This document shows positions 1 through 64,000 of a DNA stretch of 64,000 nucleotides, piece after piece. How positions within the stretch are numbered: the stretch's first letter is position 1; each line of letters begins with the position of its first letter. Made by a program: the position numbers and the translations under genes. The notes beneath the pieces were generated by a model, which had not been told where the DNA came from, ran no database searches, and worked only from the letters and a program-made list of their open reading frames with translations. Origin of the DNA: Marine Group II euryarchaeote MED-G35 (lineage in GTDB: Archaea > Thermoplasmatota > Poseidoniia > Poseidoniales > Thalassarchaeaceae). The stretch is from positions 66,534 through 130,533 of the forward strand of contig NTJS01000001.1 of assembly GCA_002457155.1 (NCBI GenBank), written 5' to 3'.

Positions 1-423
1 AGCCCCTCGCAAAACGAATATGGCGAAAAGGACACAGTGATCCCAATCACAGCCAGAGCTCTGGAGGCGTTGATTCGCCTTACAGAGGCCCACGCGAGGA
101 TGCACCTCCAGGAAGTCGCCACTGTGGAAAACGCCAAGGTGGCACTAGCCGTCTTCAGGCATTGGAGGGAAGAGTCTGGAATCGAAGACGAATCAGAACT
201 CCACTCTGGGGTTCCTGTCAGGGCTCGCACAAATAACACTGCGATAATGAATATGGTCAGGGACATTTGCTCGGAAAAGGGATCCGCGGATCTGACTGAG
301 ATCTACAATCTCGCAATTCCGAGGAAAATTAGCGAGAGGGAGGTAGACCGAGTCATCAGCAAGATGCTACAAGGCGGACAGTTGTATGAAGAATCTACTG
401 ATACATACAGATTCGCCCGTTGA
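1..423 (+). CDS. mcm: MCM replicative helicase, C-terminal part (5' truncated by window edge)
   Basis: Frame 1 is open from base 1 (SPSQNEYGEKDTVIPITARALEALIRLTEAHARMHL), matching the MCM 'ITARxLEaLIRLxEAhAr' motif followed by a winged-helix tail; stop at 421-423. Confidence 0.85.
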   Translation, partial: SPSQNEYGEKDTVIPITARALEALIRLTEAHARMHLQEVATVENAKVALAVFRHWREESGIEDESELHSGVPVRARTNNTAIMNMVRDICSEKGSADLTEIYNLAIPRKISEREVDRVISKMLQGGQLYEESTDTYRFAR

Positions 424-452
424 CCCTATGAGTCCAACCCCCTCCCTAGGTA

Positions 453-2489
453 ATGCAAATGGAGCCAATCGGGAACATCACGGAACCAGAAGCGCTTGAC
501 CCAGTCTCCTTGGGATTCATGTGCGGGCTCGAGATCCACCAGCAATTGGACACCGCAAAGCTCCATTCCAGAATGCCAAGCAAGCTCTATGAGCACAAGT
601 CTGAGGACATCCCCGTTGAATGGCCCAGATCGACTAGGAGACTCAGGGCGTCAAGTGGGGAGGGCGGCGAGACCGATGTCGCAGCAAGGTTCGAGCAGAG
701 GAGGAATCGAACCTTCGAGTATGTCCAACCCCCCAATGCGGGCCTAATTGAGTTGGACGAGTCCCCTCCCAGAAACCACGAGCCAGAAGCAGTGGACGTG
801 GTCCTGACAATGGCCGCGCTGATGGATGCAAAGCCCATTCCAAACCTACAGACGATGAGGAAGACGGTTGTGGACGGCTCGAATACCAGCGGCTTCCAGA
901 GGACGACGATGGTAGCAACCGATGGAAAGATAGAGACCAATTCCACCCAAGTGGGAATAGACGTCATCTCCCTAGAGGAGGATTCAGCGAGGAAGCTGGA
1001 CACGAAGAAAAGTGAGTCGGGAGAGACGGTCGTCTACAACCTAGACAGACTGGGAGTCCCGTTGGTGGAGGTCGCAACCGCTCCCGATGTCCGTTCACCA
1101 GAGCATGCCAAGGAAACCGCATTGGCCCTTGGCAGGCTGCTTCGTGACACACGTAGGGTAAGGAGGGGGCTCGGGTCAATTAGGCAGGACCTCAATGTCA
1201 GCATCGCCTGCGGAGACAGAGTCGAGATCAAGGGTTGTCAGGACCTGGATTGGATTCCTCGGATAATCCGTCTAGAAATGGCCCGCCAACTGCACTTCTA
1301 CCGTCTCGCCAACGAACTACGCAGCGAAGCCGAGCTCCCCCCGCTCCCACCGGATAGGGAACTGGACTCCAAGCCTGTCGAGAATCGAGTCCAACTCGCT
1401 ACATCGAATCGGATCCCATTGGATATCCACGAACTCTCAGGTCTATTCTCTGATTGTGAATCGGAGATGGTCTATTCTTCGATAGAGGGAGGCTCCTCTG
1501 TCCTCGGGATTGCTCTACCTGGGTTTTCAGGGCGTCTTGGAAAGAAGACATCTATCGAAAACGGCGCCCAACTACCCAGATTGGGCAGGGAACTAGCGAG
1601 TTCCGCCAAAATGGCCGGAGTGTCAGGCATATTCCACTCCGACGAACTCCCATCCTATGGGATAGGCCCCACAGAGGTCGATGCCGTGAGGGGCGAGATG
1701 ACACTCTCGGAGGGGGATGCCTTCGTCCTATGCGTCGCCCCTAGGTGGCAAGGCGAATTAGCACTAGAGTCCGTGGTCTACCGAGCTAGGATGGCCTTCC
1801 ACAGGATCCCACAGGAGGTCAGGAACGTGGTCATTCGCAAGGGAAAGCCAGAGGATGGTACCACCACGGCATTGCGTCCCCTCCCAGGAGGGGCCAGAAT
1901 GTATCCGGAGACAGACATCCCGGTCTTGGAGATCTCTCCTGACAGGTGGAGTTCGATATGCGAAAACCTCCCATTGACCGTCAAGGAGAGGAAGGAGCGG
2001 CTAGATGTCCTGGACCTATCTTCAAATCAAGTTGAGGCGCTACTGAACGGTGAGATCGACGACCTTCTATTCCATGGCATCGAGGGTCCCCTAGAGCTCC
2101 CTCCGAAAGCATGGGCCAGCGCTCTTCTGGATAGCGGTACTGACAAGCCGAACGCTCTGGCAGCATCAGTCCATCTCCGAGAACGGGGCCTGTTGACCAG
2201 GGAAGGGGCCGAGACGCTGCTTGCGGAATCAGTGGAAGCACCTGCCGAGGAATTGGTGTCGTGGATGTCTTCAGAATCCGAGTCTAGGGGTTTCCTGCCC
2301 GCCGACACATCATCAATCGAGGAAGCGGTTGATGCAGTCATCAGAGAGCGTTCCGACTTCATCGAAGAGCGAGGCATGGGTGCTGTAGGGCCTCTGATGG
2401 GGATGGTGATGCAGAAGCTCGGTGGTTCGGCCGACGGGAAGGCTGTGAGCAAGATTCTAAGGGATAGGATTGACGAGAAAATCAGATGA
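453..2489 (+). CDS. gatE: Glutamyl-tRNA(Gln) amidotransferase subunit E (archaeal GatDE)
   Basis: 678 aa; 'CGLEIHQQLDTAKLHSRMPS' and GatB/E-type core, C-terminal Yqey-like helical region. Confidence 0.9.
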   Translation: MQMEPIGNITEPEALDPVSLGFMCGLEIHQQLDTAKLHSRMPSKLYEHKSEDIPVEWPRSTRRLRASSGEGGETDVAARFEQRRNRTFEYVQPPNAGLIELDESPPRNHEPEAVDVVLTMAALMDAKPIPNLQTMRKTVVDGSNTSGFQRTTMVATDGKIETNSTQVGIDVISLEEDSARKLDTKKSESGETVVYNLDRLGVPLVEVATAPDVRSPEHAKETALALGRLLRDTRRVRRGLGSIRQDLNVSIACGDRVEIKGCQDLDWIPRIIRLEMARQLHFYRLANELRSEAELPPLPPDRELDSKPVENRVQLATSNRIPLDIHELSGLFSDCESEMVYSSIEGGSSVLGIALPGFSGRLGKKTSIENGAQLPRLGRELASSAKMAGVSGIFHSDELPSYGIGPTEVDAVRGEMTLSEGDAFVLCVAPRWQGELALESVVYRARMAFHRIPQEVRNVVIRKGKPEDGTTTALRPLPGGARMYPETDIPVLEISPDRWSSICENLPLTVKERKERLDVLDLSSNQVEALLNGEIDDLLFHGIEGPLELPPKAWASALLDSGTDKPNALAASVHLRERGLLTREGAETLLAESVEAPAEELVSWMSSESESRGFLPADTSSIEEAVDAVIRERSDFIEERGMGAVGPLMGMVMQKLGGSADGKAVSKILRDRIDEKIR

Positions 2490-2539
2490 TACCCGAAGAA
2501 AGTTACCTTGATAGACCAATTTCTGTACCATCATAATCC

Positions 2540-3091
2540 ATGTCTGATTTTCTTAAACCAGCGTCAGTTGTGGCATTGCTTGCTCTGATAGCTATAGCCC
2601 CCTCAATTCAGGATAATCTATCCGCAGAGGCTTCCAAATTCATAGACGACAATGAGTCTGCACACGACGGTCTCCCAACCCAGTGGGAAGGCAAGCAGGT
2701 AATCTGCGTCCACTTCCCAGCATCCTCCTCGCATGACAGGTTCTCCCAGGGCGTCACCATGATAGGGGCCGATGGGTCCGATTTGGGAGCGAACCAGAAC
2801 CTCAACAGAACGGGAGCTTGCGTCGGTGGATTCGAGGGGTACTCCAATGGATTGGATTTCATGATGGACTCTACTAGAGTGGCAAGCGGGGACTTGTCGG
2901 TCGGTTATGATGTCGGACAATGGGGCCACTTCGTCCATACTATCGGAGGGCTGAATGCAGACACTATGACGGGTGACTTCAACGGGGCCTACTGGAACTT
3001 AGACCACAATGGAGCGACGTCCACGGTTGGCATCGGCGACTTGGTAATGTCCGAGGGCGACGTAATTTCATGGGGTATTGACACATGGTGA
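2540..3091 (+). CDS. Hypothetical secreted protein
   Basis: 183 aa ORF with N-terminal hydrophobic segment; no family recognised. Confidence 0.5.
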   Translation: MSDFLKPASVVALLALIAIAPSIQDNLSAEASKFIDDNESAHDGLPTQWEGKQVICVHFPASSSHDRFSQGVTMIGADGSDLGANQNLNRTGACVGGFEGYSNGLDFMMDSTRVASGDLSVGYDVGQWGHFVHTIGGLNADTMTGDFNGAYWNLDHNGATSTVGIGDLVMSEGDVISWGIDTW

Positions 3092-3142
3092 AATTCGCAA
3101 GTATGAAGTGATGCGGGGTAGGCAGAGGAACGGGGTGAATGA

Positions 3143-3796
3143 TTGTACGACTTCCATAATGTTGCTTTATCTCCAACCCAGTCACTTTTCCTAAATATCG
3201 CAATCCTATCGATCATCGTACTTTCGCTGATTAGGAGCGAGCGCTCTTTGAGGGATCAGAGTCAGTGGGGGATGCTCGCGCTCCTCGCAGTCTTCGGGGT
3301 CTCGGGCAGGATTCTCCTAGACCCAATCCCAAATGTTCAGCCAGTGACGGTTCTCGTCTTATTGACGGGCGCTTACTATGGAGCACCCCGTGCTATCGCA
3401 CTCGCTGCCACAGTCGCACTAGCATCGAACGTCCTGCTCCTCGGTCACGGACCCTGGACCCTTTTCCAGGCGATTGGGTGGGGTGCTATCGGCCTCGCTG
3501 GCGCGTTGTTTGCGAATCGCATCCTCATGGAGGGGAGAGTCAGAATCGGTCTTCTGGCTGTAATTGCAGCCGTATCCGGTCTGGCATTCAACTGGTTCGT
3601 CTCACTGAGCATCCTGTTCGAAACCGGCTCCTCGATGCTGGTCCCCTACTTGTTGAACGGCCTGGTCTTTGACTTGTACCACGTAGCCGGGAACGTACTG
3701 TTCGTTGCATGGATGGCATCTCCCTTGGGTGAAATGATGTCCAGACACCGGCCTTCTCGGGCATTGGAATCGGTTAGAGATGGTGCCCCCAACTGA
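3143..3796 (+). CDS. Multi-TM membrane protein, possibly ECF transporter S-component-like
   Basis: 217 aa, about 6 hydrophobic segments; 'PNVQPVTVLVLLTGAYYGAPRAI...GPWTLFQAIGWGAIGLAGA' resembles ECF substrate-binding components. Confidence 0.6.
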   Translation: MYDFHNVALSPTQSLFLNIAILSIIVLSLIRSERSLRDQSQWGMLALLAVFGVSGRILLDPIPNVQPVTVLVLLTGAYYGAPRAIALAATVALASNVLLLGHGPWTLFQAIGWGAIGLAGALFANRILMEGRVRIGLLAVIAAVSGLAFNWFVSLSILFETGSSMLVPYLLNGLVFDLYHVAGNVLFVAWMASPLGEMMSRHRPSRALESVRDGAPN

Positions 3797-4151
3797 CGAA
3801 CTCACCATGGTCCTCGTCACTAGGCAGGACTTGCAACTATCGAAGGGAAAACTGGCTGCACAATGCGCTCACGCCTCGGCGGAGTGCGTCCTCTCGGCAA
3901 AAAGAAGCAACCCTAGGTCACTAGATCGATACCTCAGGAGGGGGGCGAGAAAAATCGTCTGCAAGGTCCCCGACCTAGTTTCCCTCAAGGAGGCTCACTC
4001 CAGAGCCAAGAAGGCGGGTCTGGTGTGCCACTTGGTCACCGATGCCGGGCATACTGAGATACCACCTGGGACCGAGACGGTTGTGGGAATCGGTCCTGGA
4101 CCCAGGGACCAGATCGACAAGATAACCGGACAGCTTTCCTTGGTCAACTAG
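3780..4151 (+). CDS. pth2: Peptidyl-tRNA hydrolase, archaeal/eukaryotic type (Pth2)
   Basis: 'MVLVTRQDLQLSKGKLAAQCAHAS...VTDAGHTEIPPGTETVVGIGPGP' is typical of Pth2. Confidence 0.92.
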   Translation: MVPPTDELTMVLVTRQDLQLSKGKLAAQCAHASAECVLSAKRSNPRSLDRYLRRGARKIVCKVPDLVSLKEAHSRAKKAGLVCHLVTDAGHTEIPPGTETVVGIGPGPRDQIDKITGQLSLVN

Positions 4152-4225
4152 TCTAGCCCCATCTTAAATGGGCAATCACGTGTTTTTGTCAGAAGAGTCT
4201 TGAGCCAACCCCGCGTGCGGGGGAT

Positions 4226-4750
4226 ATGGTGACGCATGCCCCTCTATCTGACGATGTCCGTGCCGACCTTCTGTCCAAATGTGATGGATTACGGGCCCTC
4301 ACAATGTGGCTCGATGACATAGAAAGACGACCCGGTCTGGACGAACTCGACTCGAGGCTTTCATCCCTGGATGTCAACATCGCGGCATTGGAGGATTGCA
4401 TAGGATATTCCGATGACGGATATCAGAGGAACGTGATCAAGAGGACCGACCACTACGAGCTAGTTGCCATATGTTGGAAGCCGGGCCAAGATACCCCAAT
4501 CCACGACCACGTTGGAAGCGACTGCGCCTTCCTGATTGCCTCCGGAGTAACCACCGAGACCATTTACGAGACCAATGGGGACGGTCTTGCATACCCAGTC
4601 TCTGACAGGAGATACCTGCCAGGAGATGTCTGTGCCACAGCCGAGCCAGACATCCACCGAGTATCTAACGAGGAGAACTCCAACCTGATCAACTTGCACG
4701 TATACACGCCGCCTCTAAGCGGATTCCAGATTTATGCCCCAGTTGAGTGA
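4226..4750 (+). CDS. Cysteine dioxygenase-like cupin enzyme
   Basis: 'CWKPGQDTPIHDHVGSDCAFLIASGVTTETIY' matches the CDO type I cupin metal-binding region. Confidence 0.75.
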   Translation: MVTHAPLSDDVRADLLSKCDGLRALTMWLDDIERRPGLDELDSRLSSLDVNIAALEDCIGYSDDGYQRNVIKRTDHYELVAICWKPGQDTPIHDHVGSDCAFLIASGVTTETIYETNGDGLAYPVSDRRYLPGDVCATAEPDIHRVSNEENSNLINLHVYTPPLSGFQIYAPVE

Positions 4751-6265
4751 TCAGCGACCTCTTTCGTGCATCAGTTGCGTTGCCTGTTGCGACCACATCA
4801 TCTTGGTGACCCTACCCGGTGTGAACTCCATGGCGTCATTGACTACCTCTGATGTGAGTGGATCCATTTTTGCCAGTTGGTCGTAGGTGTGAATTCCTAG
4901 AACATTCAACTTCTTCTGGGCGAATTCGTCAAGCCCTTGGATTCTGGTTAGATCGTCCGACCTCTGATCCTCCGCTTCCCCAATCTGTGCCCAGTTTACC
5001 TGAACGGCCTTTAGGCCGACTCTTTCCAAGATCAGTTCCTCTCTGTCCATTATGTTGGCCTTCAGGTTCAACTCGGCATGAGCAGCCTCCCTCTCGGCCT
5101 TCATCGCTGCCGTCTCAACTCCTACGAGAGCCTCCTCCTTGCCCTTCATCTCGCTCTGCATCTTGGCAACCTCTGCCTGTACCTCCTCCGCCTTCTTAGC
5201 TGTCTCTGATTTGAACTTCCTGCTGTCCTCAATCTCTTTCTGGACCTTCAACTTCTGGGCATCGGCCTTCTTGGCCTCCTCCTCGACTCTTGCGATCTCC
5301 TTCTGCTTGGCATTCACTTCCTTCGCCAGAGTCTTGGCAGCAGCCATCTCAGTCTTCATCTGATCCTTCACGTCCTTCAGGGCGCCCTTTGCCTCATCGG
5401 CCTCGGCTTTCGAGGCCTCCAGAGCTTCCGCCTTCTTCGCCATCGTGCTCTCCATCTTCGATTCGGCCAACTCTCGCTTAGCCCGAAACTCCTCCAGTTG
5501 TTGTTCTGCCTTCGACTTCGCTTTTCCAGATGCCTTGATTTGCTTCTCAGCAACCTTTCGCTCCATCTTTGCCTTCATGAGCTCCGCCTCCGCCTTCGCC
5601 GCAGCCTTGCCTTCCTTGGCGACCTCTGATCCTAACTTCTTTGCTTCAGACATCGCATCCTTCGCTTCTTTCCCGAACTCCTTGGCAGCGGTAGTCTCTG
5701 TCTTCACCTTCGCCTTGAGTTCTTGCTCCTTCGCCTTGAGCTCTTCAGGAGAGAGCTTCGACGAAGTCTTCAGTTCTTCGAGCGCCTTCTTCGCAGCGTC
5801 TGCCTGCTTCTGCGCAGCCTTCCTCCCAGCCTCGGCCTTCTTTGCTTCGACCTCGGCCTTTGCGACGGCCTTCGCTTCCTTCGCAGCAGCCTTGGCATCA
5901 CCCATCTGTGCCTTCTTCGCCTTCTTCAACTCGGCCTGAGCAGCAAGGGCCTCGGCCTTCGCAGAAGCTTCCGCAGCCTTTGCTTCCTGCGGATCCGCGG
6001 AGGCCTTCTCCTTCTTCTCCTTCTTCGCCTTCTTCACTGGCTCCGGTTCTGGCTCCGGTTCTGGCTCCGGTGCTGCAGACTTCTTGGTTACCTTCCCATA
6101 CTTCTTCTGTAGGCCCTTTATCATAGTTCCATAGTTGCCCTCGAACTTTTTCAATAGCTTCGGGATATTCGCAATTTGCTTCGAACGCTCAGGCTCTTCC
6201 AAGAACTGTTTGTATGTTGCTTGGGCTAGTTTTGCAGCCTGTTCTGCAGTCGGTCCTGTCGCCAC
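4751..6265 (-). CDS. Ala/Lys/Glu-rich coiled-coil protein with C-terminal helix-hairpin-helix (COG3743-like) domain
   Basis: 504 aa; long AEAKKA-type coiled coil; C-term 'DDLTRIQGLDEFAQKKLNVLGIHTYDQLAKMD...EFTPGRVTKMMWSQQATQLM' resembles the HhH domain 'DDLtrIkGIgpkl...LnelGIttfdQIA...'. Confidence 0.7.
   Translation of the reverse strand: MATGPTAEQAAKLAQATYKQFLEEPERSKQIANIPKLLKKFEGNYGTMIKGLQKKYGKVTKKSAAPEPEPEPEPEPVKKAKKEKKEKASADPQEAKAAEASAKAEALAAQAELKKAKKAQMGDAKAAAKEAKAVAKAEVEAKKAEAGRKAAQKQADAAKKALEELKTSSKLSPEELKAKEQELKAKVKTETTAAKEFGKEAKDAMSEAKKLGSEVAKEGKAAAKAEAELMKAKMERKVAEKQIKASGKAKSKAEQQLEEFRAKRELAESKMESTMAKKAEALEASKAEADEAKGALKDVKDQMKTEMAAAKTLAKEVNAKQKEIARVEEEAKKADAQKLKVQKEIEDSRKFKSETAKKAEEVQAEVAKMQSEMKGKEEALVGVETAAMKAEREAAHAELNLKANIMDREELILERVGLKAVQVNWAQIGEAEDQRSDDLTRIQGLDEFAQKKLNVLGIHTYDQLAKMDPLTSEVVNDAMEFTPGRVTKMMWSQQATQLMHERGR
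6038..6072. repeat. 12-bp tandem repeat (ctccggttctgg) encoding the PEPEPEPEPE linker
   Basis: ctggctccggttctggctccggttctggctccggt read directly in the sequence. Confidence 0.8.
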
Positions 6266-6306
6266 GGCTCATGGAGGAAATCCATCACTTAAGGATTTGA
6301 CCGGAT

Positions 6307-7590
6307 TCAACTCCCAACTTCGATCCTGTATTCATCTAGAACTTCACTGAAAAGTTGTATGTCCGACTCGAATGTTTCTGGGAGCAGGGGGCCAAAAGAA
6401 AAGCGGAAGAAGCGAGAATATGGCGTGACATAGCCCGGCTCCTTCGAATGAGGTCGAGCCATGTCGCAATCAGATGCACAGAGTATTGCTGCGCCGTGCT
6501 TGAACAACCTCCTGTTCAACTCAGCGCTCTCCATCCCTTCGGGTAACTCTAGCCAGTGGTAGAAACCACCACCTCCCGTGTACACTCCCAGGCCCATGTC
6601 TTCGAATGCCTTCCCATATCTCTCTCGTTGCCAATTGTAATGCTCTTCGACAGCCTTCCTGGCTTTCTTTACCCTCCCTGGTTCCAGAAGCTTGACTGCA
6701 TAGAGCTGCGAAGGATGACTGACTCCTCCCATGCCGAAGCTGGAGTAGTTTGCTAGGGTCTCGATGTTCTTCTTGCTGGCGACTATCCAACCAACACGAA
6801 TGCCGGGAGACTGGAGGCCCTTTGTGCATGCCCCTGCAATGAACACATTGCTCCCGTCCAAATCCTGCACGAATCGGATGCCACTCACCGAGGGGGAATG
6901 GAACATCTCGTATGCCTCATCAAGAAGAATCCCATTCTTCGGCTGCTCCGCCAACCCGATCAGGTGCTCTAGCTCATCCCCCCATCGAGTCTGGCCGGAT
7001 GGGTTCTGCGGGTTGGAAATTATCGGCATTAGTCGAGTCTTTGCGTTCAGGCCAGTGCGATCGAAGTACTCTTCATTGCTCGGGTGGAAGTTGTTCTCCT
7101 TGGTGAATGGGACGATCTGGAAGTCTGTCTTCGTCTGCTCCATGATGTCGAGATACGCCGGCCACTCTATGTTACCGATCCTCGCCTTCACGCCCTCCTT
7201 CAGGAACGCCAATACGGTGTAAATCCCAGGCCTCCCTCCTGCAAACACCATCACGTTCTCTGGGGTGATTTCGGAACCGTACTGCGTGTTGTAGTAACCC
7301 GCAATCGCATCGCGCAACTCCGGGTGACCCCCCGCCTTGGGATAGAAGCGGTCCTGCCAAGTGACATCTATGCTATCGGGGAGCGAAGGGCCACCGAAAC
7401 CCTCCAGTGGGGTCGTGAGAGGGAATCCCTGGGACCAAGGGTGCGTGCCCTCGGTGCCCATGAAGCTCCCGAACGAGTCCCTGAATGCATACAGCGTCTC
7501 GTAGATTCCCATGGGTGGGCAGTTGTCAGATAGGAAGGATTCCACATCCACCCCATGCTCTGCCATGCCTCTACGTGAGGCATCTCGCAA
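6307..7590 (-). CDS. Class I/II pyridoxal-phosphate aminotransferase
   Basis: 427 aa; 'ISNPQNPSGQTR', 'ILLDEAYEMF', 'GACTKGLQSPGIRVGWIVASK' (PLP lysine region). Confidence 0.88.
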   Translation of the reverse strand: MRDASRRGMAEHGVDVESFLSDNCPPMGIYETLYAFRDSFGSFMGTEGTHPWSQGFPLTTPLEGFGGPSLPDSIDVTWQDRFYPKAGGHPELRDAIAGYYNTQYGSEITPENVMVFAGGRPGIYTVLAFLKEGVKARIGNIEWPAYLDIMEQTKTDFQIVPFTKENNFHPSNEEYFDRTGLNAKTRLMPIISNPQNPSGQTRWGDELEHLIGLAEQPKNGILLDEAYEMFHSPSVSGIRFVQDLDGSNVFIAGACTKGLQSPGIRVGWIVASKKNIETLANYSSFGMGGVSHPSQLYAVKLLEPGRVKKARKAVEEHYNWQRERYGKAFEDMGLGVYTGGGGFYHWLELPEGMESAELNRRLFKHGAAILCASDCDMARPHSKEPGYVTPYSRFFRFSFGPLLPETFESDIQLFSEVLDEYRIEVGS

Positions 7591-7666
7591 ATTAGTTTGA
7601 CCATATGGCTCCGAAATCTAGCACTTCCGAAAAAACCGTTAATACAGGTATTATGCTTCGGTAACT

Positions 7667-10600
7667 ATGAGCACCCAGTATGTACCCAAAAGAACCCTTG
7701 CGCTAGTCCTATCCCTACTGTTCCTAGGAATGTCCATGTCCATGGGATTTCAATCCGAATATAGAGAGGAAATAGACGACAATATTGTCTCCGCGAATAC
7801 CCACTCTGGCCTCAACTTCCCAGGCTCAACCGTAGGGTCGATACATTCCCTGACTGCAATTGGAGCAGCGTTTAACTACACCTGTGTGGTTATGGACAAT
7901 AATCAGATGAAATGCTGGGGTAGAGACTCAGGCTCGGGATACTTGGGGAACGGGGGTTCGAATCAGAACGAACACACTCCAGTCAGCGTCAACCAACCTG
8001 ACTCAACCTCGTGCTGCCTCACTGACATCATTGAGACAAGTCCTGGCGGTCATCATACAGCTGCCCTAACGTTAAACGGTACGACGTTTGTCTGGGGCGA
8101 GGACAGCAATGGTCAGATCGGCCATAACCACATTAGTTGCGGCGGAGCATGCTACAATCCACATGGTCCTTCTGTCATGGCCGGGAGTAGGACTTTCATC
8201 ACTGTGGTTACCGGTCTTCATCACACTTGTGCTATAACGGAACCAGATATGTCCGTATGGTGCTGGGGGGACAACTCGAATGGTCAGCTAGGAACCGGGG
8301 ACAACGATAGAAGAGTCGCCCCGACTCAAATCGAACTCCCTACGGGTCGGCATGCGGTATCGGTAAGTGCCGATTTCGACTCTACCTGCGTCATCCTCGA
8401 CAATGGCAGCGGGATGTGCTGGGGGCAGAACTTCAACGGTCATCTCGGTGACGGGACATATAACAACAGGAACGTCCCTACGCCTATGTCTGTGATTCCA
8501 ACTAACCGCTCTTTGGCCGCACTCGATCTTGGCGCATACCACACATGCGGGATACTCGACGACGGGTCGGTGCATTGCTGGGGATCGAATGATCGCGGGC
8601 AGGTCGGTGATGGCAGCACAAACAACTCTACCTACCCAAGGGCCGTACAATTACCCCAGGGAAGAACAGCAATATCGATAGATGTCGGAAATGCACACAG
8701 CTGCGCTATTCTCGATGATAGTAGTGCAATGTGCTGGGGGTGGAACGATTACGGCCAGCTCGGTGACGGCACCACAAACAACAGTTCGACTGCCGTAACC
8801 GTCGTGATGCCATCTGGACTAGGATTGGCCGAAATATCGGCGGGTGCCCGTCATACCTGCGCGGTCGCGACCAATGCGTCGGTATACTGCTGGGGGGCCC
8901 ATGTAGAGGGAACACTCGGACTGGGCGAAGGCGTCGACAGCGACGTGCCAGCATATGTCGATCTTGGTGCCGGTAGACACGCTTTGATGAGCGAGAGAGA
9001 CAATGACGACGATGGGATAGTCAACATCCTCGATCCGTTCCCCGAGGGCTGCATCACCCCCGGGACCTACGATGCAAACGGGATTTGCCTCGATGCCGAT
9101 CCAGGACACTACGCTGCCGGAGTTCATCCCTACGAGCAATTCCCATGCAGCCCTGGGACATACCAGCCAAACTCCGGTCAGACAGATTGCATTGATGCCA
9201 GTGCAGGTAACTTCGTCGAGAATGCAGGCTCTTCTTCTCAAACCAATTGCGAAGCCGGTAGCTTCCAACCAGATTCAGGCCAGGTCTCTTGCTCACTCGC
9301 TGATCCGGGCAACTATGTTTCGGACGAAGGATCAACTCGTCAGGATCAATGCTCTGAAGGATCATACCAACCGTCATCAGGAGCAACCGGTTGCAATAAT
9401 GCAGATCCAGGACACTTCGTGATAGGCTTCGCCTCTGAAGAGCAGACTCCCTGCCCCCCGGGCACATACCAGATGCTGTCCGGAGCAAACTCTTGCTTCC
9501 AGGCAGGCCCCGGATTCTTCGTCCCCGATGGGGGCTCGGTCGCCCAACAGCAATGCTCCACTGGAACATATTCCTCCGAGTTAGGCCAGGCAAATTGCAC
9601 CGATGCCTCACCCGGCTTCTTCGTAAACGGGTTGCAGCAGACCTCGCAGTCACCTTGCCAACCCGGTGAATTCCAGAGCTCCCCCGGTCAGGACTCCTGC
9701 TTGGAGACTGATCCAGGACACTACACGGATGAGGAGGGCTCGGCCGATCAGAACCCCTGCGAAGCCGGGAGCTACCAGCCGGATTCGGGCCAGACCTCCT
9801 GCATCCTTGCCGATCCAGGATACTACTCGATTGCTGGGGCAACATCCCAGGTCCAATGCGAGAACGGGACTTACTCCTCGGAGTCGGGCCAGTCCTCCTG
9901 CACCCATGCCGAACCAGGGTTCTACGTCGACTTAGACGGTGCAACTGGTGCTACGCCCTGCCCACCAGGGGAGTACCAGTCCGAAGCAGGCTCCTCGGGT
10001 TGCGAGACACCACCACCTGGCCAAGTGGCTAGCCCAGACGGCTCGTCCATCTCGGTCTGCCCTGTCGGGAAGTACCAGCCAGGCGGGCAGACGAACTGCA
10101 TCGAAGCCTCCCCGGGCAACTACGTGAATCAGTCCGGAGCGTCTTCGCAGACCCCATGCGAAGCAGGCACATTCCAATCGGAACCCGGCCAGTCATCATG
10201 CGATATGGCCACTCCTGGAAACTTCGCAGACTCGATGGGTGCTGTCAGCCAGACACCATGCCCCAAGGGACAGTACCAGTCATTCGGAGGACAGGACTCC
10301 TGCTTCTCGGCCATGCCTGGAAACTACGTACCAGAGGAAGGGGCCGTGTCTCAGACTACCTGCAAGGCCGGGAACTACCAGGCCGATGAGGGAGCAGACA
10401 CATGCACCCCCGCCGACCCAGGTAACTTCGTCTCGTCTTCGGCTGCGGTTTCGCAAAGCCCATGCCAACCAGGTACCTACCAATCGACGGAGGGCAAGAT
10501 TGCCTGCCTCCCAGCGGATCCGGGCAACTTCGTCTCAGAGGCCGGCGCAACCGAACAATCCCCGTGCCCGTCAGGGACCGAGCAGGAACTCGGTGGGCAG

Positions 10601-10768
10601 ATTGAGTGCGTCGACATCGAGAGGCCGATATGGATGACAATCCTGATGTTTGCCGTCCCTGCGGTGGTTCTCGGAACCATGGCCATACTCTATATCTCAA
10701 ACAAGAAGAAATCGAGCGATAGTGGCCGTGGAAAGTCCTACATGTACTCCGAGGACATCAGGAAGTAG
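7667..10768 (+). CDS. Large cell-surface protein: signal peptide, RCC1 repeats, Asp-rich linker, about 14 Cys-rich 34-aa repeats (GCC2/GCC3 / ephrin-receptor-like), C-terminal TM anchor
   Basis: 1033 aa; N-terminal signal-like segment; repeated 'CWGxNxxGQLGDGTxNN'; repeated 'CxxGxYQxxxGQxxCxxAxPGxFVxxxGAxSQxP'; C-terminal hydrophobic helix followed by KKK. Confidence 0.9.
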   Translation: MSTQYVPKRTLALVLSLLFLGMSMSMGFQSEYREEIDDNIVSANTHSGLNFPGSTVGSIHSLTAIGAAFNYTCVVMDNNQMKCWGRDSGSGYLGNGGSNQNEHTPVSVNQPDSTSCCLTDIIETSPGGHHTAALTLNGTTFVWGEDSNGQIGHNHISCGGACYNPHGPSVMAGSRTFITVVTGLHHTCAITEPDMSVWCWGDNSNGQLGTGDNDRRVAPTQIELPTGRHAVSVSADFDSTCVILDNGSGMCWGQNFNGHLGDGTYNNRNVPTPMSVIPTNRSLAALDLGAYHTCGILDDGSVHCWGSNDRGQVGDGSTNNSTYPRAVQLPQGRTAISIDVGNAHSCAILDDSSAMCWGWNDYGQLGDGTTNNSSTAVTVVMPSGLGLAEISAGARHTCAVATNASVYCWGAHVEGTLGLGEGVDSDVPAYVDLGAGRHALMSERDNDDDGIVNILDPFPEGCITPGTYDANGICLDADPGHYAAGVHPYEQFPCSPGTYQPNSGQTDCIDASAGNFVENAGSSSQTNCEAGSFQPDSGQVSCSLADPGNYVSDEGSTRQDQCSEGSYQPSSGATGCNNADPGHFVIGFASEEQTPCPPGTYQMLSGANSCFQAGPGFFVPDGGSVAQQQCSTGTYSSELGQANCTDASPGFFVNGLQQTSQSPCQPGEFQSSPGQDSCLETDPGHYTDEEGSADQNPCEAGSYQPDSGQTSCILADPGYYSIAGATSQVQCENGTYSSESGQSSCTHAEPGFYVDLDGATGATPCPPGEYQSEAGSSGCETPPPGQVASPDGSSISVCPVGKYQPGGQTNCIEASPGNYVNQSGASSQTPCEAGTFQSEPGQSSCDMATPGNFADSMGAVSQTPCPKGQYQSFGGQDSCFSAMPGNYVPEEGAVSQTTCKAGNYQADEGADTCTPADPGNFVSSSAAVSQSPCQPGTYQSTEGKIACLPADPGNFVSEAGATEQSPCPSGTEQELGGQIECVDIERPIWMTILMFAVPAVVLGTMAILYISNKKKSSDSGRGKSYMYSEDIRK
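9146..10609 (+). repeat. Intragenic tandem array of ~102-bp (34 aa) Cys-rich repeats
   Basis: About 14-15 successive units starting CSPGTYQPNSGQTDCIDASAGNFVENAGSSSQTN and ending CPSGTEQELGGQIEC, identified from the translation. Confidence 0.85.
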
Positions 10769-10819
10769 CCCAATAATGAAGACACACCAGTTATGTGAAA
10801 CGCCCCTTCAGCGAGTCCC

Positions 10820-11866
10820 ATGAGGGATTACCCCGGAGACCGAGTCGACCTGCGGAGCGATACGGTAACTCAACCAACTCCAGGGATGAGGGAAGCGATG
10901 GCAAGCGCCATCGTGGGTGATGACGTCTTGGGGGACGACCCAACTGTAATTGAACTGCAGAACAGGGTCGCTGGTTTGCTGGGCAAGCAATCAGCCCTTT
11001 TCGTCCCCTCTGGGACTATGTCCAACGCCGTGGCGATCAAAGCGCAGACTAGGCATGGTGACGAGATCGTCGCACATCGGAAGAGCCACATCTACCTGTA
11101 CGAGGCAGGCGGGTACGCCGCTCTAGCTGGTTGCTCCATCTCCCTAGTGGACGGGCAATGGGGGCAGATGTCCCCCGAGGGCGTTCAGAAAGCCATAAGG
11201 AAGTCTGCAGGAAGCGATTCGCACTATCCCGATTGCACATTGGTGTGCGTCGAAAATACCGCCAACGTCGGCGGGGGCTCAATTTACGAGCAGCAAACCC
11301 TGGATGCGATTTGCGAGGTCGCCCACAAGAACGACTGCCGTGCCCACTTGGACGGGGCTCGGATGTTCAACGCCGTAATCGGCACCGGCACCGACCCAGC
11401 CAGGATGGCCAGAGACTTCGACACTGTTTCCGTATGCCTATCCAAGGGCCTCGGCGCACCGGTCGGGTCGGTCCTAGTTGGAGATCGGGATACCATTGCC
11501 GAGTCCCATAGGTGGAGGAAGATGTTCGGTGGCGGCATGAGGCAATCAGGGATGCTCGCTGCCGCAGGCCTTTACGCGTTGGACAACAACATTGAGCGCC
11601 TGTCCGAGGACCACCAAAGAGCCAGGAGACTCGCCGAGGCGATCGGCAACATGAGTCGACTCTCTGTCGATATCGGGGCGGTGCAGTCCAACATGGTGTA
11701 TGTCGACTGTGCCGAAGTAGGCGCGTTGGAGATGAGGAAAAGACTCTCCCAGAAGGGCGTAGACGTTCTAGATGAATCGGACTCCATAGTCAGGGCCGTC
11801 ACCCACTTGCACATCACTGACGAGGACATCGACAGGGCGATAGAGGCATTCGAAGCCTCACAATGA
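10820..11866 (+). CDS. ltaE: Low-specificity threonine aldolase
   Basis: '[34 protein letters not shown]', '[12 protein letters not shown]', '[10 protein letters not shown]', '[14 protein letters not shown]'. Confidence 0.93.
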
Positions 11867-11905
11867 CCCGTAAGCGTTCAATAACCCGGCCATCTCGAGT
11901 CAGAC

Positions 11906-12919
11906 ATGAGGCGTCTAGTGGCAGTGTTCCTGACTGCGATCATCCTCTTGCCGATTCAGGCCTCAGCGACTAGTGACAGTCTCTGGGATGAAGCCAGGGT
12001 ATTCGACGAGATAGGGACATACGGCGGCACGATAGGCGGCATTTCCATTGACATGAACAACACCAGGGACGAATTAACCCTCAACCAGTCAAGCGTGGCT
12101 AATCTGCCAAGAATCGTCGAAGTATACACAGCCACTTGGTGCTTGAATTGCGTCAAGACAGAACAGGCCTTGGATGAGGCACTCGAAAACCTAGGTTTGG
12201 TCCAATCTTGGGATGTCACAAGGATACACTATCACAGATACCTCTACGAGACCCTTGACCCATTCGGCAGCAACTCCACTGATTCTCGTTGGGTCGATGC
12301 ATACGGAAGCGGTTCACTTCTGTCCACCGACAGGTCTTACGAGTCATCAGACGGGAGAACGGTACAAATCACCGGAACCGAAAGGTCGGCACCATCCAAG
12401 GTGTTCGATGGCCAGAGGATGTACACCGGAACTAGTACCAAATCTAACAGTTTGCAAACTGACTATCAGACTGCACTGCACATGTTCCCCAGTCACCCTT
12501 TCTCTCATCACGACAGTAGTCTGCAGTTAGCTGTACTTCAGGACAATGAGACTCCCGAACTTTCCTCCTTCCAATGGAACATCAGCCTCTTTTCAGGTAT
12601 GGAAAACTGGGAAACTACCAGTTGGCTGATGTTCGTCGAAAACAGTGCATACTTCCCTGAGGGAAGCAATGGGAAGGGCAACTACGGCCATGTCCTTCAC
12701 GAGGCGATCAACATAGGCTCCCAGAATGCATCTTCGATACTCCTCGATCCCCCCGAACCTTGGGATGGGGACGACATGTCCGTGATCCTGTTGGTGGATT
12801 GGACAATCCGCAGTCCCACCGATGCAAACTCTATTCCAGCTCCAGCATTATCCACGCTGCTATGCATGCTTGCCGCTTTGGTACCCAGGCGCGAAAGGGA
12901 TTCCGAGCCATTGCAATGA
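11906..12919 (+). CDS. Secreted/membrane-anchored thioredoxin-fold protein
   Basis: Signal peptide; 'VEVYTATWCLNCVKTEQALDEAL' thioredoxin-like CxxC; C-terminal hydrophobic segment. Confidence 0.65.
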   Translation: MRRLVAVFLTAIILLPIQASATSDSLWDEARVFDEIGTYGGTIGGISIDMNNTRDELTLNQSSVANLPRIVEVYTATWCLNCVKTEQALDEALENLGLVQSWDVTRIHYHRYLYETLDPFGSNSTDSRWVDAYGSGSLLSTDRSYESSDGRTVQITGTERSAPSKVFDGQRMYTGTSTKSNSLQTDYQTALHMFPSHPFSHHDSSLQLAVLQDNETPELSSFQWNISLFSGMENWETTSWLMFVENSAYFPEGSNGKGNYGHVLHEAINIGSQNASSILLDPPEPWDGDDMSVILLVDWTIRSPTDANSIPAPALSTLLCMLAALVPRRERDSEPLQ

Positions 12920-12934
12920 GCGCCAACAGTTGGG

Positions 12935-15900
12935 TTGAATAACCACCCCCGAGCATGGTCAATGCTCGGAGGTGACATGTTGGCGACAAGGGAACATTGT
13001 GTTACCAGCGAGAGGGTCCCAAGAGGGCCAATGCCAGAATGGCTCAGGGAGCAGATCAGGCGCCAGTCTCTGGGAGTCCAAAGCACAGACACGAATCTCA
13101 GCGGGAGAATACTGGTAGTCTATCCCACAGAGAAATCCAGGATGCAACTACTCTCCTCAATAGGACTCCGAGGAGCAGTGGACCGTACTCTGCACCACAC
13201 GATCGAGTCCCTCATCTCATCATTGGTCGCGGACCTCAGGATGCCTCGAGTCCTCTCCAATGACGGCCCTTTGTTGTCCGTTATTCACAGCGAGTGCAGG
13301 AAGGAAGCAGCAAGACTCGGATTCCCACTCATCAACCCACTACCGGACATGAGGTGGGGGAAGGGAAAGACCGAGGCCCTAGCCGAACTCCACTACCAGC
13401 TTTCCAGGGAGATGGCGGTCAGTAGGTGGCAAGGACCCGGGATGGTGACTTTCAGAAGGGTCATCGAACGCCTGGAGGAGAAACTCAGATTCACCCACCC
13501 GGATATGGCAGTTGGTCGAATCATCGAATCATTGGAGAGCGGCACCACTCCCTTCACGGTCTCTGACATAGATGGCATAATCATGCTTGATCACTCACCG
13601 ACCCTATGTCGAACCCATACCGAGATGCTCCTATCCCTGTCAAAGCACAGCCCAATCCACCAACTCGCCCATCCTGGTAATTTCCGACTCGGGCATCACG
13701 GCAACCTCCTCGTCGATGAGCACCCTGTCAAGGATCCGCATGACCTCCCAAACTGGGTTCCCAGTGGCAGGACTACTGCAAAGGCAGTTCCATCGGCAGT
13801 CACAAGGATCCTTCTCAAGAGGGAGGCCCACTCTTTCGACGTCACGACACAACTGGTCTCAGAGAGGCTCACCAGGGGGGACTCGGAGATCATCATCATC
13901 GATCCAGCCATCGAGAAAAACAGACACAGGTGGGTCCAGTACCTCGGGGCAATCGGAATTTGCCTAGAGAGGAGGAGAGAGCCACCCTCGTCCCACCCTA
14001 TTGGACACTGGATATTGCGACTCGCAAGCCTTGCTCATGGCCCTGATGCATTCTCGCTAGAGAATCTGAGGGCCCTTTCCCTGCAGAGTTCCATCACCCC
14101 GTTTGAGATTACTTCCGAGCACCCAACAGATTCCGAGATTTCCCCTTCCGCCGACTCCGAGCTACTCACAAAACTAGCGAGGAATGAACACGTCCTTGGA
14201 GGCCCAGGAGCTCTACTCAAGTGGATCGAGACTCTCTCGCGACCACCTTCCGACGAGAGGGACGGGCCATCAAAGGAAGCGGCACAATGGTGGCTTCTCT
14301 GCTTGGCCAATTCCCTATTCCCCATCCTCCGGGGCCCGGATAGGGAACTGGTACGGGACCTCGGGCAGCCGGTTGGGTGCTACACGGGCTCCGTACTCCC
14401 CCTGCCGGACATCGCCTTGGACGGAGACCAATGGCTGAATAACACCCTGTCCCTAATCGACCTCGATTCTGAGATGCAGCTCTACCGGGGGCAGGGACTC
14501 TCCCCAGCGGCAGCAGTCCACGCACTGGTTAGCGACCGGGAGGTCCTGAGGGAGATGCAGCGAAGATCAGGACAGAGAGGCCCAACCCTTGGGTCCGATT
14601 GGGTGGACGAACTAGCCTCACTAGCCGAGCAATCGTCTGCAGTCCCAGGTGGCCCGAACTTCTTCGGGAACGTCTCAGTGCTAAGTCCGAGCGAGGCTCT
14701 TGGATGCACCTCAGATCTGATTGTCATGGCGAACCTTTCCAGCTCCTCATGGGACCTAAGGGTCCCCAAGACGCCGTTCCTAGGTGAGGAGGAACGCCAT
14801 TCCTTAGGCATCCTCAGGCCCGATGCCCCGATCAGGGATGCCAGGCACAGCCTGCAGCACATCCTGCAATCCTCGCCAGAAGTGATAATCCTCGATCCGA
14901 GCATGGATGAAACGGCCCCACCATCCGCACCAATCAGGGAATGGGCCAGCGACTCCGATGTCGAGGGAATCGAGGAGGGGGATTACCAGTTCTCCATTGC
15001 ATTCGTCTCCCCGAGGGACGCCAGGCAGGACGACGGCTTGCGAATCAGGGAGTCACGAGACCCATCCAAGCCACCAATCAACCCTAGCGCGATCTCGATT
15101 CCAATCGACCCACACGTCCAGAGGGACCGCGAAAGAAGACAGCCCTCAATCGCCGAGGAGGATGGGTATCTGCCGGAAGATGCTGGAGAGCACATATTCT
15201 CTCTCGAGGGACTAAAATTCCACGGAAGGAACCCTCCCGGGGTCGAAAACCCCCGAACAAACAGGAGGTGGCCAATCGTGGGGGGCCTATCAGGAGGGAA
15301 ACCATCCCTCTCGATAGACCCGAGACCGCTAAACCCCTCCCCAACCGGATCATCAGTGACCGACTCCAGACACGGACACTCAGAGGGGATGTCACTGGAT
15401 GTCCCCATCTGGTCGCCAACCAGACTCCAGACTTGGCTGAGGTGCCCTAGGAGTGGGTGGCTCTCGAGGGAACTGGATGCAGGCAGGGAAGAATTGCAAG
15501 GTGAGGACATCGACAACAGGACCTATGGGGAATTGCTTCACAATGTCCATCACGACATCATCGCAAATATCCTGGATTTCCCAACTAGCAAGGAACGAAC
15601 CTTCGACGGAGAATCTGGGCATTCGAGCATCGGGAAATCAGGCTTGAATCCGAACGAGATGATGAAGATCGCACTGGAGTCTCTAGATTCGAGGGCCCCT
15701 TGGCTGGAGAGATCAGATGCAGTCTCCACACAGCGCCTGAGGTCGTTGACCGGAATGTCCAGGCAGGAGTGGAGCAGCTGGCTCGCCGACCCTTCCCCGA
15801 CACCCCCTGCCGGCAGGGTGGGCAGCATCGTCTCAGCAGAACTGCAGATTGCCGACTCGGCCCCCATATCCATAGAGTGGATGATTGGGAAAGAAGGCTC

Positions 15901-16546
15901 AAACTACGTAGGCATCTCGCTCCCAAAGGAACTCTCCGGGTACGGCGATACCGAGCCCATCAAGGTCCGGGGGTGGATAGATCGAGTAGACCTACTGCCC
16001 CTCGACCCGGCTGCCGGGAAGTGGGTCGACAATGACGGGGACGACAGCGTCGCACCAATCAGAGTCCATGGTACGGGGTGGAGGCCAAAGAGAATAATCG
16101 CCATCAGGGACATCAAGACCTCGGAGTCACCCATCCATAGGAATCGGCACTACAAGGGCCTACTCGAAGAACTGCAATTGGCGGTCTATGCCCGTGCATG
16201 GGAGGAAGCACACCCGGGTGACCTGGTCCTTGCAGCGGGCATATCCGTGTTCGGACACAACTCGGACCACCTCCTGGAGGTATCAACTCAATACTCGGAG
16301 TCGCACAAGGGACTCAACATTGGGACAAGGTCATCAATCACAAGCACAACATACAGATTCGCCGACGAGGACGAGAAAACCCAAAGCGATCACTTCAGAT
16401 CATGGATGGCACAGAGACTCTCAGTAGCCCTGAAGGTAGCCTCCAACGCAAACTCGGGAAAGGTCCACCCAACGCCATCACCAGGGGTCTGTGGCTACTG
16501 CCCTGTTAGAGAAACATGCAACGTCAGGATGGAGGGATCATTCTGA
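12935..16546 (+). CDS. AddB-like protein: inactivated helicase plus PD-(D/E)XK nuclease with Cys4 Fe-S-type motif
   Basis: 1203 aa; no Walker A seen at N-term; C-terminal 'WLRCPRSGWL...YGELLHNVHHDII...GWIDRVDLL...IIAIRDIKTSES...EELQLAVYARAW...CGYCPVRETC', i.e. H, D, DxK, Q-x-x-x-Y motifs plus C...CxxCx5C. Confidence 0.75.
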   Translation: MNNHPRAWSMLGGDMLATREHCVTSERVPRGPMPEWLREQIRRQSLGVQSTDTNLSGRILVVYPTEKSRMQLLSSIGLRGAVDRTLHHTIESLISSLVADLRMPRVLSNDGPLLSVIHSECRKEAARLGFPLINPLPDMRWGKGKTEALAELHYQLSREMAVSRWQGPGMVTFRRVIERLEEKLRFTHPDMAVGRIIESLESGTTPFTVSDIDGIIMLDHSPTLCRTHTEMLLSLSKHSPIHQLAHPGNFRLGHHGNLLVDEHPVKDPHDLPNWVPSGRTTAKAVPSAVTRILLKREAHSFDVTTQLVSERLTRGDSEIIIIDPAIEKNRHRWVQYLGAIGICLERRREPPSSHPIGHWILRLASLAHGPDAFSLENLRALSLQSSITPFEITSEHPTDSEISPSADSELLTKLARNEHVLGGPGALLKWIETLSRPPSDERDGPSKEAAQWWLLCLANSLFPILRGPDRELVRDLGQPVGCYTGSVLPLPDIALDGDQWLNNTLSLIDLDSEMQLYRGQGLSPAAAVHALVSDREVLREMQRRSGQRGPTLGSDWVDELASLAEQSSAVPGGPNFFGNVSVLSPSEALGCTSDLIVMANLSSSSWDLRVPKTPFLGEEERHSLGILRPDAPIRDARHSLQHILQSSPEVIILDPSMDETAPPSAPIREWASDSDVEGIEEGDYQFSIAFVSPRDARQDDGLRIRESRDPSKPPINPSAISIPIDPHVQRDRERRQPSIAEEDGYLPEDAGEHIFSLEGLKFHGRNPPGVENPRTNRRWPIVGGLSGGKPSLSIDPRPLNPSPTGSSVTDSRHGHSEGMSLDVPIWSPTRLQTWLRCPRSGWLSRELDAGREELQGEDIDNRTYGELLHNVHHDIIANILDFPTSKERTFDGESGHSSIGKSGLNPNEMMKIALESLDSRAPWLERSDAVSTQRLRSLTGMSRQEWSSWLADPSPTPPAGRVGSIVSAELQIADSAPISIEWMIGKEGSNYVGISLPKELSGYGDTEPIKVRGWIDRVDLLPLDPAAGKWVDNDGDDSVAPIRVHGTGWRPKRIIAIRDIKTSESPIHRNRHYKGLLEELQLAVYARAWEEAHPGDLVLAAGISVFGHNSDHLLEVSTQYSESHKGLNIGTRSSITSTTYRFADEDEKTQSDHFRSWMAQRLSVALKVASNANSGKVHPTPSPGVCGYCPVRETCNVRMEGSF

Positions 16547-19500
16547 TCCGGCTAAACACGGCCCAGCGCCTGGCCCTAAACCTCGATTCGCACATCGTCA
16601 TCGACGCAGGTGCCGGCACCGGCAAGACGAGCACAATCGTCGATCGAGTCATAGAGCACTACCTCGCTACTGATCAACGGGCAACCAGGCTCCTTCCCAA
16701 GCCAGCCAGGCCTTCCAGCACAGGAGGGGGGATGGTCACAGCACCCGCATCGGAGAGAATCAACCTCGAAGAATGGGGCGGCCTGCTCCCAGGCGAAGTC
16801 GTCCTCCTCACCTTCACAAACAGGGCCGCGGACGAGATGAAAGATCGCCTCCGCAGCGCAATCTCTAGGGTCAGGCCCGGCCCGTTGGGAGATGACGGAA
16901 ATCACAGGTTCGATCCGAGGGTCAAGAGCCAAGGATTCGTCGAGCAGTTACTCACCCTCCTGGAAGACGCGCCAATCGGAACGATAGACTCCTTCCTATC
17001 CCAATTGGTTTCTCCATACCGCGGAAAGCTCGGAGACGCACTGAGCCGGGAGAACGTGTCGGATGCATCAAGGGCGATATTGATCGAGACCGCACTCAGG
17101 ACAATCTGGAGACTCGCTAGCGAGAGGAATCGAATCGGAGAGGCGGTGGACGCCGGAATACCATCCCATATCGCTTCTGAGGTGCTCTCAGCTAGGGACC
17201 GGGTCGCTCGGCACTACGCAGGCAGGACATCAGCGGCCAGAGTACTCAGAACACTAGTTGGAAAAGCCGTCTTCGTCGAGGAGTCCTCTCGCAAGGTCAT
17301 GGACGAAACCGGCTCCTTCGACCAGAACAAGCTCCTATCGACGATCATGTCCTCTGTCGAAAAAGAGGAGATATCCGACCAGTCTCAGAGGCTCCACTCG
17401 ATAGTGTCAGACATCTGCGAGACAATCAAGGGAACACTCCAGAACCCCTCAGCTGCAGGTTGGTCCTCCGAGACTCGGATGGCATCCCTTGACGAACTAG
17501 ACCGGAACGGGCCACCTGCGGGCGAATGGGCCCAGCTGTGCTGGATGGGGCACGTTCTGACTTGCATCGTCAGCCCATCTACACTAATGGGGAAGGAGAT
17601 GAAATTCTTCCCTAGAATGAAGCTCCCATCCGACTCCTGGCCAGCGGGAGTGAGGAGCTATTCGGAGATAAAGGACAAGAATCTGAAATCGACCTACACG
17701 TCCACGATAAAGTCGAAGATTTCGGAGCTGCAGCGAATCTGGTCAGATGATCTGGGAGGCATGATGCTCCACTTCGTGAGAACAGCAATCATCCTCGACG
17801 AGTCCAAGCCCCCCGAGGTGACCCCTGACTGGGAACCACCATCCCATGCCCTCCCGACCGAAATTCCCGAGCGACTGGGCAATCCGAAGAAGAACCATCA
17901 CTTCTCATTGGACGCCGAGATACAGAACCTACGGGACCTGCATCTCCTCCACCTGGGATTCCAGGGGGTGATGAAGAATCTGAAGCAGCGCGACGAGGTC
18001 CATGACTTCGACGACATTCAGAGACTTGCAGGGGACCTGCTGCTGGCAAATTGCCCAGAGGTCTGCAGGACGTTCTACCATCCCTCGGTCCAGAGGGAAC
18101 TAGACTCAATCAGCCCAGACAGCCCATGGAGGGATGATCACATCTCCAGGGCACTGGATGCACTATCCAAACTTGAGATAGATCCAGAATCGGCCGGAGC
18201 ATGGTCATCCAAATTGGGAGCCATCCGAACAGATCTTGAGAGCCGGAGGCAACTCCTCGAAGAAATCAGAAGGAGGTACCGGGCCTTCATCATCGACGAG
18301 GCGCAGGACAACTCCCCACTCCAATGGAGGCTGCTATCCAGGCTCTGGGGGCCGAGGGAGGCCAGAGAAGGCGACCCTCCCAAGCCAGACACTCCTTGGG
18401 AGCCCACCGTGTGTTACGTTGGAGACGTAAAGCAGAGCATCTATGCCTTCAGACAGGCAGAGGTTACCGGATTCCTGGATTTCGCCAAGTCACTAAGGTC
18501 AATCAACTTGCATGAGTTCTCCAGCGTACCGGAGCTTACCAGGAAACCGACCCTCAGGAAAGAGTCCCATAGCAGGGACCCGAGGAACGACCACAAATCG
18601 AACATTGCGACCGCATCTGAGTACATGCACAGGGGAGGCAGGGACCTATCCGCTTGGATCCCATTCGACTCTACCGACTGGGACCTACCAGCCCCGTCAG
18701 GGGGGGAGGTCAGGGCACGCAAGGAGGGCATGATCCCACTGCAGGTGAACTACCGCTCCGAAGGAGGTCTCCTGGACGTGATGAACGAATGGTGGGACGA
18801 CATCTTCTCGGACAGGCACAGGCTAGTCTCCAGAGGGGAATTCTATGCCTCGTCTCAGACTCTACACTCATTCCCGGAGAAGAGGCAGAACCCAGGCTCG
18901 ATAGAGTGGATATGCCCGCCCGACCCAGATGGATCCACCGATCCCGCCACAGATCTTCGGATCCATCTAGATCCCTTCGGGCCGGGGTCGCTGGATCGGT
19001 TGGAGAGGCAAGCCATGCTCATCGCACTTAGAGTGAGGAGCCTCATCGAAGGGAGCCCGGTAAGGGTAAGATCCGCCGACAACTCGTGGATTTCAGTCCA
19101 ACCAGAAGACGCAGTAAGGCCCGAAGAAATCACAATACTCCTGCCAAACAGAGTCAATCTAAGGGACGTCATCATCAGGCATCTGCATGATCTCGGAGTC
19201 CCGACACAGGTCGACCGAGAAGGCGGATTGCTGGAACGCCCAGCGGCCGCTGCATTGGAGGGGCTAGTCCAACTAGTGGCTAGGCCGGGATCCAGGCACA
19301 ACGCAGCATGGGTGGCCCGTTCGCCACTATTCGGGTTGTCCGATTCCCAACTGCACGACTTCCTATCCAATTCGGAGAAGGGGGAGGACTTGCTCTCCAG
19401 GCTGCTATCGAACTGCTCCAATGACAGACAGCGGTCATTGGTATCGAGATGGTGCGAACTCAGATCTTCTAGCCTGGTAGAGCTCCTTGAGGATACCATT

Positions 19501-21453
19501 GACCGCTCAGACCTGCTCGTCGCATACCCGGATAAAGTCTCAAGGCAGGACGCGGAACAGTTCGTCGACCTGATCAGGACGCTGACCACAGAGGTCGGTG
19601 GCGACCCGATAGTCCTCTCCGACAGGCTTCGCGACCTCAGGGAGAGCAGCTCACATGCCATCGAGGCATCCACCAACCCCCCAACGAATGCAGTCAAAGT
19701 AATGACGATCCACAGCTCAAAGGGACTCGAGTCCAAGGTCGTCATCCTGGCCGACCTGTTCTCTCCCAGGCAGACCAACATGAGGAACGAACAGAACAGC
19801 AGACTCATCGTCAGCCCGGAGATGTTCGCAGGACATCCCAACCCATGGCCCGCAGAAGGAAAAACTCCTAGATCAGCGATTTGGGAGCACGTCTCCCTCC
19901 TCCATAGGGCCAGGAAGAATGCCGAAGCAAGGAGGCTCCTCTACGTCGCCGCAACCAGGGCAGAAGAGAAGATAATCATCGCAGGCTCCCCGAGGGGGAC
20001 CCAGTGGCTGGAAGACGAGGGCATCGTGCTCCCGTGGACCTATGACAAAACCGCTCCCCAACTGGGGCAAATGTGGCTCGAATCATTGCGAATGGGGTCA
20101 TGGAGGAGAGGGGAACCACAGTCGCCCTGGCTAGACTCATCGGAAGCCGGCTCGGAACCGATTCTGGCAAACGGGGGGAGCAGGACCGTCGACCCGGGGA
20201 GTCTGCTTGAGGACGCATTCCTCGGTGGAACTGGCAAGACGGGCATTACCATGCTCCACCATCCCGACTGCTTCCCGGAGGCAAACGAAGACGGCAATGC
20301 CATCATGACCCCAATCCAGAGAGTCGAGTCAATCGACCAAGCCTCCCGTGGAAACCAAACAACAGATCCACCAACACCCCCCTGCCCACGAGCCGAATCC
20401 TCGACCAGAGTCCGTGTGAAACCAAGCAAACTCCCCGGATACTTCGAATGCCCCAGATGCCATTGGCTCGAGGTAAGGGCAGGCGTAGAACCAGATTCGA
20501 TGTTTGCCAGAAGTAGAGCGGCTGGAACGACGAAGCCCGTACTCTCCGTGGACCCCGCGACATTCGGGAACGTTTTCCACAGGATCATCGAGATCGGCAT
20601 CGGGAACCCGGGTCCCGGGGAAAACGGCCCCAGCACCTCGCTACCGTCATCCTGGACCACCAAGACAGAGGACAGGATCACCGACGAAGACACCCACAGG
20701 ACCGTTTTCTCCGAGCTCCTACCAGCCGATGCCGATGCCGATAAGGTATCAGAGGCCACCTCGATAATGGCCCAGAGAGTCTCGGACGGGAGGCTGGGCG
20801 AGATGATACGCGGAACCGAGTTTGACGGAATGCGCGTGGAGGGCCTCAGGACGGAGATGCCATTCCACCTCTCCATGCCCGTTTCCTTCGAAGCCGTCAG
20901 GAGGGGCAAGTGGTCACCAGACGGAGTAGAGGACCTCGTGACAATCGACTCCACCACCATAGACATGAGCGGGGTGATTGACCTCGTCCTCTGCACGAGC
21001 AACGTGAACGGAAAGCCGACAATCCGAGCCATCGACCTAAAGACAACCGACGCCCACTGCCTCCTGGACGAGTCTCAAAGCGGGTTATTGGAGGCTCTGG
21101 GGGATGAAACAACAGGGCCCGCCTGTGAGGGGGAGGAGGAGCTCCTACGCAAGCACAGGTTGCAAATGGCACTGTACCACCAAGCCCTGGAGGAATCCGA
21201 ATCCGATAGGTCAAGCGAGGGCCTCCCAAGCAGGCAGGTCCTGCCCCCAGCCATCCTGGTCGGAGTCACTGGAAGACTGGTCGAATACCCACAAGCGCTA
21301 CTCGAAGAGGCGAAGGCTGACTTGATTGAGACCCTATCAAGAACCGCAAGAATGTCCCTCGCGTCGGATTTCCCCATCTCCGAGATCGAGAAATTCCAGA
21401 GAGCGCCCAACCAGGGGTGCAAGATCTGCTCATCGTCCGATATTACCCAGTAG
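16516..21453 (+). CDS. AddA/RecB-like UvrD-family helicase with C-terminal PD-(D/E)XK nuclease
   Basis: 1645 aa; motifs 'AGAGTGKTST', 'IIDEAQDNSPLQWRLL', 'YVGDVKQSIYAFRQAE', 'VMTIHSSKGLESKVVILAD', 'LLYVAATRAEEKIII'; nuclease 'GNVFHRIIEIG...MSGVIDLVL...IRAIDLKTTD...LQMALYHQAL'. Overlaps upstream gene, so start codon uncertain. Confidence 0.88.
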   Translation: MQRQDGGIILIRLNTAQRLALNLDSHIVIDAGAGTGKTSTIVDRVIEHYLATDQRATRLLPKPARPSSTGGGMVTAPASERINLEEWGGLLPGEVVLLTFTNRAADEMKDRLRSAISRVRPGPLGDDGNHRFDPRVKSQGFVEQLLTLLEDAPIGTIDSFLSQLVSPYRGKLGDALSRENVSDASRAILIETALRTIWRLASERNRIGEAVDAGIPSHIASEVLSARDRVARHYAGRTSAARVLRTLVGKAVFVEESSRKVMDETGSFDQNKLLSTIMSSVEKEEISDQSQRLHSIVSDICETIKGTLQNPSAAGWSSETRMASLDELDRNGPPAGEWAQLCWMGHVLTCIVSPSTLMGKEMKFFPRMKLPSDSWPAGVRSYSEIKDKNLKSTYTSTIKSKISELQRIWSDDLGGMMLHFVRTAIILDESKPPEVTPDWEPPSHALPTEIPERLGNPKKNHHFSLDAEIQNLRDLHLLHLGFQGVMKNLKQRDEVHDFDDIQRLAGDLLLANCPEVCRTFYHPSVQRELDSISPDSPWRDDHISRALDALSKLEIDPESAGAWSSKLGAIRTDLESRRQLLEEIRRRYRAFIIDEAQDNSPLQWRLLSRLWGPREAREGDPPKPDTPWEPTVCYVGDVKQSIYAFRQAEVTGFLDFAKSLRSINLHEFSSVPELTRKPTLRKESHSRDPRNDHKSNIATASEYMHRGGRDLSAWIPFDSTDWDLPAPSGGEVRARKEGMIPLQVNYRSEGGLLDVMNEWWDDIFSDRHRLVSRGEFYASSQTLHSFPEKRQNPGSIEWICPPDPDGSTDPATDLRIHLDPFGPGSLDRLERQAMLIALRVRSLIEGSPVRVRSADNSWISVQPEDAVRPEEITILLPNRVNLRDVIIRHLHDLGVPTQVDREGGLLERPAAAALEGLVQLVARPGSRHNAAWVARSPLFGLSDSQLHDFLSNSEKGEDLLSRLLSNCSNDRQRSLVSRWCELRSSSLVELLEDTIDRSDLLVAYPDKVSRQDAEQFVDLIRTLTTEVGGDPIVLSDRLRDLRESSSHAIEASTNPPTNAVKVMTIHSSKGLESKVVILADLFSPRQTNMRNEQNSRLIVSPEMFAGHPNPWPAEGKTPRSAIWEHVSLLHRARKNAEARRLLYVAATRAEEKIIIAGSPRGTQWLEDEGIVLPWTYDKTAPQLGQMWLESLRMGSWRRGEPQSPWLDSSEAGSEPILANGGSRTVDPGSLLEDAFLGGTGKTGITMLHHPDCFPEANEDGNAIMTPIQRVESIDQASRGNQTTDPPTPPCPRAESSTRVRVKPSKLPGYFECPRCHWLEVRAGVEPDSMFARSRAAGTTKPVLSVDPATFGNVFHRIIEIGIGNPGPGENGPSTSLPSSWTTKTEDRITDEDTHRTVFSELLPADADADKVSEATSIMAQRVSDGRLGEMIRGTEFDGMRVEGLRTEMPFHLSMPVSFEAVRRGKWSPDGVEDLVTIDSTTIDMSGVIDLVLCTSNVNGKPTIRAIDLKTTDAHCLLDESQSGLLEALGDETTGPACEGEEELLRKHRLQMALYHQALEESESDRSSEGLPSRQVLPPAILVGVTGRLVEYPQALLEEAKADLIETLSRTARMSLASDFPISEIEKFQRAPNQGCKICSSSDITQ

Positions 21454-21487
21454 AAGAGTCCATGAGTGAACGCCCCGGGTAGGGGTC

Positions 21488-22906
21488 ATGGCGCTGGACC
21501 TGGGAAATTTGATGGATAGAAGTGATGAGATTTGGGAGCAATCGATTCTCCCAAGCCTATCTGATTTTATCGAGATAAAGGCCCTCTCCCCACTGTTCGA
21601 GCCTGATTGGGCCAACCTAGGCGAGTTGGACGCAACCATCGAGCTATTCTGCAAATGGCTCGACGAGCAGGGCATCTCCGGGATGTCATACGAGACGCAT
21701 AGGATCGACGACCTCTCACCCGTGCTCCTGGTGACGATAGAGGGAACCGGACCCGGCGAGGTAATCTTCTACTCCCACCTCGATAAGCAGCCATCGAAAC
21801 CAGAGTTGTGGTCAGAGGGACTCCACCCCCTAAGAGCCGTCAGGAGTGATCCATGGCTCTATGGCCGAGGCTCCGTTGACGATGGTTATGGGGGGTACCT
21901 ATGTGCCACCTCGATCCGGCTCCTGCAAGAGGCTGGGGTTCCACACCCACATTGCACGTTTATCATCGAGACCTGCGAGGAATCCGGTTCATTCGACCTC
22001 CCGCCATACCTGGAGGAACTGACGGACCAGTTGGGGAATCCGGACATGGTTGTCGTCCTGGACAGCGGAGGCCCGGATTACGACCATGTGTGGATGACTG
22101 AGGCCCTAAGGGGCCTGGTTTCGGGAACGCTTTCGGTGAAGGTGTCCCACGAGGGCATACATTCTGGAAACTCAGGGGGGTCGATCCCCTCTTCGTTCAG
22201 GATTCAGCGGATTCTCCTGGACAGAGTTGAAGACTCCGCCACTGGTCGAGTTCTGATACCCGAGATGCATGTCGAAATCCCCCAAGAGGTGAGGGACAAG
22301 GCCGTTGCTCTCCGAGAGATAGTGGGAAACAGCATCTGGGAGCAGTTCCCCACAGTCGATTCGCTCAGGCAGGCGTCAGAGACAACCGAGGACATGATAG
22401 TGGCAATGAACTGGGAGCCAACGCTCTCGATAATCGGTGCTGATGGGATGCCATCGGTACAGGTCGCGGGAAACGTTCTCCGAACAAACACCGATCTAAA
22501 ACTAAGCTTCAGGATACCACCGGGAGTCGACTCAGAGGTTGCAATAGCCTGCGCGAAGAAGACCCTGGAGGAAGACCCACCATATGGTGCCGAGGTCACC
22601 TTCACCCCCGACTCGTGCGCAGATGGATTCCACGCCCCCCCTCTCGAGGGAACCGTCTCGGATGCAATCCATGACTCCTCAATTGAGCTAACCGGACTCC
22701 CCCCATTGGCAACTTGGACCGGGGGGACCATTCCATTCATGGCGATGATGCAGGGGAAATACCCGGAAGCCATGTTCCTCTGCACCGGCTCTTCCGGTCC
22801 TGGGAACAACGCGCACGGTCCTGATGAGAAATTACACATCCCCTCTTCGAAGAGGCTGACTGTAGCCCTTTCAGCAACAATCTCAGCTATTTGCGGAAAC
22901 CCATGA
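21488..22906 (+). CDS. M20 family metallopeptidase
   Basis: 'VIFYSHLDKQPSKPE', 'LYGRGSVDDGYGGYL', 'IIETCEESGS', 'GPGNNAHGPDEKLHI'. Confidence 0.9.
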   Translation: MALDLGNLMDRSDEIWEQSILPSLSDFIEIKALSPLFEPDWANLGELDATIELFCKWLDEQGISGMSYETHRIDDLSPVLLVTIEGTGPGEVIFYSHLDKQPSKPELWSEGLHPLRAVRSDPWLYGRGSVDDGYGGYLCATSIRLLQEAGVPHPHCTFIIETCEESGSFDLPPYLEELTDQLGNPDMVVVLDSGGPDYDHVWMTEALRGLVSGTLSVKVSHEGIHSGNSGGSIPSSFRIQRILLDRVEDSATGRVLIPEMHVEIPQEVRDKAVALREIVGNSIWEQFPTVDSLRQASETTEDMIVAMNWEPTLSIIGADGMPSVQVAGNVLRTNTDLKLSFRIPPGVDSEVAIACAKKTLEEDPPYGAEVTFTPDSCADGFHAPPLEGTVSDAIHDSSIELTGLPPLATWTGGTIPFMAMMQGKYPEAMFLCTGSSGPGNNAHGPDEKLHIPSSKRLTVALSATISAICGNP

Positions 22907-22972
22907 TTAGCCGTTATTCCCCCATCTAAGTGCCGCCGGGGTTATATCGGGGTCACCTGCGCACCATGGAGG

Positions 22973-23611
22973 ATGATGGGCCAAGACGACTCAGGCGGAA
23001 CTGACCCCCAGCCGACTATCCAAGAGCTAGAGCAGCAGGCTGCCAAGGACAAGGAGGCTCTGGACAAGCTCTTGGTCGCATATCAGGCACAAGAGGCCGA
23101 TATCAGAGAGATGAAGGCCCAGGTGGAGACCCTTAACCGAGAACTGATTGACAAGGAGACCGAGAAGGAAGGCATCAACAACCTCCTCTCAAACCTACGT
23201 AGGAAGAAGGACGAGATGGAAGTCGAGCTAGCCAAGGCAAACACGAAGATTCCATACTTGGAGAGCAAACTCGACAAGACCGAGGAGTTGCTAGATAGAG
23301 AGAAGGCGAGACTAGGACAGGTACTCACTGTAGCCGAGGAGATAGACGAGTCAAACCAAGCTGCACAATCAGAGCTAGCCGCGAGGGACGATTGGTATGT
23401 CCAGCACATGCAACTATTCGAGGAACTCAATGAGGCAATCCAGACTCGTCACGACATGATCGACAGGGCCATAGCCACAGCCAAGGACATCCATTCCAAG
23501 CAGGAATCCTTCCAGGCACAAAAGCAGGCAGTGATTGAGGAGATCAAGGACATGGCATCAGAGGACGAAGGCCCAGGTGACTCCGATGAACCGGAGTCTG
23601 AGAACGAGTAA
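22973..23611 (+). CDS. Coiled-coil hypothetical protein
   Basis: 212 aa, Glu/Lys/Gln-rich heptad-like, acidic C-terminus. Confidence 0.6.
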   Translation: MMGQDDSGGTDPQPTIQELEQQAAKDKEALDKLLVAYQAQEADIREMKAQVETLNRELIDKETEKEGINNLLSNLRRKKDEMEVELAKANTKIPYLESKLDKTEELLDREKARLGQVLTVAEEIDESNQAAQSELAARDDWYVQHMQLFEELNEAIQTRHDMIDRAIATAKDIHSKQESFQAQKQAVIEEIKDMASEDEGPGDSDEPESENE

Positions 23612-23614
23612 CCC

Positions 23615-24319
23615 CTACTCGCCTACCTTCTTGATGAATCTGGCTGGAATCCCCCCCCAAGCTTCACCATCGGGGATATTGGTCCATTTTGGGACTACGG
23701 CTCTAGATGCTACGACTGCCCCTTCACCGATAGTGCATCCGGGTTGGACCGTGCTTCCCCCTCCAATCACCGCGTTGTTCCCTACACGCACAGGAGCGAG
23801 AACAATCTCCCCCCTTTCGACCAAATGCCCATTTATTGTCGCATTTCCTCCAACTACTACGCCATCTCCAAGGGTCACCATATGGGCGTCATTAAGCGAA
23901 TCTGTGAGAATCTGCACGCCCTTCCCAATCTTTGCGCCCATTAGTTTGTAGTATATGTTGACCTGTAGTGACGGTACTATATTCTTGATAAACATCTGTG
24001 CAACCTTATGGAAAACTAGTGACCATGCCCAAGCTATGGTAACCCAACTATTGAGGGGGTACCGCCCCTCTTTCAGAGGGGGTCGTAATAGTCCACCGAG
24101 GATGCCGCATATCAGCAGCAATGTCAACCCCCACAACAAGTATCCAATTCCCAAACCCACACAAACGCCGAAAGCTTCGATCCAGAAATCCTGGGCCTTG
24201 CTCCATTCTGAGATTTCCATGAACAGTAGGTAAGAGGGTACTGCGGCAATTCCCCAGACAACGGCAGAGAAAATTGCCACTGGTATCGTTAGTAAGTGTT
24301 GGACCAAAGAAAAATTCAT
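23615..24319 (-). CDS. Membrane-anchored left-handed beta-helix (hexapeptide-repeat) acyltransferase-like protein
   Basis: N-terminal TM segments; 'GAKIGKGVQILTDSLNDAHMVTLGDGVVVGGNATINGHLVERGEIVLAPVRVGNNAVIGGGSTVQPGCTIGEGAVV'. Confidence 0.8.
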   Translation of the reverse strand: MNFSLVQHLLTIPVAIFSAVVWGIAAVPSYLLFMEISEWSKAQDFWIEAFGVCVGLGIGYLLWGLTLLLICGILGGLLRPPLKEGRYPLNSWVTIAWAWSLVFHKVAQMFIKNIVPSLQVNIYYKLMGAKIGKGVQILTDSLNDAHMVTLGDGVVVGGNATINGHLVERGEIVLAPVRVGNNAVIGGGSTVQPGCTIGEGAVVASRAVVPKWTNIPDGEAWGGIPARFIKKVGE

Positions 24320-26133
24320 TCTTCATCACCTGACTCGGTTATCAGTCCAGCTTCAATGTCCTCTTGTCTAGCAACCCTGATACCTTCCTCAACGTCGATG
24401 AAGATGAATAGTGACCACCCGATTAGTATTACGACAACTACGCTGGCCACTGCCGCCCTGCTCCCCATCGTCGCTGCACTGATTGCATAGATGATGGGTC
24501 CGAAAACCGCAGCAGCCTTTCCTATGAATCCGAAGAAACCGAAGAATTCAGTGGATCTCGAGGAAGGAGTGAGCATCGTGAAGAGGCTTCTGGCTTGGGC
24601 ACCCGCTGTCCCCATGACAACTCCGACTGCCATACCCAGTATTATCCATTGCAGATTGACGCCAATATTCAGAGGTCCCCATACATTGTCCCTCAGCAGG
24701 TTTGGCCACCAGTCGGCAATCTCTCCCTCAATGATTGTCGGGTGCTCGCCTCCAACCGATCTATTCCCATCCAAGTCCCCCCCACTAAATGAGAATGAGA
24801 ATCTGTGTTCGCTCACCTCGCCCATCTTGCTGACTAATCCACTAGCCGGTTCGGGAGCAAGGTACTCTCTAACGACATCATCATCGGACCACCTATTGCT
24901 ATCTGTAGATGACACAATCATGTAATCGAAGAATGCGTCTCTGAATGACTGGTCTCCATCACCGGTCTTGCTCACCCATCCTTTGACGCTATTCTCCTTA
25001 TCGTAAAGTACGGATAGTTTGTATTCGCCTCTTTCCTCGTCGAAGTCGTACTGGAAGTCATACCGCTCGTGGTCGTCTCCTAGTTCCAGAGGGGCGAACC
25101 CAACAGCAAGTATTGCAACCACTGAGTACACCCCCAGAGACCACCCGAGAACCCTCTTCGTTCCGAACCTGTTTGCCAGCTTGCCTCCAACCACAGTCAT
25201 TGGCACTGCTGTGATATTCACCATCAGCAATAGGACGAAGTTCATCGTCGGATTCAGCCTTAGGACAGAATCTCCGAAAGCCGAGGCCATCCCGCCTATG
25301 GTGTTGATGCCATCGAAGAAAAGCAGGTATGATCCAAGGTAGATGGCGAGAACCTTGAATTTCCTGATTTCCCCGAAGGTCTTCTTTACTTCCCCAATAC
25401 CATCTCGAATAGCTTCCGTGGCAGAACTGTATTCCTTCGGGTTTGGGATCTGAGGTTCTGGGGTATTCCTAAACAACTGCATCCCAAAACCCAACCACCA
25501 CATCGCACTAGTGACGAATATGAAACTCAACACCCAAGGGCTCCATGGAGTACTCAAACCGAAGAAACCAGTGAGTCCTACCAGGAGGTGGATAACCAGG
25601 ATTAGCGACCCTCCAGCAAAGCCGTAGGCATACCCCCAACTGGAAACGTGGTCCATGGAATCCCTATCTGCTAGGCTTGGCATGAATGCATAGTAAATCA
25701 CATTCCCACCAGCGAATCCGATGTTGCCTATTACCAGGCAGAATGCTAGGAACCTGTATCCAGACCCGACCTCTAGGTGCGGCGCTACTCCCATCATCGC
25801 GGTGAATAATACCCCGACTATTGTGTACACCCAGAGTATCTTCTTCTTGATGGGCATCCGATCGGCTATTGCGCCAAGAACGGGACTGACTATCGCCACG
25901 AACAGGCTAGCTGAACCTAGGACAATTGCGTAGAAGGTATCCCCAGTGATTTTCAGACTCCCTAGTTCTGTTCCACCTCCTGTTGACAACTCGAACATGC
26001 TGGATAGTAACTGTGGAACCAGTACTGTGAGAACCGTGAGGGCAAATGCCTGGTTTGCCCAGTCGTACCAGTACCAGCCCGTCAAGGCCTTGTTTTCCTC
26101 ACCACCCATTCCTTCTATTGTTCCGAGACCCAT
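24316..26133 (-). CDS. MFS transporter, UMF1/Atg22-like, with a large extracytoplasmic insert
   Basis: 'GWYWYDWANQAFALTVLTVLVPQLL' is the UMF1-family signature; about 12 TM; ORF extends to 26229 but the likely start is the Met near 26133. Confidence 0.8.
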   Translation of the reverse strand: MGLGTIEGMGGEENKALTGWYWYDWANQAFALTVLTVLVPQLLSSMFELSTGGGTELGSLKITGDTFYAIVLGSASLFVAIVSPVLGAIADRMPIKKKILWVYTIVGVLFTAMMGVAPHLEVGSGYRFLAFCLVIGNIGFAGGNVIYYAFMPSLADRDSMDHVSSWGYAYGFAGGSLILVIHLLVGLTGFFGLSTPWSPWVLSFIFVTSAMWWLGFGMQLFRNTPEPQIPNPKEYSSATEAIRDGIGEVKKTFGEIRKFKVLAIYLGSYLLFFDGINTIGGMASAFGDSVLRLNPTMNFVLLLMVNITAVPMTVVGGKLANRFGTKRVLGWSLGVYSVVAILAVGFAPLELGDDHERYDFQYDFDEERGEYKLSVLYDKENSVKGWVSKTGDGDQSFRDAFFDYMIVSSTDSNRWSDDDVVREYLAPEPASGLVSKMGEVSEHRFSFSFSGGDLDGNRSVGGEHPTIIEGEIADWWPNLLRDNVWGPLNIGVNLQWIILGMAVGVVMGTAGAQARSLFTMLTPSSRSTEFFGFFGFIGKAAAVFGPIIYAISAATMGSRAAVASVVVVILIGWSLFIFIDVEEGIRVARQEDIEAGLITESGDEE

Positions 26134-26246
26134 TCTACTCCGACCTCGCAGGTGTGGTAATGGTTTAGTGTATCCTACAACACCTAGTGTCTTATTCGTA
26201 AACGGGGGACACGTCAATATCAAGAGCAAAGCGCCAAGCGCGTATC

Positions 26247-27380
26247 ATGGGCAAGTCATGTGGCATCATGGGGGACGGTTCCAAGGCAGTGAAGATCCAC
26301 CATTTGGTCAAGGCACCTGAGAACACCCCAGAGTCAGTCTCATTCAGAGAATCCTGGGACGCCGGTAGACCGGTAACGGTATACAAGACTCCAGAAAATC
26401 TCCCAGATGGCACTCCATGCACTGCGGCAACTGTGATTCTTAGATCCAAGGGTTGTGCTTGGTGGTGGAAGTCAGGATGCACATTCTGCGGTTACTTCAA
26501 TGATGTTCGGGACGATGTTTCCGCTGATGACATGTTCTCACAATGGGAGTATGCAAAGAAAAAAACCAACCAGTTTGAAGGGTGCCAGATGGTTAAGGTG
26601 TACACATCAGGTACATTCTTCGAGGATCAGGAGAACCCACCAGAATGGCAGGAGGCTGTCCTGAAGGAGACAGCTGAGATGGGCCTCCATCTGGTTGTAG
26701 AGGCACAAGCGCAGATGTGCACCCCTGAGAAGATCGAATGGGTTGCTGCCCGACATCCGGGATGCACCGTGGCAATTGGCCTAGAGGCTTACGACGACAG
26801 CGTACTACGATTCCACGTCAACAAGGGATTCACAACCAAACAGTGGCACAGGGCGGTCGAAATGCTGAGGGATAATGACTTGCGAGTGAAAACATACCTC
26901 TTATTCAAGCCACCATTCATGTCAGAGGGGGACGCGCTCATCCACACCACTTCTTGGCTGATTGACGTTGCAGCATACTCCGACGAAGTGTCTGTGAACC
27001 CCATGAACATACAAAAGAACACGATTGTTGACAGACTTTTCAGGAATAAGGAATACAGAACACCATGGCTTTGGTCGTTGGTGGAGATGATCAAGCGGGC
27101 TCATAAGGGCATAGAAGACGCCAATTGCAGAATAATCGTACATCCAACCGCGGGAGGCAAGATTCGCGGCGCTCACAATTGCGGCTCTTGTGACTCAGAG
27201 GTAGTGGCAGCGATAGAGAGGTATTCCGTCTCGGGAGACACCGATGAGTTCAGTCACTTGGAATGCTCATGCGAGGCACACTGGAGAGCAGAGTTGGACA
27301 ACGATCTCAACCTACCAATCACACTAGGATTTGGAACGTTCCGACGTGGAAATCCGACGGACCTAGTTCGTGCTCCTTGA
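26247..27380 (+). CDS. Archaeosine biosynthesis radical SAM protein RaSEA
   Basis: 'CAWWWKSGCTFCGYFNDV' radical SAM CxxxxxxCxxC-type cluster; 'MLRDNDLRVKTYLLFKPPFMSEGDAL'; matches the TIGR01210-type family. Confidence 0.85.
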   Translation: MGKSCGIMGDGSKAVKIHHLVKAPENTPESVSFRESWDAGRPVTVYKTPENLPDGTPCTAATVILRSKGCAWWWKSGCTFCGYFNDVRDDVSADDMFSQWEYAKKKTNQFEGCQMVKVYTSGTFFEDQENPPEWQEAVLKETAEMGLHLVVEAQAQMCTPEKIEWVAARHPGCTVAIGLEAYDDSVLRFHVNKGFTTKQWHRAVEMLRDNDLRVKTYLLFKPPFMSEGDALIHTTSWLIDVAAYSDEVSVNPMNIQKNTIVDRLFRNKEYRTPWLWSLVEMIKRAHKGIEDANCRIIVHPTAGGKIRGAHNCGSCDSEVVAAIERYSVSGDTDEFSHLECSCEAHWRAELDNDLNLPITLGFGTFRRGNPTDLVRAP

Positions 27381-27465
27381 ACCAAATGACAAACTGTATC
27401 CGCCCAATGCTTAAGGGCAAATCTCCGGTGGTAGAGTCGGAATTGTGCAATTCCGGGGTGATTGA

Positions 27466-27744
27466 TTGTCCGATGGCAGGTCCACTTTGATTGGAGAGTT
27501 CCTTCAAGGAGAGGGAGAACCCCCATCTTCATGGGTAATGTTGGTAATGGGTTTTGTTTCCACCATGGTGTTCCTGATCCTTTATGGAATACTGTTCCCA
27601 AGCAGCGATCTTCCGGTGATTTCCTCAGTTCTTCCAGTTTTTGATGGCGTCTTTGACTCCGGCATTTGGTTCTTCATCCTAGGAGCAATGATCGGCGTCT
27701 TCGCAATTTTGGGTACAATGCTAACCGAGGCAACCAGCGAGTGA
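27466..27744 (+). CDS. Small two-TM membrane protein, probably partner of the downstream COX1-like protein
   Basis: 92 aa, TTG start preceded by a GGGGTGA-like ribosome-binding site; 9-bp gap to the next gene. Confidence 0.5.
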   Translation: MSDGRSTLIGEFLQGEGEPPSSWVMLVMGFVSTMVFLILYGILFPSSDLPVISSVLPVFDGVFDSGIWFFILGAMIGVFAILGTMLTEATSE

Positions 27745-27753
27745 GGTGAAAAG

Positions 27754-29415
27754 ATGGGACTAATTACATCCATGGCCGCTTTCTGGTTAGCCATACTCGT
27801 TGTTTTCGTTCTGGTCAATAGGGGGATATGGGTTTTCACCGATGTTTCAAAGAGCATGAGCATGTTCATGCTTGAGAAAGCCCTTGGCCCTCCAATAGAC
27901 TTCGTAGAAGGGAAGAGAGGATCTGCAGCCACTTCATGGATAATCCAAGGAGCCCTTTGGCTAATCCCTGCATCGGTTATTACTTTCTGTGGACTTTGGC
28001 TTTCACATGACCCAGAAGCACTTCACAGCCTTTCGTCATGGGGCCTAAACCCTGCTTCAACTTCCCTAATCACCTCCGGCTTCCTCGTTGCCGTTTACGG
28101 GTCCGTTGGGATGCTCCTCATCGGCTCTTCCATGCACATCGTCCCTGAACTGGGAGGGACAACTCTTGCAACCGAGAAGAACGCTACTCTGATGTCTTTC
28201 GTCTGGACACTTGCAGTATTTGTGATGTTCATAGCAGCAAACAAGCCGGAGATTTTGGGTATCAAGGTCATGCCACTAGCCACTCTACTTTCCAACCTAG
28301 CACTCATTGCCGTCATCGTCAATATGCTCCTAACTGCGGCTTCTCGAACAAAAAAGATGCCACTGCCGGCATGGATGATGATTATTGGAATGATTTCCGC
28401 GCCTGTCTCGGTTGTCGTCCTAGCAATCACAGGTCCTCTGGATTCTGGCTCAGGACAGTGGCTAGCAACTAGGATGGGAGGCACGTCCTTCTTCTTGATG
28501 ATGTCCGGTGCGATTCTATACGGTGCTTCAAGGGGCAGCGGAAATCCACTCTGGTCCAGGTCTCTTGCAGCAGTTACCATGGTAGGGGCAATCCTCACAA
28601 TTAATCCAGCAGGGCTAATTGAAGGTGAAATCGCATCTGACTTCCTCGGAATCAGTGCCGCTTCATTCGAACCTTCTAGGAACGATATCATAGCAGGCTC
28701 ATTCCTCCTTGCACTTTCTCTAATCCCAATAATCGCTCTTTCAGCCAATGTATTGGCGACAATGAGAGGTGATGACGTGTTCATCGAGAATCCTGACTCT
28801 CCGGGAATGCCAGAGATCAATCTGGCGGCCTTCATGGCTGTTCCCATCGCCATCGGAGGTCTTTTCGTTCTCACGGATCATCTTACTGGAACCAATGAGC
28901 TCACAGGAATTCATACATCACTAGTCTTGATGGGTGTCTGGGTGGTTTTCGTCCCTGCATCCCTTGGGGCAGCACTATCCATCTTCCCCGAGGCCTCTGG
29001 ACGGAACGTCCTTTCGGTAAATAGATCCAGATGGGCCTTCTGGTTGATGGCTGGTGGGGCTTTCTCCGGCTTGGTCTTCACGATGATGGCCGACTTCTCC
29101 GACATGGCTCTTCTCGAAGCTGCTATCGAGGAGGAGAACTCTACGGCCAGTCGTATCAGGGTTTTGGGATCGATCCTCTTCTATGGAACGGTTCTCGGCT
29201 CGATATATCATTCACTAAACATAATCAGCGGCTCATTTAGGGGGGCTCTAGCCGACGAAGGACCCACCCCATCTTCAACTTCAATATCCAGCCCCTACAA
29301 GCTAACCAAGGAGACCACTGTCAGGAAGATATTAGCGCAGAGAGAAGGAAAGCTAGACACAGTAGTCGTTCCGGAATCCAGTACCGATGTTCCAGGAAAC
29401 CCCACTGAGTTGTGA
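27754..29415 (+). CDS. Divergent heme-copper oxidase subunit I (COX1)-like membrane protein lacking apparent metal ligands
   Basis: 553 aa, about 12 TM; 'LITSGFLVAVYGSVGMLLIGSSMHIVPELGGTTLATEKNATLMSFVW' resembles COX1 helix II-III 'LITAHGLIMIFF...[28 protein letters not shown]'; 'HTSLVLMGVWVVFVPASLGAALSIFPEASGR' resembles COX1 helix X. GAGGTGA RBS. Confidence 0.6.
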   Translation: MGLITSMAAFWLAILVVFVLVNRGIWVFTDVSKSMSMFMLEKALGPPIDFVEGKRGSAATSWIIQGALWLIPASVITFCGLWLSHDPEALHSLSSWGLNPASTSLITSGFLVAVYGSVGMLLIGSSMHIVPELGGTTLATEKNATLMSFVWTLAVFVMFIAANKPEILGIKVMPLATLLSNLALIAVIVNMLLTAASRTKKMPLPAWMMIIGMISAPVSVVVLAITGPLDSGSGQWLATRMGGTSFFLMMSGAILYGASRGSGNPLWSRSLAAVTMVGAILTINPAGLIEGEIASDFLGISAASFEPSRNDIIAGSFLLALSLIPIIALSANVLATMRGDDVFIENPDSPGMPEINLAAFMAVPIAIGGLFVLTDHLTGTNELTGIHTSLVLMGVWVVFVPASLGAALSIFPEASGRNVLSVNRSRWAFWLMAGGAFSGLVFTMMADFSDMALLEAAIEEENSTASRIRVLGSILFYGTVLGSIYHSLNIISGSFRGALADEGPTPSSTSISSPYKLTKETTVRKILAQREGKLDTVVVPESSTDVPGNPTEL

Positions 29416-29465
29416 TTCGACCACATAGTCAATGTGTTGACAGGTCCTGCCACATCCGGGATAGC

Positions 29466-30749
29466 ATGAGGATAGGTCTTGTTGGGAAGCCGAACGTAGG
29501 AAAGTCAACCGCATTCTCCGCCCTAACTCAAATGCCTGTTGACATAGCAAACTATCCATTTACAACCATTGACCCCAATGTTGGGGTCACCTGGATTCCA
29601 TTGCCAGAGAGGTGTGCTTGTTTCGACCTAAGGGAACGACGGGAATCTTCTGGCAGGCTCCAGCCTACATCTCCCGAGGATGATAGGAGAGGGAGTATCT
29701 GCAACCCCAATTCAGGCTCATGTTCTGGGTTCAAGCGCATGGTTCCGGTAACTCTCGTTGATGTCGCTGGATTGGTCCCCGGTGCCCACGAGGGCAGGGG
29801 GAGGGGCAACCAGTTCCTATCTGACCTCTCAAGATGTGATGCACTAATCCAAGTCGTGGATGTATCCGGTTCCACCGATCTGGAGGGCAACCCAGTCGGC
29901 TCAGGAGGATCCCAACCAATTGAAGAGCATCAATTCCTAATCGGGGAGCTAGACTCATGGATTCTGGGAATAGTGGAGAACGGTTGGGACCGGGTCTCCA
30001 GAAAGGCTCAAGCAGAAGGAGTAACAGCGATTCGCGAACACATACTCGAGAGGCTGACAGGAATCGGTGCCAAGGAACAACACGTCTCAGTAGGATTTTC
30101 TTCAGTAGAGAGGGAACTGCAATCATCTTCAGATCCTGCTTCGTGGGGGCGTGAAGAACTCAGAACAATGTCTTCTGCAATCAGGAAGTCGATGTTCCCA
30201 ATCTCAGTAGCAGCCAACAAGGCCGACAATAAGCGGTTATGCGGGTCCGAGTTAGAGGCCGCAGTAGAGTCAAATGGGGGCAAAGTCGTATTCACCAGTG
30301 CCGAGGCCGAACTCGCTCTACGCCGCGCCTCATCTTCTGGGATGATTTCCTACCGGTTGGGGGATTCGGAATTTGAACTGACTGCAGCCGGTGAAGAGAA
30401 TCTCTCCGAGAAACAGAGAGCAGCCCTATCCTCAATCTCCAGCACCCTATCTTCGTGGGATGGCGGAGGATTGGTCGGCCTGCTATCGGAGGTAGTGTTC
30501 AGTCAACTATCCAGAATCGTCGCATATCCGGTTCAGGACGAGACTCACTGGGTCGATGGTGATGGCAAGCTTCTCCCAGATGCAATTCTGATTCAAAGGG
30601 GAACCACTGCAAAGGGACTCGCATTCGAGGTCCACTCCGACCTCGGAGAGGGATTCGTTAGAGCGATCGACGCCAGATCTGGAAGAGTGATTGGAGCAGA
30701 ACATGAACTAGTTGACGGGGACATAGTCAGCATCCAGGCAAAGACCTAG
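29466..30749 (+). CDS. OBG/YchF-type GTPase (P-loop, TGS-containing)
   Basis: 'MRIGLVGKPNVGKSTAFSALTQMPVDIANYPFTTIDPNVGV', 'VDVAGLVPGAHEGRGRGNQFL', C-terminal TGS-like 'VDGDIVSIQAKT'. Start set at the Met 18 codons inside the ORF. Confidence 0.9.
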   Translation: MRIGLVGKPNVGKSTAFSALTQMPVDIANYPFTTIDPNVGVTWIPLPERCACFDLRERRESSGRLQPTSPEDDRRGSICNPNSGSCSGFKRMVPVTLVDVAGLVPGAHEGRGRGNQFLSDLSRCDALIQVVDVSGSTDLEGNPVGSGGSQPIEEHQFLIGELDSWILGIVENGWDRVSRKAQAEGVTAIREHILERLTGIGAKEQHVSVGFSSVERELQSSSDPASWGREELRTMSSAIRKSMFPISVAANKADNKRLCGSELEAAVESNGGKVVFTSAEAELALRRASSSGMISYRLGDSEFELTAAGEENLSEKQRAALSSISSTLSSWDGGGLVGLLSEVVFSQLSRIVAYPVQDETHWVDGDGKLLPDAILIQRGTTAKGLAFEVHSDLGEGFVRAIDARSGRVIGAEHELVDGDIVSIQAKT

Positions 30750-31432
30750 CTACTTGCAGCCTCAATACTCAACTCAAAGAAAACAGCGGTCCAACTGATA
30801 TCGAAGTCCTCATCGTTGTCAATGAAGCCACCTGCAACTGGGGCCGCTTCTATCGAAGCTGTGATCGTAGCAATCCATGATCCCATGCCTCTCCCTTCAG
30901 CGTCCCACAACTGCCTAATCTCATTCTCATTCAAATCCTCTTCAGTGTAGTCTTCTCCAGTGTAATTCGTAGTAATGTCCCAACGGATGGAAAAGCCACC
31001 ATTACCCCCGCCCGAGCAACTTCCATCCGCACTCTGGTCTTCTATATGGCCAGAGGCGTATCCTTCGACATCAATGAGATCGCTGACCCCTTCCACGGTG
31101 TCTGTGAAACCCGGACCCGGGTCATCATTATCGAAACAAGAAACTTCCAACTCTACATACCCGATGCTTAATGTCGACTCAGTCACAAGGTCGAAGAAAG
31201 AATCGTGACTATCCCCATCACCAAGGGTTACTGATTCGCTCAGTGACGTCGTACTCTCTTCGAAGCTAACCATCAGTGAACCAGAAAGACCCGAGGAACC
31301 CCCTCCTGAGATGTCATCGTCTATCAGGGATGGAAGGGCTTCGAAGTAGACAGGGAATGCAACCAGGAAAACCAAGGTTCCTGCTAACGTCTTTACCTTC
31401 TGAGGGGTGTCTACAAGGTCTTGGAAGTCCAT
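30746..31432 (-). CDS. Hypothetical membrane-anchored exported protein
   Basis: 228 aa with N-terminal TM and acidic extracytoplasmic domain. Confidence 0.55.
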   Translation of the reverse strand: MDFQDLVDTPQKVKTLAGTLVFLVAFPVYFEALPSLIDDDISGGGSSGLSGSLMVSFEESTTSLSESVTLGDGDSHDSFFDLVTESTLSIGYVELEVSCFDNDDPGPGFTDTVEGVSDLIDVEGYASGHIEDQSADGSCSGGGNGGFSIRWDITTNYTGEDYTEEDLNENEIRQLWDAEGRGMGSWIATITASIEAAPVAGGFIDNDEDFDISWTAVFFELSIEAASS

Positions 31433-31502
31433 GGCCGTTTCACCCTTCGCTCCCAGAGCACCATATCAAATGCTCTCCCTATCTGTACTCTAGAATCTGC
31501 AA

Positions 31503-32003
31503 TCAGTTATCCTGTGAACCTTCCCAACTACCTATGTCTAACCCTTCCTTAGAGAACAACTTCCGCGAATTTCTGAATTCAGGAAGAAGATAACCAATCA
31601 CCGATCTCTCCATGAAGGTCCACTTCCAAGGGCATCTCGGAAGCATCCTAGACCACTCGAGCAAGAATTCTCTCCACTTATCGTTATCAAACAATTCTGG
31701 TACCTTGAAGGAAACAAACGACATTCTCCCAGAAGAACCCGGCACATAACTCCAGGTCCGAATCGCTAGACCTTCTGCTTCTCCGGACAAAACCTTCAAT
31801 CCGAGTACCCTAGCTCTTTTTGCGATTGGTACAATTATTGCCCATCTCTGGACCAATGTTGTCTCCTCAAAGCGCTTCATCTCCCATCCTCGACTTTCGC
31901 CGATAATCCGCATGGACCTGATTGCCTCAGTGGGCACAATGCTTACTGGAATCTCAAGCATCCGCTCCATTCGTCTCAAACCACCCTCGAGGCCCTCGCC
32001 CAT
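31503..32003 (-). CDS. Hypothetical protein
   Basis: 166 aa ORF filling the interval downstream of the ribosomal stalk gene on the same strand. Confidence 0.45.
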   Translation of the reverse strand: MGEGLEGGLRRMERMLEIPVSIVPTEAIRSMRIIGESRGWEMKRFEETTLVQRWAIIVPIAKRARVLGLKVLSGEAEGLAIRTWSYVPGSSGRMSFVSFKVPELFDNDKWREFLLEWSRMLPRCPWKWTFMERSVIGYLLPEFRNSRKLFSKEGLDIGSWEGSQDN

Positions 32004-32036
32004 AGCGGCTTCGCGTCATTCGTTCCAATCTTTGCT

Positions 32037-32351
32037 TCAGCCGAATAGGGAGCCAAGACCTTCGAAGCCGCCCGCCTCTTCTTCGGGCTCCTCAGCAGCC
32101 TCTTCCTGAGCTGGAGCAGCCTCTGAGGCAGCTCCACCGGAAGAAGCAGAAGGAGCAGCCGAAGCTACTGGGGCGGCGACCGCGGTCGCCATGGCCTCAT
32201 CGATGTCGACGGAGCCTAGTGAGGCTACTAGGGCCTTTACTCGGGCCCCATCAGCCTCGACTCCAGCAGCCTTCAGCACTGAGCTGATGGCCTTGTCATC
32301 GATGTCCTTTTCTGCAGAATGCAACAACATTGCAGCATATACATATTCCAT
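32037..32351 (-). CDS. rpl12: Ribosomal stalk protein P1 (archaeal L12)
   Basis: '[54 protein letters not shown]', Ala-rich hinge, acidic tail '[11 protein letters not shown]'. Start chosen at MEYVY behind an AAGGTGA RBS. Confidence 0.95.
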
Positions 32352-32368
32352 TTCATTCACCTTTTTTT

Positions 32369-33382
32369 TCATCCGAAGAGATCGCCGAGTCCACCGAACC
32401 CTGCATCCTCTTCCTCCTCTTCCTCCTCGGATTCAGCCTCGCCGGCATCTCCCGATTCTGTCGCCTCGGAGGGGGCGACTTCAGCACTCTGAGATGCTGC
32501 TCCTAGAGCAGCTTGCAACTCTTCATCAAGAGCTGAGGAATCTAATTGTCCAGCTAGGGACAGAGCACGCGCGCGTGCTTGTGATAGTATGGCTGCTGCA
32601 GTCGATTCGTTGACGATCCCAGCCTCCAAGGCAACCGAAAGAGCCTCCGAAGAAGCCTTTGAGATTAGAGTTGGAGTGGTAGTGGAGGAGAACCACCTTA
32701 CGTTGCAAGCCAGATTGAAAGCACCTGAAGTTGCACTCACTATGTCGTTCCTCAAACCGTCCGTATCAAGATCAAGATCAGACGACTGGAAAAGATGCCC
32801 CTCTTCGATTGCCCCAATCAGGATTAGGCCAATCTCAATCGGATTGATTCCTAGTTTTGCTAGCATGATCCCCAGATCCGCAGAAATCTCGTCTCCTTCA
32901 GAGAAGGTGGTATCCTTCTGGATAGCGACTTTCCCCTTGTCAATTTTAGCAGGAATTCCTACCGCGTTGAACTCCCCTACGATTGGTCCAGGCCCGAATT
33001 CTGTTGGTCCGGCAGGAATTGTAACTTCGTTCGGGAATTTTTCACCCGCTTTGGCTGCTCGACCTTGACGCGTCTTCTCCAATTCTCCGAAGATCTCGAA
33101 CGCATTCATGGAGTCACTGTGAACAATACAAGGTTGATGTGCCCCTTCCAGAAGTGCTTCTATCTCGTCCTCCGGTCTACCAGCCTCGGACCAAGCAATC
33201 CTCACCAATGTTTTCTTGGCCATTCTGATGCTCATTCTCTTCCTCAAGGTGTTCCTCATGTCGATCATGTTGCTGGCAGGAACGCCAGAGACATCGACGA
33301 CAGCTACTACCCCTTCGCTGCTGAAAATCTCCGTCAACTCTGACACGCGATCCTTCTTCCATCCTGCTACCTTTGGAATCAC
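32369..33382 (-). CDS. rplP0: Ribosomal protein L10 (P0)
   Basis: '[23 protein letters not shown]', '[31 protein letters not shown]'; C-terminal '[12 protein letters not shown]' tail. Confidence 0.95.
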
Positions 33383-34023
33383 AAGATCACCTCGACTCTA
33401 ATGGAGGGTCCCATGGATGTCTTGACAAAGCAAGATCGAATGTTCCCGGACCCCCTCTCAAGCTTCCCGATGACCCTGTCCCAAATGGCTACAGCGTTGG
33501 CGGTCAAGTCGTCGATACCTTGCTCTCTCGAGCCCAATGCTGTGTGGAATGTCACCCTGTCTCTAGAACGGACAATTGCTGTATCCTTGAGTCCCGACGC
33601 GAGAGCGGAAGGATCCAGAGTCGGAGGAACTGGTCGAGGCATCTTCCCTCTTGGCCCCAATACACCACCCAGGAATCTACCTACCGTCCCCATATGTGGG
33701 ATCTCTGAGAGAAAGAAATCGTAATTCTTGGCCATCTTCCTAGCTTTTTGGCGATCTCCCCCCAAATCCTCAATCGTAGATGGATCAATTACTTCGAGAC
33801 CACCTGCCTTAGCCTTGGCAGCCATCTCACCTCCAGCGAACATGGCTATCTTGACTGGTTTCCCCCTCCCAGAGGGAAGCCTGACCTCTTCCTGAATTCT
33901 ATTTGTAGGAATCTTCAGGTCAACATCCTTGATCGTGAAAGAAATCTCGATGGATTCGACGAAGCCCCTCTCCGGAGCCTCCTCTATTGCCTGTTGAATC
34001 GCAGTTTGCAGTTTTTCTCTCAT
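33379..34023 (-). CDS. rpl1: Ribosomal protein L1
   Basis: 'IPHMGTVGRFLGGVLGPRGKMPRPVPP'; start at MREKLQ behind GAGGTGGGA RBS. Confidence 0.95.
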   Translation of the reverse strand: MREKLQTAIQQAIEEAPERGFVESIEISFTIKDVDLKIPTNRIQEEVRLPSGRGKPVKIAMFAGGEMAAKAKAGGLEVIDPSTIEDLGGDRQKARKMAKNYDFFLSEIPHMGTVGRFLGGVLGPRGKMPRPVPPTLDPSALASGLKDTAIVRSRDRVTFHTALGSREQGIDDLTANAVAIWDRVIGKLERGSGNIRSCFVKTSMGPSIRVEVIL

Positions 34024-34036
34024 TTTTCCCACCTCT

Positions 34037-34065
34037 GCGGTTCGCGAGGCTCATGCCTCTCCCGC
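34037..34065 (-). promoter_or_regulatory. Candidate mRNA hairpin in the L11-L1 intergenic region (possible L1 autoregulatory site)
   Basis: mRNA-sense GCGG-GA-GAGGC-AUGA-GCCUC-GCGAA-CCGC: two helices separated by an asymmetric internal loop, just upstream of the L1 RBS. Confidence 0.35.
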
Positions 34066-34079
34066 AATTCGTGGCGAAT

Positions 34080-34358
34080 CTAGCTGAAATGCTCGCTAAA
34101 CTCCCCCTCGCTCATTGCGTTCAGAGCCACCTTAGGCTCCATTCCTTCCACTCTAACTCGCATTGAAACGCATGTCCCCATCACTTCTCTGCAGCGTGCG
34201 TAAATTGACTTCCCAGTCAGACGGTCCTTCTGACCTTCCGCTATCTCCTTGACCTGATCCATCGTCAGGTTCTCCACAGAGGCTTCCCATGAACCGTTAC
34301 ACTTCTTCTTCCCCAGTGATTGGATGACTTTGTGGGGGGTTTCATTCCGTGCTGACAT
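34080..34358 (-). CDS. rpl11: Ribosomal protein L11, C-terminal domain only (N-terminal domain absent)
   Basis: 'TPHKVIQSLGKKKCNGSWEASVENLTMDQVKEIAEGQKDRLTGKSIYARCREVMGTCVSMRVRVEGMEP' matches the archaeal L11 linker and CTD. GAGGT RBS before the ATG and an in-frame TAA four codons further upstream. Confidence 0.85.
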   Translation of the reverse strand: MSARNETPHKVIQSLGKKKCNGSWEASVENLTMDQVKEIAEGQKDRLTGKSIYARCREVMGTCVSMRVRVEGMEPKVALNAMSEGEFSEHFS

Positions 34359-34441
34359 GAAAATGACCTCTTATCGCGGAACTCGCCGACCTGCTCTCCC
34401 TATTTGATAATGATGTAAACCGAAAAAAGACACTTCTCGGG

Positions 34442-35311
34442 TCACTCCACCCTCTGAGTGACTCTCACTTGGTCGGCTCTAACAGTGAGTGCAACCGGTA
34501 CGGCGGCTTCGAACAACTCCACCGTCACCTCTTCCTTTGTCTCGGCAACTCTGGTTACCCGGGCTGCTTGTCCTCTGAATGCGCCTCCTGAGATCTCGAC
34601 TATGCAGCCCTCCTCGATTCCAGAGGTGGCTGCTTTCGGCTCTAGGTATGGCAGCACGTCTTCTAGAGGCGCCTCCCCGTCTAACACCTTGCTGCAGTTC
34701 TTTAGGGGGGTCACTCCTACCCCAACACGCCCGATCAACTTCTGGACATGATGCATCGCAGTAGCCTCGATGAAGATGAAGCCCTTCATGTAATGTGGGC
34801 TGAGTACCCCGAAGATCTTGTCTCGAATGTCCTTCAGAGAACCGGTTCCAGACAATCTTGCCCTAATTTCACTTGCTACGTTTTGTTCTTGGCCAATCGA
34901 AGTCTTGAGTATGTACAGGTAAGAAGCAACATCCCCATACATCTCCTTTAGTTGAGGTGTGGCGTAGTCTTTGTCCTGAATCTTACCAGGGTCGACCCAT
35001 TCGCTGTTCTTGTACAACGCACTTGGGCTGATTTCCGCCTCCTCGATAACGAAAAGTATCGGAGTCACGTCATTAAGACGATTCCCATAGGCAAGTCCCC
35101 TGGCCATCCCAGAGCGAACCAGACTCATCTTCTCAGAACTAATTCCCGTACACTCCGATACTCTTGATACGACAGAATCGTGATCACCAGGGTCGCCGAC
35201 TCCATAGATTCCATCCCATGCCCCCGGGAAGTCAGCAACCTCATCTGATCGCTGCATCAGTAGAACTTTCTCTCCGCTTCTGATATACACCGTATAAGCT
35301 TCTGACATCAT
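34442..35311 (-). CDS. spt5: Transcription elongation factor Spt5/NusG (NGN + KOW) with N-terminal degenerate Nudix-like domain
   Basis: N-term 'YTVYIRSGEKVLLMQRSDEVADFPGAWDGIYGVGDPGDHDSVVSRVSECTGISSEKMSLVRSG...ILFVIEEAEIS...EWVDPGKI' is Nudix-like; then 'SYLYILKTSIGQEQNVASEIRARL...YMKGFIFIEATAMHHVQKLI' (NGN) and 'IEEGCIVEISGGAFRGQAARVTRV' (KOW). GAGGTG RBS. Confidence 0.88.
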   Translation of the reverse strand: MMSEAYTVYIRSGEKVLLMQRSDEVADFPGAWDGIYGVGDPGDHDSVVSRVSECTGISSEKMSLVRSGMARGLAYGNRLNDVTPILFVIEEAEISPSALYKNSEWVDPGKIQDKDYATPQLKEMYGDVASYLYILKTSIGQEQNVASEIRARLSGTGSLKDIRDKIFGVLSPHYMKGFIFIEATAMHHVQKLIGRVGVGVTPLKNCSKVLDGEAPLEDVLPYLEPKAATSGIEEGCIVEISGGAFRGQAARVTRVAETKEEVTVELFEAAVPVALTVRADQVRVTQRVE

Positions 35312-35318
35312 TACCACC

Positions 35319-35603
35319 TCAGCCTATCAGCCATTTGAAGAATGGGGGGAAAACATTGACCATTAGAGCTAGGATGACGAAGCCAATCGCTCCTAACACA
35401 AACATCCCAATCCCACAAACTATCACGGTCTGTCTGAACTCTTGCTTCGAGGGCTTCTTTGCCATCTTGAGGATTCTGGCGTATGAACCAGTCTGAAGGC
35501 CCTTTACACGACCTTCAATCTCGTCCTGCCAGGACTGAGCAAGCTCTTCAATAGGACCTACCTTGGAATTCTCAACCGCCACGTTACCACCTAGAAGCAT
35601 CAC
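35319..35603 (-). CDS. secE: Preprotein translocase subunit SecE/Sec61-gamma
   Basis: Single C-terminal TM with 'KMAKKPSKQEFRQTVIVCGIGMFVLGAIGFVI'; conserved position upstream of spt5. Confidence 0.85.
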   Translation of the reverse strand: MMLLGGNVAVENSKVGPIEELAQSWQDEIEGRVKGLQTGSYARILKMAKKPSKQEFRQTVIVCGIGMFVLGAIGFVILALMVNVFPPFFKWLIG

Positions 35604-35673
35604 GGCGACCTACAGATTCCATTTAAGGACAACGGGAAGACAAAGTAATTGCATTCTTCATTTTGTGAAGAAT

Positions 35674-36825
35674 CTAACTCACGAATTCCACTGTCCTGTT
35701 TCTAAGATTCCTCATCTGGGTGTGAAGGGCTGCTCCATGAATCTGCTCGCTCTTCACTCCGGTCAGAACCAGAAGAACCCTGATGTCACTTCCCATCGAA
35801 TCATCTGTCGTCACTCCCCAAATCATCCTGGCATACGGGTTGATGCTATCTCGGATTATCTTTGCACATTGCTCTGCCTCTCCCAGAGTCAGACCGGTTC
35901 CGCCGACTACGTTTACCAACGCACCCCTTGCATCAGAGATGTCGATATCAAGCAGGGGCGATTGCAAAGCCTCCATGGTTGCCTTCTCCGCACCTTCTTC
36001 CACAGTAGCTTCACCCAGGCCAATCATCGCCACTCCACCACCGTTCTCCATTACCGATCGTAGATCCTGGAAGTCAAGGTTGACTACTCCTTCCTTGGCG
36101 ATCATCTCCGAGACGCCCGAAATGCTCCGCATTAGCAATTCGTCCGCAACTCTGAATGCTGCATCTAGGGGTAGGTCCCTCACTCCTTCAACTTCTAGCA
36201 ATCTTTCGTTTGGAAGGACGATAACTGTGTCACACACTTCCCTTAGTCTTTCTAGTCCCCATTCGGCATTCTGTCTGCGTACGGCTCCTTCGGAAACGAA
36301 AGGATAGCTAACAACTGCAATCGTCAGTGCCTCAGCCGCCTTTGCGAGCCTAGCGACGACGTGCGCACTCCCTGTCCCAGTGCCACCTCCAAGACCCGCA
36401 GTGATGAATGCCAGATCGCATTCCTCAACCTCTGTTTTCAGCACCCTTTCCGACTCGTATGCTGCCTGCTCTCCCTTCTCTGGGTCGCCCCCCGCCCCCC
36501 TGCCTCGGGCGGAGCGACCAATCAGGACCTTGTTCTCCACATTCACTCTCAACAGATGTTGAGCATCTGTGTTTACTGCCATCCCCTTGACATATTCATC
36601 ATCGAACAATCCCTCGTGCTCCAATCGGGCGACTGTGTTGGATCCACATCCTCCACAACCGAAGACTCTAATCTTCGGCTGAAGAGACTTCAGTAGATTT
36701 TCTAGATCCGGCACCTCTTCAATTTCAGGAATCTTCGGAGACTGTGTCTCATCATCCTGAAGTTCTAGAACTCTATCGATCAGGTGCTTCACATTCCTCA
36801 GGCGAGTTGAATAGAGGATAACCAT
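35674..36825 (-). CDS. ftsZ: Cell division GTPase FtsZ
   Basis: 'VFGCGGCGSNTVARL', 'GLGGGTGTGSAHVVARLAK', 'NLDFQDLRSVMENGGGVAMIGLGEA'. Confidence 0.96.
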   Translation of the reverse strand: MVILYSTRLRNVKHLIDRVLELQDDETQSPKIPEIEEVPDLENLLKSLQPKIRVFGCGGCGSNTVARLEHEGLFDDEYVKGMAVNTDAQHLLRVNVENKVLIGRSARGRGAGGDPEKGEQAAYESERVLKTEVEECDLAFITAGLGGGTGTGSAHVVARLAKAAEALTIAVVSYPFVSEGAVRRQNAEWGLERLREVCDTVIVLPNERLLEVEGVRDLPLDAAFRVADELLMRSISGVSEMIAKEGVVNLDFQDLRSVMENGGGVAMIGLGEATVEEGAEKATMEALQSPLLDIDISDARGALVNVVGGTGLTLGEAEQCAKIIRDSINPYARMIWGVTTDDSMGSDIRVLLVLTGVKSEQIHGAALHTQMRNLRNRTVEFVS

Positions 36826-36880
36826 TGCCCCAATCTAGACTAGAAAGAAGTAGGTTTTCACCATCAATCTAAGTTTCCAC

Positions 36881-37558
36881 TTATGCGATCAAACCATTCC
36901 TTGTTTTGACGAATCTAACTAGGAATGTGTACACTCCTCCCCATGCAGAAATAGCCAATGCGAACGTCATCCCATTCAACTCACTGTTCCCCAATAATGC
37001 CCAATCTGCTAACCAGTGAAAACTTTCGATAGAAATTCCCGAAACATCCCCGTGCGCCTGCCATGCTGTCACAATTAGAGCAACCAAAGTCAACACCATC
37101 CTATCTGCTCTAGAGAATCCACCGTAAATCCTGCCCAGTCCGACAGATTGAGCTTGCGTACCCATGTACGAACCGAAGAGAGTTAGCAGACCAGCGATAT
37201 ATCCTGAACTCGGATTGTTCACGAAGTCCGCATTCATCCCAATAGCCACCAGGATGCCAACATCTACAATCCTGTCAATAGTGTGGTCAAGAAAGTCCCC
37301 ATATGGCCCATCGGTTCCTTGATGTCTAGCAAGAGCCCCGTCCAAACCATCCAGAACTCCTGCAATTAGGACAATTATTACTCCTCCAATGATGCAGAAC
37401 GCACCCTCCGTGTTTCTCTCTGCTGTCATAAGCAAGTAGAACGCCAGCAGAGATAGAGCGAGACTTGCCCAAGTAAGGGTGCTGGGATCCACGCCTTCCA
37501 TTCTTTGAACTAAGGGGGTGATTGCCTTAGTCCACCTTTCCCTCATTTTCTCGAACAT
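36881..37558 (-). CDS. CDP-alcohol phosphatidyltransferase family protein
   Basis: 'VLDGLDGALARHQGTDGPYGDFLDHTIDRIVD' = DG..A.....(x)G...D...D motif; multi-TM. Confidence 0.9.
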   Translation of the reverse strand: MFEKMRERWTKAITPLVQRMEGVDPSTLTWASLALSLLAFYLLMTAERNTEGAFCIIGGVIIVLIAGVLDGLDGALARHQGTDGPYGDFLDHTIDRIVDVGILVAIGMNADFVNNPSSGYIAGLLTLFGSYMGTQAQSVGLGRIYGGFSRADRMVLTLVALIVTAWQAHGDVSGISIESFHWLADWALLGNSELNGMTFALAISAWGGVYTFLVRFVKTRNGLIA

Positions 37559-37559
37559 C

Positions 37560-38102
37560 TCAGACTTCTCCCTTGCCCACCCAGTCAATTGGATTGCGGG
37601 GACTTCTTGGCTTGAAGTCATCTGATGCCCATTTGAGAATCGCTGCAACTATTGCCTCCGACCTATCGAAAGATGTATCAAATTCGATTGTCGGCTTTCC
37701 GCCAATATTCTCCGTCCAGGGTCCTCCAAGGATCTCCCAATCTACATTTTCATCGATCTTTTGACTCGAGTACGACCTCTCTGAGAGCCTTTCTCGTAAC
37801 TCTCCCGGACGGCATCTCAGAATGACCACGCAGTCTACTCCTAGCAGGTGAGAGAGATGACCATCGATGACAGTTGGCCTACTTGGGCCTTCTTCCCATG
37901 CAGAATCCAGTTTTCTTTGCAGCCTCTTTACGTCAACTGGCCTCGCTCCGTCATGTGGGTCGACCTCGTCAATGCATCCAAATTCCTCGGCTAGCCCCTC
38001 CACTGTTTCAATACAATACCCCAATTCTTCAAGCAAGGAGGAAACGGTCGACTTTCCAGTACCTGGGGAACCAGTCATTGCTAATCTGAATGCCCCTCCC
38101 AT
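37560..38102 (-). CDS. AK6/Fap7-like adenylate kinase family NTPase
   Basis: 'MTGSPGTGKSTVSSLLEELGYCIETVEGLAEEFG' and 'VIDGHLSHLLGVDCVVILRCRPGELRERL'; start set at MGGAFRLAMTG. Confidence 0.85.
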   Translation of the reverse strand: MGGAFRLAMTGSPGTGKSTVSSLLEELGYCIETVEGLAEEFGCIDEVDPHDGARPVDVKRLQRKLDSAWEEGPSRPTVIDGHLSHLLGVDCVVILRCRPGELRERLSERSYSSQKIDENVDWEILGGPWTENIGGKPTIEFDTSFDRSEAIVAAILKWASDDFKPRSPRNPIDWVGKGEV

Positions 38103-38184
38103 GTCATCTCGTGATGCAAAGACGACAAGAACGCTCCGTGCCGAGGCGTAACATTGACCTAGAAAACTGGTGTCACGACCGATT

Positions 38185-39309
38185 ATGACGGAGTCGGTAA
38201 ACTGGATTAGAGCCATGGATCCCCGAGACACAAAACTGAACATCTTGCTTATTGCAATACCAGTAACGGCCTACTACAATTATGTAGAACACAATTATTC
38301 CTTGGCTTTCTTCTCGTCATTGGTGGCCATAATGCCTCTTGCCTTCCTAATGGGTAGAGCCACCGAGGAAATCGCTCTAAGAACTTCAGATTCACTTGGG
38401 GGACTTCTGAATGCTACATTTGGTAATGCCGCCGAACTCATCATCGCCGTTCTACTCATCCTGCAAGCCTCAAAGGTAGTTGATGTAGAGGCACAGTCAT
38501 TCTATGTTCACTTAGTTCAAGCAAGCCTAATTGGAAGTATCCTGGGAAATCTATTGTTGGTCATGGGTCTAGCATTTGTTTGGGGTGGTATCCATCATTC
38601 AGAGCAGAGATATTCGGAGAACCAAGTTAGCTCGAATGGCTCGCTCCTCCTCCTCTCGATGATCGTCCTAGTAATACCCACAGTTTTCCACTCAACTGTC
38701 GGAGGGGACGTGGGAGACTCAAGAGTTCAGGACTTGAGTCATATCGCTGCTGTAATCCTACTGATGATGTACGGCCTGTTTCTATTCTTCCAGTTCCGCA
38801 CTCATGTGCACCTTTTTGCCACCGATGGCTCTCATCACGAGGATCCAGAAATGACTCAGAGAGATGCAGTCATCCTCCTTGTAGTGGCCACGATTCTAGT
38901 GTCTTGGATGGCCGAGATTCTAGTGCACTCAGTGGAGGCAGCAGCCGAAGATCTCGGACTACCACATCTTTTCATCGGCGTAATCCTCCTTCCTCTCTTC
39001 GGAAATGCTGCTGAGCACTTCACTGCAGTCTCAGTAGCTGCCAAGGACAAGATGGACCTTTCCTTCGCAATTTCCATGGGCTCATCCACCCAGATTGCAG
39101 TTTTCGTAGCCCCACTAATGGTTGTATTCGCATGGCTGTTAGACGTCCCATTGACCTTCGAATTTGGAATGCTTGAGACCGTCTCTGCCTTCCTAGCAGT
39201 GTTGATCGTCAATTCGATTGCTGCAGATGGAAAGTCAAACTGGTTGGAGGGGGCCATGCTATTGTCATCGTACGCCGTACTCGGAGCCGCTTTCCTATTC
39301 CATCCTTGA
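38185..39309 (+). CDS. Ca2+/H+ antiporter (CAX family)
   Basis: 'GGLLNATFGNAAELIIAVLLI' and 'LPLFGNAAEHFTAVSVAAKDKMDLSFAISMGSSTQIAVFVAPLMV'. Confidence 0.93.
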   Translation: MTESVNWIRAMDPRDTKLNILLIAIPVTAYYNYVEHNYSLAFFSSLVAIMPLAFLMGRATEEIALRTSDSLGGLLNATFGNAAELIIAVLLILQASKVVDVEAQSFYVHLVQASLIGSILGNLLLVMGLAFVWGGIHHSEQRYSENQVSSNGSLLLLSMIVLVIPTVFHSTVGGDVGDSRVQDLSHIAAVILLMMYGLFLFFQFRTHVHLFATDGSHHEDPEMTQRDAVILLVVATILVSWMAEILVHSVEAAAEDLGLPHLFIGVILLPLFGNAAEHFTAVSVAAKDKMDLSFAISMGSSTQIAVFVAPLMVVFAWLLDVPLTFEFGMLETVSAFLAVLIVNSIAADGKSNWLEGAMLLSSYAVLGAAFLFHP

Positions 39310-39310
39310 A

Positions 39311-40594
39311 CTACAACCCCCTGTAGTACTCCTCAACAGATGATTCCAGAGCCAGACAAGCATCTGCTTCATTCAAAGTCAAAGTTACCCCATCCCTGCG
39401 AATTGTTTCCCCGTTGACGAACACGTCCAGAACCCTTGCTCCAGAGTAGATCAGATTTGGTAACAACCTCCTACCCCCTCTTCCCCATGGCCTCATTCTG
39501 ATATCCGAAAGATCCCAAGTAACCCAGTCCTCGGACCCCTTGGTTGCTAGGGACCACGTCTCCTCAGGTCCGAGAATCCTAGCGTCCCAATGATCATGCC
39601 TCTGTACCAGACTAGCCGCCTTGGCCTCCGCCCTCATGTCCAACGAGTTATTGCTAGCAGCACCATCAGTGCCTAGTCTGACATCAACTCCCGCTTCCAC
39701 CATTGCGGGATATGACATGGTACCACCGCATGCTAGCTTCTGATTGCTTGTTGGACAGTGTACTGCATGAGAGGCATGGCCAGCAAGTATTCGCATTTCC
39801 TTCTTGGTCACCCAACCACAATGGGCGCAAACCGTCCCCTCGGTGAAATAGTCAATCGAGTCCAAGTACTCTATCGGGTACATTCCGTGTTTTGCATGGC
39901 AGTCAGCAACCTCACCCCTAGTTTCGGAGGTGTGGATGCTAAGTGTGCAACCACTTTTCTGAGATAACTCGGATGCTTTCAGCAAAGTCTCCTCTGAGCA
40001 GGTGTACACTGAATGAGTTCCTATCCCATATTCTATTTTACCAGGCTCCGGAGAACCTTCCGACAGCAAACTTTCAATCTTCTTCAGAGCCTGTCCGGCC
40101 CCTTCCGGATATGATGGGGTTGGGAAATCTGTAATGGGGCCGCAGACCTTCGCACGAATCCCACTCTCAGCAACTACCCCTGCCACAACCTCAGGATGAA
40201 AATACATGTCACACGCAAATGTTGTCCCAGTAGCAATCATCTCCGCAATGGCCGCTCTGGTGCCATTTTCCACAAACTCCTCCGACAGCCCCTTCTCAAC
40301 CGGGAATATGGACGTCTCAAGCCATTCCATCAAAGGCAACCCTTCCCCCATTGACTTGTTCAGCACCATTGCCATATGCGTATGCCAGTTCTGAAGAGAC
40401 CTAGTCACAAGGCGCTTCGACCCGTCAATGATCTCCACTACATCCTCATCACCTCTGCTGGGTGAGAAAGACCCATCTTGATTCAGCAGGAAGTCTCCCT
40501 TGTGGGTCCCACCACTGTCATCTAGCAGCCAAGTATCTGTGATTCTCCTAGTTCCGGAGTCCATGCTAACTACCCTATTCCAAACTACTCGCAT
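39311..40594 (-). CDS. Amidohydrolase (adenosylhomocysteine/thiomethyladenosine deaminase-like)
   Basis: 'NWHTHMAMVLNKSMGEGLPLMEWL', 'HTSETRGEVADC', 'CAHCGWVTKKEMRIL', 'LGTDGAASNNSLDM'. Confidence 0.88.
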   Translation of the reverse strand: MRVVWNRVVSMDSGTRRITDTWLLDDSGGTHKGDFLLNQDGSFSPSRGDEDVVEIIDGSKRLVTRSLQNWHTHMAMVLNKSMGEGLPLMEWLETSIFPVEKGLSEEFVENGTRAAIAEMIATGTTFACDMYFHPEVVAGVVAESGIRAKVCGPITDFPTPSYPEGAGQALKKIESLLSEGSPEPGKIEYGIGTHSVYTCSEETLLKASELSQKSGCTLSIHTSETRGEVADCHAKHGMYPIEYLDSIDYFTEGTVCAHCGWVTKKEMRILAGHASHAVHCPTSNQKLACGGTMSYPAMVEAGVDVRLGTDGAASNNSLDMRAEAKAASLVQRHDHWDARILGPEETWSLATKGSEDWVTWDLSDIRMRPWGRGGRRLLPNLIYSGARVLDVFVNGETIRRDGVTLTLNEADACLALESSVEEYYRGL

Positions 40595-41184
40595 ACCGCA
40601 TTAAGTATGCTAATGGCTTCTCCATCAGAGTTCTTCATCCACGCTTTAATGACGTCTCCGGGCTTCATTGGGCCAACACCTTTTGGCGTTCCAGTCCAGA
40701 CAAAGTCCCCTGCCTCTAGATCGTACCAGCGATTGAGATGAGACAGTAGAGTTTCTACCGAGTGCACCATTAGATCAGTTGATGCCAATTGCTTAGTTTC
40801 CCCATTTACTGAGAGGCCGATTTCCACCTCTCCATCATCCCAATCAGTCCATGTCCCTAGAACTCCGGAACCTCTGAAACCCTTGCCCTCTAACCATGGC
40901 CAGCCTTCTATCTTAGCCATAGTTTGACGAGTTCTGTTTGTTGTATCAATCCCTACGCACATCTGGATTGGAGTAAGATCATCCCCTAGCCTGAATACCA
41001 TCTCCACCTCATGATCAATATGCTCATCCGGCTCAAGGAGCGTCACCACATTGCCCCCATCATCCGTGGCCTCTACCATGGCAGACGGGGGCATTAGGAA
41101 GAAGCGAGGGTAGTCTGTTACATCTCCAAGAATCTCTTTTGCGTGTCCGGAATAGTTTCTGAAGACCGCCCAGCCGACTCCCAT
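40585..41184 (-). CDS. Fumarylacetoacetate hydrolase family protein
   Basis: 'FFLMPPSAM', 'IDHEVEMVFRLG', 'GDFVWTGTPKGVGPMKPGDVI'. Confidence 0.88.
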   Translation of the reverse strand: MGVGWAVFRNYSGHAKEILGDVTDYPRFFLMPPSAMVEATDDGGNVVTLLEPDEHIDHEVEMVFRLGDDLTPIQMCVGIDTTNRTRQTMAKIEGWPWLEGKGFRGSGVLGTWTDWDDGEVEIGLSVNGETKQLASTDLMVHSVETLLSHLNRWYDLEAGDFVWTGTPKGVGPMKPGDVIKAWMKNSDGEAISILNAVCE

Positions 41185-41272
41185 ACCACCCCCAGCAAGA
41201 CACCAATGATTAGAACACCGGTTAGTTCACTTTCTCATCAGGTTGAAGGACAATGCCTTCTGGAGTACTATT

Positions 41273-42226
41273 GTGCCCGAAGACCCCTATCGAACGTTGG
41301 ACGTCTCAAAGGATGCTTCAGATGCAGAGATAAAGCGGGCATATCGTAAGCTAGCTAGGCAATACCATCCAGATAGGAACCCAGGAGATGCTGCAGCAGA
41401 AGAGCGATTCAAGGCAATTCAATCCGCATATGAGTCGATTGGAACTGCTGAAGGTAGGAGTCAGCACGACCAGCAGAGACGAATGGAAGAGATGTTCCAA
41501 GGAGGGAGGAATCGATCCCCGTTTGGAGGAGTGGATCTGGGAGATATTTTCTCACAATTTATGGGTGGCAGAGGTAGTCAGAGTCCTGGATCCGACTCTG
41601 GTTTTGGAGGCACTAGGAGAGGACCCAGCCCGAGACAGCAGGTTTCCAAAGGCACCGATATTCAAGCCGGTCTCGACATATCCCTTGATCAAGCAATTAG
41701 CGGTACAGAAGTCAAATTTAGCCACCGAAGAATGCGGAGGTGTTCGGATTGCAATGGTTCCAGCTTTGGCTCATCCAGGGGATGTTCTATTTGCAGAGGA
41801 ACCGGAGTCATCACGAAGGGGAGCACCATTACCGTACGAGTGCCCAAAGGAGCTGAGCACGGTCACTTGCTCCGTCTCAAGGGAATGGGGCACGAGCACC
41901 CAGAGGGAGATTCAGGAGACCTACTTATCACAGTTCGACTCGATGCCGAGGAGGGCCGCCGATGGGAGGACGGCCGACTAATACAAGAAGTCCGACTCCC
42001 TTACACAATGCTAGCCCTTGGGGGCAAAGTGAGAATTAAGACGCCATCTGGAAAGAGACTGCAGATAGAGGTCCCAAGTGGAACTAGAATTGGCGATAGA
42101 AGACGTCTGCAAGGCCAAGGACACGACGGCGGGGCATTGGACGTGGAGTTCACTTTGGCCGAACCCGAGAAACTTACCAAGTCACAGGTAGAAGCACTGA
42201 AATCTCTCAAAGACAGTGGCTTGTAG
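41273..42226 (+). CDS. DnaJ-family co-chaperone with reduced zinc-finger region
   Basis: J-domain 'DPYRTLDVSKDASDAEIKRAYRKLARQYHPDRNPGD', G/F region, two CxxC-type pairs (CSDCNG...CSICRGTG), C-terminal substrate-binding folds. GTG start suggested. Confidence 0.85.
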   Translation: MPEDPYRTLDVSKDASDAEIKRAYRKLARQYHPDRNPGDAAAEERFKAIQSAYESIGTAEGRSQHDQQRRMEEMFQGGRNRSPFGGVDLGDIFSQFMGGRGSQSPGSDSGFGGTRRGPSPRQQVSKGTDIQAGLDISLDQAISGTEVKFSHRRMRRCSDCNGSSFGSSRGCSICRGTGVITKGSTITVRVPKGAEHGHLLRLKGMGHEHPEGDSGDLLITVRLDAEEGRRWEDGRLIQEVRLPYTMLALGGKVRIKTPSGKRLQIEVPSGTRIGDRRRLQGQGHDGGALDVEFTLAEPEKLTKSQVEALKSLKDSGL

Positions 42227-42268
42227 CGGACACAATCAGTCAAATATTGAATTGCCTGCGATTGGACC

Positions 42269-45200
42269 GTGAGAGACTTCGAGAGTCTAGCCGACTACTT
42301 GATACCACGTCGGAAAAAGGTCCACTTCGCCTTAATAGTGGTCTCAATATTCATGATTCCCGGGATAATCGCTTCTTCCGAACCTATTGATATTGAGTCC
42401 TATGACATGGAGTCCCCAGAGCTAGAGGCCAATCAAGTTCTGAGGGAAGAATTCACCGCAGCAGGAAACATCTGGGGCTTCGGAATATTTGTTAGAAACC
42501 CGGAATACTTCGGTGAGTCCGAATCAGACGTCACGATGATTGCCGATTTTCCTGGAGTCAAGGAGGGAATCTCTGAACCGAAGGGGGGGATTCTGAATCT
42601 AACCGTCCTCAGAGAGATCGATCATGATGCAAGTACGTTGAGAGAGAGTGAGATTTCAGAATTCTATCTCCCTCTGGCATCTGAGATTTCTGGGGATTCA
42701 GCATTTGGGATTCTAGACTTGGCAACTGAATTCCGGACCTTTATGGCCAATGAGTCCTCTTTGACCGCACCTAGGATTAATCCATACAAGCTTGCAGCTA
42801 CTCTTGACATAAATGCATCAACTGACCCGGCTCCAACCAATTGGGACAACTGTGGGGATTTGGATTGTCTCTCATTCGATGACCCGAACGTGACACAAGA
42901 TCACATAGACTTAGCAGCCCATAGAATGGCAAACAACAGCAATGGCGCCTTTCTCAGGTTCCTGTCTAACGACCGCGCTTTCCTGCCGGATGAAATGGGA
43001 GTCGTAGTTGGGCCAGTCGACCATGAATTCTCTGAAAGTGGCTCATTGGTTTCTGAAAAATGGCAAAGAGGCAGATGGTCAGCATCAGCGGCTTGGATAA
43101 TAATCAACTTCGATAGAGACGAAATGCAGCAGAATGGCTGGACCTTCACTTGGAAGAATGCCAGCTCGGAGTTCGGCTACGAGTGGAACGGACTCGATTT
43201 GGAGACAAAGCCGATCCGGAACTCGGTCGAGGTTTGCAGGCAGAGGGAGGAGCTCGGACAACCTCTGTGTTCCGTCGAGTGGCTTTATCTCTCTCTAGAG
43301 GAGGATCTCAGGGAGAGTGACGAAACGATCGTATCTCTAATGTTCGCTGAGTCAATAAACGTCGAAATTAACCGAGAACTAATCTCTAGCGCAATTCTGA
43401 TTTTATTGATGGTATTTTCCATATTGATACTTCTCTGGGCCAGTCTGAGGAGAGTCTCAGACGTAGGCATAGTCGCCACCAGCCTAGCCCTATCGCTAGT
43501 CTGGATGTATGGATTGATCGGTTGGGCAATCATCATCGGGAAGTGGTCCGGGAATGAGATTATTTTCCGGTCACAATTCTCAAACCTACTGCCAATACTG
43601 ATACTGGCTCTGGAAATTGATGACAGCCTACATAGTCTTCACAGATACAAGGAGGAACGTAGATCAGGGGCAAATTCAGAACAGGCGGTACGCAAGGCAA
43701 TTAGCAAAGTCGGACTAGCCATCATGCTCACATCCGTCACTACAATCGTCGCCTTCATGGCTAACATGACATCGAGTATCGCAGCACTCAGATCGTTCGG
43801 AATAGAGGCGGGAATTGGCGTATTCTGCGCCTTCTTCCTAACAGGCCTATGGGTGCCTCTAGCCAGACTCGACATCGACCTCTGGCTGGAATCTAGAGGC
43901 AGGTTGGATGAAGAGCGCAAGGATATAATCCACATGATCCCCAGCTCTTGGTTATCCTTTGTATCCACACAGGCTGCAAGGTTCGCCCCAGCGATTGTCA
44001 TTGTTTCACTACTCATCACAGCACTCGCGACTCCCATCATGCTGTCTCTGGAGGGTGACTTCCAGGTTGAAGACTTCATTGAAGCAGATTCGGACCTAGC
44101 AGTCGGAGTCGGCCTCATCAATGAGCGCTTCAGTGACGAAGGCGAACCCGCCTACATCTTGATTGAGGGCAATATCTCAAACCCTCTCGTCCTCGAAGCG
44201 ATTGATGAACTCCGTAGGAATATGAATTCCCACGGACCCGATGACCCAGATCAGATTTCCAGAATGCCCAATGGAGAGGTTGAACTAATCGGGGTCGATT
44301 TGATGCTCTGGTACACCAGAGGTGCAATGGCATGGAACCAGACACCATTCGAAGAAGCCGGATGGGATTTCAATTCCAACGACGGAGGCATTGGATGCAA
44401 GACTATTCTAGTTCCAAATAGAGAGATGGAACTCATTTCCGTCCCTTCTATTGACGACAGCAAGTGCCTATCCTTCCTGTATGGATTCATGTTGACTAGA
44501 GGTGTCCCAGCCAGTGGTGGTTATCCCGCTCTCTCGACCAGCATCGTAGGAGAGTTCATCCAGGTGGAAGGTGAGATTGATTTCCAAAGACCTTGGTTGA
44601 CAATTTCGGGCGATGAACCCAGATTTCCCAGAACCTCACTACGCTTCGGAATTTCAAGCCCTGAGCAGTTTGCCCTTGTCGAACCTGCCCTGAAACAGTT
44701 GGAAGAGGATCTATTACCGATCCAGAACCTCTCTGTGACTCCAAATAGAGAAAGAGGAGATTTGCAATCAGCATTTGAAGATCCAGAACACCCAATTACG
44801 TGGGCACTGCCAACGGGTGAACCCGTTATCAGATTCGTCGCTGCCGACTCCATGCAGGATGACCTCCAGGATACGCTTCTGCTAGGCTTAGTATTCTGTA
44901 TCATGGCACTTTGGTGGGGCTTCCGGGAGGTTCCACCTGTGTCGACAAGATTGAGGGAAGTGAGTAGGAAACCACTGCAAATTGTACCAAGAATAATGCT
45001 TAATGTGGCACTGATGTCAGTGATCTCATATTTCCTAGCAGGTGCCAATTATGCGATCCTTTTCGCCATACTAGCCGTGTTCTTCTCAATTCTGTGGGGA
45101 ACTAGGCCCCTCATTCTAGCAACGATTACCACTGCTCCAATATTCCTGATGATTGTTTGGTTGTATGCAATCGTGGGAATTGCGGGATACGGCCTCAACA

Positions 45201-45547
45201 TGGTTACGGTTTCAATTGCAGCAATTTCTCTAGGTGTTGGAATTGACTACGTAATACACATCATTGAACGTTTCAGAGAGGAGAAGGAGAAGGGGGTCAG
45301 CACAATGAAATCGATTGAGGCGGTAGGTGGGGCTTCGGGCATCGCACTCTTTGGTTCGGCTGTTTCCGACATTACTGGATTTGCGATTATTAACCAGTCA
45401 GAAATGGGTTTCTTCTCCACATTTGGACTATTTTGCGCGATAATGATCGGGCTCTCACTTGTTGCAAGTTTGGTCCTCGCTCCAGCAGCGCTGGGTCTAG
45501 CATACAGAGATGAGATTTCGACAATGGCAGAAGAGGCAACCGTCTGA
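42269..45547 (+). CDS. RND/MMPL-family exporter
   Basis: 1092 aa; two TM-blocks each with large loop; 'LEIDDSLHSLHRYKEER', 'LGVGIDYVIHIIERFREEKEKG'. Confidence 0.88.
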   Translation: MRDFESLADYLIPRRKKVHFALIVVSIFMIPGIIASSEPIDIESYDMESPELEANQVLREEFTAAGNIWGFGIFVRNPEYFGESESDVTMIADFPGVKEGISEPKGGILNLTVLREIDHDASTLRESEISEFYLPLASEISGDSAFGILDLATEFRTFMANESSLTAPRINPYKLAATLDINASTDPAPTNWDNCGDLDCLSFDDPNVTQDHIDLAAHRMANNSNGAFLRFLSNDRAFLPDEMGVVVGPVDHEFSESGSLVSEKWQRGRWSASAAWIIINFDRDEMQQNGWTFTWKNASSEFGYEWNGLDLETKPIRNSVEVCRQREELGQPLCSVEWLYLSLEEDLRESDETIVSLMFAESINVEINRELISSAILILLMVFSILILLWASLRRVSDVGIVATSLALSLVWMYGLIGWAIIIGKWSGNEIIFRSQFSNLLPILILALEIDDSLHSLHRYKEERRSGANSEQAVRKAISKVGLAIMLTSVTTIVAFMANMTSSIAALRSFGIEAGIGVFCAFFLTGLWVPLARLDIDLWLESRGRLDEERKDIIHMIPSSWLSFVSTQAARFAPAIVIVSLLITALATPIMLSLEGDFQVEDFIEADSDLAVGVGLINERFSDEGEPAYILIEGNISNPLVLEAIDELRRNMNSHGPDDPDQISRMPNGEVELIGVDLMLWYTRGAMAWNQTPFEEAGWDFNSNDGGIGCKTILVPNREMELISVPSIDDSKCLSFLYGFMLTRGVPASGGYPALSTSIVGEFIQVEGEIDFQRPWLTISGDEPRFPRTSLRFGISSPEQFALVEPALKQLEEDLLPIQNLSVTPNRERGDLQSAFEDPEHPITWALPTGEPVIRFVAADSMQDDLQDTLLLGLVFCIMALWWGFREVPPVSTRLREVSRKPLQIVPRIMLNVALMSVISYFLAGANYAILFAILAVFFSILWGTRPLILATITTAPIFLMIVWLYAIVGIAGYGLNMVTVSIAAISLGVGIDYVIHIIERFREEKEKGVSTMKSIEAVGGASGIALFGSAVSDITGFAIINQSEMGFFSTFGLFCAIMIGLSLVASLVLAPAALGLAYRDEISTMAEEATV

Positions 45548-45551
45548 GAGA

Positions 45552-46952
45552 TTAGATCTTCAGATCTCTCCAGGCTCCCAGAGTATCGCTCAAGGCCGAT
45601 TCTAGTTCCGGATGGAGGAATTCATAACCCTCTTCTATCAATCTGTTAGGCATTACCTTCTGACTCTCCAAGGTGAGCGTTACTCCCATTTCTCCGAATA
45701 GAATTCTGACAATGAAACCCGGAAGCGGAGCGAAGGCAGGGCGCTTCAAGACCTTGCCCAACGTCTTTGCGAAACCCTTCTGTCTAGAAGGATTGGGCGC
45801 AGTAAGATTGTACACCCCATGAGAATCGCTACTCATCAGAAGGTGGTGTATTGCATATATTTCATCATCCAGGGATATCCAAGACATCCACTGATTGCCA
45901 CCTGCCATTGGTCCGCCCGCACCCATTTTGAATGGAAACAGCATTTTCCCCAGAGCACCTCCTGTCCCAGATAGAACGATCCCACTTCGAATGAATACCG
46001 TCCTTATCCCCGAGTCCCTCGCTCGTGTTGCAGCAGCCTCCCATTCCTTGCAAATGCTGGGAAGGAAACCCTCTCCCGGATCACTTTCTTCATCCAATTC
46101 CTCGTCTCCTCGATCTCCATACCAACCAATAGCACTAGCTAGAATGAAAACCTCCGGTTTTTGCTCCAATTTGCTAATTGCTGAACTCAGGAGAGTCGTG
46201 CTGTCTACACGAGAGTCTCGAACAATCTTCTTTCGCTTCTTGCTCCATCTCTTGTCGCCAATCCCCTCGCCTCCGAGATGTATTATCGCATCAAAACCCT
46301 CCAGAACTCCTTCATCCATGGCTCCTGATGAAGGATCCCATTGCAGTTCCTTAGCATCATCTCTCACCGGCCTCCTAACCAACCTCCAGACCTCATGGTC
46401 TCCGGTATCTAGGAATGCTACCAGTTGAGTGCCAATCATCCCCGAAGAACCCGCAACAAGTATCCGTTTCCTCCCGACTTCGGAGAACTTAGCATGCTGC
46501 GCCATGTCCCTCTGTAATCTCAACTCCCTAGCAGTGAACATCTGGGCCAGCCTCCTCCTGACAAGTCTACCTCCAAGAATTCTGTCAGCTAGATTTCCCA
46601 ATGGCCCAAATGGAACCTGGTACGTCACTTCGTCAACAACTTTCGTCACCCCATCTTCCTCGATTAGATGGTGATCGTGACTCCACGACCAGAATGGCCC
46701 CCTCACCATCTTATCGGAAAAGAAATGCGGGGGTTCGTAGCCAGTATGCTCTGCCACCCATGTCATTTTGATTGGACCCATGGGGAATCTGAATACCCTC
46801 TGAGAACCAACCTCCAGAGATTCATCAGCCCGAACCTCCTCAGCCACTTCCCAAGGTGGCATTAGTCTGCGAAACGAACCCTCATGCTCAAACCAAGCGA
46901 AGGTTGACTCAGCATCGGCTTCTACGACAGTCTCGTGTTTGTAGTTGTACAT
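45552..46952 (-). CDS. SRPBCC (cyclase/dehydrase-like) domain fused to TIGR01777-type NAD-dependent epimerase
   Basis: N-term 'ADAESTFAWFEHEGSFRRLMPPWE'; then 'RILVAGSSGMIGTQLVAFLDTGDHEVWRLVRR...IHLGGEGIGDKRWSKKRKKIVRDSRVDSTTLL'. Confidence 0.9.
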   Translation of the reverse strand: MYNYKHETVVEADAESTFAWFEHEGSFRRLMPPWEVAEEVRADESLEVGSQRVFRFPMGPIKMTWVAEHTGYEPPHFFSDKMVRGPFWSWSHDHHLIEEDGVTKVVDEVTYQVPFGPLGNLADRILGGRLVRRRLAQMFTARELRLQRDMAQHAKFSEVGRKRILVAGSSGMIGTQLVAFLDTGDHEVWRLVRRPVRDDAKELQWDPSSGAMDEGVLEGFDAIIHLGGEGIGDKRWSKKRKKIVRDSRVDSTTLLSSAISKLEQKPEVFILASAIGWYGDRGDEELDEESDPGEGFLPSICKEWEAAATRARDSGIRTVFIRSGIVLSGTGGALGKMLFPFKMGAGGPMAGGNQWMSWISLDDEIYAIHHLLMSSDSHGVYNLTAPNPSRQKGFAKTLGKVLKRPAFAPLPGFIVRILFGEMGVTLTLESQKVMPNRLIEEGYEFLHPELESALSDTLGAWRDLKI

Positions 46953-47105
46953 ACTAACTCCCCAGTGTCAGACAAACGTTGCTGGAAACTTACCTATTTC
47001 ATTTTTCAGATATGGGATTTTCATCGTACGAAATACTCCTTTGCCATTCCAAATTGAAATACAATCATAGAGAAGACTTTGTTAGGCCTATTGAGAGGTA
47101 CTGGC

Positions 47106-47429
47106 ATGTCAAGAGAATTGCTTATCGAATTAGAGAGGAGCGATGAGTATTGCATAATGAGATTTGCAGATGGAAACTCATTCAGAGTCAGTTACCTGAA
47201 AATACGTTCTAATTGTCGGTGCGCAAAATGCAAACCACGCCAGGAAAACGAGCAGAGAAGGTTAGAACTCGAAGAAGAGATATTGCGTTTGAGAATCGAA
47301 AAGCCAAAGGCCACCCCAGTAGGCCAATATGGGGTACAATTGGAATGGCCCTCTGGATGCTCTAGCGGAATCCATTCTTTCTCACATCTCAGAGAGGTTT
47401 GCGAATTACACGGCACCCCTGCTGATTAG
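47106..47429 (+). CDS. DUF971 family protein
   Basis: 'FRVSYLKIRSNCRCAKC' and 'YGVQLEWPSGCSSGIHSFSHLREVC'. Confidence 0.85.
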   Translation: MSRELLIELERSDEYCIMRFADGNSFRVSYLKIRSNCRCAKCKPRQENEQRRLELEEEILRLRIEKPKATPVGQYGVQLEWPSGCSSGIHSFSHLREVCELHGTPAD

Positions 47430-47517
47430 CCCCCCATACGAAGGAATCAAATCCTCACTTCCACACCGACCCTTGTCGAAGCAGAGGGTCCTCCCCGGCG
47501 TTTCGGTGGCGATTTAC

Positions 47518-48948
47518 ATGCGAGATGGAGAACCGGAAGGTGATGGAGGCAAACTGGAAGATGTGGATGAGTGGCAACTCTATGCCTCAGCAGGATACGC
47601 CTCATCCGAACTAGAATCCGAAGAGATAGAGTCAGAAGAAGGCTCCTCGGAGGAGATATGGTTTGATGGCGATGACTTGGAATTCGAGGGCAGCACAGTG
47701 AATTGGGACTCTCCGCCTTGCCCCGCTCCTTTGGGTATAGCCCATGTGATCAAGATTGGAGTTTGTGACCATTGTTTAGCTCGAGTTTCAGGATTCCACT
47801 CCAAAGGATCTGGACCTGATTCCGGCTCATCAATCAGGGAAGAGGCCTTCTTGAGGGATTCAGAATTGGAGTCAAAAATTTTCCAGGACTATTGCCCTCT
47901 ATGTGAGAATCTATTCGACGATATAGAAAATATCGTGGACAGAGTGTTCGAAACCCTTTCCAACACAGAGTTCTCGACGATGCAATTTGGAATTCATCTG
48001 CCAAAGGATCTCGTACAAGAGGAGGATCGAATCAGAAGCAAGTATGGAGCACCCGGGTCGTATCATCTCAAGGGGGCTATTGTAGAATCGATTCACGAGA
48101 GAATCAGGAGCCTCGATAAGAAAGTAGATTTCGTCAAGGAGAAACCAGATGTAATGGTTCTAGTTGACGGTTTGACGCTAAGGGTCGACGTAGATGTGAG
48201 GCCAATTTTCCTCTATGGGAGGTATAGGAAAATCTCACGTGGAATACCGCAAACACGTTGGCCTTGCCGGGCTTGTAGGGGGAGAGCTCAGGGTTGCGAA
48301 TCCTGTGATGAGACAGGTCTTCAGTACACTGACTCGGTACAAGATTTGATTGGCGAGCCGATTAGGGATGCCCTTGACGCAGAGGACACATCATTCCATG
48401 GGATGGGAAGGGAAGACATCGATGTCAGGTGCCTTGGTTCAGGTCGTCCATTCGTCTTGGAAGTCAAGAAGCCGTCAAAGAGGACACTACCAGTCGAAGA
48501 CTTGGTCGAGTTGGTAAAAGGACATGCTCGGGAGAAGGTTGAGGTCGACAGCTTTACCTGGTGCACAAGGAAGAAAGTCAACGAGGTAAAACAGTCTAGG
48601 TCAGAGAAGACCTACACGATTAGATTCAGAGCAGAGGGCTCACTTGACAATGAAACCGCGGAAAAATCGATCCTATCGCTAGATGGTCAAGTAATCGATC
48701 AAGAAACACCACAGAGGGTATCTCATAGGAGGGCTGCAAAGATAAGAAGAAGAAAAATCACTTCCATCGACAAAGTAAGCTTCGAAGGGGATGATGAGAT
48801 AGAAATCACCCTGAGATGTGAAGCTGGAACCTACATCAAGGAACTGGTGCACTCTGACGAGGGCAGAACCACTCCATCCGTTCAAAGCGTTCTAGGAACG
48901 GATTGCGAAGTCATTTGGCTAGATGTGCTCGAGATTCACTCCGAATGA
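47518..48948 (+). CDS. pus10: tRNA pseudouridine synthase Pus10
   Basis: 'GVCDHCLARVSG', 'CPLCENLFDD', 'PCRACRGRAQGCESCDETGLQYTDSVQDLIGEP', 'TYIKELVHSDEGRTTPSV'. ORF open from 47329 but its first part overlaps DUF971; Met at 47518 preferred. Confidence 0.88.
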   Translation: MRDGEPEGDGGKLEDVDEWQLYASAGYASSELESEEIESEEGSSEEIWFDGDDLEFEGSTVNWDSPPCPAPLGIAHVIKIGVCDHCLARVSGFHSKGSGPDSGSSIREEAFLRDSELESKIFQDYCPLCENLFDDIENIVDRVFETLSNTEFSTMQFGIHLPKDLVQEEDRIRSKYGAPGSYHLKGAIVESIHERIRSLDKKVDFVKEKPDVMVLVDGLTLRVDVDVRPIFLYGRYRKISRGIPQTRWPCRACRGRAQGCESCDETGLQYTDSVQDLIGEPIRDALDAEDTSFHGMGREDIDVRCLGSGRPFVLEVKKPSKRTLPVEDLVELVKGHAREKVEVDSFTWCTRKKVNEVKQSRSEKTYTIRFRAEGSLDNETAEKSILSLDGQVIDQETPQRVSHRRAAKIRRRKITSIDKVSFEGDDEIEITLRCEAGTYIKELVHSDEGRTTPSVQSVLGTDCEVIWLDVLEIHSE

Positions 48949-49023
48949 GTGGGAAAATGACATCCGAGTCCTTAAGAACGCCCCACAGGTCGCCCGAATT
49001 CGCGATAATGGAGCAGTGAGAGC

Positions 49024-49317
49024 ATGGTCACTAGGACAAAGGGAACTAGACAGGGTACTAGAAGCATCCTCAGGAAGGACAAGAGGGAGCGTAGGAGACT
49101 GTTTATCAGCAGGTCGATGCACACATATCAGGAAGGCGATAAGGTTGCGATTGTACTCGATGGTGCTCAGCAGAAGGGTATGCCTCACAGACGTTTCCAA
49201 GGAAGGACCGGCGTAATCTCAGGCTCTCAGGGAAGAGCGTTTGTGATTAGGGTCGCCGATGGCAATATGATGAAGACCGTGGTGGCCCGACCTGAACATC
49301 TCAGACCGATTGAGTAG
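49024..49317 (+). CDS. rpl21e: Ribosomal protein L21e
   Basis: 'MVTRTKGTRQGTRSILRKDKRERRRL...YQEGDKVAIVLDGAQQKGMPHRRFQGRTGVISGSQGRAFVI'. Confidence 0.95.
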   Translation: MVTRTKGTRQGTRSILRKDKRERRRLFISRSMHTYQEGDKVAIVLDGAQQKGMPHRRFQGRTGVISGSQGRAFVIRVADGNMMKTVVARPEHLRPIE

Positions 49318-49326
49318 GTGAAAATA

Positions 49327-49689
49327 ATGACTGAGAAAGAATTCGTTGACTTTGCTAGTGTTAGAGACAGGCTTCTGGAGGCAATCGAGAGGAGAGGAGA
49401 AATTTCCTACGAGCAGACGATGGCACTACAACATGCGGAATGGAAGGCCAGCGCCAGTGGACACCCATCTGGGGACATCAAGACCGATCCAGCCGTCTAC
49501 TCTACACTATTTGCCGCCTTGATGGAAAACGAGAAATTGAAGCAGTACCCCGAAGTTTCGTCAAAGATAGCCGAGCTCTCACCTCTCACAGTTTCTAATT
49601 TAAGAGTGATCATCGCTAGCAAGAGAATCGCAATGGACACCTCGGAAATAGAAGAAGTCATCACCGTGATCCGACAACATGTCCTATAG
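49327..49689 (+). CDS. rpoF: RNA polymerase subunit F (Rpo4)
   Basis: Rpb4-like 'VRDRLLEAIERRGEISYEQTMALQHAEWKA...LTVSNLRVIIASKR'; conserved position after L21e. Confidence 0.85.
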   Translation: MTEKEFVDFASVRDRLLEAIERRGEISYEQTMALQHAEWKASASGHPSGDIKTDPAVYSTLFAALMENEKLKQYPEVSSKIAELSPLTVSNLRVIIASKRIAMDTSEIEEVITVIRQHVL

Positions 49690-50324
49690 TGTTCAAAGCA
49701 CTTCCAAACAACTCATTCATGAGGGAGAACCATTCTGGAGAGTTGGAGATTATGCAGCCCGAGGATTCCAAAGACCCCGACGAGGAGGGCAAAGACCCTT
49801 TCCACGGAGAGGCTAGGCTGAGGATTCTTGACATACAAGAAAGAAGACCAGTCGGCCATGAGATTCAATGCATTAGCGAACCATCTTTGTACCTGCTAAG
49901 AGCAAGAGTAAGCAACATAGATGGAATATCAGTGGGGGAGACAATCGAAATTTCCTTGGAAAGCATCGGATCCCTCTCGGAAGTGCGACTCAAGGATCTC
50001 ACCGGTACCTCGCAGCAAGAGCTAATCACTGGTCTTTCAAATTCAATTCAAGCAGACCCAGAAAGGCATATCTCATTTTACAACAGTGCAGGACCAATGT
50101 CCCTGAAATTCCACTCGTACCAGTTATTATCCGGCATTGGAAACTCAAAGGCCATTCAGATGGTCCAAAAGAGGGGTATTGCGGGTTGGCAAACATTCGA
50201 AGATGTCGACGAGGCTTGTGGCATTGAGTCGATCAGACTCCTAGCAGAAAGGTACGTCAAGGAGATGGAGGATGTTGCACAGACTCCCCGCTTACTTGAT
50301 TTGCTAGTCCGTACAGAGAAGTGA
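49689..50324 (+). CDS. DUF655 family predicted RNA-binding protein
   Basis: 'LRILDIQERRPVGHEIQCISEPSLYLLRARV' and HhH 'HSYQLLSGIGNSKAIQMVQKR'; conserved rpoF-DUF655-ksgA order. Confidence 0.85.
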   Translation: MFKALPNNSFMRENHSGELEIMQPEDSKDPDEEGKDPFHGEARLRILDIQERRPVGHEIQCISEPSLYLLRARVSNIDGISVGETIEISLESIGSLSEVRLKDLTGTSQQELITGLSNSIQADPERHISFYNSAGPMSLKFHSYQLLSGIGNSKAIQMVQKRGIAGWQTFEDVDEACGIESIRLLAERYVKEMEDVAQTPRLLDLLVRTEK

Positions 50325-50325
50325 C

Positions 50326-51237
50326 ATGGAGCCGTTGGGGGGCCTCGATACTCGCCTTCTAGTCGACCTTCTCAGAGATCGGATAAGTCCCAGCAAATCG
50401 CTAGGTCAGCATTACTTGGTCGATGATGAGGTAATTGAGAGGACCATTCGTCTTACTGAAGAATTCGACTCCTCTCTTTCGGATGATTCCCACGTACTGG
50501 AGGTTGGTCCAGGGCCGGGGTCACTAACCCTAGCACTACTTCGAAGCGACTCAAACGTCACAGCAATAGAGATCGATAAGAGGTCTGTGGAACACCTGAC
50601 GCGGGTATTCCTGGAAAGCAAAGAATCCCTGACTATTGAGCAAGCAGATGCAGTTTCAGAAAGATGGCCAAAAGGAATTACCCACGTTATCTCAAACCTT
50701 CCCTATCAAATCTCGAGTCCAATAGTTGACAGGATCACGAAATACCACTCCACGGAACCAATTCAACTCTCCATTCTCCTTGTCCAGGAGGAGTTCGCCC
50801 AGAGGATGGCGATGTTCTCCGCCCCATATGATATCGGCCCATTGGGGTTGAATCTATGGCTAGACTTCGATGTCTCCATGGATATGAAGGTCTCTCCAAG
50901 CTCATTCAGCCCATCCCCACGCGTGCAATCCAGGCTCGTGGTGCTGAAGCCAGCAAGCAGACCGGAGGCAGATGGGATGAACAAGCAATTGTTCAGGATC
51001 ATCACCAGGCACTGCTTCTCGAATCGAAGGAGGAAGATGAGGACCCTACTTTCCAAACCACCATCCAGAATCTCCAGAGTATCTGGATGGCACCGGGACA
51101 GATGGACGAAATCAGCATCAAAACTTCTCTCTTCCAACCACCCTGAGTTGGAAGATGGTTGGGCGGATCTAAGACCAGAGAATTTAGAGCCAATAGACTG
51201 GATCACGATTGTCGCGGCAATCTCCTCAGATGGGTAA
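50326..51237 (+). CDS. ksgA: 16S rRNA (adenine) dimethyltransferase KsgA/Dim1
   Basis: 'SLGQHYLVDDEVIERT', 'VLEVGPGPGSLTLALL', 'VISNLPYQISSPI'. Confidence 0.95.
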   Translation: MEPLGGLDTRLLVDLLRDRISPSKSLGQHYLVDDEVIERTIRLTEEFDSSLSDDSHVLEVGPGPGSLTLALLRSDSNVTAIEIDKRSVEHLTRVFLESKESLTIEQADAVSERWPKGITHVISNLPYQISSPIVDRITKYHSTEPIQLSILLVQEEFAQRMAMFSAPYDIGPLGLNLWLDFDVSMDMKVSPSSFSPSPRVQSRLVVLKPASRPEADGMNKQLFRIITRHCFSNRRRKMRTLLSKPPSRISRVSGWHRDRWTKSASKLLSSNHPELEDGWADLRPENLEPIDWITIVAAISSDG

Positions 51238-51330
51238 TTCTGGACAATTTGACATCGACTTGATAGAGGCCCCCCCCTTCCGAGGGTCAGCCTAGGTGGA
51301 GATGTTACCTGAGCCAATGGGAGGGATTTA

Positions 51331-52419
51331 GTGGCAAAGAAGGACACCTATCTCGCTCTGTTGAGGAGGGGAATCGATGAGACCACTGCTCAAATCCTCG
51401 CTGACGGAGGAATCAAGATTGGCGATCTCAAGAAGTTAGACTCTGAAACTCTAATCAACAACTACGGCATCAAGAAAGAGGTAGCGAAGTCGGTTCTCGA
51501 TGCAGTAAAGGCGGGCCCAAGATCCTCAGGAAGACAGCGATTCCTCGCCGATATCCTCTCTGATGACAAGAAGAAGGTAGACAAGATCGAGGAGACTCGC
51601 TTCAAGCGCGAGCAGAAAGACATCTATGCGGAATTGCAGGAGAAGAAGGAACAACTCCGTCTCGCAAGGGTCGAGGACTTCAGAAACAAGAAACTCGTGA
51701 TGAACAGGCTAGGCAAGACGATTGAGTTGATCGTCAAGTTGGAGAACAACCTTGACGACGAATCCAAGGACGAGCAGAGATCGAAGATCAGGGATCAACT
51801 CGAGACCCGAGGACTAGAGGCGGCAAGGGATCACGAGATGCTCGAACTCGCCGGGACCCCACAGGATATCGTAGACTTCCGGAGGAAGATCGCACCGGTT
51901 CTCTGCCTCCATGCCTGTCCCCACTGCGGAGAGGAGATGGACCCAAGAGGGAGCAACATCATGGAAAGCCCCTCGGATTTCTCCTTCGTCTGCTGGGACT
52001 GCGAGGAGGAGTTCCACGCTGCCATGGCCCAATCGGTCGAAGGCAGACTCAGCAACGGATCCAGGATAACAATCGATCCGAAGATGAAGCCACGCCTGCC
52101 AGTCATCAAGCCCCCGAAGAAGGACAAGTCCGCCTCAATCACGGATCTGATGATGAGGGACCTGGAGTCAGCAGGTGCCTCGGCAGAGGAACTGGAGGCG
52201 GCATTGGAAGCGAGCACGCTCTCAGGGGTCCTGATGAGCATCGACGAGTGGATAGACCAGACGATCGCCGCCAAGGGATACATCCAGGCACAGGAGGACA
52301 GGGAGGAGTTCATCATCGCCACCGGAGCAGGAGCCACGAAGTTCAACAAGTGGATGAAGAAGGCCGGACTGAGGTTCAACAAGCAGACTGGTAGATGGAC
52401 TCGGTGGGAGGACCGGTGA
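51331..52419 (+). CDS. Hypothetical protein: HhH-like N-terminus, coiled coil, zinc ribbon
   Basis: 'GIDETTAQILADGGIKIGDLKKLDSETLINNYGIKKEVAKSVLDAVK', central charged helices, 'CPHCGEEM...CWDCEEEF'. GTG start preceded by GGGAGGG. Confidence 0.7.
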   Translation: MAKKDTYLALLRRGIDETTAQILADGGIKIGDLKKLDSETLINNYGIKKEVAKSVLDAVKAGPRSSGRQRFLADILSDDKKKVDKIEETRFKREQKDIYAELQEKKEQLRLARVEDFRNKKLVMNRLGKTIELIVKLENNLDDESKDEQRSKIRDQLETRGLEAARDHEMLELAGTPQDIVDFRRKIAPVLCLHACPHCGEEMDPRGSNIMESPSDFSFVCWDCEEEFHAAMAQSVEGRLSNGSRITIDPKMKPRLPVIKPPKKDKSASITDLMMRDLESAGASAEELEAALEASTLSGVLMSIDEWIDQTIAAKGYIQAQEDREEFIIATGAGATKFNKWMKKAGLRFNKQTGRWTRWEDR

Positions 52420-52426
52420 ATTCGGG

Positions 52427-52552
52427 ATGTCCAGCTTCCTGGTCTCCCTCACTGTGTCTGTAATCGGAATCTCGGTAATGTCATGGTGGCTCTACTCCCG
52501 GATCTCCCAGAAGCTCGCTGAGGTCGGGGAGAGGAACAACTGGGAAGAATGA
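52427..52552 (+). CDS. Small membrane protein (41 aa)
   Basis: Manual translation: MSSFLVSLTVSVIGISVMSWWLYSRISQKLAEVGERNNWEE*; single TM; absent from the ORF track because of its size. Confidence 0.4.
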   Translation: MSSFLVSLTVSVIGISVMSWWLYSRISQKLAEVGERNNWEE

Positions 52553-52572
52553 TCTTCCAGTGTAAACAGAGA

Positions 52573-52875
52573 CTACTCATTGATTGCTGCTGTCCATCTA
52601 TCCGATTGTGGGACCCCAACAATCTCGATATGGCACGCGAGAACTCCCCGCTGCTTCCTCAAGACCCCCCTGAGGTCAATCAGATCATCGAGACAACAAG
52701 GACAATGCGGATTGCTGGGCCTTATCCAGAGCTCCACGATTCCAGCATCATCTATCTCAACTCCCTTCAATATCGATGGATCGGTAATCGGCTTCCCATG
52801 GGGGTCGTCCCGCTTCCTCAGTGTCCTTGCTACGGTCCTATGCACTGCTCCGGAGGTTTCACTCATGTCTACCAC
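52573..52875 (-). CDS. MIP18/PaaD (DUF59)-like Fe-S assembly protein, tentative
   Basis: 'ITDPSILKGVEIDDAGIVELWIRPSNPHCPCCLDDLIDLRGVLRKQRGVLACHIEIVGVPQSDRW' resembles the DUF59 pattern. Confidence 0.5.
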   Translation of the reverse strand: MVDMSETSGAVHRTVARTLRKRDDPHGKPITDPSILKGVEIDDAGIVELWIRPSNPHCPCCLDDLIDLRGVLRKQRGVLACHIEIVGVPQSDRWTAAINE

Positions 52876-54122
52876 TGAATCAAACTAGGGAGCCTATCGC
52901 CCGATGTGAGGCATTCCATGCCCTCATTCGTCCTTGACCAAGTGTCCTCGATACCAATCGCCCCCTCTTCGTGGATCACCTTCGGCTCTATTGCCATGGT
53001 CCCTCCCAATTCGAGGGGACGATCGAACCCCTCTGCAACAACCGGGGTCTCATCAAGCTCCAATCCAACCGAATGGCCTAGGAAACTCGCCTGTTCGGGG
53101 CTAATCCCCATCAGGTTCTCGCCATGACCCATCTCCTCAGCAGCCTCCCTGCCCACGATCCACGCACTCGAGCAGTCTTCCCCCCTGCCCAGGCTTCTCC
53201 TGACTATCGCCCCAATCTCGATCATGCCATCCAACCTGTTCCGCCATTCCTCCCCTAGATGGCCAGAATGGAACATCCTGGTACAATCGGAAACATAGCC
53301 CCTGTGAACGTGAACAATGTCAACCAACACCGGCTCGCCCTCCTTGACCTTGGAGAAACCGGCACCGAGGGGGGAAATCGGACTGCCACCAACCCCACCG
53401 ACGGCCGAATCGAAGAACGAGGGGACCCTGCCGGATCTCCCCGCGGCGATTACTACCCTGTCGCAGTCCATAGGCCACTTCCTCATCCTGATCCTCCCTC
53501 CGAAGCCAGAGGCCCTGCTGACATCTTCTGCAACGCCGGCCATCTCCAACTCGGTTTTCCCCGTACCACCGGAATCGCGAATGGACTCGAACATGGAGTG
53601 GTTGATCTCACCACTCTCCCGGATCATCGATAATTCCCATTCCGATTTCACCTCCCTCAGTTTGAATAGGGTATTCGTGCAATCCCGAGAAGGCCCTTCC
53701 AGGCCTTCCATCTTCCCGTTAATGAAACTCCAACGGCTCTGAGGAACCTTTGACCCCGTCATCGCTGGCCTCTGAACGCATCCGGACTTCGCCAACATGC
53801 CAGACAATTCGCCCATCCGGGGGTGCTCCTCTGTCAGGTGGGGGCAGTCCCCTGCTCCCCCTTCGTACGAGGCCCTTGCAACCGACCTGCGGACTAGGTG
53901 CCTCGTTTGTATGCCAGTACCCTCAGCCCCAATCAGGATGGCGGAGTTCTGACGACCTCCTGTGAGCCAGTACAACTCAACCGGGTCCTCGATGTAGGCA
54001 GACTCGATCCCTTCCCCTGCTAGGGCAACTGACAGCCTTCCCTGCCTGTCCTCTAACTCCGAGACAGGCACTCTCCAGTCTTCCCCATCAGGCCCGACTA
54101 GAGTCGATGTATCCCATTCCAC
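52869..54122 (-). CDS. M24 family (Xaa-Pro-type) metallopeptidase
   Basis: 'LVDIVHVHRGYVSDCTRMFHSG', 'FLGHSVGLELDETPVV', 'LGGTMAIEPKVIHE'. Confidence 0.88.
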   Translation of the reverse strand: MEWDTSTLVGPDGEDWRVPVSELEDRQGRLSVALAGEGIESAYIEDPVELYWLTGGRQNSAILIGAEGTGIQTRHLVRRSVARASYEGGAGDCPHLTEEHPRMGELSGMLAKSGCVQRPAMTGSKVPQSRWSFINGKMEGLEGPSRDCTNTLFKLREVKSEWELSMIRESGEINHSMFESIRDSGGTGKTELEMAGVAEDVSRASGFGGRIRMRKWPMDCDRVVIAAGRSGRVPSFFDSAVGGVGGSPISPLGAGFSKVKEGEPVLVDIVHVHRGYVSDCTRMFHSGHLGEEWRNRLDGMIEIGAIVRRSLGRGEDCSSAWIVGREAAEEMGHGENLMGISPEQASFLGHSVGLELDETPVVAEGFDRPLELGGTMAIEPKVIHEEGAIGIEDTWSRTNEGMECLTSGDRLPSLIQW

Positions 54123-54220
54123 ATTCTACCTTGGATTGCCATGACAGAAAGGATTTTTGGGTCAAAAGGAACCAGAAAATCATCCACAACGGCCAAAACC
54201 ACCCCCCTTGTGGAGGAGAC

Positions 54221-55486
54221 GTGGAAGGGGTCCTCACCCTCGAAGACGTTGACCTAGCAGGGAGAACCGTTCTCTACAGAGTTGATGTCAACTCCCCTCT
54301 GGAACCCTCCACTGGAAGGCTGCTTGATGATGGGAGGCTAAGGGGGGTGATCCCTACTCTGGAGGCTCTCGAACCATCAAAGGTGGTGATCCTGGGACAT
54401 CAGTCGAGACCAGGTAAATCCGACTTCACAAGCATGTCTAGGCATTGCGAGAGACTTTCTGAGATTCTGGAGAGGCCAATAAAATTCGTATCAGATGTCT
54501 GTGGGGACGAGGCAATCGAGGAGATTAGCAAAATGTCAGACGGGGAGATCATCTTCCTAGACAATGTTAGGAAGAACGAGGAAGAGTACGGTGTAAAGTA
54601 CAACTCGAACGAGGATACGGAGGTTACCGACATCGTTGCCAGGCTTTCCTCGGTCTCAGACGCATTCGTCACGGATGCATTTGCAGCGGCTCACCGCAGA
54701 TCGCCAACTCTAACCGGATTCACCAACTCTCTCCCATGTATCGCGGGGACTCTGATGGAGAAGGAGATCAGCAGTCTGAGAACGGCATTGAGGGACCCCC
54801 CCAGCCCGTACCTCGCGATCCTCGGAGGAGCAAAATGCGACGACTCAGTCAGGGTGGCGTTGAACCTCATCTCGAAGGGAGAGGTAGACAGAATAGCCTT
54901 CGTAGGAGTTACTGGCAATTTGATGCTCTGGATCGATGGTAATGATATCGGGGAGATAAACAGGGATTTCATCCGCAACTCACTTGGTGACGACTTCGAA
55001 ATAGCATGGGAGATGGCTGAGAGGATACTCTCAGAGCACCCAGATAAGGCATTCCTCCCCATTGACGTAGCCGTAGAGTCCGATGGGAGGAGAACCCCAC
55101 TATCCATTGATGACCTGCCTACCGAGGACCCGATATACGATGTCGGGATAGAGACTCTGAGGGCACTCAAGCCACTAGTGGAGAATGCGGGGTGCATTCT
55201 ATGGAACGGCCCAGCTTCGTACTTCGAACTTCCAGAATTTGCTTTCGGCACTATCGAGATTCTCAATATGTGCACCGAGACTAATGCAATGACGATTATT
55301 GGAGGGGGCCACACAAGTGCGTTGGTGAACAGCAGGGGGGCCGCGACTCTGGTCTCTCACAACAGTACAGGCGGTGGTTCAACTATGAGTTTCCTATCCG
55401 GCGAACCAATGCCTGTTATCGCATCTCTGAAAGACTCCTGCAGGAAGCATAGCGATGACTTAGAGGGCCTGGGACTAGCATCTTGA
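54221..55486 (+). CDS. pgk: Phosphoglycerate kinase
   Basis: 'TVLYRVDVNSPL', 'VILGHQSRPG', 'IFLDNVRKNEEEY', 'LAILGGAKCDDSV'. GTG start preferred over the longer ORF start at 54107, which overlaps the divergent M24 gene. Confidence 0.93.
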   Translation: MEGVLTLEDVDLAGRTVLYRVDVNSPLEPSTGRLLDDGRLRGVIPTLEALEPSKVVILGHQSRPGKSDFTSMSRHCERLSEILERPIKFVSDVCGDEAIEEISKMSDGEIIFLDNVRKNEEEYGVKYNSNEDTEVTDIVARLSSVSDAFVTDAFAAAHRRSPTLTGFTNSLPCIAGTLMEKEISSLRTALRDPPSPYLAILGGAKCDDSVRVALNLISKGEVDRIAFVGVTGNLMLWIDGNDIGEINRDFIRNSLGDDFEIAWEMAERILSEHPDKAFLPIDVAVESDGRRTPLSIDDLPTEDPIYDVGIETLRALKPLVENAGCILWNGPASYFELPEFAFGTIEILNMCTETNAMTIIGGGHTSALVNSRGAATLVSHNSTGGGSTMSFLSGEPMPVIASLKDSCRKHSDDLEGLGLAS

Positions 55487-55563
55487 TGGAGCCACTGGGG
55501 AGATTCGAACTCTCGGCCTTCTGATTACGAATCAGACGCTCTACCGGGCTAAGCTACAGTGGC
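55487..55563 (-). tRNA. trnT: tRNA-Thr (anticodon CGT), encoded CCA
   Basis: Minus strand GCCACTG-TA-GCTTAGCCCGGTAGAGC-G-TCTGATTCGTAATCAGA-AGGCC-GAGAGTTCGAATCTCCC-CAGTGGC-T-CCA; acceptor and anticodon stems pair fully; discriminator T fits archaeal tRNA-Thr. Confidence 0.93.
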
Positions 55564-55630
55564 AGCGAATCGCCCACCTTGGATTCTGCCATAAGAGAAC
55601 CGGTGGGGCCAACGACTGCCACTTCGCGAA

Positions 55631-57016
55631 TCACTTCAGCTTGCCAATGTTGGCGACATGGCCAATCCTATCTTCTATGTCTGCTAGAATTTCATCCAAG
55701 GAGGGCTGATCCTTTGCCTCGGCCCTCATCACCAGAATCGGCTCCGTGTTACTGGGGCGACAGAGGAACCAACCTCGTTCATACCTGACTCTGATCCCAT
55801 CAACCTCTGAGAATTCCATGTCTGAATAGGCCTGCTTCACAGCAGCCATCACCTCTTCTCTCTCTCCGTCTAGTGGGACCTTCCCCTCATCAGTTGAGGG
55901 ATACTCGGGCATGAAATCGAATCTTTCTGAGAAATTGACTCCCCCTTGGTCGGGAGCAGGGCCCATACTCACGATCTTCAGGAGTCTAGCGGCGTTGTAT
56001 ATGGAATCATCAAAGCCATCCCAGTGGTCATTCATGAAGAAGTGGCCAGACATTTCCCCTGCCATCGACGAACTAGGATTCTCCCTCAACTCCAACTTCA
56101 TGAAAGTATGACCAGTTCTGACCATCTTGGGAATCCCACCGAATCCGAGGATTGCTTCCTCCAGAGCCATGCTACACTTGACGTCGAAGAAGATGGTCCT
56201 CTCCTCCTCTGAAGAGTCTTCATCGGTTTTCTCCAGCACTTCTTTGACAAATATCCCCATCAACCTGTCAGGATGAATGAAACTGCCGTTTTCATCTACC
56301 ACTCCCAAGCGATCCCCATCCCCATCCATCCCGATTCCGAACTCTGCACCGTTTTCGACTACTGCCTTTCCAAGGTCGGTCATGTTCTCCTTCCTCGTTG
56401 GGTCTGGGGGATGGTTTGGAAACGAATTATCCCAGTCGCAGTAGATTGGAATCACATCCACCCCTAGTCTCTCTAGGGTCCTAAGTGCCAATGGCCCAGG
56501 AACAGCATTCCCACAATCCAGCACTACTCTGACATTCCTCGAAGGCTTCCCCACACTTTCCACAACCGCCTCGATGTAGGAATCCTCGTAGTCTCCCAAA
56601 TGCTGGTAGGAGCCATCACCGGTTCTGAACTCGCCAGCCTCGAAGGTCCTCCTGATATCTTGCAGGACCTCCCCTCCTAGTGGCATTTTTCCCTGACAGA
56701 TCTTGAAACCGTTGTATTGGGGTGGGTTGTGACTGGCAGTAATGGCTACTGCGGCATCCACAGGGAGGTCGACCGTCGACCTGTATAGGACACCAGTCGT
56801 GGAGATCCCCAGATCAATGACATCCGCTCCCGCCGACCTAAGTCCGCTCACAAAGGCCTCGTGATAACTTGGACTGGACTCGCGAATGTCTCTTACTAGG
56901 GAGACGCTACTTGCTCCTAGGTGGGTAGCAATAGCCTTCCCTAGTCGTTCGGAAAATTCAACATCCAACTCATCGCCGGCAATCCCCCTGATGTCATATG
57001 CCTTGAAAACGCTCAT
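55631..57016 (-). CDS. Phosphomannomutase/phosphoglucomutase
   Basis: 'FKAYDIRGIAGDEL', 'VAITASHNPPQYNGFKI', 'GIGMDGDGDRLGVVDENG'. Confidence 0.94.
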   Translation of the reverse strand: MSVFKAYDIRGIAGDELDVEFSERLGKAIATHLGASSVSLVRDIRESSPSYHEAFVSGLRSAGADVIDLGISTTGVLYRSTVDLPVDAAVAITASHNPPQYNGFKICQGKMPLGGEVLQDIRRTFEAGEFRTGDGSYQHLGDYEDSYIEAVVESVGKPSRNVRVVLDCGNAVPGPLALRTLERLGVDVIPIYCDWDNSFPNHPPDPTRKENMTDLGKAVVENGAEFGIGMDGDGDRLGVVDENGSFIHPDRLMGIFVKEVLEKTDEDSSEEERTIFFDVKCSMALEEAILGFGGIPKMVRTGHTFMKLELRENPSSSMAGEMSGHFFMNDHWDGFDDSIYNAARLLKIVSMGPAPDQGGVNFSERFDFMPEYPSTDEGKVPLDGEREEVMAAVKQAYSDMEFSEVDGIRVRYERGWFLCRPSNTEPILVMRAEAKDQPSLDEILADIEDRIGHVANIGKLK

Positions 57017-57064
57017 TCAACCCCACCTATCTGACACTCGCAATCACATATGTATAGAAATATT

Positions 57065-57427
57065 TCACTTCGCATATTTCTCTGCCCCATGAAAATGCAG
57101 AGATACGTAATCCTCGTCACCAACTACCCAGCTGTCATGGGGTTCTGGGCCCACGTAGAACAGGTCACCAGCCCTCAACTCGTGGACTTCTCCATCTTTG
57201 AAAGCACAGGTCGCTACTCCGGAGACGACCATGCCCAAATGCTCGACTTCACAGAAGTCGGTACCAGAAATGGGAGACACATCTTCTGACCACTTCCATC
57301 CTGGATAGTAAGTCGCTCTCCCTATCGTCATACTCTCAAAGTGAACAACTTCGAACTTGCCCTTCTCGAATACCCTAACCTCATCCGGAGACTCGAACCT
57401 CTTCACAATGATATCATCAATTTTCAC
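57065..57427 (-). CDS. Cupin domain protein
   Basis: 120 aa; 'YPGWKWSEDVSPI...CEVEHLGMVVSGVATCAF...LRAGDLFYVGPEPHDSWVV'. Confidence 0.8.
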   Translation of the reverse strand: MKIDDIIVKRFESPDEVRVFEKGKFEVVHFESMTIGRATYYPGWKWSEDVSPISGTDFCEVEHLGMVVSGVATCAFKDGEVHELRAGDLFYVGPEPHDSWVVGDEDYVSLHFHGAEKYAK

Positions 57428-57843
57428 TATACCAGGGCCTCCTCAAGTTCTGCGGTGAAATCGGTACTGTATTCTCCCGAATTCCTGATTGCCTCACAAA
57501 CAATCTCCACCAGTGCTTCACCCGGGAGTTTCGGGACCGCGTAGGCAGCTCTGGCAGGGGGAATTGTTTCAGTAAGCCAATCCGAATAAACCTCGTTAAT
57601 CTTCGAATAGAAATCAATGTCTGTCATCAGGATGGTCACCTTAACAAGGTCGGCCTTGGAGCTGTTTGCCGCAGCAAGCAAGTCATCGATTTTAGCAAGA
57701 ACCCCTGATGTTTGGGATTCTATGTCATCGCCCCAATCTACTGCAATTTGGCCGGATAGCCAGATGTGGTCTTTGACGGATATTCCAGGTGTATAGGGCC
57801 CTAATTTCGGCTCTCCAGTGTCAATCTCCAGTTTCCGGCTCAT
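57427..57843 (-). CDS. RidA/YjgF family protein
   Basis: 'LGPYTPGISVKDHIWLSGQIAVD...ADLVKVTILMTDIDFYSKINEVYSDWL...PPARAAYAVPKLPGEALVEIVCEAI'. Confidence 0.9.
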   Translation of the reverse strand: MSRKLEIDTGEPKLGPYTPGISVKDHIWLSGQIAVDWGDDIESQTSGVLAKIDDLLAAANSSKADLVKVTILMTDIDFYSKINEVYSDWLTETIPPARAAYAVPKLPGEALVEIVCEAIRNSGEYSTDFTAELEEALV

Positions 57844-57872
57844 ACATCTGCCAAGAGGTTCCGTGTTTAGGT

Positions 57873-58325
57873 TTACTTGCGAAGTTGCTCGATGATTCTG
57901 AAGTGAGTTCCAGCCACCTGCTCCTGAGCAATATCCCCAATGTCTACCCAAGCGGCATCCACAGCATCATCACCGCCATGTGGGACAGATTCTGGATCAA
58001 CATCAACGAGGTAGAACAATCCAATGATGTGTTTCCTTGGGTCTCTGTCAGGTTCCCCATGGATTGCAAGAGCTACTGGGTTGCTTCCAATGACGCCGGT
58101 TTCCTCCTCGAGCTCGCGCAGCACTGCTCGCTCCGGATCTTCTCCGTATTCTACAAAACCCCCCGGGAATGCCCATTTCCCAAGCCAAATCTCTGGTTCA
58201 CCCCCTCGCCTGATTAACAAAGCCTCTACTCGCGAGTCAGTCTTTCTTAGAGCCACAGCATCTACTGCAACTGCAGGGTTGTTGTACCCATGGTGGCCAC
58301 ATTCATCGCATCGGTCACTCTCCAT
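57873..58325 (-). CDS. Nudix hydrolase (intact Nudix box)
   Basis: 'GGFVEYGEDPERAVLRELEEETGV' is a canonical Nudix box; N-terminal CxxC. Confidence 0.93.
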   Translation of the reverse strand: MESDRCDECGHHGYNNPAVAVDAVALRKTDSRVEALLIRRGGEPEIWLGKWAFPGGFVEYGEDPERAVLRELEEETGVIGSNPVALAIHGEPDRDPRKHIIGLFYLVDVDPESVPHGGDDAVDAAWVDIGDIAQEQVAGTHFRIIEQLRK

Positions 58326-59196
58326 ATCGACGCCTCCTCATCTGATAGGTCTCGATCGCATCATAGAGGTCAGACTTAGAGAATGAAGGCCAGTGAACGT
58401 CAGTGAAGTATAGCTCAGAATATGCAATCTGCCAGAGAAGGAAGTTCGACACTCTCTCTTCCCCACTAGTTCTGATTACCAGATCCGGATCTGGAATCTC
58501 AGCATCGTACAGACGATTTGAAATCTCAGCAGTGTCGATCCTCTCCAGAGCCAGGCTCCCTGAGGCATGATCAGCAGCAATGCCCTTCACTGCATCGACT
58601 ATCTCCTCCCTACCACCATATGCAAGGCATACGGTGAAGGTGAATTTGGAGTATTGACTGGTCCTCTCTTGGGCGTTTTCGATTGCCTGATTGACCCTTT
58701 CCGGGAGTTCCTCCGTCCTACCTACGACCCTTACCTTGACTTCCTTGGAATGGATCCTCTCGTCTTGGGCTATCTCATCCAGTCCAGCTACGTACAAGTC
58801 GAACAACGCCTCCAGTTCGTCCGAATCCCTGCTGGATAGATTCTCGGTCGAAAGCGCGTAAACCGTGAGATAGGGTATTCCTAGGTCGAGTACCCAATCC
58901 ATCACGTCCTTCAACTTCTCTTTCCCATGCCTATGCCCAACATCGGTACCCAGACTCAGACTCCAAGCAAACCTGCGATTTCCGTCCATTATGATGGAGA
59001 CATGCTGGGGCAGGTCTTCCCTAGAGACCCTATCTCGCTTCCTCCTCGCACGGACCCTGTCCAATCTCGAGACGAAACTCCAAGCCAACCAGGAGTTCGA
59101 TACAAAGCGTGCAGGGATGGAGAAGACCCTGAACTTCAGAAGACGCTTTGCAACATTGTCGACCCTCCGTCCAAAGCGCTTCCCCCCCCTTCCCAT
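58315..59196 (-). CDS. uppS: Cis-prenyltransferase (UPP synthase family)
   Basis: 'HVSIIMDGNRRFAWSLSLGTDVGHRHGKEKL', 'YLTVYALSTENL', 'DLVIRTSGEERVSNFLLWQIAYSELYF'. Confidence 0.95.
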   Translation of the reverse strand: MGRGGKRFGRRVDNVAKRLLKFRVFSIPARFVSNSWLAWSFVSRLDRVRARRKRDRVSREDLPQHVSIIMDGNRRFAWSLSLGTDVGHRHGKEKLKDVMDWVLDLGIPYLTVYALSTENLSSRDSDELEALFDLYVAGLDEIAQDERIHSKEVKVRVVGRTEELPERVNQAIENAQERTSQYSKFTFTVCLAYGGREEIVDAVKGIAADHASGSLALERIDTAEISNRLYDAEIPDPDLVIRTSGEERVSNFLLWQIAYSELYFTDVHWPSFSKSDLYDAIETYQMRRRRYGE

Positions 59197-59244
59197 ATTT
59201 GCTCGGGGGAGTACTGACGTTAAGACAACTAACCAGAAATGGCC

Positions 59245-59808
59245 CTATTCGAAAATTATGTCAGCCGTATCCCCGACCCTGTCTAGAAGTCCCCTCTCTG
59301 GATTGACAACAATCACTTCCCCAGCACGATCCCAGACAGGCAAGTCATGCTTGCTGTTGCCTGCATATGCGAACCCCTTCTCCCCAAACCTCGACACTAG
59401 GGCCTCGGCCTTCTTTTCCCCTCTTAGATTGAATGTCGAGTCGGATGCCATTACATCCGAGAATAGCCCTACGTGGCCAGCTACTTGCTCCGCAATAATC
59501 CTATCAGATGCAGTAGCTAGAATCAATGTCCTGCCCTTTGCCCTCTCACCAGTGAGCCAGTCAAGCAAACCGTCGTGATATTCCAATTCAGCAGGATCGA
59601 AAACCAACCTCTCCGCCAAGTCCCTCTTCCATTGAGCCCTTTTTCCTGTGAACTCCTTTGCCAGCATCCCCACTATGGACCAGGGGCGCCTTAGGATCAC
59701 CCTCTTGATGCTGACCCAACTCATGTCGGTGAGGATTAGGGTTCCATCCATGTCGACCGCAATCGGGATTTCAGGGCTACTCTGCTCCACAGTATTCGCT
59801 TGGGCCAC
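59245..59808 (-). CDS. HAD-superfamily phosphatase
   Basis: 'IAVDMDGTLILTDM', 'LILATASD', 'FAYAGNSKHDLPVW'. Confidence 0.87.
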   Translation of the reverse strand: MAQANTVEQSSPEIPIAVDMDGTLILTDMSWVSIKRVILRRPWSIVGMLAKEFTGKRAQWKRDLAERLVFDPAELEYHDGLLDWLTGERAKGRTLILATASDRIIAEQVAGHVGLFSDVMASDSTFNLRGEKKAEALVSRFGEKGFAYAGNSKHDLPVWDRAGEVIVVNPERGLLDRVGDTADIIFE

Positions 59809-59873
59809 TACGATTCAAGCCTTCGCAGACCGATTCAATGAAGCCTTGGACCCTTTCCTAGTCCCGAGAGGAG

Positions 59874-61133
59874 ATGTCGGAGGGGGTTGAATCTTGGAGG
59901 CCCGGGGCGTTGCCTCAGACTGGGCACAGCGAAATCGCCCCATCTGGGTTCGAGATCCTGGAATTTTCAGGAAGAGGTCCGCTATCTGCACTATCATGCT
60001 CGATGATCCAGCCCTCAGAGTTGACCAAACCGTCTGATTGGGCAGAAATCACCTCGGAACTGGATTCCTGGGGGGAGGTGCCAGTCCCCGATTCGATAGT
60101 TCAAGTGTCAACTTATGAAACTGATCGGGGCCCTGTTGCACATCTCAGATCAGACACGGAATGGGTGGCCGAGTTTCTTCCATGGGGGTCTGATGGTTTA
60201 CTCAGGAAGAGGGTCAACTCATACCCGGAGACTTGTGACTTGCCATGCGGGGGGTATTCTTGGAAAGGCTCCGATATCATCTCGATACGGAAGGAAAAGA
60301 GACAGATAACCAACTCCCGAGAACTTCTTCTGGATTCATTAGAAAATGGAGAGAAGGTAGAGGCGCAAGAGATTCTGAGGGAATGCGGGAGGCAACTGGG
60401 GTCCGTGCATAGGCATGTCGAGGGAATCCGCGTCACCCCAGCAGACCCCAATAGGTGGAATTCCAGAGTTTCGGATTTAGAGGAGGCTCTCAATGCCCAC
60501 TCCATTTGGAGGGCCCCATACTCAAGAGACTCAGAATGTATGCTCAGCATAGGGGACGTTAGGCTAGATGACTTCACCGGAGAGTCCGTTAGAGTCCGTA
60601 GACCGCGACTATCTGATGCACTCCATCCACCTGACTGTGGATTTCCAGCGATCAGGGACCTCGCTTCATTAATTCACGATCTATCAAGGCTTCACCATGT
60701 CTCAGGAACAGAGGTGGACATTGTCGGGCTGAGACTCTCACTGATTGAGGGATGGAGAGAAACTGCTCCTAGTAAGTGGGCATCTGATAACGTGTTTTAC
60801 TCTCATCGAGGCGGTCTAGCCATCTGGGAGTACGAGCAGTGCCTTCTGGACGTAATTGAGGCCACATCCCATCAATCGGGAGCCCCTCATCCTGCAGTGG
60901 GACTAATCGCATACGTACCTAGTTTCCAGAAGAAGATGTTCAACAACAGGACCATTGGTGCCCTGTCGATAATGGCGGGATTCTTTGGATTCACCTCGAT
61001 ATACTGGACTTTCCCCCCTTCGTCACAGGAACTCGTCACGCCATCACTGTGTATTGTTGCCAGCGCAGCTCTGATGTGGACATATCGCCGTATGTCACCA
61101 TTACCAGAGATTCCATTCAATCGATTAGACTGA
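59874..61133 (+). CDS. Hypothetical protein, possibly degenerate kinase/phosphotransferase-like with two C-terminal TM segments
   Basis: 'LGSVHRHVEGI', 'LSIGDVRLDDFTGE', 'IRDLASLIHDLSRLHH' loosely follow kinase-like/APH motif order; two hydrophobic C-terminal segments. Confidence 0.5.
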   Translation: MSEGVESWRPGALPQTGHSEIAPSGFEILEFSGRGPLSALSCSMIQPSELTKPSDWAEITSELDSWGEVPVPDSIVQVSTYETDRGPVAHLRSDTEWVAEFLPWGSDGLLRKRVNSYPETCDLPCGGYSWKGSDIISIRKEKRQITNSRELLLDSLENGEKVEAQEILRECGRQLGSVHRHVEGIRVTPADPNRWNSRVSDLEEALNAHSIWRAPYSRDSECMLSIGDVRLDDFTGESVRVRRPRLSDALHPPDCGFPAIRDLASLIHDLSRLHHVSGTEVDIVGLRLSLIEGWRETAPSKWASDNVFYSHRGGLAIWEYEQCLLDVIEATSHQSGAPHPAVGLIAYVPSFQKKMFNNRTIGALSIMAGFFGFTSIYWTFPPSSQELVTPSLCIVASAALMWTYRRMSPLPEIPFNRLD

Positions 61134-61725
61134 GTACCCCATCAGAGTAATCGTAGTACCTAGGTACTCCTGTCTTAATCTCGAATGAAACTATGTCATC
61201 GGGGGAGATTCCTTCGATATGCATTACAATTGACCTCAGAGAGTTACCATGTGCAGAAACTAGGACATTCATGCCTGACTCGAGATCCGGGAGGATTTCT
61301 TCTTCGAAATAGGGAATCGTCCTCTTCGCAGTCATCTCCAGACTCTCTCCTTCAGGGGGGGCCACGTCGAATGACCTCCTCCAAATCCGGACCTGTTCCG
61401 CTCCATGCTTTTCAGCAGTCTCTGCCTTGTTCAATCCTTGAAGAGCCCCGTAATTCCTCTCGTTCAGTCTCCAGTCCGACTTAGTCACCGTGTCTTTCGA
61501 GGAGACATTAGCCCGAATGACAATTCCCGCAGTCCTCTTTGCCCGAATCAAGTCGCTTGTATGGACGATGTCAATAACTTGGTTCCTGAGCTCTTGACCG
61601 GCTTCCTCAGCCTCCGTCACGCCCTTGTCAGATAGATCGACATCAGTCCACCCAGTGAACCTGTTCTCAGCGTTCCAAACAGATTGCCCATGGCGGATTA
61701 GGATTAGCTTTGCCAACACAAACAC
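61117..61725 (-). CDS. gpmA: 2,3-bisphosphoglycerate-dependent phosphoglycerate mutase
   Basis: 'LILIRHGQSVWNAENRFTGWTDVDLSDKG', 'WRLNERNYGALQGLNKAE', 'VLVSAHGNSLRSIVMHIEG'. Confidence 0.93.
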   Translation of the reverse strand: MFVLAKLILIRHGQSVWNAENRFTGWTDVDLSDKGVTEAEEAGQELRNQVIDIVHTSDLIRAKRTAGIVIRANVSSKDTVTKSDWRLNERNYGALQGLNKAETAEKHGAEQVRIWRRSFDVAPPEGESLEMTAKRTIPYFEEEILPDLESGMNVLVSAHGNSLRSIVMHIEGISPDDIVSFEIKTGVPRYYDYSDGVLSLID

Positions 61726-62823
61726 CTAGAGTTTGGCTCTACGCCTGGGCTCATGGAAATTCAACTCGCACTCCAGCCCCCTAGCCCTACCAATTAGCAG
61801 AATATCCTCTGTGAACTCCCTTTGGATATTCGAACTCGACTCACAGTAGAAATTGCATGATACAGTAATCTTCGGAGGGAGGCTGTTTGTGATTTTAACC
61901 CAGGAATCCCCATGCTTGGTTGCCCTTGGGTCGGCAAGAACCTGCTCGCACAGGGAATCACAGAACTTCTTCAGAGCGCTCTGGTCGCTATCCTCCTCGA
62001 ATTCAAACGAGGGCCTAATCCTCCTGAATCTCCTCATCGTGAAGTTCTCCACGGGTGAGTTAGTGATGTTGGAATTAGGAATTGTGACAATGGTGTCGTT
62101 GCCAGTCCTGATCATCGTAGTCCTGAGTCCAATGGTGATCACCTCGCCCTCAACTCCCTCCACTATAATCCAGTCACCGACATTGAAAGGCTGATCGATG
62201 ATAATCGAAATCGCTCCGAAGATGTTTGCCACCGAGTCCTTCGCCGCAAGTGCTAGTGCCAGACCCGTTATTCCGAGACCTGCAATCATTCCGTTGAGGT
62301 TCAATCCAACTAGGCCCGCCAGAACGAAGACGCCAACGACTACTACTGCTAGCCTTCCTATGGCCTCGGCAACACTCGCAAGGGACCTCCTTGCTGCCAT
62401 GTTGTCTCCCTCGACGACTATGAAAGCATCCAAGAAGTCTACCAGCCTATATGCCGCGATTAGCATTAGGATCACGAAACCGGCTCTGCACATCTCCCCG
62501 AAGTTCTGCATCAATGCATTATTCCAGATGTGCTCCCCTTCTGCTGCAATAATGTTCTCTAGTGCCCAGTCTACAGACTGCCACATAGCTAGCAAACCAA
62601 TCATCCATCCTAGAGATTTGGGAGCGAATAGCGTCTTCCCATCAATCCTCTCAGTCTTGGATAGTAAGTCCATTATTCGCGGGAATAGAACTCTTCTGGA
62701 GATTAGTCCTGCAGTTACGGAAACTCCGATTAGCATGGCAAGGAAACCGATTCCAAGTGATGAGAAACCGTAAACCACCTCATCCCCAGTCAATTCTTCA
62801 GCGATTTCAGACCCCATACTCAT
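61726..62823 (-). CDS. mscS: MscS-family mechanosensitive channel
   Basis: 'GLGITGLALALAAKDSVANIFGAISIIIDQPFNVGDWIIVEGVEGEVITIGLRTTMIRTGNDTIVTIPNSNI'. Confidence 0.93.
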   Translation of the reverse strand: MSMGSEIAEELTGDEVVYGFSSLGIGFLAMLIGVSVTAGLISRRVLFPRIMDLLSKTERIDGKTLFAPKSLGWMIGLLAMWQSVDWALENIIAAEGEHIWNNALMQNFGEMCRAGFVILMLIAAYRLVDFLDAFIVVEGDNMAARRSLASVAEAIGRLAVVVVGVFVLAGLVGLNLNGMIAGLGITGLALALAAKDSVANIFGAISIIIDQPFNVGDWIIVEGVEGEVITIGLRTTMIRTGNDTIVTIPNSNITNSPVENFTMRRFRRIRPSFEFEEDSDQSALKKFCDSLCEQVLADPRATKHGDSWVKITNSLPPKITVSCNFYCESSSNIQREFTEDILLIGRARGLECELNFHEPRRRAKL

Positions 62824-62859
62824 GTTTTTTCCGAAGAGGTACCCCTCAAAAAACCATCC

Positions 62860-62874
62860 CGGTCCTTCGGACCG
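62860..62874. other. Perfect inverted repeat CGGTCC-TTC-GGACCG between divergent genes
   Basis: Read directly: 6-bp stem, 3-nt loop in the 96-bp interval between mscS and the M14 peptidase. Confidence 0.5.
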
Positions 62875-62919
62875 TTGTCCGAGCGATTCAATACCTAGGG
62901 TTTCTCCGCAAAAAATAGC

Positions 62920-64000
62920 ATGACTAGTCAGGCGCCTTTCAATTCGAGAAGAAAGGGGACTTCCAATCCCGGTGTACCAGTCGCAGCTATGCTCCTCCCA
63001 TTTCTGCTAAGCATGCTCTCTCCTGTTGCCCTAGCTCCAATTACAGAAGCACAGGAGCCAGAACCCGCTGGGACATCCCCAGAAGAAATCTGGTCGACCG
63101 AGTACGTGAATCAGATTTTCCCATGGGGGCCGCATGGGGACGCCGATCAACTTCAGTTCCGCGCGTATCACGATTATTTCTCAATGAAACAAAGAATGCA
63201 GACATTGGCTGCCTACTATCCAGATTTCCTCCAGTTCCATGAGGGACTTTTAGGCGGACTTAACGCAAGAGGTGAAATGACCTCATCTACTGATTATGAG
63301 GGATGGTTCTACAACCACCCCAGTCCGTGGATGAAGATTACAGCAAATGTTCAGGGTGGCTCGTACAATGATTTCAACGGGGACGACGGAAATTACGCCG
63401 ACCGTCCCGACGTAATGCTAGTGGGAAACCATCATGCAAGGGAATGGATGTCATACGAGGTTCCGATGTTCTTCCTGGAGACTCTGGCGTTCTACTATGG
63501 CAAGGCAGGGATAGACAACGATGGGGACGGCCTGATCGACGAAGACGGCTGGGACGGAATTGACAACGATGGGGACTGCCTGATGCTCAACACATCATTC
63601 CAGGACAGCAACGGAGACGGAAACCCCTGCGGACCCGGCGACTTGGGGGTCGACGAGGACTTCAGTGAGCAGTTTATCACAGACATGGTCAATACTAGAG
63701 AAATCTACCTCATCCCCATGCTTAACGTAGATGGGAACAGGTATGACAGGGAGGAATACTGTGGGGAAACGGCATGGGAGAACTGCTATCAGAGCGGTTG
63801 GAGGAAGAACCTTCGAGACAATACTCACACCGGGGTTACCCCAATTCCAGATATCGACGAGGCCGTGGATGAGGGTTGTGATGGGGTCGACCTCAACAGG
63901 AACTACCAGTTTGAGTGGGGCGCACCATTGGGGGCGACTGGTCCTATTTTCCCAGGATTCTGCTATGCCGATGGGCCCAACAATGACGTCTACAACGGAC
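62920..64000 (+). CDS. M14 zinc carboxypeptidase, secreted, with Asp-rich calcium-binding-like insertion (3' truncated by window edge)
   Basis: Manual translation from ATG 62920: signal peptide 'AAMLLPFLLSMLSPVALA', 'VGNHHAREWMSYEV' (HxxE), 'GIDNDGDGLIDEDGWDGIDNDGDC', 'VDLNRNYQFEWG'. Missing from the ORF track because it runs off the window. Confidence 0.9.
   Translation, partial: MTSQAPFNSRRKGTSNPGVPVAAMLLPFLLSMLSPVALAPITEAQEPEPAGTSPEEIWSTEYVNQIFPWGPHGDADQLQFRAYHDYFSMKQRMQTLAAYYPDFLQFHEGLLGGLNARGEMTSSTDYEGWFYNHPSPWMKITANVQGGSYNDFNGDDGNYADRPDVMLVGNHHAREWMSYEVPMFFLETLAFYYGKAGIDNDGDGLIDEDGWDGIDNDGDCLMLNTSFQDSNGDGNPCGPGDLGVDEDFSEQFITDMVNTREIYLIPMLNVDGNRYDREEYCGETAWENCYQSGWRKNLRDNTHTGVTPIPDIDEAVDEGCDGVDLNRNYQFEWGAPLGATGPIFPGFCYADGPNNDVYNG

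Follow-up and report, generated by a model that had tools for sequence, protein, structure and literature searches.

Within the window, by which we mean the whole 64,000-nucleotide stretch of the Marine Group II euryarchaeote MED-G35 genome that was analysed, a gene for Spt5 occupies positions 34442..35308 of the minus strand and encodes a protein of 288 aa, in which a pseudo-Nudix domain stands ahead of the NGN and KOW domains. Its open reading frame runs from a GTG at 35317 to the stop at 34442, uninterrupted by any in-frame stop. Judged from conservation and spacing, the ATG at 35308 is the likeliest start, as it matches the MS(E/D)AF start conserved across relatives and lies 6 nt downstream of a Shine-Dalgarno-like GAGGTG (35315..35320, minus strand) that overlaps the SecE stop; the end at 35311 given in the original prediction corresponds to an ATG one codon ahead of this conserved start. 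SecE itself is immediately upstream (35319..35603, minus strand; named from its position and, by eye, from its sequence), and a gene for ribosomal protein L11 is found on the same strand at 34080..34358. Consequently, the SecE-Spt5-L11 context first proposed for this locus holds with regard to the neighbours, yet the L11 gene encodes only the C-terminal, rRNA-binding half of the protein (92 aa; PF00298, E 9.5e-9), with no match to L11_N.

Both domains expected of an Spt5 are present, namely the RNAP-binding NGN domain (residues 131-193; 34730..34918, minus strand; PF03439, E 4.2e-10) and a KOW motif (residues 236-264; 34517..34603, minus strand; a weak PF00467 match of 14.2 bits), and the archaeal Spt5 model TIGR00405 spans the two (E 1.6e-30). 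The protein departs from the short two-domain architecture that is normal for archaeal Spt5 (approximately 150 aa, as previously stated; the Thermococcus kodakarensis and Pyrococcus furiosus chains are about 147 aa long), being 288 aa in length and possessing an additional folded domain. The placement of NGN by PF03439 and TIGR00405 leaves residues 1-129 as extra sequence, in line with the estimate of about 130 residues made beforehand.

Several lines of evidence identify residues 1-129 (34922..35308, minus strand) as a Nudix domain. The AF2 model of this N-terminal domain (pLDDT 93.5, pTM 0.88) matched 390 PDB chains at E<=0.001 in Foldseek, and the best 50 of these were all Nudix-fold proteins (TMq 0.56-0.78). 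Among these 50 are NudI, MutT, Ap4A hydrolase, RppH, IPP isomerase, the C-terminal domains of MutY and the NrtR Nudix domain in complex with ADP-ribose (3gz8), the ligand that this repressor domain binds. A full-length model of the protein (pLDDT 82.6) matched both archaeal Spt5 and Nudix structures. Taken alone, the window's domain scores 15.4 bits (E 0.019), short of the PF00293 cut-off of 21.1, while 35 of 51 homologues match this family at E<=1, the best with an E of 2.2e-6. A profile of these 51 N-terminal domains, searched against the rest of the Thermoplasmatota, found open reading frames down to E 2.6e-17. Most of them encode standalone proteins, in which the Nudix box is intact and a DWEHxEYxW motif is present, and a representative of these belongs clearly to PF00293 (E 6.3e-16). 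Furthermore, hhalign aligned the N-domain profile with the standalone archaeal Nudix proteins over nearly the whole domain (probability 99.1, E 1.2e-18), and at the level of sequence profiles these comparisons establish homology between the Spt5 N-domain and a standalone archaeal Nudix hydrolase subfamily. The Nudix fold that had been predicted from the sequence is thus recovered in structure prediction, Foldseek and hhalign alike, where a model lacking that fold would have spoken against it. An origin from type 1 IPP isomerase, to which a weak match exists (TIGR02150, E 0.013), is not favoured, as the standalone Nudix profile gives a much stronger match, which spans almost the entire domain.

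Two further observations concern Nudix domains elsewhere. The intact Nudix domain reported in the same window at 57873-58325 is indeed a canonical one (PF00293, E 3.1e-23, at 57885..58274, minus strand) and serves here for comparison only. In addition, members of the standalone subfamily also occur as the C-terminal part of proteins of approximately 260-300 aa (loci L173, L177, L181, L182 and L183), the N-terminal part of which resembles, by eye only, DUF126 (the aconitase-X small subunit).

The Nudix box of the Spt5 domain is degenerate. In alignments it corresponds to residues 36-56 (GVGDPGDHDSVVSRVSECTGI; 35141..35203, minus strand), and against the consensus GX5EX7REUXEEXGU the first Glu falls in a two-residue deletion, the Glu of the RE pair is replaced by R49, and the EE pair reads E52 C53. 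We scored the catalytic positions in 94 distinct Poseidoniales N-domain sequences: the two-residue deletion takes in the first position, Arg occupies the second in 93/94 (acidic in 0/94), an acidic residue stands at the third in 90/94, and at the fourth only Cys, Ser, Ala or Val occur (acidic in 0/94). In the standalone relatives, E51, E54 and E55 are kept in 14/14 sequences and the first position is Glu or Asp in 13/14. The DWEH motif of the standalone enzymes is likewise lost in the Spt5 domain, where, on our reading of the alignment, an invariant Tyr takes the position of the His. The expectation that most catalytic positions would be replaced is therefore confirmed well beyond the single protein, with three of the four box glutamates that characterise a Nudix hydrolase lost across the 94 sequences; on this ground the domain reads as a pseudo-hydrolase. 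Loss of canonical catalysis is close to certain from these alignments, and the domain is in all probability a pseudoenzyme.

Other positions of the domain are strictly conserved. Residues R10, R20, W31-D32-G33, Y99, W104 and D106 are invariant, and R20, W31, G36 and W104 are invariant residues common to the active enzymes. By comparison with the standalone enzymes, R10, D32, Y99 and D106 are newly invariant, which suggests that the domain has acquired a new conserved surface or pocket. Within the genus, 29 unsaturated pairs give a median dN/dS of 0.067 in the N-domain and of 0.010 in NGN-KOW, and between families identity is 41% for the former versus 60% for the latter. Of 61 relatives, 51 have a Shine-Dalgarno-like motif (counted when at least 4 nt long) ahead of the N-terminal start, and none has one ahead of the internal Met before NGN. 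The alternative that translation begins near NGN, with a separate upstream ORF, which would have undermined the original prediction, consequently finds no support in the sequence; taken together with the absence of an in-frame stop and the strong constraint on the domain, we regard it as ruled out. The N-domain is selectively maintained, folded (by prediction) and fixed N-terminal to NGN-KOW in the regular Spt5 of the order.

This architecture extends throughout the Poseidoniales. Of 98 genomes sampled from the window's genus, family and order, 95 contained an Spt5 relative, which matched over its whole length in 90 and was a fragment in the remaining five, and the fusion occurs in all 19 of the Poseidoniales genera sampled. 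A contig collection yielded 242 relatives, the best 80 of which are titled Poseidoniales, Thalassarchaeaceae, Marine Group II or, unspecifically, Euryarchaeota or Thermoplasmatota. Outside the order the fusion was encountered neither in class or phylum surveys nor among these best 80 of 242 loci, and viral contigs contained no relatives of it; the survey of Spt5 architecture across the Thermoplasmatota that had been proposed thus returns an order-wide feature that was not found beyond the Poseidoniales. A local assembly or annotation artefact is ruled out, given that the same fusion recurs in numerous MAGs and single-cell genomes that were assembled independently.

In the sister family (f3, which we infer to be Marine Group III; the numbered Poseidoniales families would be the Thalassarchaeaceae and Poseidoniaceae), the extension is absent from the six members examined, and the family's other open frames are too short to hold it. 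Three genomes of one genus of this family (g22) encode a standalone relative of the domain with an E of about 1e-48, and the one member examined (L178) is catalytically intact. No standalone relative as close as this was seen in Poseidoniales genomes among the matches listed. Moreover, when the window's own genome was searched with the standalone-Nudix profile, the top match was the Spt5 domain (E 9.9e-14), with the canonical Nudix genes ranking behind it (next listed, E 2.8e-10). These patterns fit a scenario in which the stem lineage of the Poseidoniales would have acquired the domain by gene fusion, a gene capture followed by catalytic loss, the direction of which we infer.

Some variation within the order is also worth recording. 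In the other Poseidoniales family (f2; L046-L055, L080), NGN carries a conserved insertion of approximately nine residues, GGRDPxxRRG, which is missing from NGN in the window's family. One Poseidoniales bin contains a diverged Nudix-less Spt5-like protein of 157 aa beside a subtilase-like gene (L287, 171-644), which is either a diverged paralogue or a contaminant. In another bin (G048), a Nudix-less Spt5 is followed by L11 (L288, 2-987), and as this neighbouring L11 is full-length, the contig is most likely a contaminant from the sister lineage.

Extensions at the same place are found elsewhere in the phylum. Other Thermoplasmatota families possess an Spt5 N-terminal extension of approximately 130 aa that looks beta-rich (L117-L133, L136, L154-L156), with no Pfam family over cut-off in the two that were tested. 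No homology of these extensions to the Nudix domain was seen; the sequences look different and give no Nudix match. Two families additionally encode an extra NGN protein bearing N-terminal repeats (L134, G175:C19; L135, G238:C35), and those of L134, the one tested, match PF18780 HNH_repeat, a homing-endonuclease-associated type (E 2.3e-9). Given these differing extensions, the Spt5 N-terminus seems, from sequence comparison, to have acquired domains on more than one occasion.

The truncation of L11 constitutes a second unusual feature of the Spt5 operon, and it is also order-wide. L11_N (PF03946) was detected in none of 78 Poseidoniales genomes (including one that is a single contig), as against 10/11 genomes of the sister family and 14/14 control genomes. 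Of 149 genomes sampled across the phylum, L11_N is present in 108, none of which is from the Poseidoniales, while the 20 listed of the 41 negative genomes are all Poseidoniales. A dedicated L11_N profile likewise gave no significant match in eight well-assembled Poseidoniales genomes.

What might a dead Nudix domain do on Spt5? Under selection as it is, the domain probably serves the transcription machinery as a docking or sensing element, and among putative roles we favour protein docking, followed by ligand sensing and then RNA binding. The core Spt4/5 machinery looks ordinary, since Spt4 is encoded in 86 of 89 genomes of the class (the window's genome included) and FttA, an archaeal relative of CPSF73, is present in 40/40 relatives; loss of Spt4 as an explanation for the extra domain is accordingly ruled out. 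In T. kodakarensis, NGN contacts RNAP and Spt4 and KOW contacts FttA (PMC11616081). In our proposal, NGN would still anchor the N-domain to the RNAP clamp together with Spt4, KOW would still recruit partners such as FttA or the ribosome, and the surface of the pseudo-Nudix domain, with its invariant residues, would bind one more protein, belonging to the elongation, termination or transcription-translation complex. As a folded domain ahead of an RNAP-bound NGN, it would ride the elongating polymerase. Non-catalytic protein docking is favoured because the domain lacks catalysis, is conserved and carries a net negative charge in all 94 sequences (median -10, never positive), although this acidity is only moderately unusual for the genome, the proteins of the window having a median charge of -5.2 per 129 aa. 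The negative charge and the loss of DWEH argue mildly against the reading of RNA 5' ends and for docking, and the occurrence of unrelated N-terminal domains at the same position of Spt5 across the Thermoplasmatota fits a modular docking site. We give docking as the main role approximately even chances.

Further observations weigh against docking and lead to the alternatives. The invariant R20, W31, G36, W104 and Y99 (the former His position) would also fit ligand binding, and one catalytic Glu is retained (acidic in 90/94). The former would accord with a sensor in which the dead site binds ADP-ribose, NAD, NTP or an alarmone, such that Spt5 responds to metabolism, as would the newly invariant R10, D32, Y99 and D106 and the presence of ADP-ribose-bound NrtR among the fold matches. 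Precedents exist in human CFIm25, which is described as non-hydrolytic yet able to bind nucleotides (PMC3695940), and in euryarchaeal Nudix genes of the ADP-ribose type that adjoin the gene of elongation factor TFS, a hint of a link with transcription (PMC2643942). However, with DWEH and the metal site lost, such binding would have to be metal-free, and we consider a ligand sensor a real but lesser possibility. Its broader form, in which a former Nudix enzyme would respond to a nucleotide-type metabolite by adjusting transcription genome-wide, or the coupling of transcription to translation, across the order, is slightly more doubtful still. The retained Glu, along with the frequent aspartates at positions 39, 42 and 44, would speak for an active enzyme with a non-canonical set of catalytic residues, but at two of the three box positions that align no sequence has an acidic residue, Arg having replaced Glu at one of them, and the first box Glu falls in a deletion, making this very improbable.

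An RNA module similar to CFIm25 (NUDT21), binding nascent RNA near the exit channel and helping FttA to choose 3' ends, would draw on the RNA-binding CFIm25 of Entamoeba, in which three of the four Nudix glutamates are replaced by Lys (PMC3695940; here Glu is replaced by Arg), and on the joint action of FttA with Spt4/5 (PMC11616081). Against it stand the net acidity of all 94 domains and the fact that FttA interactions at the exit channel use KOW and not the N-terminus of NGN (PMC11616081), and we regard it as unlikely. Finally, the gain in Spt5 and the loss in L11 fall on one branch and in adjacent genes, which might suggest that the Spt5 domain compensates for the missing part of L11 by contacting the ribosomal stalk base during coupled translation. 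Yet a link between the two is unproven, as each is one event and a single branch carries no statistical weight; moreover, the folds are unrelated and Spt5 is not a stoichiometric ribosomal protein, so that compensation ranks as extremely improbable. Docking accordingly remains the reading that we prefer.

Spt5/NusG has been described as the sole transcription factor to be conserved throughout life, and its archaeal form as consisting of NGN and one KOW (PMC3382729, PMC11616081). No published fusion of Spt5/NusG with Nudix was found in the literature searched, a scope that excludes most subscription papers and all preprints, and Nudix goes unmentioned in a 2026 survey of the evolution of elongation-factor domains. 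What is new is the architecture of Spt5; the factor itself and the Nudix fold, here in pseudoenzyme form, are known. The Poseidoniales (Marine Group II) are very abundant ocean archaea, and a universal factor is altered across their whole order. A pseudoenzyme on Spt5 order-wide, together with other domains elsewhere, would make the N-terminus an evolvable regulatory port.

Compared with known systems, the Poseidoniales protein shares with archaeal Spt5 (TIGR00405) the NGN and KOW core, the SecE-Spt5-L11 operon and the Spt4 partner, and differs in its 129 additional N-terminal residues. The extensions of other Thermoplasmatota Spt5 proteins resemble it in length and in their place ahead of NGN, but are unrelated to Nudix in sequence. 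Standalone archaeal Nudix proteins of the DWEH type (133-180 aa) consist of the same domain, with R20, W31, G36, G55 and W104 in common, whereas the catalytic glutamates and DWEH are kept in them and lost in Spt5. CFIm25/NUDT21 is likewise a Nudix fold with missing box glutamates that belongs to a transcript-processing machine, although it is a separate eukaryotic protein with RNA-binding elements and is likened to the Spt5 domain by fold only; as a dead Nudix in transcript processing (mRNA 3' processing), it is nonetheless the best analogue.
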